A DNA stretch of 38,147 nucleotides from Akkermansiaceae bacterium (lineage in GTDB: Bacteria > Verrucomicrobiota > Verrucomicrobiia > Verrucomicrobiales > Akkermansiaceae), in the NCBI GenBank assembly GCA_013041925.1, contig JABDRB010000033.1, positions 1 through 38,147 on the forward strand, read 5' to 3'. Below the pieces are notes generated by a model that worked only from the letters and a program-made list of their open reading frames with translations, made no database searches and was not told the DNA's origin. The translations under genes were made by a program, and so were the position numbers. Positions within the stretch are counted from its first letter, which is position 1. Each line of letters starts with the position of its first letter. This document shows positions 1-38,147 of the stretch, piece by piece.

Positions 1-29
1 CCCCCCCCCCCCCCCCCCCCCCCCCCCCC
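1..29. repeat. 29-nt poly-C homopolymer at window edge
   Basis: The first 29 bases are all C. Nothing comparable occurs elsewhere in the window. A homopolymer this long exactly at the sequence edge is more likely a contig-end or base-calling artefact than biology, but a genuine C tract cannot be excluded from sequence alone. Confidence 0.9.
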
Positions 30-214
30 AGCCAAGTGGCTCTGACTCAGTGCCCTGAGTATCGGCTGCGGTGTTCATAGGATTGCTGCACCCTAGGAGA
101 TGGGGTATTGGGGTGTCAATCCGGTAAAAATGCGGGTGGGTGTGCGTAATTGGCGGGTATCGGGTGATGCGGGCTTGCGCTGGCGCGTATTTCCCCTTTG
201 ATACGGGTGTGGAG

Positions 215-1519
215 ATGTCCGGGAGTCATACAGATGAGCATTTAGCGAGCTATTCGGTTCCTGTGGCTGAGCCGCTCGAATTATCGATGACGCCTGTGGA
301 GGTGGCTGAGGGGCTGCGGCATTTACCGGGGATGGTATTTTTTGACACATCGGGGAATCTGCCATCGCGCAGTCATGCTCCGGTTTCCATTATTGCGGCG
401 CGGCCGGTCAGGGTGATGCGTGGCGATATGGGTGATGAGGGTGATGTGGAGGCATTGCGTGAGGAAATCAGCCGGTGGCAGGTGCATTTACCTTCTCTCG
501 GTTTTCCCGTCGGGGGTGCCTGTGGTTGGGTGGATTATGAGGGCGACTATTGTTTTGGCCTTTACCCAGAAATGTTAATTTACCAGCACGACCGCAAGCG
601 ATGGTGGCAGTGTGGAAATTTGGTGGAGGAAATCAGGGGAGAGGGGGCGAGCGATGACGGCCCTGAAATGCTTGAATTGTCGGCGTCGATGACGCGGGAT
701 GCTTATGAATCGGGGGTTCGGCGCATTCATGAATACATTGCTGCGGGGGACATTTATCAGGTGAATCTCACCCAGCGATTTTCTGCCGAAATGGTGGGGG
801 GGTCGTTGTTTCCTCTTTATCGTCATTTGCGGGATGGGGCGCCGGCACCGCTGGCGGTTTGGATGGAGTTGGAGGGGCGTGAGATCCTTTCGTCCTCGCC
901 GGAGACCTTTTTGCGGATGAGTGGACGGGGGGTCGAGACTCGGCCGATCAAGGGGACGCGTCCTCGCTACGACGATGAGGGGGCGGACCGGGAGTCTGCG
1001 AAGGATTTATTAGGATCAGAAAAGGAGAATGCGGAGTTGATTATGATTACGGACCTTGAACGTAATGATCTGGGCAAGGTCTGCGAGTTTGGCAGTGTGC
1101 GTGTGGCCGACATGCTGGCGCTGGAGAAGCTTGAGCACGTGTATCATTTGGTATCAACGGTGACGGGAACACTGCGAGACGGAGTGGATCATCTTGAGGC
1201 ACTCAGCGCCTGTTTCCCGGGCGGGAGTATTACTGGGGCACCTAAAATGCGAGCCATGGAGATTATTCGCGAGTTGGAGCCTGTGCCGCGAGGGCTCTAC
1301 ACGGGGGCGATGGGATACATTGGATTTAATGGTGAGAGTCAGTTTAATATCCCGATCCGGACGCTGACGAGAGAGCATGGTCTTTTGCAGTATCATGTGG
1401 GTGCAGGGATTGTGGCGGACTCCGATCCTTCCGCTGAGTATCAGGAGACGCTGGATAAGGCGAAGGGGATACGGCTTGCCATTGAGCGCTATCAACATGA
1501 CATCCATGAGCGTGGATGA
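215..1519 (+). CDS. pabB: Aminodeoxychorismate synthase component I
   Basis: Chorismate-binding enzyme of about 434 residues that makes 4-amino-4-deoxychorismate from chorismate and ammonia for folate synthesis, with a glutaminase partner (PabA/TrpG) not in this window. The C-terminal half carries the family motifs PIKGTRPR, ITDLERNDLG and GSITGAPKMRAMEII. The lysine of PIKGTRPR (codon 950-952) is the PabB-type residue; anthranilate synthase TrpE usually has alanine there, so PabB is favoured. I chose ATG 215 (MSGSHTDE) because the N-terminal beta-strand region PLELSM begins soon after it. The same frame is open back to a GTG at 140, but the extra 25 residues do not look like the family. It ends in TGA (1517-1519), which shows that TGA works as a normal stop in this genome. 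The short N-terminal domain and lack of a fused amidotransferase are usual for stand-alone PabB. Confidence 0.9.
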   Translation: MSGSHTDEHLASYSVPVAEPLELSMTPVEVAEGLRHLPGMVFFDTSGNLPSRSHAPVSIIAARPVRVMRGDMGDEGDVEALREEISRWQVHLPSLGFPVGGACGWVDYEGDYCFGLYPEMLIYQHDRKRWWQCGNLVEEIRGEGASDDGPEMLELSASMTRDAYESGVRRIHEYIAAGDIYQVNLTQRFSAEMVGGSLFPLYRHLRDGAPAPLAVWMELEGREILSSSPETFLRMSGRGVETRPIKGTRPRYDDEGADRESAKDLLGSEKENAELIMITDLERNDLGKVCEFGSVRVADMLALEKLEHVYHLVSTVTGTLRDGVDHLEALSACFPGGSITGAPKMRAMEIIRELEPVPRGLYTGAMGYIGFNGESQFNIPIRTLTREHGLLQYHVGAGIVADSDPSAEYQETLDKAKGIRLAIERYQHDIHERG

Positions 1520-1614
1520 GCATCCTTGGACTGACGAGAAACTTACCTATTGACGTCTGTTTCTCACCTTTTAGGTTGGTGAATCACTGACTGCCCTAAG
1601 CACTCACTTTTTTT

Positions 1615-1815
1615 ATGAAAACGATCCGCCTTCTATCCGCCGCTTTTTTCCTTAGCCTTTTATCCTCCTGTGGATTGATCCAGAGTGTTCTCAAGATTCC
1701 AGTCGGCGTCCTTAAAACGGTGGGCCGTACGGTGGGTGTCAGTCAACTCACGCATGATGCTCCCGAGCCTGTGGTCTCTGAGGCAGAGGACGATGAGGTT
1801 GCCGCGGAAGAGTAA
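1615..1815 (+). CDS. Small lipoprotein, 66 aa
   Basis: A lipoprotein precursor of 66 residues. It has basic MKTIR, a hydrophobic stretch and a lipobox ending at LLSSC (Cys19), so the mature form should be lipid-anchored. The mature part holds a hydrophobic-basic stretch followed by an acidic tail rich in Glu and Asp. It belongs to no family I recognise. It lies 95 nt downstream of pabB and converges on a sulfatase gene, with only 8 nt between the two stops. Small lipoproteins of this kind are common in Verrucomicrobia. The function is unknown; the gene call rests on the ATG, the good signal peptide and the lack of an alternative reading frame. Confidence 0.7.
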   Translation: MKTIRLLSAAFFLSLLSSCGLIQSVLKIPVGVLKTVGRTVGVSQLTHDAPEPVVSEAEDDEVAAEE

Positions 1816-1823
1816 GAGGCGGA

Positions 1824-3224
1824 TCACCTGAGCTCCAGACGTTTTTTGCGCAGCATTTCGAGCATGGATTGGACACGTGTTGGGTTTTCTGCGGCGCGGT
1901 TTATCCGTTCGCCGATATCTTGCTCGACGTTGAAGAGGAGTGGATGTTCCTCGCTGGCATTGAAGCCGTAATTTTTTCCGGTTTGGGATGGGATGGCGAC
2001 CATGAGTTTCCACGGGCCCTTGCGCACAGCGATGATGATATTTTTTGCATGGCTGTAATAGAACTCAAATTCAAGGGGTTTCGGGTTTGGATGATTGGGG
2101 AGGATGAGCGAGCGAATGTCACGACCGTCCAATATCGATGGGTCGGGGGATTGGGCACCTGTGAGGGCAAAAACGGTGGGCAGCACATCCAGGGTGCTGA
2201 CGGGGGTGAGTTCACGTTTTGCGTGGATGGTGCCTGGCCAGTAGAAGATCCCGGGCGTGCGATGGCCTCCTTCCCAGCATGACCCTTTGCCGTCGCGGAA
2301 TGGCAGGGCGTAGCCAACGTGCATGCGGGCTTCACCGTATTTACTTTTTGGGGTATCACGAAATCTGACCCATGGGCCGTTGTCGGAGGAAAAAATCACC
2401 AGGGTGTTGTGTTCAATCTGAGCTTCTTTGATGGCGGTGAGGATTTGCCCTACGGAGTCGTCTATTTCTGCCATGACGTCGCCGAGCAGGCCACGGCGGG
2501 ATTTCCCTTGATAGGCGTCGCTGACAAAGAGGCCGAGGTGGGGTTGGTTATGGGCCACATAGGCAAAGAACGGCCTGTGTTTATTTTTTTGGATGAATGC
2601 GATCGCGGCCTGGGTATAGCGACCGGTGAGTGAAGTGGATGCGGCCACATCGGACGGAAGGTTTTTGGCAACCTCCGAATAGCCGGCGATGGGATTGTTG
2701 CCGGTGGGGTCGGATTGGAGCAGCTTGGCTTGGCTGTAATCGTGGGAGACATTGGTGCCGATCCATGAATCGAAGCCATGGGCGACGGGTAAGGCATCGG
2801 GTGACATGTTGTTGCTTGGGTTGGGGTTACCTAGGTGCCATTTGCCAAACATGCCTGTGGCGTAGCCGCGTGATTTTAGCCCGTCGGCGAGGGTTGTTTC
2901 ATTTTTATTGAGGTGGGGTTTGGCGCTTGGTCCGATCACCCACTTACCAAATCCCGAGTGGGCTGGATAGCGGCCGGTCATCAGCGAGAACCTTGATGCG
3001 CTACACGCCGGTGAGGTGACATAAAATTGGGTGAAATGAATGCCCTTGTGCGCGAGTCGGTCAATGTGGGGCGTTTCAATCACGGGGTTCCCATTGTGGG
3101 AATAGTCGCCAAAGCCGCTATCATCGAGGTAGATCAAGACGATGTTTGGTCGGTCGGCGGCAGGCCTCGCGATGAGGGATGTGGCTGATACGAGTGCAAG
3201 AATGATCGCCCAACAAGGATTCAT
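1824..3224 (-). CDS. Secreted sulfatase (formylglycine-dependent, arylsulfatase family)
   Basis: Sulfatase of 466 residues that should hydrolyse a sulfate ester, probably on a polysaccharide or small organic sulfate in the periplasm or outside the cell. A signal peptide ends near residue 20-23. The first metal-binding strand is NIVLIYLDDSGFGD (Asp34, Asp35). The formylglycine site is CSASRFSLMTGRY with Cys74, so maturation needs a formylglycine-generating or anSME-type enzyme, not seen here. FGKWHLG and SSDNGPW supply the expected Lys/His and Asp/Asn active-site residues. Alanine replaces the commoner proline in the CxPSR core, which the family tolerates. The length is normal. The substrate cannot be told from the sequence. 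It is divergent from the NlpC/P60 gene at 3308 and is not adjacent to the second sulfatase of this window at 29187. Confidence 0.92.
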   Translation of the reverse strand: MNPCWAIILALVSATSLIARPAADRPNIVLIYLDDSGFGDYSHNGNPVIETPHIDRLAHKGIHFTQFYVTSPACSASRFSLMTGRYPAHSGFGKWVIGPSAKPHLNKNETTLADGLKSRGYATGMFGKWHLGNPNPSNNMSPDALPVAHGFDSWIGTNVSHDYSQAKLLQSDPTGNNPIAGYSEVAKNLPSDVAASTSLTGRYTQAAIAFIQKNKHRPFFAYVAHNQPHLGLFVSDAYQGKSRRGLLGDVMAEIDDSVGQILTAIKEAQIEHNTLVIFSSDNGPWVRFRDTPKSKYGEARMHVGYALPFRDGKGSCWEGGHRTPGIFYWPGTIHAKRELTPVSTLDVLPTVFALTGAQSPDPSILDGRDIRSLILPNHPNPKPLEFEFYYSHAKNIIIAVRKGPWKLMVAIPSQTGKNYGFNASEEHPLLFNVEQDIGERINRAAENPTRVQSMLEMLRKKRLELR

Positions 3225-3307
3225 AGCCGAGATATAGGGGGGTGAGGCTGGGAGGCAATCAGATTTTCCCGTTTGATTGAGTCGGTCACCTGTGGTTGAC
3301 TTGCACC

Positions 3308-3835
3308 ATGAAATTATATGGTCTCACCCTGCTCGGCACCTGCATGGCCGTGCTCGCCTTAAGTTCCTGCTCGTCTCAACTGAAGGTAAAGGAACGTTAT
3401 TTGGTGCATCAGTTTGATTATGGAAAAACCGCCTACATCGGACCAGAGGGTAAGGCGACGGCACCGCCGCGGGCGCCGCGCCGTGTTAAACGTATGATTG
3501 CTGCGGCGAACTCGCTGACCGATAAACCCTACCGCTACGGTGGTGGTCACCGGAGCTTCTCTGATACGGGTTATGACTGCTCGGGCGCGACCTCCTATGT
3601 GCTTCATGCTGGCGGGGTATTGCGCAGACCGCTTGTTTCTCAGAATTTTTTTGATTACGGGAAAAAAGGATACGGTGACTGGGTGACGGTCTACGTGCGT
3701 AAGGGTCATGTGTTTCTGGTGATTGCTGGATTGCGCTTTGATACGGGTGGCACGTGGAATTCCACGGGGCCGAGGTGGAAACCTCAGCGCCGAGGCACCA
3801 AGGGTTACTACGTCCGCCACCCGCGCGGGCTGTAG
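3308..3835 (+). CDS. NlpC/P60-like cell-wall peptidase lipoprotein
   Basis: Lipoprotein of 175 residues with an NlpC/P60-like papain-fold domain, probably cleaving peptidoglycan stem peptides in the periplasm. The signal peptide ends in a lipobox at LALSSC (Cys21). The catalytic region is YDCSGATSYVLH (nucleophile Cys91), followed by KGHVFLVIAG with His134 as the likely base. YRYGGGH before the Cys is typical of the family. I start at ATG 3308, which gives MKLYGLTLLG; an in-frame TTG at 3296 would add MTCT and is unlikely. A weakly conserved basic linker separates the lipid anchor from the domain. It diverges from the sulfatase at 3224 and lies upstream of miaB, with a gap of about 150 nt. 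The substrate bond is inferred from the family. Confidence 0.83.
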   Translation: MKLYGLTLLGTCMAVLALSSCSSQLKVKERYLVHQFDYGKTAYIGPEGKATAPPRAPRRVKRMIAAANSLTDKPYRYGGGHRSFSDTGYDCSGATSYVLHAGGVLRRPLVSQNFFDYGKKGYGDWVTVYVRKGHVFLVIAGLRFDTGGTWNSTGPRWKPQRRGTKGYYVRHPRGL

Positions 3836-3923
3836 TCGATGCCGGCTTGTTTTTTTTCTGCGTGTTGCGGCATGATTGAGGGATTGCAATTTGGGGGATT
3901 GCGGCTATACCTCCGCGCCCAGT

Positions 3924-3947
3924 GTGCACCTAGTTTGGTGTGTGCAC
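3924..3947 (+). promoter_or_regulatory. Hairpin from repeated GTGCAC in the miaB leader
   Basis: GTGCAC occurs at 3924-3929 and again at 3942-3947. Each copy is palindromic, and together they can pair into a 6-bp stem with an optional seventh C-G pair across a bulge. It sits 37 nt before the miaB start. There is no U tract, so it is a poor terminator candidate. It may be an operator or leader hairpin, or chance. Confidence 0.25.
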
Positions 3948-3984
3948 GACATACAGATGACATAAAACTGAACGTTTGAGAGCC

Positions 3985-5367
3985 ATGCCTAAGGTATTTA
4001 TCAAGACATATGGATGACAGATGAACGAACGTGATTCTGAGCAGGTTGCTCGGATGTTTGTTGAGGGTGGTTATACCGTAACGACCAATGAAAGGGACGC
4101 TGATGCGATTCTTGTCAATACCTGTAGTGTCCGTGATCAGGCGGAGCAGAAGGCGTTGGGGAAGATGGGGATCATGGGGAAATACCGTGAGCAAAACCCA
4201 CATATTGTCTATGGCTACATGGGGTGTATGGCGCAGAGCCGGGGCAAGCAGCTGTTTAAAAACATCCCGCACCTCGATGTGGTGGTGGGCACGCAGAAAT
4301 ACCACAAGGTGTTTGAATACGTGGATAATATCCTGCGCAGGCGACTGGAAAAAAGGATGGATCATCCCGCGCTGTCGCTGAACCTTCATGGTGAGAGCGT
4401 CTGTGATACGGAAGAGGAAAAAGGGAGCCAAAATACGATCCGCGACCATGTTGCTCAGGAGAATCAAACGTCGGCCTTTGTATCCATCATGCAGGGGTGT
4501 AACATGCGTTGTTCGTTTTGTATTGTCCCCGATACCCGCGGAGCCGAGCGCGGCCGGCCTATTGCCGATATCGTCCAAGAAGTCGAGGGGCTCGTCGCGA
4601 AGGGGGTGAAGGAAGTCACCTTGCTGGGTCAGATCGTTAACCTCTACGGTCGGACTGAGTTTCCTCAAGTCGATGGCAAGTCGCCCTTTGTGCAGCTGCT
4701 TGAGGCGGTGCATGAGGTGGACGGGTTGAATCGGATCCGTTTCATCTCGCCGCACCCGATCGGATACCGTGCTGACTTGGTAAAAGCCTTCACCTACCTG
4801 CCGAAGTTATGCAGTCACATTCATTTTCCGATGCAGAGTGGCAGCGACTCGATTTTGCGTCAGATGCGCCGACCGTATAAACACGCGAAGTTTGTCGAGA
4901 TATGTCAAAACATGAAAGCGGCGCGTCCTGACCTTGCGATCACGACCGACATCATTGTCGGGTTTCCGGGTGAGACGGAAGAGGATTTTCAAGCGACCGT
5001 GGACACGGTGCGCGAGCTTGATTTTGATAATGCCTTTATCTTCCGCTACTCGAAACGCCGGAACACGCCCGCTGCCGAGATGGATGGGCAGCTGCCGGAG
5101 CGGGTGAAGGAAGAAAGAAACCAAATCTTACTCAAGGTGGTGAACGAACTCGCGGTGGCTAAAAATGCTCGCCTTGTCGGCACCCGCCAGCAGGTGTTAT
5201 GCACGGGGCCGTCGAGGACAAACCGAGATCGGCTGATGGGGCGCACCAGCCAGAATAAGATTGTTATTTTTGATGGTGATGCCGAGCGCATGACGGGCCA
5301 AATTTTTGATGTCCTGATTGAGGACACGACGGGCTTCTCGCTCTACGGCACGGCCGAGCTGAAATAA
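3985..5367 (+). CDS. miaB: tRNA (ms2i6A37) methylthiotransferase MiaB, probable selenoprotein with in-frame TGA at 4015
   Basis: Radical-SAM enzyme that adds a methylthio group to i6A37 of tRNAs reading UNN codons. From ATG 3985 the frame reads MPKVFIKTYG, TGA, then QMNERDSEQ and on for 448 codons, 460 residues in all if the TGA is decoded. MiaB proteins have YGCQMN here, so the TGA replaces the first cysteine ligand (position 11) of the auxiliary cluster. The other two ligands are present as NTCSVR (Cys47) and GYMGCMAQ (Cys81). The radical-SAM triad is GCNMRCSFC (Cys172, Cys176, Cys179), and a TRAM domain ends the protein. Starting at ATG 4021, as a standard caller would, loses the ligand and the first beta strand. 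A SECIS-like hairpin follows the TGA. Se insertion is inferred; a sequencing error (TGT or TGC to TGA) or a damaged gene is the alternative. The next gene starts 40 nt downstream. Confidence 0.85.
4015..4017 (+). other. In-frame TGA, probable selenocysteine codon
   Basis: This codon lies in frame between ATG 3985 and the long miaB frame, at the position of the invariant cysteine of the MiaB motif YGCQMN. TGA terminates several other genes here (for example 1517-1519 and 37494-37496), so a genome-wide code change is unlikely and decoding would have to be local. The flanking sequence is conserved-looking MiaB on both sides, which argues against random decay. Confidence 0.78.
4036..4054 (+). promoter_or_regulatory. 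SECIS-like stem-loop downstream of the miaB TGA
   Basis: UCUGAGC (4036-4042) pairs with GCUCGGA (4048-4054) as a continuous 7-bp stem including one U-G pair, closing the loop AGGUU (4043-4047). The loop begins 25 nt after the TGA; known bacterial SECIS elements place the apical loop roughly 16-37 nt after UGA and carry a G in the first loop positions. The tip GCAGGUUGC resembles that of E. coli fdhF (GCAGGUCUGC). The stem also encodes conserved MiaB residues (DSEQVAR), so part of the match could come from coding constraint. Confidence 0.65.
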
Positions 5368-5407
5368 GCCTTTTCACCTTACGATTTACCCATAACATCC
5401 CAGCGCA

Positions 5408-5998
5408 ATGCATCCTTACGAAAAAATCCCTCTGAACGTGGCTGGTTACGTCCTTGCGGCATGGTTGATTGGCCTGCATCTCTGGATGTTGCGTAAGCCC
5501 GATGAGAGTAAGGCATTTTTGCAGAAATTACCACGAAATCGGGCGTTGGCACCATGGTTGATGGGTGTCGGTATGCTCTGGTTCTGGCTTCTGGTGGCAC
5601 CTGACCGGCTCGGGTTTCTCAGTAAGCTGCAGATGGACCTTGGCGAGTTTAACCGAGCCAAAAATATCATGCGTATCCTTGTGCCCATCGCGGCCGTCGG
5701 GATGATTATGCATGTCAAAGAATTTTTGGCAGTGAGGGCGATGGGTCTGCTTGCCTTGATGGCTGCGGCCCCCTTGCTCTACGCCGCCTACCTGGAGCCG
5801 CAGGCGAGTCGATTGCTGGTTCCGCTTTTTGCCTATGTGATGATTTTCAAAGGCCTGTTCTGGGTGGGTATGCCCTACCTGATGCGTGATACCATTACCT
5901 GGGTGACACAAACCGACCGGCGATACCGTGCTGCTGCGTTTGGCGGATTGGCTTATGGGGTTGCGGTGTTGGTGTGTGCGATTTTTAGCTGGGGGTAA
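5408..5998 (+). CDS. Integral membrane protein of unknown function, 196 aa
   Basis: A hydrophobic protein of 196 residues with about five or six predicted membrane segments: VAGYVLAAWLIGLHLWML near the N-terminus, a WLMGVGMLWFWLLVA segment, ILVPIAAVGMIM, a pair around LLALMAAAPLLY and LLVPLFAYVMIF, and a C-terminal segment ending in AIFSWG. It has no motif I recognise, and no clear charged or His/Cys signature. It begins 40 nt after miaB on the same strand and is likely cotranscribed, although nothing links the functions. It converges on the LysM gene. The start ATG 5408 gives a sensible cytoplasmic N-terminus. Confidence 0.75.
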   Translation: MHPYEKIPLNVAGYVLAAWLIGLHLWMLRKPDESKAFLQKLPRNRALAPWLMGVGMLWFWLLVAPDRLGFLSKLQMDLGEFNRAKNIMRILVPIAAVGMIMHVKEFLAVRAMGLLALMAAAPLLYAAYLEPQASRLLVPLFAYVMIFKGLFWVGMPYLMRDTITWVTQTDRRYRAAAFGGLAYGVAVLVCAIFSWG

Positions 5999-6034
5999 TA
6001 GATTGAGTGTTCAGTCACGGATCGAGGCGGCTAT

Positions 6035-6601
6035 TTAATACCGAGGGATTAAGAGTCGGCGGCCAATCTTTAGATTGGTGCCTTTGAGCCCGTTGGCGCG
6101 TTGGATGGCGGTGACCGAGGTTTTGTATTTACGAGAAATACCCCAGAGCGTGTCGCCTTGTTTGACGGTGTGCCGGACCGGAGGTTTGCGCTTGGGTTTG
6201 ATTTTAACGGTGGGGCGTGGTTGTGGGCGCGGGGTTGCCTGAGCTCTGGGTTGAGGTGTCAGTGTGGTGGATCCTCCGACGGGTGGGTAGGAACGGGGAC
6301 CGCTAGGACGTAGGGCCGGGCGTGGCGTCGGCGTGGTATGAGATGCGATGAGAGGTGGGGTTGAGCTTGAGGCGATTGTCCCGCTGGTCGTGCTTTTGCG
6401 CCACCAGACCCCCTTGCTTTGATCGTTGGCCCAGCGCTCGACATAGTTGCCGTGGCTATCGAAGGGGCCGACACCTGGGTTGTAGCCACGAGTGCTCCTG
6501 TTTTCAGCTACGGATCCACCGCCGCCCCCGCTGCCACAGCTTGCGAGGAACGGGCTGGATAATGCCAATAGGGCAAAAATAGCTAATGGTCGGCCTCTCA
6601 T
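6035..6601 (-). CDS. LysM-domain lipoprotein
   Basis: Lipoprotein of 188 residues. The signal peptide ends in a lipobox at FLASC, followed by a glycine-rich spacer. The middle (about residues 60-140) is low-complexity and rich in Pro, Thr, Ser and Arg, probably a wall-spanning linker. The C-terminus (about 143-188) is one LysM domain with VRHTVKQGDTLWGISRKYK and IGRRLLIPRY, which binds peptidoglycan or chitin-like glycans. No catalytic domain is present. It is the last gene of a minus-strand run after lptF/G and sulP, 74 nt from sulP, so it may share their transcript. A role in envelope anchoring is inferred from the domain only. Confidence 0.87.
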   Translation of the reverse strand: MRGRPLAIFALLALSSPFLASCGSGGGGGSVAENRSTRGYNPGVGPFDSHGNYVERWANDQSKGVWWRKSTTSGTIASSSTPPLIASHTTPTPRPALRPSGPRSYPPVGGSTTLTPQPRAQATPRPQPRPTVKIKPKRKPPVRHTVKQGDTLWGISRKYKTSVTAIQRANGLKGTNLKIGRRLLIPRY

Positions 6602-6675
6602 AACGGCAGTATGCGAGAGCCGCTCGAAGATTCAAGAAGGAAGCAGGGAAGATCTGGCCAAGACGGCGCGAAACC

Positions 6676-8529
6676 CTACTTTTCCTGGTTGGGGTCGTAG
6701 AAAATTTTGATGTCGGCCTCTTGTGTGCCAAGTAGTTCTTGGGCCCGGATCAGGGCGTCGCGGGTCGAGATGTTCGGGTTCTCGCTAAAATACATAAAGA
6801 GATTGGTTTCTCCCTGGGTGCGATCACATCCTTTCTGCAGGGTTTTGAGGACGCCTGATTTTTTGAGCACCTCGTAGACGTCGCGGGTGGCACCGGAGAC
6901 AAGGACGTGGACGCCTTTTTTACGTGTGTGTTTGATGAGGTCCTCGAGGGCAAGCACGCTGGTGGCATCGAGGTGGCGTGCATTTTTGAGTCGGAGAATA
7001 ATCACCTTGAGGTTTTCATCGGCGATGGTGCGTTGGACCTGAGTGCGAAACAAGTCGGCGGCGCCGAAAAAGAGGTCGCCCTCGACGTGGACAATCGAGA
7101 TGGCTGGGATAGCGCGAGCGCGTTTTTCGCCCAGCTCGCGGAGGTCACCGTCATTGCTGATTTCATATTCCACGAGGTGGGGTTTGGACGCTTTACGGAG
7201 AAACAAGGTGATGGAGAGCCCGACGCCGATGAAGATGGCATAATCGAGTCGGGTCAGCAGGGTGGCGCAGAAGGTGGTGATGATGACCAACGCGTCGCCC
7301 GGTGTGGAACGTAGGCAGATCCGGATGTTTTTTGTATTGATGAGGGAGATGGCGATCCCGACAACGAGTGCCGCAAGCGACGTTTTCGGGATGTTTTCCA
7401 CGATGGGTAACTTCACCAGAATGTAGAAACCGAGCAGACAGAGAAGCCCGCAGAACATGGAGGAAAAACGTGTTTTTGAGTGCGATTCGTAATTCAGGGC
7501 TGAGCGAGTGAGAGAACCGGATGCGGGCATGGCGGCGACGAGTGACGTGGCGATATTGGCCATGCCGACGGAGAGCATGTCCTGGTTGACATCTGAGCGC
7601 CCCCCCGACCGGCTGGCCAGTGATTTGGCCATCACCGTGTTTTCCAGTGAGGCGAGGAAGGCAATGGCAAATGCCACCCCGAGCAGGGCGGAGACGTCCT
7701 CCATATTGACGCTGGGGATGGCTGGTGAGAGGTGGTCGAGCTGGAAAGCGGTAAAGGTCTCCAAGGACGCAAAGGCGGGGGCCCATGTGCGTAATATCCA
7801 GCCGACGACGGCAGAGACCGTCAGGCTGAGTGCAAAGTTGGGTAAGGTTGGGATTTTTTTCTGAAGAATGAGATAGAGAACGAGTGTGCCACCACCGAGC
7901 ACCGCGGGTTGCCAGTGGTAGTTATCGCACAGGTTGGCCATTTTATGGATGATGGCAAAAAAGGTTTTAGCGGATTCCCCATCGCTCATCGGTCCCGCGA
8001 TGCCGAAGACGTGTTTGAGTTGGTTGGTGAGGATCAGCAGCGCGGCGCCGGTGATATAGCCGACGAGGACGCTGCGGCTGACATACTGAAGGAGGTCGGC
8101 AACCTTGAACAGGGCACCAAAAATCGAGAGCACCCCGACCATCAACACCAGCAGCGGCATGTATTCTTCCGGTGACTTATCCAGCGTCCCAGCGGCGGCA
8201 AAGAAACTAAACACCATGAACGATGTCGCATTGGTTGGGCCTAAGATGGTATGGCGTGAGCTTGAAAAAAGTGGCGCAACGATGGCGGCTAAGGCGGAGC
8301 AAATGATGCCGTAGTGGATGGGGAGATCAGCGATGGCGGCGTAGGCCATGCCTTGGGGGAGCGCGAGCAGGGCGACGTTGATGGCGGCTTTGATGTCGTA
8401 GCCGAACTTCTCGCTATTATAGCGTTGCATCGGGCCGAGCGCGGGGAAGCGGTCGAGTCCGTTTCCCGAGAGAATCCGCAGGGTCGCTTTAAAGGTGTCA
8501 CGAAGGACGGCTTTGATTTGGCGTATCAT
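6676..8529 (-). CDS. SulP-family anion transporter with STAS domain
   Basis: Inner-membrane transporter of 617 residues in the SLC26/SulP family, which carries sulfate, bicarbonate or other anions. The N-terminal membrane domain begins with ALLALPQGMAYAAIADLP, the typical first-helix signature, and has GPTNATSFMV where the family has its GPT motif. About ten to twelve membrane segments follow up to about residue 440. A STAS domain occupies about 480-575, with the characteristic DATS loop near residue 520. The extra C-terminal tail (about 575-617) is not part of STAS. The substrate cannot be read from sequence. Its start ATG is 2 nt after the lptF/G stop, so the two are cotranscribed. Confidence 0.9.
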   Translation of the reverse strand: MIRQIKAVLRDTFKATLRILSGNGLDRFPALGPMQRYNSEKFGYDIKAAINVALLALPQGMAYAAIADLPIHYGIICSALAAIVAPLFSSSRHTILGPTNATSFMVFSFFAAAGTLDKSPEEYMPLLVLMVGVLSIFGALFKVADLLQYVSRSVLVGYITGAALLILTNQLKHVFGIAGPMSDGESAKTFFAIIHKMANLCDNYHWQPAVLGGGTLVLYLILQKKIPTLPNFALSLTVSAVVGWILRTWAPAFASLETFTAFQLDHLSPAIPSVNMEDVSALLGVAFAIAFLASLENTVMAKSLASRSGGRSDVNQDMLSVGMANIATSLVAAMPASGSLTRSALNYESHSKTRFSSMFCGLLCLLGFYILVKLPIVENIPKTSLAALVVGIAISLINTKNIRICLRSTPGDALVIITTFCATLLTRLDYAIFIGVGLSITLFLRKASKPHLVEYEISNDGDLRELGEKRARAIPAISIVHVEGDLFFGAADLFRTQVQRTIADENLKVIILRLKNARHLDATSVLALEDLIKHTRKKGVHVLVSGATRDVYEVLKKSGVLKTLQKGCDRTQGETNLFMYFSENPNISTRDALIRAQELLGTQEADIKIFYDPNQEK

Positions 8530-8531
8530 GG

Positions 8532-9635
8532 TTATTTACTTCGTGCCTTGTAAAAAAGGTGGATGCCGAGTGCGAGGCAGAGGACATTGGGCAACCAGTA
8601 AAGCATGATGGCCGTGTTGCCGCTATTTTTCTGAAACTGCCCAGCGATCATAAAAAAGAGGAAATATCCGAGGCCCACGAGGATGCTGATGGCGAGGCCG
8701 GTGGATGTTTCTTTTCTGCGGGCGTTGATGCCGAGTGGGACGGCGACCATGGCAAGGGCGAGGCAGGCGAGGGAGAATGCGTATCGGCGGTGGATTTCGT
8801 TGCTGAGTTTGTGGCGTTTTTCCGATTCAAGGGAGCTGTCACTGGCTAAGGTTTGGCGGATTTCCGTATTGGTCATCGTGCTGGCTTTGAGTTTTTTCTT
8901 CCGATCTCTGGCAAAGTCGAAAAGCAGGGGTTCTTGTTCTCCGATAAAGGCAAGCTCGCGGGTGCCATCGGGGTTTCGGGTTTCCATATAGGCATCGGTG
9001 AGGTGGAGCCGAAGTTGTTTGCTTTCTTGGATAATCTTCAACTTTGCCTCGCGGGCGTAGACGCTAGCGGTCGGGAAGCCCGTTTGGTGTGCTTCTTCGA
9101 GCTGATAGAGGTGCAGCCCGTGTAGGAGATTTCCTTGGCGTGATTCGACAAAGACCTTTTGATCTTGGAAGCTGGTTTGCACGACCCCGGGGTCAAGCAT
9201 GGCATTGGGGTTTTTTTTGACGGCTTCGTAGAGCACGTCCTTGATGGTGCTTTTGGCTTTGGGTGCCATGCTGATGTTGAGCCAAAGACAAAGTACGCAA
9301 AGGGCGGTGCCGATGGCGAAGACGGGCATGGCGACTCGGGTAAGACTGATCCCCGCCATACGCATGCTGACCAGTTCGTTTTCGGCGGAGATACGTCCAA
9401 AGACTAAGAGGACGGCCACAAGAAACCCCCATGGAATGGTGTAGATCAGTGAGAACGGAACAACGCTGAGGATGAAGCGCAAGACCAGCGCTGGGGAGGC
9501 ATGTTTCTCCACCAGTAACGGGCGTAGTTCTTTAAAGAGGTTACCCATGACCAGCAAAACACTGAGCACGATGACCCCAAAGATCGTGGCCGCAATGATT
9601 TGCTTACCGATGTAGCGATCCATGAGCCGTAACAT
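8532..9635 (-). CDS. LptF/LptG-family LPS export permease
   Basis: Permease of 367 residues in the YjgP/YjgQ family. LptF and LptG form the membrane part of the LptB2FG ABC transporter that extracts lipopolysaccharide from the inner membrane. It opens with MLRLMDRYIGKQIIAATIFG, the usual start for the family. Three N-terminal membrane helices are followed by a periplasmic beta-jellyroll region (about 120-265) and three C-terminal helices. Which paralogue it is (F or G) cannot be settled; the partner and LptB are not in the window. ATG 9635 fits the family; ATG 9623 (MDRYIG) is an alternative. Tight coupling to sulP (2 nt) suggests one operon. Confidence 0.87.
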   Translation of the reverse strand: MLRLMDRYIGKQIIAATIFGVIVLSVLLVMGNLFKELRPLLVEKHASPALVLRFILSVVPFSLIYTIPWGFLVAVLLVFGRISAENELVSMRMAGISLTRVAMPVFAIGTALCVLCLWLNISMAPKAKSTIKDVLYEAVKKNPNAMLDPGVVQTSFQDQKVFVESRQGNLLHGLHLYQLEEAHQTGFPTASVYAREAKLKIIQESKQLRLHLTDAYMETRNPDGTRELAFIGEQEPLLFDFARDRKKKLKASTMTNTEIRQTLASDSSLESEKRHKLSNEIHRRYAFSLACLALAMVAVPLGINARRKETSTGLAISILVGLGYFLFFMIAGQFQKNSGNTAIMLYWLPNVLCLALGIHLFYKARSK

Positions 9636-9812
9636 GAATCTGATTTTGATCGGGAAAGGAGAAGGTGTCGAGTGCCGACTGGGGTGTGACAGCAATTATA
9701 CCGCGAATAATGATGCGGCAAAAAAAGGCAGGATGAGGATTGAAGCTCAACCCAGGTGTGTAGCTCCCCTCTTTGCCATCAGTTATGGTGGCGTGGCGGT
9801 GGGTGGCGGCCG

Positions 9813-10268
9813 TTAGGTGTCTTGCATTGACTTCGGCTTACCGAGGATTTCCTGAAGGACGATGGCCTGTTGGCACGACTGGGGGGAGGCGAGCAGTTTT
9901 CGGATCGCTTGGCTTACGTTCCTGTGGGGAGCTCTCCGCATACTTCCGGGTGTCATGCGTTGATTGAATCGGTCGGCCGCCGCTTGTTGCTCGCTGCTGA
10001 GCGATACCTTTTTGGGTCGGGTGGGTGGTGGCGCCTGTGGTGATGGTGTCGCCGCCTGTGGCATGGGGGGTGGAGCTTGCTGCTCCTTCATCGCTGTCTG
10101 CCGATGGCGGATTTCCTCGCGGAAGTCCTCATAGATGTCGTGCAGCGATTCTGAAACGTTGTGGTCGGGTTGCTCCCCCCGCGTCTTAATTTTTTCGCCT
10201 AACCACTTAAAGGCGCTGACCACGACGAAGAGGATCAGGATAATGATGCGGCCGTCGATTTCCTCCAT
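9813..10268 (-). CDS. Membrane-anchored protein of unknown function next to floA
   Basis: A protein of 151 residues. After MEEIDGR it has one membrane helix (IIILILFVVVSAFKWL), then a charged, partly coiled segment (about 30-65), a proline- and alanine-rich linker (about 66-90) and a C-terminal helical region ending in IRKLLASPQSCQQAIVLQEILGKPKS. The last stretch looks like the conserved part. I recognise no family. It lies 92 nt downstream of floA on the same strand and so probably shares its transcript. Bacillus floA neighbours usually include an NfeD protein; this protein has no NfeD features but could serve as a membrane partner, which is inference. Confidence 0.75.
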   Translation of the reverse strand: MEEIDGRIIILILFVVVSAFKWLGEKIKTRGEQPDHNVSESLHDIYEDFREEIRHRQTAMKEQQAPPPMPQAATPSPQAPPPTRPKKVSLSSEQQAAADRFNQRMTPGSMRRAPHRNVSQAIRKLLASPQSCQQAIVLQEILGKPKSMQDT

Positions 10269-10360
10269 GGGGTGTTGGGCTTATGGGTGATGAGGTGATT
10301 GAGGCGTTTGGAGCATCGGCGGACGGGCCGCCCGAAGGCGGCCATGACTACGTTGGGAAC

Positions 10361-11392
10361 TTAGTCTGTGGCTTCGGTGTCATCGCCGGCGATGGAGTCG
10401 CGCATCTTGGTGTCGGCGGTGACATTTTGATATTTAACGAAGTCCATGATACCGAGGTTGCCACTGCGGAATGCTTCAGCCATAGCCATGGGGATCTCGG
10501 CTTCGGCTTCGACCACCTTGGCGCGCATTTCCTGGGTGCGTGCGGACATTTCTTGTTCCACGGCGACGGCGGCAGCGCGGCGCATCTCGGCTTTGGCTTG
10601 GGCAACTTGTTTATCGGCTTCCGCTTGCTCGGCCTGGAGGCGTGCGCCGATGTTGTCGGCGACATCGACATCGGCAATATCGATTGAGAGGATTTCAAAG
10701 GCGGTGGAGGCATCGACCCCTTTTTCGAGGACGAGTTTGGAGATGTTATCGGGGTTTTCCAGCACATGTTTGTAGGAAAGGGCTGAACCGACGGAAGTGA
10801 CGATACCTTCACCGACCCGAGCGATGATGGTTTCCTCGGTGGCACCACCGACAAAGCGGTCGAGGTTGGTGCGCACGGTGACGCGGGCGCGGGCGTTAAC
10901 GGCGATACCGTCTTTGGCGACGGCGGTGATTTTGGATGTGCCGCTGGTGGGGGCAGGGACATCGATCACTTTCGGGTTGATTGATGTGCGGACAGCCTCG
11001 AGTACGGTTTTACCGGTGTCCTTGGTGGCGAGGTCGATCGCGCAGGCACGGTTGAACGAGAGGGAGATGCCAGCTTTATCGGCAGCAATCATGGCGAGGA
11101 CGACGTGGGTGACATCCCCTCCGGAGAGGTAGTGGGCTTCGAGCATCTCCGTGGTGAATTCAAGGCCAGCCTTGACCGAGGTGATACGGCTGTCGACGAT
11201 CATAGAGAAGGGGACCTTTCTGAGCCACATACCGACCAAGCTGCCCATGCTGACGGGGGCTTGGGAGAGTTTAGCGCGCAACCAAGTTTTGAAAAACTTG
11301 AGCAGGACAAAAAAGAAAATGAGGCCGAAAATAAGGGCGGCGACGAGGAGGATGGGGCCTAAGGGGATTTGGGCAATAATGGGTGCTGGCAT
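10361..11392 (-). CDS. floA: Flotillin-like membrane microdomain protein FloA
   Basis: A protein of 343 residues in the flotillin-like FloA family (UPF0365, YqfA), which scaffolds functional membrane microdomains. The N-terminus has a membrane segment ([18 protein letters not shown]). An SPFH-like region follows with [14 protein letters not shown] and [23 protein letters not shown]. The C-terminal half is the coiled region rich in Glu and Ala, typical of FloA, e.g. [21 protein letters not shown] start at ATG 11392 (MPAPIIAQ); upstream in-frame codons add a low-complexity Thr/Ile stretch not seen in the family. It diverges from the small lipoprotein gene at 11530. Length and order match the family closely. 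Confidence 0.93.
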
Positions 11393-11529
11393 GATTGTAG
11401 TGGTGGGTGAGATTGTTGTTATCGTCAATTTGTGGTAAGTAGGCCGACGATGCAAGACCGCATGTGAATAAAATTAGACAGTAATGACGCCTTGCTTTCC
11501 CGTCCGTATGGGGTATGGAACGCGGTGAC

Positions 11530-11721
11530 ATGAAACAATTCATTTTTAGCTCACTTGCGGTGATTGGCGTATTTGCCTTTATTTCGTGTGAACGCCACGA
11601 CTGGGAAGACAGCGCCGAGGGGAAGAAGGATGGAACCAAGAACCTCTATCCCCAGGACAAAAAATCGGATCACGGGGAAGCGGCCGGTGATCACTCCGGT
11701 CACGATGGACACAATCACTAG
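11530..11721 (+). CDS. Small His-rich lipoprotein, 63 aa
   Basis: Short lipoprotein precursor. MKQFIFSSLAVIGVFAFISC gives a clear signal peptide and lipobox, with Cys20 the lipidated residue. The mature part is acidic and hydrophilic and ends in DHSGHDGHNH, a His/Asp tail that could bind divalent metal. An in-frame ATG at 11515 adds MERGD and is less likely. The reading frame of the downstream membrane protein overlaps its end if that gene starts at ATG 11705. No family recognised; metal binding is inferred from composition only. Confidence 0.6.
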   Translation: MKQFIFSSLAVIGVFAFISCERHDWEDSAEGKKDGTKNLYPQDKKSDHGEAAGDHSGHDGHNH

Positions 11722-12670
11722 GGGGCGACAATTGGATCCTCAGGCAAAATCTCGTCCGCCACTCTGGTTGTTGCCGAATTTGCTGAGTATTGATGCTCCG
11801 TTGGTGGCGGTTGCCTGGATGTGGATGCTCGCCAAGGCACTGCGGGTCGAGTATATCCAGTCGGCGGTTTGGTGGGTATTGCCTACGGCGATTTGGTGTG
11901 TTTACGTGCTGGATCGACTGCTTGACGGGTGGGCACACCTTGAGGTGCGTGATGCATCGCCGCGGCATCAGTTTCACTGGCGTTGGCGTTGGTGGTTGTT
12001 ATCGGTTGCCTTGGTTGCGGGGGGTGTCAGTATTTATCAGTCGTTGTATGTGCTCTCACGGTCGATGTTTTCGGCGGGTTTGGTGGCATTGTTGTTGTGT
12101 GGCATTTATTTTCTTTTGGCGTATTTTCGTGGGCGTGAGGTGCCGTATACGAAAAACCTGATGGCGGGGATGATTTTTGCCATGGGGATTGGGATCCCGG
12201 TGAATGCGGCGAGTGCCACGTTGTTGGTGACGGACTTGAATGATGTGATCTACGCATGGAACCACACTGGGTTACGAGATGCGATTTGGAACGTGGGTAG
12301 GATGGTCGTGAGCACCTTGGTGGTGGTCTTTTACCAGTGCACGGCGGTTTGGGTATTGGGTTTGCTCTGCATGATGAATATCACCGCGATTGACCTCTGG
12401 GAAAAGGTGGATGGGGTTGAAAATGATGAGGATGTTGATGGTCATGAAGCGGCATTGTCATTGGGTCTGATTGTGTTGGCGGGCGGGTCGCTTGTGTTTG
12501 CGGCGATGCAAGCCGATGAATACTCGAAGCCTTTTTTCTATGCGGTGATGGTAGCTGCGGCCTCGCTGCAGGTGATTAATCATTACCGAGATCGCTTCAC
12601 GATCAATGGCCTGCGTGTGCTTGCCGATGTCGCCTTGCTGGTGCCCTTGCCGGTTTTTTTGGTCGCCTAA
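11705..12670 (+). CDS. Polytopic membrane protein, possibly UbiA-superfamily-like
   Basis: A protein of about 321 residues with seven to nine membrane helices. Around residue 66 it has VYVLDRLLDGWAH (Asp70, Asp74), followed by ASPRHQFHWRWRW. The spacing of two aspartates after a helix recalls the DxxxD prenyl-diphosphate motif of UbiA prenyltransferases, but the canonical NDxxDxxxD is not complete. The second half has NHYRDRF, which may be a degenerate second motif. The start is uncertain: ATG 11705 overlaps the previous gene by 17 nt, and the frame is open further upstream. I cannot name a substrate. The distance to the SprT-like gene is 50 nt on the same strand. Confidence 0.6.
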   Translation: MDTITRGRQLDPQAKSRPPLWLLPNLLSIDAPLVAVAWMWMLAKALRVEYIQSAVWWVLPTAIWCVYVLDRLLDGWAHLEVRDASPRHQFHWRWRWWLLSVALVAGGVSIYQSLYVLSRSMFSAGLVALLLCGIYFLLAYFRGREVPYTKNLMAGMIFAMGIGIPVNAASATLLVTDLNDVIYAWNHTGLRDAIWNVGRMVVSTLVVVFYQCTAVWVLGLLCMMNITAIDLWEKVDGVENDEDVDGHEAALSLGLIVLAGGSLVFAAMQADEYSKPFFYAVMVAAASLQVINHYRDRFTINGLRVLADVALLVPLPVFLVA

Positions 12671-12720
12671 ATGATCACAGCTTGTGGCGGTGCTGTGGCT
12701 GAGGTAAAACGTTTTTTGTC

Positions 12721-13287
12721 ATGCAGCTTGAGTTTATCTTCCGCCGAAAAAAGGTGCCCGTATCGGGCGCTGTACATCGTCGGGATGACGCCAAGACGAC
12801 GGAATGTGCCGAGGCCTTAATCGGTCTGGGGTTGGATGCCTTGGCAAAAAAAGTTGTGGTCGTCTGGAATGCGAGAATGCGCACCACGGCGGGCCGCGCA
12901 TTCTGGCCGGAGGGGAAAATTGAACTCAACCCGAAGTTGATGGATGTTGCCCCTGGGGAAGTCCGTGGGACGTTGTTGCATGAGTTGGCCCATTTGGTGG
13001 CGTATGCACGGGCGGGGCGGAGACGAATTGCGGCGCACGGCGCGGAGTGGCGGCAGGCATGTGTTGACCTTGGAATCGCAGGCGAGCGGGCGACGCATTC
13101 CTTGCCCTTACCGGGGAGGACGATGCGGAAGAAGTGGCGCTACGCGTGTCCCGCATGCGGCGACGGGTTTGATCGGGCGCGGAAGATGAAGCGCGCAGCC
13201 GCTTGTTTCACCTGTTGTAAAGAGCACCATGGTGGCAACTACCATGCGAGGTTTCGTTTGGTCGAAACGAAACGGGCGGAAGATTAG
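12721..13287 (+). CDS. SprT-like zinc metalloprotease-domain protein
   Basis: A protein of 188 residues with the SprT-like arrangement. The zincin motif is LLHELAHLVAYARAG (His87, Glu88, His91), followed by AAHGAEWRQAC with His106 as the third metal ligand. A C-terminal zinc ribbon has CPAC (Cys143, Cys146) and CFTCC (Cys162, Cys165). Eukaryotic relatives (Spartan) cleave DNA-protein crosslinks; the role of bacterial SprT-like proteins is poorly defined. ATG 12721 gives a sensible start. Its stop overlaps the stop of the opposing DUF3817 gene by 3 nt (TTAG arrangement at 13284-13287). Confidence 0.85.
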   Translation: MQLEFIFRRKKVPVSGAVHRRDDAKTTECAEALIGLGLDALAKKVVVVWNARMRTTAGRAFWPEGKIELNPKLMDVAPGEVRGTLLHELAHLVAYARAGRRRIAAHGAEWRQACVDLGIAGERATHSLPLPGRTMRKKWRYACPACGDGFDRARKMKRAAACFTCCKEHHGGNYHARFRLVETKRAED

Positions 13288-13607
13288 GCGGCGGGCTGGT
13301 TGGGTGTGGATGGCGCTGGGGATTGTTTCTTGAGCCAACGCTCGACCCAGAGCGGCGCGAATGGCACGAGCGATGCGGCAAAGATCCAGAAGGGAGGTTT
13401 TAAGGACCATTTCTGCACGAGCATGGCATGGAGGAGGGCGCAGCAGAAGAGGCAGAACAGGACACCGTGTGCCATGCCGACGATGCGCACCGCGAGTGGT
13501 TCCCCCCCGATATATTTCAGTGGCATTGCGATGCCGAGAAGGATGAGGTAGGAGAGAGCCTCGATGAGGCTGATGACGCGGAGGCGGTTGATGGCGGTGC
13601 TAAGCAT
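13284..13607 (-). CDS. DUF3817-family membrane protein
   Basis: A small integral membrane protein of 107 residues from ATG 13607 (MLSTAINRLRVISLIEALSYL). It has three membrane helices, the family signature of RxxxxIEALSYL in the first helix, a PLKYIGG loop and VGMAHGVLF in the second helix. These mark the DUF3817 family, also found as the small membrane domain next to transporters. The function is unknown. The frame is open back to 13694 but the extra residues are not family-like and would run into chrA. It is divergent from chrA, with about 81 nt between starts. Confidence 0.8.
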   Translation of the reverse strand: MLSTAINRLRVISLIEALSYLILLGIAMPLKYIGGEPLAVRIVGMAHGVLFCLFCCALLHAMLVQKWSLKPPFWIFAASLVPFAPLWVERWLKKQSPAPSTPNQPAA

Positions 13608-13688
13608 GGGCAGGTGGTAGGGGGAGATGACAAAAATGACAAGAAATTGGTCATTGGAAATCACGGCGTCAAAGGTAACATACGGCTT

Positions 13689-14873
13689 ATGCATCGCGGA
13701 TGGTTGGAATGTTTCTGGATCTCACTCAAACTCGGGTTGACCTCGTTCGGGGGGCCCGTCGCGCACCTTGGGTACTTTCGGGAGGCTTATGTGGTAAGGG
13801 AAAAATGGCTGAACGAAGATCGGTATGCCGAGCTGGTCGCCCTGACCCAATTTTTGCCGGGCCCAGGAAGCAGTCAGCTGGGTGCCGCGATTGGATATGA
13901 ACGAGCGGGTTGGTTGGGAGGGCTCGGGGCGTGGCTCGGTTTCACCTTACCCTCGGCATTGCTGATGATTGCGTTGGCTGTCGGGATGGATGGGGTGGAG
14001 CAGTGGCTCGGGACCGGTTGGCTACACGGGCTTAAATTGGCTGCCATCGCGGTGGTGGTCGTGGCTCTTTGGGGGATGCGAAAAAGCCTGTGTCCGCGAT
14101 GGCCGGAGATGTTATTCGCCGCGGTGGCCTGGGTGGTTTTATCGATCGCAGCGCAGGCGTGGGTGCAGCCGGTGATGATTCTCATCGGTGGTTTGGCTGG
14201 GATATTGATTTTTCGGGAGCATGAGGGGCCGGAGGAGGCGCCGCGAGGTGGTATGATTCCCCTGCGTGGGATACTCGCCGCCGTGGTGGTGATGTTGGCT
14301 CTCTTATGGGTGCCTTGGATGATGGATGGCAACAGGGACGTGCAGGGGACGGGTGGTCTGCTTAGGGCTGGTGCCCTTGTCTTTGGCGGTGGGCATGTCG
14401 TGCTTCCCTTACTCGAATCCAGCACGGTGGGCACGGGGATGGTGGACAAGGAGACGTTTCTTGCGGGTTATGGTGCGGCTCAGGCGGTGCCGGGTCCCTT
14501 GTTTACCTTTGGGGGTTTTCTGGGCGCCTCGATCCCGCTTTTTGGGCATACATGGCTCGGCCCATGGCTCGGTGGTGCGGTTGGGATCACCGCTGTTTTT
14601 CTCCCTGGAATGGTGTTGCTGGCGGGTGGATTGCCGCTGTGGAACCGACTTAAACACTTTGCATGGGCCCGCGCTGGAGTGCGGGGGGCCAATGCCACGG
14701 TGGTTGGCGTGTTGGGGGCGGCATTATGGGGGATGCTCAGCAACGGAGGGCTGCACGGATTGATGGATGCTGTCGGGATTGTGATGTTGGTGCTGGCGAT
14801 CTATTGGCGGTGGCTTCCTGTCTGGGCCATTGTGCTGGTTGCGGCGGTGGTCGCCGGCATCGTTGGTGGATAA
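13689..14873 (+). CDS. chrA: Chromate/anion transporter of the CHR family
   Basis: A membrane protein of 394 residues with the two homologous halves of the CHR (ChrA) superfamily. The first half has the signature LGLTSFGGPVAHLGYFREAYV and ALTQFLPGPGSSQLG. The second has RAGALVFGGGHVVLPLLE and GYGAAQAVPGPLFTFGGFLG. Characterised members export chromate by proton antiport; the natural substrate in bacteria without chromate exposure may be sulfate or another oxyanion. I take ATG 13689 (MHRGWLECF); upstream codons in this frame are in shadow of DUF3817. It converges on the isomerase gene with a 6-nt gap. No regulator such as ChrB is adjacent. Confidence 0.88.
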   Translation: MHRGWLECFWISLKLGLTSFGGPVAHLGYFREAYVVREKWLNEDRYAELVALTQFLPGPGSSQLGAAIGYERAGWLGGLGAWLGFTLPSALLMIALAVGMDGVEQWLGTGWLHGLKLAAIAVVVVALWGMRKSLCPRWPEMLFAAVAWVVLSIAAQAWVQPVMILIGGLAGILIFREHEGPEEAPRGGMIPLRGILAAVVVMLALLWVPWMMDGNRDVQGTGGLLRAGALVFGGGHVVLPLLESSTVGTGMVDKETFLAGYGAAQAVPGPLFTFGGFLGASIPLFGHTWLGPWLGGAVGITAVFLPGMVLLAGGLPLWNRLKHFAWARAGVRGANATVVGVLGAALWGMLSNGGLHGLMDAVGIVMLVLAIYWRWLPVWAIVLVAAVVAGIVGG

Positions 14874-14879
14874 TGCGGG

Positions 14880-15653
14880 TTATGAGGCGCTGCATAACGC
14901 AACGGCACGGGGGAGAAACTCGAACGGGTCTTCGGTGGTTGGCACATATTCTTGGCCGATAAATCCATCAAATCCGGTGGCCTCAATGGCGCGGGCGATG
15001 GCGGGGTAGTTGAGTTCTTGGCTGGCATCAAACTCATGCCTACCTGGCACCCCCGCGGTGTGGTAGTGGCTGATATATGGGTGGTAGGATTGAATGGTGC
15101 GGATGACATCACCTTCCATGATCTGCATGTGGTAGATGTCATAGAGCAGTCGGAAATGGGGTGAGTCGATACGTTTACAAAGTGCTGCGCCCCATGCCGT
15201 GTGGTCGCACTGGTAATCGGGATGATCGACTTTTGAATTGAGTAGTTCCATCACCAAGGTGACGCCGTGATGTGCCGCCAGTGGGATGAGTGGAGCCAAC
15301 CCGAGTGCGCAATGTTCCATCCCTTGTGGATCGGAAACCCCTGCGCGGTTGCCAGAGAAGCAGATTACCTGTTTGACACCTAATTGGGCTGCCGCAGGAA
15401 TGAGTTTTTCATAGATCCCGTGCAGTGCTGGGTGGTAGGCGGGGTTGTTAAACCCTTTTTCGATTTCGCCAATACCCTCGGCATCTGGGTGGGCCGCGGT
15501 GATGGTGCATTCCATTCCGTGACGTTGCACCACCGGGATTTCATCAAGGAGCAGGAGGTCGATCCCCGAAACTCCCCACTGGGGAAGGAGTTCGCACAGG
15601 GTATCAAGCGGCGTGGATCCAAAGCACCAGCGGGAGACAGAATGTTTGATCAT
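14880..15653 (-). CDS. Hydroxypyruvate isomerase-like TIM-barrel protein
   Basis: A protein of 257 residues in the xylose-isomerase-like TIM-barrel family (hydroxypyruvate isomerase, Hyi, COG3622). The metal and catalytic residues are visible as LVMELLNSKVDHPDY, RLLYDIYHMQIMEGD, ISHYHTAGVPGRHEFD and FIGQEYVP, matching Hyi spacing. Hyi interconverts hydroxypyruvate and tartronate semialdehyde, but the family includes related sugar isomerases, so the substrate is only probable. ATG 15653 (MIKHSVSRW) is chosen; ATG 15662 (MGCMIKH) is an alternative. No glyoxylate-pathway genes lie beside it. It diverges from the helical-repeat gene at 15796. Confidence 0.8.
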   Translation of the reverse strand: MIKHSVSRWCFGSTPLDTLCELLPQWGVSGIDLLLLDEIPVVQRHGMECTITAAHPDAEGIGEIEKGFNNPAYHPALHGIYEKLIPAAAQLGVKQVICFSGNRAGVSDPQGMEHCALGLAPLIPLAAHHGVTLVMELLNSKVDHPDYQCDHTAWGAALCKRIDSPHFRLLYDIYHMQIMEGDVIRTIQSYHPYISHYHTAGVPGRHEFDASQELNYPAIARAIEATGFDGFIGQEYVPTTEDPFEFLPRAVALCSAS

Positions 15654-15718
15654 GCAGCCCATCGATAATGCAAGCCCCCGAAAATAGAAAGTGTAGAAAC
15701 TTGAATATGCGTCAGAGT

Positions 15719-15732
15719 GTTGAAAATTCAAC
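15719..15732 (+). promoter_or_regulatory. Inverted repeat GTTGAA-AA-TTCAAC in divergent intergenic region
   Basis: A perfect 6-bp inverted repeat with a 2-bp spacer lies between the divergent isomerase and helical-repeat genes. A TATAAC at 15765-15770 lies downstream of it and could serve as a -10 element for the rightward gene, but no matching -35 is convincing. It may be an operator; it may also be chance in this AT-rich stretch. Confidence 0.2.
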
Positions 15733-15795
15733 AATTTTGCCTCTTTACGCCGCTTGCGGATGTGTATAACAGGATCCTTGTTCAATAACAACTTA

Positions 15796-17166
15796 ATGAA
15801 ATTTATGAAAGCTACTGTTCTCGGGCCTGTTGCGGCTCTCGTTATCGGAGGTGCCGCAGGTTTTATGGCCGGCAAAAATTCGGCCCCTGTCTCAGCATCC
15901 GACGACTCGGCTGTTTCAGATGCCCGCTCGGCGCGCCGTTTCAGTGCGTCCTCATCTTCCTCTGGGAGCACGGTCAGCCGTGGTTCTCGGGTCAAAAGTG
16001 CTGCCGAAGCCATGGCGCTTCCCGGACAAAATAACCGTCTTCAGTCGCTGATGGATTATTACGCCCGACTCGACCCCACACAGTTTGAGGAAGAAGCTCA
16101 AAAACTTGAAGACCTGCCGTGGAGCGAGCGGATCATGGTCGGTTACCTTCTTTTTGCTCGATGGGGTGAGAAAGATCCTACGGCAGCCATGGCCTATACC
16201 CAGACCATGGGGATGGCGGGTATGTTTGTCAAAGGGACCGTGATACAGAGCTGGGCCTCCAAGTATCCTCAGGACGCCGCCCGATACTTTACCGACCACC
16301 CGAGCGAGTTTCGGATGGGTGGAATGATGGGCGGCCGCGGCGGCCGCGGTGGATCCTCGGCCGGCGTCATCGCTACTGAGTGGGCACGCCAGGACTCTGC
16401 GGGTGCAATGGCATGGGCGCAGACGCTTGAAGGGCGCGATCAGCGTGATGCGATGCGTGGTATTTTTGAACAGGCGGCGAAAGAGGACCCGAGTAATGCT
16501 GCGGCCATGCTGATATCCATCACCGATGATGAAGCGCGTCGGGACGCACAAAAAACGGTGGCACGTGAGTGGGGGAATAAGGACTGGGGTGCGGCCACGG
16601 CATGGATTTCCAGCCTTCCTGCGGATCAACAAGCTGACGCTACCGCCCGCGCTCTGCGTGGACTGGCTGATCAAGACCCGAAGGCTGCCGCCGACAAGAT
16701 ATCGGTGCTTCCCGAGGGGGATGAACGCACGGATGCAATGGAAAGTATTGCCCGCCAGTGGAGCCGAGAAGAGCCAGCGAATGCGGCCGCATGGGTGCTC
16801 GCTAATGGCAGTGAAGAGGCACAAAAAGAAAGTATCGGGCGGGTTGTCTCATCGTGGGTAGGGCAGGATGCTGCAGCGGCTCTTGAATTTGTCAATGCCC
16901 AGCCAGCAGGTGATGTGCGTGATCGCGCGGCATCATCATATGTGATGTCCAATCAAGGTGGAGATATTCAGAGCAACCTGAGTCTTGCCGAGACCATTGA
17001 CAATGAACGATCGCGCAGCCGTGCGATTGGTATGACAGCGGCCAGCTGGATGCGTCAGGACAAGGAGGCGGCTACCCAGTATCTCGATAACACCGACGCG
17101 CTCAGCCCGAAATCCAAGGACAAGATTAAAAGGTGGGGAAGTGGTCGCGGATGGCGTGGCCACTAA
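15796..17166 (+). CDS. Exported protein of tandem 'WAxxDPxAAxxW' helical repeats
   Basis: A protein of 456 residues. MKFMKATVLGPVAALVIGGAAG looks like a signal peptide or anchor. A Ser-rich linker (about 35-75) follows, then tandem alpha-helical repeats of about 31-35 residues, variants of W-x3-D-P-x-A-A followed by a Leu-Pro turn. Copies include RWGEKDPTAAMAYTQT, EWARQDSAGAMAWAQT, EWGNKDWGAATAWISS, QWSREEPANAAAWVLA and SWVGQDAAAALEFVNA. A GRGGRGG insert (about 178-186), encoded by a near-repeat GGCGGCCGC, interrupts the third unit. Such repeat proteins are frequent in Verrucomicrobia, and I know of no established function. They look like scaffolds for protein contacts. It ends in a short basic GRGWRGH tail. 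Confidence 0.8.
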   Translation: MKFMKATVLGPVAALVIGGAAGFMAGKNSAPVSASDDSAVSDARSARRFSASSSSSGSTVSRGSRVKSAAEAMALPGQNNRLQSLMDYYARLDPTQFEEEAQKLEDLPWSERIMVGYLLFARWGEKDPTAAMAYTQTMGMAGMFVKGTVIQSWASKYPQDAARYFTDHPSEFRMGGMMGGRGGRGGSSAGVIATEWARQDSAGAMAWAQTLEGRDQRDAMRGIFEQAAKEDPSNAAAMLISITDDEARRDAQKTVAREWGNKDWGAATAWISSLPADQQADATARALRGLADQDPKAAADKISVLPEGDERTDAMESIARQWSREEPANAAAWVLANGSEEAQKESIGRVVSSWVGQDAAAALEFVNAQPAGDVRDRAASSYVMSNQGGDIQSNLSLAETIDNERSRSRAIGMTAASWMRQDKEAATQYLDNTDALSPKSKDKIKRWGSGRGWRGH

Positions 17167-17194
17167 GCCCCTAGGGAGAAAGCCCCTAGGGAGA
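17165..17194. terminator. Tandem 15-nt repeat forming a CCCTAGGG hairpin
   Basis: AAGCCCCTAGGGAGA occurs twice head to tail at 17165-17179 and 17180-17194. The two CCCTAGGG palindromes (17169-17176 and 17184-17191) can pair with each other as an 8-bp stem with a 7-nt loop. It lies between two convergent genes, just after one stop codon and 18 nt from the other, so a bidirectional terminator is the simplest reading. There is no U tract. Confidence 0.5.
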
Positions 17195-17211
17195 GCATCC
17201 GCTCATTGCCG

Positions 17212-18147
17212 TTATTTGGCGGCCTCGCGCTCGATGTCATCGATGAGGTCGAGCTCGGGACGAAAGTCGGCGGCGTGGTAGGAGCTGCGGACCAACGGAC
17301 CACTCGCAACGTGGCGGAAACCCTTGGCCAGGGCCACCTGCTTATATTCCTCAAATTTTTCTGGCTTGATGTAATCGACGACGGGAAGGTGGCGTGGCGT
17401 CGGGCGCAGGTATTGACCGAGGGTAAGCACGGTAACGTCGTGTGCCCGCAGGTCGTCCATAGCTTGCAGCACCTCCTCTTCCTTTTCCCCGAGGCCGAGC
17501 ATTAATCCGCTTTTGGTCACCACTTTCCCCCCAGCGATCGCCTTGGCTTTTTTTAACACCGTGAGTGAACGTTGATACTTGGCTCGGCTTCGGACGAGGG
17601 AGGTGAGTCGCTCGACGGTTTCAATGTTGTGATTAAAAATGTGAGGTCTTCCGCTCATGCAGAGCTCGAGGGCAAAGTCCTTATCGTTGAAGTCGGGGGT
17701 GAGCACCTCGATGATGATGCCGGGGTTGAGTGCGCGGACGGCTTCGATGACGCGTTTGAAGTGTTCGGCGCCGCCGTCGCGGAGGTCGTCGCGGGCGACA
17801 GCGGTGATGACAACGTGTTGAAGGTCGAGGCGTTTGCAGGCCTCGGCGACGCGTTCGGGTTCATCGGCTTCGAGCGCGTCGGGTCGGGCTGTTTTGACGG
17901 CGCAGAACCCACAGGCGCGGGTGCACTTTTCGCCGGCGACCATAAAGGTGGCAGTGCCGTGGCTCCAGCATTCCCAGCGGTTCGGGCACTGGGCTTCCTC
18001 GCAGACGGTTACGAGGTTGAGGTCGGTGACCATGGATTTGGTCGACCAAAATTTGGGATCATTGGGGAGGCGCACCTTAATCCAGTCGGGCTTACGCTCG
18101 GTGTGCAGGCTAGGGTCCATGTTCATCCTCGGGCCGTGGCAGTTCAT
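17212..18147 (-). CDS. lipA: Lipoyl synthase
   Basis: Radical-SAM enzyme of 311 residues that inserts two sulfur atoms into protein-bound octanoyl groups to make lipoate. The auxiliary-cluster cysteines are in CEEAQCPNRWECW (Cys49, Cys54, Cys60), and the radical-SAM triad is CTRACGFC (Cys75, Cys79, Cys82). The C-terminal VRSSYHA supplies the conserved serine ligand of the auxiliary cluster. All ligands are present as cysteine, in contrast to miaB in this window. ATG 18147 or ATG 18126 could be the start; the KPDWIKVRLP motif follows both. No lipB is adjacent. It converges on the helical-repeat gene across the CCCTAGGG hairpin. Confidence 0.95.
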   Translation of the reverse strand: MNCHGPRMNMDPSLHTERKPDWIKVRLPNDPKFWSTKSMVTDLNLVTVCEEAQCPNRWECWSHGTATFMVAGEKCTRACGFCAVKTARPDALEADEPERVAEACKRLDLQHVVITAVARDDLRDGGAEHFKRVIEAVRALNPGIIIEVLTPDFNDKDFALELCMSGRPHIFNHNIETVERLTSLVRSRAKYQRSLTVLKKAKAIAGGKVVTKSGLMLGLGEKEEEVLQAMDDLRAHDVTVLTLGQYLRPTPRHLPVVDYIKPEKFEEYKQVALAKGFRHVASGPLVRSSYHAADFRPELDLIDDIEREAAK

Positions 18148-18203
18148 AGGTGCTCCGTAGCGCGGATGTGTCGAAGGTGCAAGGGAGAAGTGATTCGGGG
18201 GGC

Positions 18204-19325
18204 TCAGGCAAGGTGGAGCTCAAAGGTGGCGTGGCTGGCGGGCTGTCCATTGACGAGGATCTTGATTTGATGGTCGCCTGGGTAGTGCTTGCGGGTGGTC
18301 AATTTTTTAAAGGTTTGGGATTTGACGAGTGTTACGCATTGCCTGGGTTTGAGGTGGAGGTTTTTCCACTTAAAGACTTTGGGGGCGGATTGGCCGTTGG
18401 ATTTGATGTAGTGCACGGCGTAATCGATGACGACGCGCTGATTTTCCGATGATGTCGAGGTGACTTTTACCGAGATGCCGAGAGTTTCACCTAGGCGGAG
18501 GTGTTGGGTGGAGAGCTCTGGGCCTGCAAGGTCGAGCTGTGGTCGACGGGTGAACCCGAGTAAGGGGAAAACCTTTGGGTGACCCGCTTTCACGAGGGTG
18601 CGGGTGGCGTGGCGGATGATCCACTGGCGTGCTGAAACTTGGTCGGCTTGCCAGCGTTTACAGGTATCGATGACCTGTTCTGGGTGGTCCTTGGAGATGT
18701 CGTTAAGATTGTTGGCGACGGAGCGGCGGACGTCGTCGGACGGATCGTCCTTGAGGTTTTCCAGCAGGGCAATGACGGGTGTGGGGTCGGTGATGTATGA
18801 GGTGAGTTGTTGCGCCCACGGCAGTCGCGGCCGAATCCCTTCGCTAGCAAGACGGCGGACGTGGGTATCTGGGTCGAGGCACCAGAGGAGCATTTGGTTA
18901 TAGGTTGCCTCGGGGTGGATCATGAGAAAGGCACGCACAGCAAACTCGGCGGAAAACATCGGGGTGAGGTAGCGCAGCAGTGGTAGGGCGATGTCGGGGT
19001 GGTTCAGTCCGTATTCTGCGACGTAATCGATGATCGGCCAGGCGGCGAAGACCTGTCGCTTGTCACTGCCCTCGTCGTCGGGCCAGTGATCGCGGATACG
19101 GCTGAGGATAGTCGCCGTTTCGGGGAATGAGGGAGGGAGGTGTCGAGCCATCACGGCGATCAGGTGGCGGACCCGGTCCTTGAGCTCATGCTGGTGCAGG
19201 GTGGAAAGTGCGTCGTTACGAAATTGTTTCGGTGAGAAATGAGCACCTGACGAAAGTAACGCCCCGATGATGCGTTCGACGGCAGCCTCGCCTAGGCCAT
19301 CTTTCATGAGTGGGTTCTCTGACAT
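18204..19325 (-). CDS. AlkC-like DNA alkylation repair protein with C-terminal Ig-like domain
   Basis: A protein of 373 residues. The N-terminal two thirds are HEAT-like helices; GEAAVERIIGALL, WPIIDYVAEYGLNHPDIALPLLRYLT and LLENLKDDPSDDVRRSVANNLNDISKDHPEQV are typical of the AlkC/AlkD family of DNA glycosylases. VDxS-like catalytic detail cannot be fixed. After a hinge at residue 270 the C-terminal ~95 residues are beta-rich (GPELSTQHLRLGETLGISVKV, HYPGDHQIKILVNGQPA), consistent with the Ig-like domain that some AlkC proteins carry. The reaction, removal of alkylated bases, is inferred from the family. It lies 56 nt upstream of lipA on the same strand. Confidence 0.8.
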   Translation of the reverse strand: MSENPLMKDGLGEAAVERIIGALLSSGAHFSPKQFRNDALSTLHQHELKDRVRHLIAVMARHLPPSFPETATILSRIRDHWPDDEGSDKRQVFAAWPIIDYVAEYGLNHPDIALPLLRYLTPMFSAEFAVRAFLMIHPEATYNQMLLWCLDPDTHVRRLASEGIRPRLPWAQQLTSYITDPTPVIALLENLKDDPSDDVRRSVANNLNDISKDHPEQVIDTCKRWQADQVSARQWIIRHATRTLVKAGHPKVFPLLGFTRRPQLDLAGPELSTQHLRLGETLGISVKVTSTSSENQRVVIDYAVHYIKSNGQSAPKVFKWKNLHLKPRQCVTLVKSQTFKKLTTRKHYPGDHQIKILVNGQPASHATFELHLA

Positions 19326-19456
19326 TTTCTGCGTAACAGTATGGCAATGTATTTAGGCGGAGAGAGCAAGAGGAATTCGTTCAATAGGAGGTCATGCATG
19401 ATGGTCGGTGTATTTCATGGGTGGACATTTGGTGATTTGCGGTGATGCTGCTGAGG

Positions 19457-21931
19457 ATGTCAGCAAGCGATCCCATGCAATCACCTCAAGGACAACGCGA
19501 GCCGGAGCTGCTTTCTCCTGCCGGAAACTGGGACTGTGTCCGCGCCGCTGTGGCCAATGGGGCGGATGCGGTTTTTTTTGGTCTACCGACGTTTAATGCC
19601 CGACTGCGGGCGGATAACTTTACCGACGACGATCTGCCGGAGCTGATGGATTTTCTTCATGCTCATGGTGTGCGCGGCTTCGTGACGATGAACACGTTGA
19701 TCTTTACTGGTGAGCTTGAAGCGGCCGAGGCGCAGTTGCGGCTGCTCGACCGCTGTCGTGTGGATGCCATCATCGTGCAGGACCTTGGTCTGGCGCGGCT
19801 GGCCAGATCGGTGGCTCCCTCCCTTGAGATTCATGCGTCCACGCAGATGACGATCACCTCACCTGAGGGGCTTCAGTTTGCTGATCAGCTCTTCCAGCTT
19901 GATCGTGCTGTGTTGGCGCGTGAGCTTTCGCTTCAAGAGATTGGGAAGTTTGACCCGACGGAATGTGTGCCGCTTGAAGTATTTGTGCACGGGGCGCTTT
20001 GTGTTGCCTACTCGGGTCAATGTTTGACCAGTGAGAGCCTCGGTCAGCGGTCGGCAAACCGTGGCGAGTGTGCCCAGGCGTGCCGGATGCCCTACACCTT
20101 GGTTGTTGATGGAGAGGAGCGGGACATGGACGAGGTGCGATACCTGCTCAGCCCGCAGGATCTGGCTGCGGTCGATTTGATCCCAGACCTTGTTCAGCAA
20201 GGGGTGGTTTCCTACAAGATCGAGGGTCGGTTAAAATCGCCTGAATACGTTGCGGCCATTACCCGTGTTTACCGGAAGGCGATTGACGCTGCGGTGGCAG
20301 AAAAAGAAAACCCTGTGACGGCAGAGGACCGCTACACGATGGAGATGGCCTTTTCCCGTGGCTTGTCGACGGGCTGGCTTGAGGGCACGAATCACCCGCG
20401 CCTGACTCATGGGAAGTTTGGTAAAAAACGCGGTGTCTACCTGGGTGAGGTGACCGGCTGTGAGCGCGGCTGGGTGGAGGTGAAACTCGCGACGGAAATC
20501 CCGGTGAAAGCCGGCGATGGTGTGGTTTTTGACGCTGGTGAAAACCGCGACCACGAACAGGGAGCGCGTGTCTGGGAGGTTAAAGGTGACCGGTTCCTCT
20601 TTCATCGCGATCAGAGCGGGCTCGATTGGAAACGCATCGAGGTCGGCCAGAAGATTTGGAAAACCGACGATCCTAAACTCAATCAGACCCTGAAGGCGAG
20701 TTGGAAAAATGCGAAGCTTGAGCCATTGCGCGACACTCTGGATATCACCGTCACCGGTGCCGTGGGGCAAGCGATGACGCTCAGCGCAGCGATGGTGACG
20801 GTGACCTCCTCCGAAATCCTCGAGTCTGCGCAGACCCGACCATTAACCACGGAGTTTCTCGAAAACCAGCTTGGTCGGCTCGGTGGCACCCGCTGGCAGC
20901 TGGGGTGCGTCACCAATGATCTGATCGGGGCGGTGATGATACCGGTATCTGCGGTGAATCGCCTGCGCCGTGCGCTGGTCGAATCCCTGGATGCGCAGAC
21001 CCGCGAACCCGCCGCGCGGATCGAGCCGAAGGGATCACTTGCAGACCTTTTACCGGCACGGGAATCGGATGAATCATCCCGCCGTGAGCTCTCGGCGCTC
21101 TGCCGGAGTATGGAGCAGATTGAGTCGTGCTTGGAAGCGGGTGTGGCCAACATTTATGTTGATTTTGAAGATATCAAACGCGGCAGGGAGGCGGTGGCTC
21201 TGGTCCGCCAGCAGAAGGGCGCGCGGATTCACCTCGCCACTCCCCGCATCCAGAAATCGGGTGAGGCTGGTTTTTTTAAAGTCATCGAGCGCGCCGAGCC
21301 CGACGGCGTCTTGATCCGCAACCTTGGTGGTATCTCCTACTTCAAGGGGAAGACCGACCTCTATCAAACCGGCGACTTCTCGTTAAACTGCGCCAATCCG
21401 GTGACCGCTCAAATTCTCCGTGAAGAAGGGGGACTCGACCACCTGACCATCTCCTATGATCTGAATGTCAATCAGGTGCTTGATCTTCTGGTGGCGGCGC
21501 CGACGGATTGGTTTGAGCTGACGCTGCACCAGCACATGCCGATGTTTCATATGGAGCATTGTGTATTCTGTACCTTTATGAGTGAGGGCACAAGTATCTT
21601 GGACTGCGGCAAACCTTGTGAAAAACATCACGTTCAGATGAAGGATCGTGTCGGTCAGTTGCACACGCTCAAGGCCGACGTGGGTTGTCGCAATACACTG
21701 TTTAATGGTCTTGCCCAGACTGGCGCTCGGTTTTACCAACAAATGCGAGGCACTGGCCTGCGGCGCTTCCGTGTTGATTTTCTCGATGAAGATGCCGCCG
21801 CAGCCACACAAACACTGCGTGCCTATCAACAACTCCTCGCCGGTGAAACCTCCGGCCAGCACCTCTGGCAGGACCTTGATGTGATGGAAAAACTTGGCGT
21901 CACCGAAGGGACACTTGAGGTGAAGAGGTGA
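19457..21931 (+). CDS. U32-family protein (RlhA/TrhP-like) with C-terminal extension
   Basis: A protein of about 824 residues. The N-terminal domain (about 12-320) is of the U32 family, in which several members act in RNA hydroxylation (TrhP on tRNA U34, RlhA on 23S rRNA) rather than as peptidases. The four conserved cysteines are in HGALCVAYSGQC and GECAQAC (Cys182, Cys189, Cys205, Cys209). The C-terminal region is a DUF3656-like barrel and a second cysteine set, EHCVFC and DCGKPC (Cys702, Cys705, Cys717, Cys721), with HHVQMKDR. It is longer than E. coli YegQ (about 450 aa) but similar to RlhA-type forms. Start is uncertain between ATG 19445, 19457 and 19475; I use 19457. RNA substrate not assignable. 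Confidence 0.82.
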   Translation: MSASDPMQSPQGQREPELLSPAGNWDCVRAAVANGADAVFFGLPTFNARLRADNFTDDDLPELMDFLHAHGVRGFVTMNTLIFTGELEAAEAQLRLLDRCRVDAIIVQDLGLARLARSVAPSLEIHASTQMTITSPEGLQFADQLFQLDRAVLARELSLQEIGKFDPTECVPLEVFVHGALCVAYSGQCLTSESLGQRSANRGECAQACRMPYTLVVDGEERDMDEVRYLLSPQDLAAVDLIPDLVQQGVVSYKIEGRLKSPEYVAAITRVYRKAIDAAVAEKENPVTAEDRYTMEMAFSRGLSTGWLEGTNHPRLTHGKFGKKRGVYLGEVTGCERGWVEVKLATEIPVKAGDGVVFDAGENRDHEQGARVWEVKGDRFLFHRDQSGLDWKRIEVGQKIWKTDDPKLNQTLKASWKNAKLEPLRDTLDITVTGAVGQAMTLSAAMVTVTSSEILESAQTRPLTTEFLENQLGRLGGTRWQLGCVTNDLIGAVMIPVSAVNRLRRALVESLDAQTREPAARIEPKGSLADLLPARESDESSRRELSALCRSMEQIESCLEAGVANIYVDFEDIKRGREAVALVRQQKGARIHLATPRIQKSGEAGFFKVIERAEPDGVLIRNLGGISYFKGKTDLYQTGDFSLNCANPVTAQILREEGGLDHLTISYDLNVNQVLDLLVAAPTDWFELTLHQHMPMFHMEHCVFCTFMSEGTSILDCGKPCEKHHVQMKDRVGQLHTLKADVGCRNTLFNGLAQTGARFYQQMRGTGLRRFRVDFLDEDAAAATQTLRAYQQLLAGETSGQHLWQDLDVMEKLGVTEGTLEVKR

Positions 21932-22035
21932 TGGCACCATTTCAGGGGAGGATGGATGTGCCCTTCAAGATCTCAACCACGCCCACAAGCGCAAATTTTT
22001 CTGAATAAACCGGGTGGTTCTGCCGTCTACTGGGC

Positions 22036-22302
22036 ATGGAACAGAAAACATCATGGATGAAGTTAACGGTCGCCGGCATGGTCTCGGCGTTTCTTCTTGC
22101 GAATTGTACGACGACCTACGACGGCTACGGTCGACCAGTGCAGAGTGTCGATCCGGTTGCGGTGGCTGCTGGTGCCGTGGTTCTGGGAGCGATCGCCTAT
22201 TCAGCAGGAAAAGATCAACGGCATGATCACCGGAGATATCACCGGAGTCACTACAAGCGCCATCACTGCAGTCGCCACTGTGGTCATTGGGGGCATCGCT
22301 AG
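22036..22302 (+). CDS. Small His-rich lipoprotein, 88 aa
   Basis: A lipoprotein precursor of 88 residues, with a hydrophobic stretch ending in a lipobox at FLLANC. VDPVAVAAGAVVLGAIAYSAG is a second hydrophobic segment, glycine and alanine rich. The C-terminal 30 residues are rich in His, Arg and Lys, with two Cys (HDHRRYHRSHYKRHHCSRHC), and could bind metal or nucleic acid. An in-frame ATG at 22057 gives MKLTV and is an equally good start. No family recognised. It precedes scpA by 83 nt on the same strand. Confidence 0.65.
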   Translation: MEQKTSWMKLTVAGMVSAFLLANCTTTYDGYGRPVQSVDPVAVAAGAVVLGAIAYSAGKDQRHDHRRYHRSHYKRHHCSRHCGHWGHR

Positions 22303-22365
22303 TCACTAGAATGGGCTTAGAGTCGGTTGTTGTCGTGCTGAAGTGAAAATTTCCTCGCCTGAGGC

Positions 22366-22372
22366 GGGAGGA
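22366..22372 (+). promoter_or_regulatory. Shine-Dalgarno GGGAGGA before scpA
   Basis: GGGAGGA at 22366-22372 is one of the stronger Shine-Dalgarno matches in the window and sits 13 nt before TTG 22386. It supports the TTG as the scpA start over GTG 22392, which would be 19 nt away. There is no ATG in the frame upstream of the conserved region. Confidence 0.5.
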
Positions 22373-22385
22373 TCACGTATCGGTT

Positions 22386-23129
22386 TTGGACGTGGATACG
22401 GATGATTACAAAGTCAGGCTTGATATTTTTGAAGGCCCGCTGGATTTATTACTTTACCTGATCAAGAAAGATGAGGTGGATATCCATACAATTTCCATTG
22501 AGAGGGTGACCAAGCAATACTTGGATTACATGGATACGTTTAAGATGTTAAACATCGATCTGGCCTCTGAGTTTATTGTGATGGCGGCGAATCTGATGTA
22601 TATCAAAAGCCGCACACTGCTGCCGAAATCGGTGCAGCCACCGGAGGAGGACATGGAGGAGGACGATCCTCGCTGGGAGTTGATCCGTCAGCTCATTGAG
22701 TATAAAAAGTTCAAGGATGCCGCGGGGTTTTTGACCCTCAAGGAAACCGAGCAGGAAGATTACTTTGCCCACATGCCGGAAAAGTCGGCACCTCCGGCTG
22801 ATGAGCTCGACGAGCCACTGCCTGACGCCAATATTTTTGACCTCATCCGAGCGTTTCAGAATGTGTTGAAACGATTTGAGGAGTCGACGGATCTGGGTGA
22901 TATCGTTGACGACCGGTACACGGTGGCGGATAAAATTGAGTTGTTGCTCTCCTTGTTAAAACCGGGTGCCAGCTTGAAGTTTACCTCACTCTTTGAGGCG
23001 GCCACGTCGAAGACGGAAGTGATTGTCACCTTCCTTGCGGTGTTGGAGCTGATGAAGATGAATCAGTTTAGCATCATCCAAGACCACCTGCTCGGTGAGA
23101 TCGAGGTGCAACGCAAGGTGCTGGCGTAG
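22386..23129 (+). CDS. scpA: Segregation and condensation protein A
   Basis: Kleisin subunit of the SMC-ScpAB condensin complex, 247 residues. The N-terminus has YKVRLDIFEGPLDLLLYLIKKDEVDIHTI, the strongly conserved ScpA opening, and then LASEFIVMAANLMYIKSRTLLP. An acidic linker (about residues 83-90) and the helical middle follow, and the C-terminal winged helix ends with TKTEVIVTFLAVLELMKMNQFSIIQ. The start is a TTG codon, with GTG 22392 as an alternative. ScpB and SMC are not adjacent. It converges on polA with a 3-nt gap between the stops. Confidence 0.94.
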   Translation: MDVDTDDYKVRLDIFEGPLDLLLYLIKKDEVDIHTISIERVTKQYLDYMDTFKMLNIDLASEFIVMAANLMYIKSRTLLPKSVQPPEEDMEEDDPRWELIRQLIEYKKFKDAAGFLTLKETEQEDYFAHMPEKSAPPADELDEPLPDANIFDLIRAFQNVLKRFEESTDLGDIVDDRYTVADKIELLLSLLKPGASLKFTSLFEAATSKTEVIVTFLAVLELMKMNQFSIIQDHLLGEIEVQRKVLA

Positions 23130-23132
23130 TTC

Positions 23133-25979
23133 TTAATGGGCTTCGAGCCAGTTGGCTCCGGTGCCGGTTTCTATTTTGCAGTGGATGCCGTGTGGGATGG
23201 TCAGCGCCTTTTCCATGGTGGTGACGATTTTTGGCACGAGTGACGTCTGCTCACTGACGTGTAGATCGAACAGGAGTTCATCGTGGACCTGGAGGAGTAA
23301 CTTGGTTTTTGTCTGTTCCTTATCGAGGAGCTGAGCCACGTGGATCATGGCGAACTTAATCATATCGGCGGCGCTCCCTTGGACGGGGGCATTGATTGCG
23401 GCGCGCTCGGCCCCACTGCGGATGGTGGCATTCTGTGAGTCGATATTTCGAATCCAACATTTTCGGCCGCTGATGGTTTCCACGTATCCCATTTCCTTGG
23501 CGGACTCGATGGTGCTTTCCATGTAGTTTTTCACCCCTGGGTATTGTTTGAAATAGGTTTTGATGATCTCAGACGCCTCACTGCGAGCGATGCCGAGACG
23601 TTGAGATAAACCGAAGGCAGAGATGCCGTAGATGATGCCAAAGTTGACCATCTTGGCATTTCTTCGCATGTCACTGGTGACGTCGTCAATGCCGACGCCG
23701 TAGACGCGGGCGGCGGTGGCGGAGTGGATATCGAGGTCGTCCTTGATCGCTTGGATCATCGCCTCATCGCCAGAGAGTGCTGCCATGATCCGGAGCTCGA
23801 CCTGTGAGTAATCGGCGGCGAGCAGGGTATGGTTTTTATCCCTTGGGACAAAGGCTTTACGGATCTCACGGCCGGCGGCAGAGCGCACGGGGATGTTTTG
23901 TAAATTGGGATCGCTGGAAGCGAGTCGACCCGTTGAGGCGAGTAGTTGGTGGAAATGGGTGTGGACGCGGCCGGTGCGGGCGGAAACGTGATTGGGTAAG
24001 GCATCGACGTAGGTGGATTTCAGTTTACTGGCCTCACGGTAATCGAGGATGTCAGCGACGATCGGGTGATGGGCTGCGAGAGACGACAGCGTTTGTTCAT
24101 CGGTTTTAAACTGACCTGTTTTGGTTTTTTTAGGTTTCTCGACGAGTTGCATTTCGCCGAAGAGGATTTCGCCGAGTTGTTTTGGGGAGTTTAGGTTAAA
24201 CGAGTGGCCGGCGGCCTCGGTGATCTGTTCGGTGAGGGTGGCGATCCGTTGGCCGAGGTTGTCACCGATGTTTTTGAGTGCGACGATGTCCAGTGAGATC
24301 CCCTCGTTTTCCATGGCAGTGAGCACGGGGAGTAGCGGGGCTTCGATGTTCTGATAGATCGGGAGCTGGCCGCATTTCTCGAGTGCGGGCCTGAGTGCCT
24401 CAGCGATCTGGTAGGTAACATCGGCATCCTCGGCGGCGTATTCCGCGAGGTCCGCCACGGGGATGAGTGCCATGTTGAGGTCCTTTTTTTTGCCCTTCTT
24501 TTTCGGGGTAGGCGCAGCCTCATCAGCCGCACCAAAGAGGTCGGCTTCGGGCTCGACGACTTTTTCCGCAAGGTCTTGAAGTTTGACTGGGGTGTACCCT
24601 AACAACGACTCGGAGACGAAGTCCATGCCGTGCCTTTGGTCGGGTGAAACGAGTGTGTGCACCAGCATCGTATCGAAAAATGGACCGCTGACCGAGTAGT
24701 CGTGGGCCAGCAACACGGAGAGGTCAAACTTCAGGTTGTGTCCGATTTTTTCCAACTTCGAGTGGAAGATGACGCCGAGTTTATCGAGCACCATCTGGGT
24801 GGTGAGCGGGCTTCCTGGGCCGGTGTGCACGAAGTAGGCCTCGTGCGCATCCGTGGCAAAGGCGATCCCAAGGATATCACAGCTTCGCGGGTCGAGCGAG
24901 GTCGTTTCCAAGTCGAAGCAGAAGCGGTCGGCGAGTGAGAGTTTTTTAGCCAGTGAGTGCAGGTCGTTGACGGTAGCGACAAGGTGGTATCGGTGATCGA
25001 CGTCGGCGATGGTTTGCAGTGCTGCGGCAGCGGGGGGGGTCGGGTCCGGCTCATCTGAGCTGGAATCCGTCTGGCTTGTTGGATGATGACCTCGGCCGGC
25101 CACAAAGTCTTTGCCGTAGAGACGTTTACCGATGCCATTAAACTCAAGCTCGGTGAGTAGGGCTTGGGTGGCTGCGTCATCGCGGCCGCCAATGCGGAGG
25201 TCGTCCCAGGTGACATCGATCGGGGTGTCGAGAATGATGGTGGCAAGCAGCTTGGAGAGGCGTGCTTGATCGGCAAAGTTCTCAAGGTTTTCCTTTTGCT
25301 TTCCCTTGAGTTGGTCGGTGGATGCGAGGATGGATTCGACTGAGCCAAACTGGCCGATGAGTTTTTTGGCTGTTTTTTCGCCGATGCCGGGGACGCCTGG
25401 GATGTTATCGGACGCGTCGCCCCAGAGGCCGAGGATATCGATGACTTGTTTTGGGTCCTCGACATTCCATTGTGCTTGGATGGCCGCGACGTCGAGCAGC
25501 TCGTGGTTTCCTCCCTGCCGTCCGGGTTTCCACATGGTGGTGGTCGGGGTGACGAGCTGGGCGAAATCTTTGTCGGGCGTCACCATGTAGGTATGGATGT
25601 CGCCTTGCTGGTCGGCGCGGTGGGCGAGCGTGCCGATGATGTCGTCGGCTTCATAACCATCGAGCTCAAGCACGGGGATGCCCATGCATTGACAGAGGCG
25701 CTTGACGTAGGGGATGGCGGTGGCGAGCTCCTCGGGCATGGCATCGCGCTGCGCTTTGTATTCGGGGAAAATTTGATGTCGCGTGGTGGGTGCCTTGGTG
25801 TCAAAGGCGACGCCGACGTGGCTTGCGTCTTGGTTGTCGATGATGTCTAATAATGCGTTGGTAAACCCGAGGACGGCGGAGGTATTAAGCCCCTTGCTGG
25901 TGAGGATCGGGTTACGAAAAAAGGCAAAATGGGCCCGGTAGACGAGGGCCATGCCGTCGAGGAGAAAGAGTTTGTGCAT
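23133..25979 (-). CDS. polA: DNA polymerase I
   Basis: Replicative repair polymerase of 948 residues, with all three domains. The 5'-3' exonuclease (about 1-290) shows YKAQRDAMPEELATAIPYVK, VLELDGYEADDIIGTLA and GDASDNIPGVPGIGEKTA. The 3'-5' exonuclease domain (about 330-520) keeps the metal-binding DxE in FCFDLETTSLD, so proofreading is probably active, unlike Taq. The polymerase domain shows motif A (LAADYSQVELR), motif B (RRNAKMVNFGIIYGIS) and motif C (LQVHDELLFD). A charged linker rich in Lys and Ala (about 485-500) lies between the exonuclease and its last helix. It starts at ATG 25979. Confidence 0.97.
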   Translation of the reverse strand: MHKLFLLDGMALVYRAHFAFFRNPILTSKGLNTSAVLGFTNALLDIIDNQDASHVGVAFDTKAPTTRHQIFPEYKAQRDAMPEELATAIPYVKRLCQCMGIPVLELDGYEADDIIGTLAHRADQQGDIHTYMVTPDKDFAQLVTPTTTMWKPGRQGGNHELLDVAAIQAQWNVEDPKQVIDILGLWGDASDNIPGVPGIGEKTAKKLIGQFGSVESILASTDQLKGKQKENLENFADQARLSKLLATIILDTPIDVTWDDLRIGGRDDAATQALLTELEFNGIGKRLYGKDFVAGRGHHPTSQTDSSSDEPDPTPPAAAALQTIADVDHRYHLVATVNDLHSLAKKLSLADRFCFDLETTSLDPRSCDILGIAFATDAHEAYFVHTGPGSPLTTQMVLDKLGVIFHSKLEKIGHNLKFDLSVLLAHDYSVSGPFFDTMLVHTLVSPDQRHGMDFVSESLLGYTPVKLQDLAEKVVEPEADLFGAADEAAPTPKKKGKKKDLNMALIPVADLAEYAAEDADVTYQIAEALRPALEKCGQLPIYQNIEAPLLPVLTAMENEGISLDIVALKNIGDNLGQRIATLTEQITEAAGHSFNLNSPKQLGEILFGEMQLVEKPKKTKTGQFKTDEQTLSSLAAHHPIVADILDYREASKLKSTYVDALPNHVSARTGRVHTHFHQLLASTGRLASSDPNLQNIPVRSAAGREIRKAFVPRDKNHTLLAADYSQVELRIMAALSGDEAMIQAIKDDLDIHSATAARVYGVGIDDVTSDMRRNAKMVNFGIIYGISAFGLSQRLGIARSEASEIIKTYFKQYPGVKNYMESTIESAKEMGYVETISGRKCWIRNIDSQNATIRSGAERAAINAPVQGSAADMIKFAMIHVAQLLDKEQTKTKLLLQVHDELLFDLHVSEQTSLVPKIVTTMEKALTIPHGIHCKIETGTGANWLEAH

Positions 25980-26087
25980 AGTGTGATAAGAATGACTGGC
26001 AACAAGCTCTCAGAAAATACCGGAGGTGGAAAGGGTGGAGTCTGGCTGTGGTATTGATGGCACGATCGGCGGGCAGCGTGCCGTCCC

Positions 26088-26522
26088 TTAGGGGTTGATG
26101 CCATTGGTCCTCGCTTCAACCGCGAGCTGGAATGCCTCGCGATCGCCGTAGCGTTTGATCGAAAATTTGACACAGCGGCGCTGGCCAGGTGTGGGTGACC
26201 ATGTGGCTTGCCAGAAATGGTAAGCATTCCCGTTGGCTGTAACCACGGTGATCTTGGAAACGCCGACAACACCGGATCGATTGCGGAGCGATCGTTCGCA
26301 GATGCGGGCGCGGTCGGTGATCTTGGTCAAGAGGTCATCGCGCCACTCAATGGCGGCTTGCAGGGCGCGCTCCGGCTGACCGTGACCGCGGTCGGCAAAA
26401 AATTTACCGTACTTGATGCCGCGGCGTTGGAGTCGGACTTGCCACCCGTGGGTGCCGGCACCGGGGAGGTCGATGCGGGCGATGGCGTAGTTTCCGCCAG
26501 AGGAGTCGGATGAGTTCGGCAT
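26088..26522 (-). CDS. Small protein with two AP2-like repeats, putative DNA-binding
   Basis: A protein of 144 residues from ATG 26522. It has two similar segments. Residues about 12-65 (GWQVRLQRRGIKYGKFFADRGHGQ, then ERALQAAIEWRDDL) and about 84-140 (FWQATWSP, RRCVKFSIKRYGDREAFQLAVEAR) share a three-strand-plus-helix pattern. The pattern W-x4-R/W, then K-x-F-S/F and YGDREAFxLAVEAR resembles the bacterial AP2/ERF-type DNA-binding domain, best known in homing-nuclease and plant transcription factor proteins. No nuclease domain is fused. It may bind DNA as a stand-alone regulator; this is inference. The frame is open upstream to 26603. The polA start is about 109 nt downstream on the same strand. 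Confidence 0.65.
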   Translation of the reverse strand: MPNSSDSSGGNYAIARIDLPGAGTHGWQVRLQRRGIKYGKFFADRGHGQPERALQAAIEWRDDLLTKITDRARICERSLRNRSGVVGVSKITVVTANGNAYHFWQATWSPTPGQRRCVKFSIKRYGDREAFQLAVEARTNGINP

Positions 26523-26702
26523 AGCTGGGATACATGGGAACCTGCCACTGGATGCCTGAAGAAGCAAGTGGGAAGAGGGAGTCAGATGGCCCGGGTAACT
26601 CACGTGCCAGCCTATGTAACACTAACCTATTTTATAGGGTTGCTATTCAATTATGATACGCAACCCGACAAAAGACGGCAGAAAAAGAACTAAATCATGT
26701 TG

Positions 26703-27758
26703 TTACAGCCGGCGGCGCGTTGTCAGACCCAGTAGCGCGCCAAGGCATAGTAGCAGTGAGGAGGTGGGTTCAGGAACCGTCTGCCAGCCAATATCCCTGA
26801 GGAAGGCAAGGTCGAGATCAGTAAGTTCCTTACGTGTTCCTGTGGTGATGTCCGGATCCATGACCACTTCTTGACTCCCTCCATCCGATAGGCGTGTGCT
26901 CATGATGCTGGATGCAATATGCCCACCACCACTGTCAATGAGAGCGGTCCCAGAGCCGTATTCAGCAATGGCCTCGGATCCGAGCCAATCTGTGCCAGAC
27001 ACGAGGTCGTCCCATGGATTGCTAATGCCTATACCTAATGAGTGTAGCATCTCGTGCAATGCGACGCTGTAGAGGTCACTACTGCTAAGGGCGACCGATG
27101 TCGTGTGGTCTAGATGCCAAGTTGTTGAGCCGTCGTTATCAAACCAGAGGTTTCCAATTGTCGGGCCGAAGGATGTTGAATAAGTTACGCCAGCATATGG
27201 ATCCCCGAATGCCCCAGTGATCGTTTCAATCACATGCCCGCCTCTTGTCATGGCTGCTGATGCACTTGCTGATGCGCTGTCAGCTGCCGCTTGCACTTGC
27301 GCTTCGCTCGGGGAGCCAGTCAAACTCGAACCGACTCCGAGTCCGACACCACCTGGTCCACCTTGTCCGAGGGTAAGTCCTCCGAGGCTCCGAGCTCCAA
27401 CAAAAATGATGAATTCATTAGCGCTCAAGCTTCCTGAAAAGCTCTCGCTGCCGGCAGTGTCTGGGTTTGTATAGCTAAGTGATGGAGTGAGAGTGATCGT
27501 AGCGCCCCCCGATGTTCCCGAATACGCGGGGGAAGAACTCATGTCTAGGCTGCTCAGAGATGAGGTAATGGCATCTGAGAGATCGTTTGCGGCTGCTTGC
27601 ACCGCAGCCCGGGCTGTCACTCCGTCAGAAGTTCCGGTATTAAAAAAAGAAGTCGCTGAATGTGAATAATCCAATGAGATGCTGATCCCTAAACAGGGCA
27701 TCACCAGTAAGACATAGCTAAGCACTGAAGAAATGATGAGCTTCATAGAAAGCGTCAT
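26703..27758 (-). CDS. PEP-CTERM-anchored putative zinc metalloprotease
   Basis: Exported protein of 351 residues. A signal peptide covers about the first 25 residues. The sequence has a zincin motif VALHEMLHSLGIG (His235, Glu236, His239), with isoleucine where metzincins have their third His, so a third ligand must lie elsewhere. EVVMDPDITTGTRKEL followed by TDLDLAFLRDIGW is characteristic of PEP-CTERM metalloproteases of this kind. The C-terminus is a PEP-CTERM signal (VPEPTSSLLLCLGALLG, then TTRRRL), so it should be processed by an exosortase encoded elsewhere. The middle (about 40-180) is Ser, Ala and Gly rich. ATG 27746 (MKLIISS) is an alternative start. The base composition is lower in GC than its neighbours. 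Confidence 0.83.
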   Translation of the reverse strand: MTLSMKLIISSVLSYVLLVMPCLGISISLDYSHSATSFFNTGTSDGVTARAAVQAAANDLSDAITSSLSSLDMSSSPAYSGTSGGATITLTPSLSYTNPDTAGSESFSGSLSANEFIIFVGARSLGGLTLGQGGPGGVGLGVGSSLTGSPSEAQVQAAADSASASASAAMTRGGHVIETITGAFGDPYAGVTYSTSFGPTIGNLWFDNDGSTTWHLDHTTSVALSSSDLYSVALHEMLHSLGIGISNPWDDLVSGTDWLGSEAIAEYGSGTALIDSGGGHIASSIMSTRLSDGGSQEVVMDPDITTGTRKELTDLDLAFLRDIGWQTVPEPTSSLLLCLGALLGLTTRRRL

Positions 27759-27973
27759 AGAGCCATGGGTATAAATTGCAATACGATTTGTGGAAAAAGA
27801 AAAATCTGGGAGTTTCGGCTGCCTTATGTGTCAGGGGTTTCCAGCGGGTGGAGGATGAGATCAACCAGCGCCCGAGAAAGTCGCTGTCCTGCAAATCGAT
27901 CTGGGTGGCTGAAGCAGGCTGGGTAAAAATTGTCTCTCATTGGGTGGGGATTTGTGCTTCTACTGCCTGTGCC

Positions 27974-29146
27974 ATGCCAGGAATTATTGTCAAACCACGC
28001 GCACGCATTTTTCACGGACACGATTGGGTGTATGCCTCTGAGATACGGAAGCTTTTTGGTGATCCGAAGCCGGGGGATGTCATCTCCCTCAAAGATTACC
28101 GAGATCGTCCGCTTGGGACCGCGATTTATAACCCAGAGTCACAGATTGTGGCGCGGAGGATATCGCGTCGTAAGCAGAAGCTCGACAAGGAGTTTTTTCA
28201 GCGCCGCATCGGTCAGGCGATTGATCTGCGTGAGCGATCGGGGATCGACCCGAAGCTTGCGCGGCTTGTCTGGAGTGAGTCGGATGCCTTGCCGGGTGTG
28301 GTGGTGGATCGCTATGGGGATCATGTTGTGATGCAGACCTTGACCTTGGCGATGTATCTGCACCGGGAGATGATTGCGGAGGCGCTTCAAGAGCGGCTCG
28401 ATCCTGTATCGATTATTTTGCGTAACGACTCACCGATGCTTTCGGCTGAGGGGTTGGAGGAGGAGATTACCATGATGTTTGGCGAAAAACCGGGACCGTT
28501 TATCGTGGAGGCTTCGACGGTGGAGGGTGGGGTGAAGTTTGAAATTGATCTGCTTGATGGGCAGAAGACGGGGTTATATCTTGACCAGCTGGATGCGCAT
28601 ACTGAGATTGCCAAGCTGGCGAAAGGGATGCGTGTGTTGGATTGTTTTTGTAACCAAGGTGGATTTGCTCTGGCTTGTGCCAAGGCGGGGGCGGCCAGTG
28701 TCACGGCGGTCGATTCATCGGGACCCGCGATCGAGGCGACGCTGCGTAATGCCGAGTTGAACGGCGTGGAAATCAATGCGATCAAGCACAATGCTTTTGA
28801 TTACTTGAAGCATTGTGAAGACGAGTATGACCTCGTGATTCTTGACCCACCGTCGTTTACGAAAAACAAAAAGAGCCTGACCAATGCGATGCGTGGGTAT
28901 AAGGAAATTCATTTACGTGGGTTAAAGCTATTGAGCAAGGAGGGGATCATGGCGACCTATTGCTGTTCGCACCACGCGACCCGTGAGTTGTTTCTTGAAA
29001 ATATTGTTTCCGCGTCGGTGGATGCCAAAAAATCATTACGTCAGATTGCCAGCCACGGCCAGCGATTGGATCATCCCGTGCTTCCCGCCATCCCAGAGAC
29101 TGAGTATCTTAAGGGGTTTGTCTTTCAGATCATCCCGTCGCGCTAA
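27974..29146 (+). CDS. RlmI-type rRNA (cytosine-C5) methyltransferase
   Basis: A SAM-dependent methyltransferase of 390 residues in the RlmI/COG1092 family, which methylates 23S rRNA (C1962 in E. coli). An N-terminal PUA domain (about 1-75) starts MPGIIVKPRARIFHGHDWVYASEI. The Rossmann domain has motif I (MRVLDCFCNQGGFALACAKAG, about residue 218) and the catalytic DPPSF (about residue 290), with NAFDYLK between. The last helix region, KKSLRQIASHGQRLDHP, is family-typical. The frame is open upstream to 27776, but ATG 27974 agrees with the PUA start. The exact target base is inferred. Confidence 0.88.
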   Translation: MPGIIVKPRARIFHGHDWVYASEIRKLFGDPKPGDVISLKDYRDRPLGTAIYNPESQIVARRISRRKQKLDKEFFQRRIGQAIDLRERSGIDPKLARLVWSESDALPGVVVDRYGDHVVMQTLTLAMYLHREMIAEALQERLDPVSIILRNDSPMLSAEGLEEEITMMFGEKPGPFIVEASTVEGGVKFEIDLLDGQKTGLYLDQLDAHTEIAKLAKGMRVLDCFCNQGGFALACAKAGAASVTAVDSSGPAIEATLRNAELNGVEINAIKHNAFDYLKHCEDEYDLVILDPPSFTKNKKSLTNAMRGYKEIHLRGLKLLSKEGIMATYCCSHHATRELFLENIVSASVDAKKSLRQIASHGQRLDHPVLPAIPETEYLKGFVFQIIPSR

Positions 29147-29186
29147 GTGGGGAGGGATTGGCTAAACCGTAAAACGACCACCTTCT

Positions 29187-30524
29187 ATGAAATTCACCCT
29201 TTGGATCCTCCTGTTTGCTACTTTCTGTGGGTCACTGACCGCCGCAGAGAAACCCCATTTCCTCATCATCTTCACCGATGACCAGGGGTATGGCGACCTA
29301 TCCGCCTACGGCAAAACCGACATCGTCACGCCCAATATGGACCGCATCGGCAAGGAGGGGATGTTATTTACTCAGATGCGAGCCAACTGCACCGTGTGCA
29401 CGCCATCAAGGGCTGCCTTGCTCACCGGCAAGTATGCGGATCGGGTCGGTGCCCCTGGTGTGATACGCACGGATCCGGATAGCTCATGGGGGTATCTCGA
29501 CCCGTCCGTTCCGACCTTGGCGGATGAACTCAAGAAGGTGGGGTATCACACCGCACTCGTCGGCAAATGGCACCTCGGGCTGGAGTCACCCAATATCCCG
29601 AATGACCGTGGCTTCGATTTTTTTCACGGCTTCCTCGGTGACATGATGAATGATTATTATCACTGCAAACGTGGAGGCATTCAATTTCTGCGCAAAAACA
29701 AAGAAGTGGTAGAGCCGACCAAGCATGCCACGGACATGTTCACTGATTGGGCGAATGCTTACCTCAAGGAGCGCAGTCAAAAGCCGGACGAGCCGTTTTT
29801 TTTGTATCTTGCCTACAATGCGCCTCACTTCCCCGTTCAGCCGCCGCAAGAGTGGGTGGAGAAAGTGCGTAAGCGGGAGCCTGAAATGAGCAAGGCTCGC
29901 GCACGAAGCGTGGCCTTTGTGGAGCATCTCGATGCAGCGATTGGTCGCGTGCTCGGTGCGCTTGATACCTATGGATTAGCCAACAATACCGTGGTTGTAT
30001 TCACCTCCGACAATGGGGGGTCGCTACGCCATCATCAAAATAATGACCCATGGCGTGGAGGGAAGCAGGACCACTATGATGGTGGGTTGAAAGTACCGTT
30101 TGCGATGCGCTGGCCAGGTGGCATTAAGGCAGGCACGACCAGCGATTATCAAGGGCTCGGCTTTGATATTTTTCCCACCTTTCTAGAAATCGCGGGTGCG
30201 CATGTGGATGAAGATTTGGATGGGGTCAGCTTGATGCCGGTTCTGAAAGGTGAAGCAATGAACGGATCACGGGAGCTGTATTTTGTCCGCCGTGAAGGCG
30301 GTGCAAAAGCTGGGAAGGCATACCAAGCCATCATTGCCGATGGTTGGAAGCTGATGCAGAATGATCCGTTCAGCCCGCTCGAGCTTTACCACATCAAGGA
30401 GGACCCACAGGAAACAAATAACCTCGTCTCAACGGAAAAAGAAAAGTTGAAACAATTGTCCGACCGCTTGCGTTATCATATCCAACGCGGTGGTTCCACT
30501 CCTTGGCAGAAACCATCACCGTGA
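29187..30524 (+). CDS. Secreted sulfatase (formylglycine-dependent)
   Basis: Sulfatase of 445 residues, exported by a signal peptide ending near AA-20. FTDDQGYGD supplies the metal aspartates (Asp31, Asp32). The formylglycine site CTPSRAALLTGKYADR has Cys71 and the classic CxPSR core. GKWHLG and TSDNGGS complete the active site. It is the first of four same-strand genes for exported proteins (to 37496), 81 nt before the next, suggesting that it works on the same substrate as its neighbours, perhaps a sulfated polysaccharide. The substrate cannot be assigned from sequence. It is only distantly similar to the other sulfatase (1824-3224). Confidence 0.92.
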   Translation: MKFTLWILLFATFCGSLTAAEKPHFLIIFTDDQGYGDLSAYGKTDIVTPNMDRIGKEGMLFTQMRANCTVCTPSRAALLTGKYADRVGAPGVIRTDPDSSWGYLDPSVPTLADELKKVGYHTALVGKWHLGLESPNIPNDRGFDFFHGFLGDMMNDYYHCKRGGIQFLRKNKEVVEPTKHATDMFTDWANAYLKERSQKPDEPFFLYLAYNAPHFPVQPPQEWVEKVRKREPEMSKARARSVAFVEHLDAAIGRVLGALDTYGLANNTVVVFTSDNGGSLRHHQNNDPWRGGKQDHYDGGLKVPFAMRWPGGIKAGTTSDYQGLGFDIFPTFLEIAGAHVDEDLDGVSLMPVLKGEAMNGSRELYFVRREGGAKAGKAYQAIIADGWKLMQNDPFSPLELYHIKEDPQETNNLVSTEKEKLKQLSDRLRYHIQRGGSTPWQKPSP

Positions 30525-30605
30525 CCCTGCCCATCGTTTTTCCCCTTTTTTCCCTGTGAGAGTGGGGTTAGCGTAAACCTGATCAACTCATTGACTGTCT
30601 TTTCT

Positions 30606-32951
30606 ATGAAAATCCGAAATGCTATTTTTTCTACCCTCGTCGTGATGACGCTCGTCTCAGGAGCTGAACTTTTTGCCAAGGCTCGCTCTGTGAGTCCATT
30701 CGGCCCGACTGGCCTGATGGGCACCCTTTCAAAGAAGGGAGCCAAAGTGACTCAAGTGGCTAAAGGGTCACCGGCCGACGGCAAGATCAAAAAGGGGGAT
30801 GAGATTATCGGGCTTGGATCCCATTCATTCAAAGGGAATGTTCGCGAGAGCATTGCGGCAGCCATTGATGAGGCCGAAACGAAAAAGGCCAGCGGCAAGT
30901 TAACCGTGACCCTTAAAGGGGGGAAAAAGGTCGACCTACAACTCAAGGTTTTGGGTGAATACAGCAAGACGACACCCTATGATTGCCCTAAGAGTGACTT
31001 GATCATCCATCGCGCCGCTGAATATTTATCTGATCAAATCAAGCACAGCCTTGACCCTAAAAATAGGAAATCAAGGGGTCGATTCAACTCGGGTGCGACG
31101 CACAGCGCGTTGCTGGGCTTGATGGCGACGGGGGAGCAAAAATACATCGATCTGGTGGCAAAAGTGATCCAAGGCTCAGCCATGATGGCGCCGAATGTGG
31201 AGGAGATCGATGCCCAGTTGAAAGGGGAGAAACCCATGGGTTATGTCGGTTGGTATTGGGGGTATCACTGCATTTTGCTAGGTGAGTATTTCCTGCTTAC
31301 GGGTGATGAATCGGTTCTTCCCGCGCTCAAGGTGTATGCGGTGAGTCTTGCCAAAGGCCAAGATGCAGGGGGAATGTGGGGGCATCGGATGGCCGTGGGG
31401 GGGCGTCTTCCAGGGTATGCACAGATGAATCAAAGCAGTCTGTCGAGTTTCATGGGGATGCTCATGGCTCAAAAATGCGGCATTGATGATCCCGACCTTC
31501 AAAAAGGAATCGAAAAAACCTATGCCTACTACTCGACCTACATTGGTGAGGGGGCGTTCAATTATGGAGTGCACGGCCCGAACAAGAAGGCGTTTAACAA
31601 CAATGGGACAAGTGGATCAGGGACGATGTGTATGGCGCTGGCTGATAACCAAGAGGGAGTCAAATTTTTCTCAAGGCTGAGCTCAGCGGCTCATGGCAGT
31701 TTGGAACAAGGGCATGCGAGTAACTTCTTTAATCCTCTATGGACGCCACTCGGTGCTAACTTGTGTGGCCCCGAAGTGACACAGCAGTTTTTTAAGAAAT
31801 CACAGTGGTTTAATACCACAACGCGTTTATGGGACGGCAGTTTTTCTCGTAATACAAAAGAAAGCGGCAAGGAAGGGTCACAAACAGGAGTGGCCTTGCT
31901 GAGCTACTGTCTTCCTCGCAAGGCATTGATGATCACGGGTAGATTCGCCGATTCATCTCTATGGCTGAAAGGTGATCAGGCGACTGACGTCGTGCAGATG
32001 AGTGAGATCGATTACGCGAGCAAGAGCGTGGATGAATTGATCGCGATGTTTGACAATCCATTTCCGCAGGTGCGAGGCCCTGCTGTGTGGGGGTTAAGGA
32101 CGAGAGGCGACGATTTCATTCCGAAGCTCGTTGAGATGTTGGAGAGTGGTAGCCAACGCCAGAAAATCAGCGTCATGGAATACTTCGGCTACAAATGCCC
32201 CCCAGAACAGGCTCATCCACAAATTGACAAAATCGGAGCGATCCTGCGCAACGTCAAGGAGGACGTGAAGTTAAGGGTGAAAGCGGCCTCCACGCTGTCT
32301 TGTTATGGCGAAATGGCACACGCCTACTATAACGACATCCTTCAGTTTATTGTCGATGATGAGCCGGGAGATCATTTCAGAGATGCCGATCAGTCCTTAG
32401 GGCGGAGTCTGAACAACCTTTGCAGCACGCCCTTTGCATCTGGCCTCGTGACGGATAAAGAGCTCTTCTACAAGGCGGCGAACAAGTTGATTGATCACAA
32501 GCGTCAACATGGGCGAGCCGAGGGAGTTAGGATGTTATCGGATATTCCGATGCAAGATTTCGCGCCGATGGCAGGAAAGGTGATGTATATCATCAAAGAT
32601 GAGGATCGGACGTATCACTCCTATCACACATGGCAGAGCACCATCGGGCCAGCGATTGAGGTATTGGCGGGCCTCAATATCAAAGAGGGATTGCCGTATG
32701 CCGCTGGGATTATCGACCGAGAAGGTGGTAAGTGGGGGTTTAAAGTGAGGATGCTTTGTGCGGCCTTGCCCAAGTATGGAGGCAATGCCAAAGAGTCCCT
32801 GGCCAAAATCAAGACAGACAAGCGGCTGAAGGATATCGAGAAAAGCAGGTTTGGCGGGATCTGGCGAAAAATGGTCAAAGCCATTGACGGTGATCCATCG
32901 CCCAAGAAGCTGATTTCTTTGGAGGATGCCTTGAACAATGGAGCGGAGTAA
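30606..32951 (+). CDS. Exported PDZ, alpha-toroid and HEAT-like protein (DUF6288-type)
   Basis: A protein of 781 residues. The signal peptide ends near residue 22-25. A PDZ domain (about 30-120) is recognisable from PFGPTGLMGTL, VAKGSPADGKIKKGDEIIGL and the strands that follow. The middle (about 130-480) looks like an alpha/alpha toroid (SGATHSALLGLMATGE, MGYVGWYWGYHCILLGEYFL, SGSGTMCMALA). The C-terminal third has HEAT-like repeats (about 490-740). The arrangement matches DUF6288 proteins of Planctomycetes and Verrucomicrobia; a catalytic function has not been established to my knowledge. The start is ATG 30606 (MKIRNAIFS). It sits between a sulfatase and the DUF1592 protein; the DUF1592 start lies 38 nt downstream. 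Confidence 0.72.
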   Translation: MKIRNAIFSTLVVMTLVSGAELFAKARSVSPFGPTGLMGTLSKKGAKVTQVAKGSPADGKIKKGDEIIGLGSHSFKGNVRESIAAAIDEAETKKASGKLTVTLKGGKKVDLQLKVLGEYSKTTPYDCPKSDLIIHRAAEYLSDQIKHSLDPKNRKSRGRFNSGATHSALLGLMATGEQKYIDLVAKVIQGSAMMAPNVEEIDAQLKGEKPMGYVGWYWGYHCILLGEYFLLTGDESVLPALKVYAVSLAKGQDAGGMWGHRMAVGGRLPGYAQMNQSSLSSFMGMLMAQKCGIDDPDLQKGIEKTYAYYSTYIGEGAFNYGVHGPNKKAFNNNGTSGSGTMCMALADNQEGVKFFSRLSSAAHGSLEQGHASNFFNPLWTPLGANLCGPEVTQQFFKKSQWFNTTTRLWDGSFSRNTKESGKEGSQTGVALLSYCLPRKALMITGRFADSSLWLKGDQATDVVQMSEIDYASKSVDELIAMFDNPFPQVRGPAVWGLRTRGDDFIPKLVEMLESGSQRQKISVMEYFGYKCPPEQAHPQIDKIGAILRNVKEDVKLRVKAASTLSCYGEMAHAYYNDILQFIVDDEPGDHFRDADQSLGRSLNNLCSTPFASGLVTDKELFYKAANKLIDHKRQHGRAEGVRMLSDIPMQDFAPMAGKVMYIIKDEDRTYHSYHTWQSTIGPAIEVLAGLNIKEGLPYAAGIIDREGGKWGFKVRMLCAALPKYGGNAKESLAKIKTDKRLKDIEKSRFGGIWRKMVKAIDGDPSPKKLISLEDALNNGAE

Positions 32952-32989
32952 TGGGCACGGCAATGGCCGAGTTGCCCAGTAAATAAACC

Positions 32990-35900
32990 ATGATCAACCT
33001 TCAACGCATGATTAAGCGGCCCGTCTTCACCGTCGGGTCACTTTTTTCGATCACCATCATGATGGTGCTGCCCTGCCATGCCGACAAGGCAGCACAGCCT
33101 GCCCCTTTCCAATTACCGAAGGGAATGGAAAAACTTCTCTATGAGAACTGCTACGCCTGTCACGACGAATGGGAACAGGAAGGAGATATTCGTTTGGATC
33201 AGTTAGCGACACTCGAGCCCGATACTCGTCTCGATTTGTTCAACAAGGTGCAGGAGCAAATTTACTTCGGGCAGATGCCCCCGAAAAAAGAGAAGATTCA
33301 GCCAACCGATGCTGAGCGAACCACCATGCTCGAGTGGTTCTCGGCGGAACTTAAAAAGCACAACGCGTCCAAGCTCGAGGACAAGAAGCGAATGCCAGAG
33401 TATGCCAACTACGTCGATCATGGCAAGTTGTTCTCTGGAGAATACAAGCACCTCAAAGCCTTCACCCCAGATCGACGCTGGCTGATTAGTGAGTTCATTT
33501 TCGATGCCAAATTCAACCGCATTCTCGATCATCGGCCGATGAAAACCATCGATGGTCAAAGGAGGGGCGTTATCGGTGATAATGGTCGCCGCGCGAACTT
33601 AACAAATCCGTTCCTCTTGCCGACGAATACTGGCGTGCGTTACTACGCGAATGCCACGCTCAACGGCGGGCATCTCTTAACAATGCTGACCAATGCAAAG
33701 AATGCTGCGGTCTACATGACCGATGATCTTGCCAAGCGCGATAACAGCTACCTACCCTCGTTTAATGCTATCGTTGCGGAGGAGGATAGGCATCGCCACA
33801 TCTTAGCATCTCGTGAGGAGTTTCTGAGCCACTTTATCGAGCCAGTTCTCGTGGATCTTTATAAAGAGAAACACAACGCGCTACTCCCCCAATTTAAGAG
33901 TGTTGCCGAGGAGGCACCCGCTGTCAGAGGAGTGGGGAAAACGAAGAAAGCAGGTTTCGCATCGGCAAACCCGGGTCGCACCGAAATGGAAATCGTTTTT
34001 CGCTCCATGCGCAAGCACCAGAAGCATTGCAAGACGGATGAAGAACTCATCAGGAAGTGCGAGCAGGACTGGTTCTACTTCGGCCACAATCTACGCAAGA
34101 CGCAAGCACGTGTGACATTTCTTCAAGGCTACATGGAGGAATGGCGCGATGAGATTAAAACACACAAATGGGATCAGAGGTATAAGCCGCGGATCTACAG
34201 GTCACTTGATCAAGCGGAGATGAAGGTTATTGCGGACACGATCATCAAGTTCCGTAAAAAGGGAGACCGCTACCAGACCATCATTGATCAATGTATGGCG
34301 CACTGGGCACAAAAATTCGAGCAAGAGCGAGCCGCGGCTGACCCCTTGGATGATGCACTTGTTGCGAGCTTGGTAAGTCAGGTGTTCATCAAAATTCATG
34401 AGCGAGTCCCCACCGACGAGGAGGCTGGAAAATATCTTCATCTCACCAAGAGCTACATCAAGAGTTTGGGGAATCGTGCCGCAGTTCAGAAACTGATTCA
34501 GACGCTCATCCTGCGGTCTGATTTTGTTTATCGTGCCGAGTTCGGTCAGGGAGTGGCCGATGATCACGGTCGGCATAGGCTATCACCTCGCGATGCCAGC
34601 TATGCACTCGCCTATGCGATCACCGACAGTAGTCCAGACCAGGAGCTCGTGAAGGCAGTGAAAGAAGGGCGACTCAATACTCGCGAGGACTACAAGCGTC
34701 AAATCATGCGCATGCTCAAAAAGCGTGACCAGTATTATGTCATTGATGAAGGTGTACAGCGGCTTCATCACACTGCGAGTATTACCAACCTTCCGATTCG
34801 TAAGCTCAGGTTCTTCAGGGAGTTTTTTGGCTACCCGAAGATGCTGCCCATTTTCAAAGATAACAAACGCTTTGGTGGTAACTACGATATGGCCAAAGGC
34901 CGACTCGTCGGTGAAGCCGACCGTCTGGTTGAGCACATCTTAAATAAAGATAAGGAGGTTATCGAAACGCTGCTCAACACCGAGGATTTTTTCGTTTTTC
35001 ACTCAGGTGACAATAAGGCGATGAAGGCATCATCAGAGCGCATTCGCAGGATTTACGAATACTTCAAGGACATGGACTGGCAGAACTTTACGGTTGAGGA
35101 TCTCGCCAAACACAAGGAATTCCTAGGCGAGGTCAAGATGCGTGGTATCGACGTTAAGAGCTTGGTCAAGAAGGGGCGCCGCGACCCTGCTCGCTCATTC
35201 AAAACAGCAATGGCCAGCTTCTCGCTCCGATTCGACAAGGGGGAGTCCGCTGCCGCGCCCTACGTTTCATTCCCAGCGCACGGACCTTACAATGCCTCCA
35301 CCCGTATGGGCATGCAGCTCCGGGCGCCCGAGGTTGCCAAGTTTTTCAATATCAAATTAGACGACTGGAACTACCCGGCGGCGCAGCCAGCAAAAATGAT
35401 TCACCGCAAGGGGATCTTAACCCACCCAGCGTGGCTCATTGCCCATGCGCAGAACACCGAGACTGATCCCGTCGTGCGTGGTAAATGGGTTTTGGAGAAA
35501 TTGTTAGCCGGCACGGTTCCTGATACGCCGATCACCGTCGAGGCGGTGGTTCCGGAGGATCACCACAACACCATGCGAACCCGACTCGCGAAAGTCACCG
35601 AGAAGAAATACTGCTGGACGTGTCACGAGCGCATGAACCCGCTTGGTTACCCATTTGAGATGTATGATGACTTTGGTCGATACCGCAAACTGGAATCACT
35701 CGAACATCCCGACAATCTGTTGAAAAAAGGCCCGAACAAAGGGGCAGCGCACGTTGACTTGCGCGACATTTATAAAACTTTACCCGTCGACAGCAAGGGC
35801 CGCTTGTTCGGGACAGGCGACAAAAAACTTGATGGCGAGGTAGGCAATGCCATCGAACTGGCTGATCGCCTGTCCAGATCGTCTCGCGTCCGCCAGTCGG

Positions 35901-36082
35901 TCGTTCGTCACGCCTTCCGATACTTCATGGGGCGTAATGAATTTGTGTCCGATTCAAAAACTCTGATAGATGCCGACAAGGCGTATCTCGAAAGCGGTGG
36001 CAGCTTCGATGCGCTCATCGTCTCGTTGCTGACTTCTGATTCCTTTATCTACCGAAAGCCAAGTGGCACATCTGAACATTGA
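32990..36082 (+). CDS. DUF1592/DUF1588-family cytochrome with two CXXCH sites
   Basis: Exported protein of 1,030 residues. The first CXXCH heme site, YENCYACHDEW (Cys54, Cys57, His58), lies just after the signal region, with FGQMPPKKEKI as a likely axial Met. A second motif, CWTCHERMNPLGYPFEMYDDFGRYR (Cys875, Cys878, His879), is the DUF1588 signature. The middle shows DUF1587, DUF1595 and DUF1592-like helical stretches, and the C-terminus SRSSRVRQSVVRHAFRYFMGRNE is DUF1585-like. Planctomycete-type proteins of this kind are periplasmic, redox-linked and of unknown substrate. ATG 33008 is an alternative start. It precedes the DUF1552 gene by 19 nt, the usual pairing. Confidence 0.88.
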   Translation: MINLQRMIKRPVFTVGSLFSITIMMVLPCHADKAAQPAPFQLPKGMEKLLYENCYACHDEWEQEGDIRLDQLATLEPDTRLDLFNKVQEQIYFGQMPPKKEKIQPTDAERTTMLEWFSAELKKHNASKLEDKKRMPEYANYVDHGKLFSGEYKHLKAFTPDRRWLISEFIFDAKFNRILDHRPMKTIDGQRRGVIGDNGRRANLTNPFLLPTNTGVRYYANATLNGGHLLTMLTNAKNAAVYMTDDLAKRDNSYLPSFNAIVAEEDRHRHILASREEFLSHFIEPVLVDLYKEKHNALLPQFKSVAEEAPAVRGVGKTKKAGFASANPGRTEMEIVFRSMRKHQKHCKTDEELIRKCEQDWFYFGHNLRKTQARVTFLQGYMEEWRDEIKTHKWDQRYKPRIYRSLDQAEMKVIADTIIKFRKKGDRYQTIIDQCMAHWAQKFEQERAAADPLDDALVASLVSQVFIKIHERVPTDEEAGKYLHLTKSYIKSLGNRAAVQKLIQTLILRSDFVYRAEFGQGVADDHGRHRLSPRDASYALAYAITDSSPDQELVKAVKEGRLNTREDYKRQIMRMLKKRDQYYVIDEGVQRLHHTASITNLPIRKLRFFREFFGYPKMLPIFKDNKRFGGNYDMAKGRLVGEADRLVEHILNKDKEVIETLLNTEDFFVFHSGDNKAMKASSERIRRIYEYFKDMDWQNFTVEDLAKHKEFLGEVKMRGIDVKSLVKKGRRDPARSFKTAMASFSLRFDKGESAAAPYVSFPAHGPYNASTRMGMQLRAPEVAKFFNIKLDDWNYPAAQPAKMIHRKGILTHPAWLIAHAQNTETDPVVRGKWVLEKLLAGTVPDTPITVEAVVPEDHHNTMRTRLAKVTEKKYCWTCHERMNPLGYPFEMYDDFGRYRKLESLEHPDNLLKKGPNKGAAHVDLRDIYKTLPVDSKGRLFGTGDKKLDGEVGNAIELADRLSRSSRVRQSVVRHAFRYFMGRNEFVSDSKTLIDADKAYLESGGSFDALIVSLLTSDSFIYRKPSGTSEH

Positions 36083-36101
36083 TTCAACCCATTCACTCAC
36101 T

Positions 36102-37496
36102 ATGCATAATCGAAGAAATTTTCTGAAATCATCCGCCTTGGCTGCTGGAGCGTTTACGCTTCCCACGTCACTTAGCGTGCTTGCCGCTGGTTCCACCGCT
36201 AGGGTGGGTCCGAGGCGATTTGTTTTTATCAGGAAGTCGAACGGTATTCGCCCAAACGAGTTGGCGCTGCCGACATTTACTGATGAAGAAAAATCCTTGG
36301 ATGCGAAGAAACAGCCGATGGAGGTCGACTTGGATAAACATGAACTCCCCGAGTGGTTGCGCCCAATCGATCCATACAAAGCCAATCTTTCGATTCTTCA
36401 AGGGCTGTCCTGCAAAATGAGTGAAAACGGTCACTGGTCATACTCCTCTGTGATGGGAGCCTACAAGTCCGGTCGTAATTCACTCAGTGGGATCAAGCGT
36501 GCCACCATCGATTTTGAGCTAGCAAAACTATCTCCATCTCCTTTTGAACATGTAGAGCTTTCACTAACGGGTAGTTATAGCACGTTCCGAACGGGTATCG
36601 TTTCTGGTTATTCAGCCCCTGGGCCACATCAGCGGAACTACTGCTACGCAGACCCGCAAACAGCCTATAACGAGCTGTTTAAGTCGGTTATTAATCCAGG
36701 TGCGGTCGATTCTGACAATGCCATGTTGGAATTTCTTCAGAGTGAGGAGGTTTTTAAGTCTGAAAAATTATTAGGGTATGAGAAGCTCAAGCTTAGTAAT
36801 CACATCAGCTCGATTGAAGCGATCAGGGCGCGCAACAAAAAGCTCGAAAAGATGTCGGATTCTATCGCTAGGCATATCCCCGAACTCAACCCGATTCACG
36901 CCGAGGGTGGGCCGAATGCCAGCACTCCGGAAAAGCAAAAAGCTATGACCGATATTCTGGTCGCGGCTCTCGTCACCGGCCTCACCAATGTTGTGACCTA
37001 CACCATCGATGAGCTTTCTACTCCGATCAAAGGCATCAAGGGCAATGAAGGCGATCATATTTCCATTCACGAGCTTGGCCACAATGGAGGCTACAGCGGC
37101 GTGTCGGCCGAAAAAATCCGTGAGAAGATCCGCGTCGGTCACATGGAGCAGGTCGCAACGATTGTTGAACGACTGAAGGCAACTCCTGAAGGTAAGGGGA
37201 GCATGTTCGATAACACCGTGGTGATGTATTTCCCAGAAAACGGAGAAGGCCACCACAGTAAGGGTACCGAGGCACCATTCGTAGTTCTCTCCGGCGACAA
37301 CTGTAAGCTTGATATGGCAGGTCGTTACATCCGACTGCCTCACCACGCCACAGAAGGTCACAAGACTATCGGTAACTGGTACACCACACTGCTCAATGCC
37401 TACGGAAACCCGATCGAGCACTACGGTGACTTTGATCTCGAAATGGCACGCAAGAAACTAGATCAACTCGGTTCCATCAAACAACTGATGGCTTGA
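36102..37496 (+). CDS. Tat-exported DUF1552 protein
   Basis: A protein of 464 residues from ATG 36102 (MHNRRNFLKSSALAAGAF), whose twin arginines (Arg4, Arg5) and following hydrophobic stretch form a Tat signal; folded export suggests a metal or cofactor. The mature domain belongs to DUF1552: RFVFIRKSNGIRPNE, SILQGLSCKMSENGHWS, YTIDELSTPIKGIKG and FPENGEGHHSKG. It is the usual partner of the DUF1592/DUF1588 gene. The function is unknown to me. The frame is open upstream to 36063, inside the previous gene, and the Tat motif decides the start. It ends in TGA, another case of TGA as stop. Confidence 0.87.
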   Translation: MHNRRNFLKSSALAAGAFTLPTSLSVLAAGSTARVGPRRFVFIRKSNGIRPNELALPTFTDEEKSLDAKKQPMEVDLDKHELPEWLRPIDPYKANLSILQGLSCKMSENGHWSYSSVMGAYKSGRNSLSGIKRATIDFELAKLSPSPFEHVELSLTGSYSTFRTGIVSGYSAPGPHQRNYCYADPQTAYNELFKSVINPGAVDSDNAMLEFLQSEEVFKSEKLLGYEKLKLSNHISSIEAIRARNKKLEKMSDSIARHIPELNPIHAEGGPNASTPEKQKAMTDILVAALVTGLTNVVTYTIDELSTPIKGIKGNEGDHISIHELGHNGGYSGVSAEKIREKIRVGHMEQVATIVERLKATPEGKGSMFDNTVVMYFPENGEGHHSKGTEAPFVVLSGDNCKLDMAGRYIRLPHHATEGHKTIGNWYTTLLNAYGNPIEHYGDFDLEMARKKLDQLGSIKQLMA

Positions 37497-37667
37497 TTTG
37501 CGCCTAAACTAGTCACATGCATCTAATGCTTAGTGAGGTGGTCTGGGCGAAATGGTATGGATTAGGCGGCGTCCTAGAGGCTTTCCGCTCCGCGGTATTG
37601 TTGTTCCGGAATCATGCCTAGCGGTTCCCGTAGCTCGGTTATTCCATATCAAAGACTCCTTGTGAAA

Positions 37668-38075
37668 TCAGGGGGCGAGAAGCGTGAAGGGGTAGATGGG
37701 CGTGTTGCGTAGCAGGGTGAAGAGGGTGATGGCTCCGATGACGAGCCCGATCCGGCACGCGTTGATCTGGGGGAGTGGAGGGGCGTTTTTACCGAGCAGG
37801 GTCATCCTGACAAAGGTGAAAACGATGACGGTCATGATGACCCCCAAGCCGGTCATGAGCATGGCGTTGAAGCCCATGGCCGCGATCCAATCGCCGCTGA
37901 CGATCCTTTGCGCGCAGCGGGTGCCCCCGCAGCCTGGGCAGTGGAGGTCCGTAAATTTTTTAATGGCGCACTGGGTTGCCTCGCCCTGTAGTTGATCGGT
38001 GACGGCAACAAAAAGAAACAGCCATCCGGGCACCAGCACGAGCAGGAGCAGCGGCCAGAGGGGACGGGTTTTCAC
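37668..38075 (-). CDS. DUF2752-family membrane protein
   Basis: A small membrane protein of 135 residues with three hydrophobic helices. After the first helix comes the family signature HCPGCGGTRCAQRIVSGDW (Cys46, Cys49 and Cys54), typical of DUF2752. The function is unknown; the cysteines suggest metal or disulfide chemistry, which is inference. It sits downstream of a gene that runs off the window on the same strand. Confidence 0.85.
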   Translation of the reverse strand: MKTRPLWPLLLLVLVPGWLFLFVAVTDQLQGEATQCAIKKFTDLHCPGCGGTRCAQRIVSGDWIAAMGFNAMLMTGLGVIMTVIVFTFVRMTLLGKNAPPLPQINACRIGLVIGAITLFTLLRNTPIYPFTLLAP

Positions 38076-38093
38076 AGTGCTACGATCGAGTGG

Positions 38094-38147
38094 CTAGAAA
38101 GATGAGCTTTCCGCTGCAATGCCAATGATGAAAAAGACAACGATGAA
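38094..38147 (-). CDS. C-terminal tail of a membrane protein (partial, runs off window)
   Basis: On the minus strand, the last 54 bases read as FIVVFFIIGIAAESSSF followed by TAG (38094-38096). A hydrophobic helix then a short polar tail suggests the end of an integral membrane protein whose start is outside the window. It lies 18 nt upstream of the DUF2752 start on the same strand. Too short to name a family. Confidence 0.4.
   Translation of the reverse strand, partial: FIVVFFIIGIAAESSSF

Follow-up and report, generated by a model that had tools for sequence, protein, structure and literature searches.

A UGA codon at the first auxiliary-cluster ligand of MiaB in Verrucomicrobiota, probably read as selenocysteine

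The reading frame and its missing cysteine

The DNA examined here (38,147 nucleotides from an Akkermansiaceae bacterium; hereafter 'the window') raises a simple question: does a TGA, lying in-frame at the very codon where the tRNA methylthiotransferase MiaB should carry the first cysteine ligand of its auxiliary [4Fe-4S] cluster, end the gene or is it read through? We favour the latter and, with a probability of roughly 0.93, take the gene to encode a selenocysteine-containing MiaB ('Sec-MiaB'); incorporation is inferred, and no protein has been observed.

Working along the forward strand, the frame opens at ATG 3985 (with the nearest in-frame stops upstream of it at 3958 and 3931), reads MPKVFIKTYG, meets the TGA at 4015–4017, then continues through QMNERDSEQ as a complete MiaB until the TAA at 5365–5367; a total of 460 residues when its one in-frame UGA is read through (3985–5367). 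With cysteine standing in for the TGA, the product reaches 449.4 bits with TIGR01574, above the cut-off of 355.3, and contains, in the expected order, the UPF0004 (methylthiotransferase N-terminal; residues 3–102, positions 3991–4290), Radical_SAM (residues 166–341, 4480–5007) and TRAM (residues 396–456, 5170–5352) domains; thus meeting both the family and the domain criterion for MiaB. RimO, the S12 methylthiotransferase, shares the same enzyme family and layout, but here the window protein reaches only 293.8 bits against TIGR01125, under the cut-off of 356.95. None of the 18 NCBIfam models matching the protein at E≤1e-5 names a selenoprotein.

The cysteines of the solved MiaB structure 7mjv align with window residues 11 (the TGA), 47 (4123–4125) and 81 (4225–4227), the three auxiliary-cluster ligands. 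Their spacing (X35 and X33) agrees with the CysX35-36CysX32-33Cys rule given for methylthiotransferases in the available part of PMC5352715, but the first codon is TGA rather than one for cysteine; selenocysteine at position 11, if so read, would be the functional equivalent of the first-ligand cysteine. The initial annotation had placed the TGA at exactly this ligand, and frame, family score and structural alignment all agree with it; likewise its statement that the other two ligands, like the radical-SAM triad, are intact, as we read cysteines at 47 and 81, and at 172, 176 and 179 of the CX3CX2C motif (4498–4521). It was also correct in warning that routine annotation would begin at 4021: the mechanical open reading frame finder starts at the ATG directly after the UGA (4021–4023), and returns a 448-residue MiaB without its first ligand.

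Seven out of 21 probable genes, chosen by eye from the window, terminate in TGA, which therefore also acts as an ordinary stop here, just as previously claimed. The genome itself (3.28 Mb, 33 contigs, 98% complete) holds a single match to TIGR01574 at E≤0.001, of 442.7 bits and with one TGA inside; a second, intact miaB would have spoken for decay of this copy, and none was found by this search.

Our proposal for how such a protein is made and works is as follows. SelB, charged with Sec-tRNA-Sec, would bind a hairpin just downstream of the UGA, such that the codon at 4015–4017 is decoded as selenocysteine 11; Sec11, Cys47 and Cys81 would then hold three of the auxiliary cluster's irons, the direct Fe–Se ligation being inferred. 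Otherwise the enzyme should behave as MiaB does: one SAM methylating a sulfur at the auxiliary cluster and a second yielding the 5'-deoxyadenosyl radical, with the methylthio group passing to C2 of i6A37 in tRNAs (an activity that we again infer). This division of labour between two SAM molecules is that set out for methylthiotransferases in those sections of PMC10702137 open to us; the accessible text of PMC10002905 has the auxiliary cluster supplying the sulfur, with its repair required for sustained activity, and that of PMC5352715 represents an older view, in which external sulfur sits on the free iron. The most likely advantage of a selenolate ligand, by inference, is that it eases rebuilding of the sulfur-donor cluster or lessens oxidative damage. 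Saying this, there are no protein or tRNA data, and the actual incorporation of selenocysteine, its ligation to iron, the activity and the benefit all remain inferences.

Codon alternation and the selenium machinery

The initial annotation suggested asking whether relatives carry TGA or cysteine at position 11. We searched 58 genomes, that of the window plus 57 relatives, in 55 of which the start of MiaB is readable (G016, G047 and G057 fall outside this set). Nineteen of these, the window's genome among them, have TGA as the codon and the other 36 have TGC or TGT, no further codon being found in any of the 55; with just these alternatives in play, the presence of TGA at the ligand codon is far beyond chance. 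Within the window's own genus, 11 of 13 relatives have TGA and two (G012 and G013) have cysteine.

All four components that the initial annotation wished to see in the same genome (selA, selB, selD and a tRNA-Sec) are present: SelA, SelB and SelD score 504.2, 324 and 370.5 bits, each above its own cut-off, and the tRNA-Sec 56.4 bits (gathering score 47), ARAGORN also reporting it as tRNA-SeC with anticodon tca (UCA). SelD is a known selenoprotein family, and the window genome's copy (G000:C21:73839-74765; locus L011, TGA at 1531) has one internal TGA, in the context SCAG-U-ASKL. Downstream of this TGA a hairpin is predicted, whose GUU loop lies at a distance of 33 nt, and the protein is probably a Sec-SelD. 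The apex of this hairpin, GCAGGUU, is identical to that of the MiaB hairpin from the same genome.

Across the relatives, the machinery tracks the codon. SelB exceeds its cut-off in 18/19 TGA genomes vs 14/36 cysteine genomes, SelA is found in 17/19 vs 13/36 (two below-cut-off pieces in G009 being taken as present), and one or other of the two genes in 19/19 vs 14/36 (Fisher p = 4.4e-6). For tRNA-Sec, counted under strict filters (with E≤1e-8 for the relatives), the association is weaker, with 14/19 vs 16/36 (p = 0.049). None of these tests controls for relatedness. The TGA genomes for which the search missed a part—selB in G003; selA in G006 and G010; tRNA-Sec in G004, G005, G007, G009 and G010—are fragmented, at 240 to 710 contigs, or 200 for G009. 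Two genomes, G042 and G049, have tRNA-Sec matches, but selA is unmatched in both and SelB does not reach its cut-off; we infer that these matches are probably serine tRNAs.

The anticodon of the window genome's tRNA-Sec is followed by AA, giving A36-A37-A38, the target of MiaA; a MiaA gene is also present. Sec-MiaB might, on this basis, modify tRNA-Sec, in which case selenocysteine decoding and tRNA modification would be joined in a feedback loop. The wider idea to which this belongs, of a selenolate that directly ligates an Fe-S cluster consumed and rebuilt in use, and thereby renders the methylthio mark on UNN-reading tRNAs selenium-dependent, is one that we put forward only tentatively and think unlikely to hold in full. 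The same applies to a selenium switch operating on top of selenocysteine insertion, with full-length Sec-MiaB made when selenium is available and a short or inactive product when it is not, so that ms2i6A reports the selenium supply: the single MiaB found in the genome, the ATG three nucleotides past the UGA and the A36-A37-A38 of tRNA-Sec, in the company of MiaA, would all suit such a device, but there are no expression data and every selenoprotein is trivially selenium-dependent, leaving the switch a doubtful addition.

Conservation on either side of the UGA

That ATG also provides the one argument for treating the UGA as a plain stop, with a working protein made from 4021 without its first ligand, and the upstream frame reduced to a leader or reinitiation device. 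The ten codons before the UGA (3985–4014) speak against this. Over the nine that follow the start codon, pS is 0.749 and pN 0.023, a ratio of 0.031 (43 distinct sequences from 78 loci; four outlying loci, L091, L097, L103 and L112, left out); variation that is almost wholly synonymous, as predicted for a stretch used as protein, and which argues against a start at ATG 4021. Moreover, a MiaB lacking the first ligand is expected, by inference, to be inactive, and TGA is accompanied by a hairpin mostly lost from the cysteine alleles. A plain stop is consequently very improbable.

This SECIS-like hairpin occupies positions 4036–4054, with an 8-bp stem (4036–4043 paired with 4047–4054) and a GGU loop (4044–4046) located 26 nt after the UGA. 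The bacterial SECIS model, as given in the portion of PMC13188914 available, calls for a loop of 3–9 nt with G in one of its first two places, a stem of 4–16 bp, a distance of 16–37 nt from the UGA and an energy of at most -7.5 kcal/mol; the window hairpin, at -16.7 kcal/mol, meets it throughout. At least seven of the eight stem pairs form in all 51 distinct TGA alleles vs 3/36 cysteine alleles (the same four loci again left out; 6, 6, 4 and 2 pairs among them), whilst synonymous shuffles drawn from each gene's own codon usage would lead us to expect the hairpin in only 1.17 of the 51. The stem codons of these alleles are correspondingly restricted: GAG and CAG in 51/51, GTT in 46/51 and GCT in 43/51, vs 282/1711 valine codons (GTT) and 236/1118 alanine codons (GCT) elsewhere in the same genes. 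Pairing of the stem stands at 95.6% in register vs 21.8–44.9% with the partner strand slid by 1–3 nt, and the pair at offsets 23 and 37 from the T of TGA varies in identity (U-A in 19, U-G in 14, C-G in 14, broken in 4).

It is the specific helix alone that separates TGA from cysteine alleles. Neither minimum free energy nor its z-score over synonymous shuffles does so (mean z of -1.35 for 55 TGA alleles and -1.63 for 36 cysteine alleles), and we have rejected folding energy as a test for SECIS elements; the strict SECIS model applied to minimum-free-energy structures passes 40/51 TGA but also 8/36 cysteine alleles, a result that counts against the assignment. The three cysteine alleles that retain 7/8 pairs (L030, L047 and L065) come from genomes that keep both selA and selB (G026, G012 and G028, respectively) and, because hairpin and machinery persist together, we infer that they are probably recent changes from selenocysteine to cysteine. 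The conserved hairpin, which did not feature in the initial annotation, adds independent support to the predicted selenocysteine reading.

The same hairpin, in fitting the published SECIS model, counts against the UGA being read as some other residue (such as cysteine or tryptophan) through a suppressor tRNA or an altered genetic code, as do the presence of SelA, SelB and tRNA-Sec and the ordinary genes of the window that end in TGA; and whilst cysteine in all 36 remaining alleles would be in keeping with such a reading, we give it even less credence than a plain stop.

Distribution, descent and known relatives

To the genomes considered above we can add a scan of 84,980 species in genome_contigs, for which the motif was written as an exact degenerate pattern; diverged forms will have been missed, and records of the window's genome or a very near one may be absent. 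It returned 65 loci; at 59 of them the gene is a MiaB of the Verrucomicrobiota type and carries the TGA, under titles that include Akkermansiaceae, Roseibacillus, Rubritalea, Verrucomicrobiales and similar. In 54 of the 59 the downstream NTC and CX3CX2C motifs are visible; the other five end before that point in the stored stretch. The bacteria that appear to make Sec-MiaB are a group of Verrucomicrobiota, many from marine samples; the TGA form occurs in numerous Akkermansiaceae and their close relatives, and extends to another family of the order in at least one genome (G053). Isolates account for two of the loci: Rubritalea marina DSM 17716, whose sequence preserves the tryptic peptide TYG-U-QMNER, and R. 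profundi SAORIC-165. Each has selA and a tRNA-Sec match.

As the same TGA recurs across numerous separate assemblies, cultured isolates being the source of two, a read error is very unlikely; and the least tenable of the alternatives, a sequencing error or decaying gene, for which two genes from MAGs not belonging to the group (L097 and L112, which have the TGA but neither the hairpin nor, in their genomes, selA) offer a precedent, is in practice refuted by these 59 loci from independent assemblies, and by an otherwise intact frame in the only MiaB found in the window genome.

As for those two genes themselves, they are MiaB frames with TGA from a Hyphomicrobiales MAG (L097; 2/8 hairpin pairs) and a Terriglobus MAG (L112; 4/8); lacking both hairpin and any selA match, we take them as errors or broken copies and not as Sec-MiaB. 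L097 cannot be fully excluded, since its genome has a tRNA-Sec match, albeit just above the gathering score (48.9 vs 47 bits); the genome of L112 shows no such match. The pattern scan also returned L130 and L135, apparently by chance, and neither L144 (G299, one TGA) nor L145 (G241, one TAA) is a TGA allele, as the ligand codon is TGC in both.

In a quick phylogeny of 94 MiaB proteins, 58 with Sec and 36 with Cys, built with the codon masked, the Sec/Cys label has to change nine times, at least seven of these changes being forced by well-supported branches; shuffled labels need 29 on average. The tree was reduced from 108 loci by omitting identical rows and those with fewer than 300 residues after the codon; L091, L097, L103, L112, L130 and L135 are also left out. 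It does not allow gain to be distinguished from loss. A survey of the phylum covered 383 genomes, of which 356 gave a match at E≤1e-100; it details only the best of these and so provides no count of TGA alleles. Taking the tree together with the codon alternation, the hairpin, the upstream constraint and the co-occurrence of selA and selB, we consider insertion of selenocysteine by the SelB/SECIS route to be very likely, though predicted from sequence; the initial annotation, which had inferred insertion without the hairpin or the machinery to hand, is on this point supported.

Sec-MiaB would therefore be a known enzyme with a selenocysteine ligand. It shares with MiaB (TIGR01574; 7mjv–7mjz) its domains, two other auxiliary ligands, radical-SAM triad and a score above cut-off, and differs in having a UGA and SECIS-like hairpin in place of the first cysteine codon. 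As a selenoprotein family we could not find it in print: neither MiaB nor methylthio appears in the table of 119 prokaryotic families and subfamilies, or among the main-text terms, of a 2026 review (PMC13188914, available in part), in line with the earlier remark that this is no standard selenoprotein family. The same terms are absent from the main text, supplements aside, of what was accessible of PMC9312934, PMC2398784 and PMC4807772, and Sec-MiaB from the titles and abstract openings of the openly licensed papers returned by literature searches; a report elsewhere is possible. Amongst the selenoproteins listed in the accessible part of PMC13188914, TIGR04167 and TrsS (NF045646) are likewise selenocysteine-containing radical SAM proteins but belong to different families, neither being among the 18 models that match the window protein. 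Metal-bound selenocysteine is described there for [NiFeSe] hydrogenases (Ni) and formate dehydrogenase (Mo or W), and selenocysteine in an Fe-S protein for HdrA; these however serve redox reactions of energy metabolism, whereas the supposed ligand in MiaB is part of a cluster from which the sulfur for modifying tRNA is drawn.

A gene of this kind is easily overlooked, its codon having the appearance of a stop. The natural Sec/Cys pairs, some within a genus, mean that the role of selenium in an Fe-S cluster could be addressed by simple exchange, and Sec-MiaB is open to test in the two cultured Rubritalea strains that carry the gene.

Several minor observations were made along the way. Two minus-strand loci from Elusimicrobia MAGs, L103 (2771 bases) and L091 (987 bases), each contain a short fragment from the 5' end of miaB in which the ligand codon is likewise TGA, and which breaks off after about 12–20 codons into unrelated sequence; about 330 nt downstream in L103 there is an intact miaB of the Cys type, and the foreign stretch of L091 encodes what we take, by eye, to resemble a phage-antirepressor-like (Bro-N) protein. 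A mobile element has perhaps inserted near the start of miaB in both; no selA was found in either genome. TIGR01574 reveals no second methylthiotransferase in the window genome, and many same-genus relatives show a second match near 240–280 bits. The one example examined among relatives (L076, from G049) is RimO-like, and its flagged stop was dismissed, the cysteine being present in its SLGCAKN motif; the window's genus may have lost RimO. Finally, two proteins encoded elsewhere in the window, at 1824–3224 (minus strand) and 29187–30524 (plus strand), resemble secreted sulfatases by eye.
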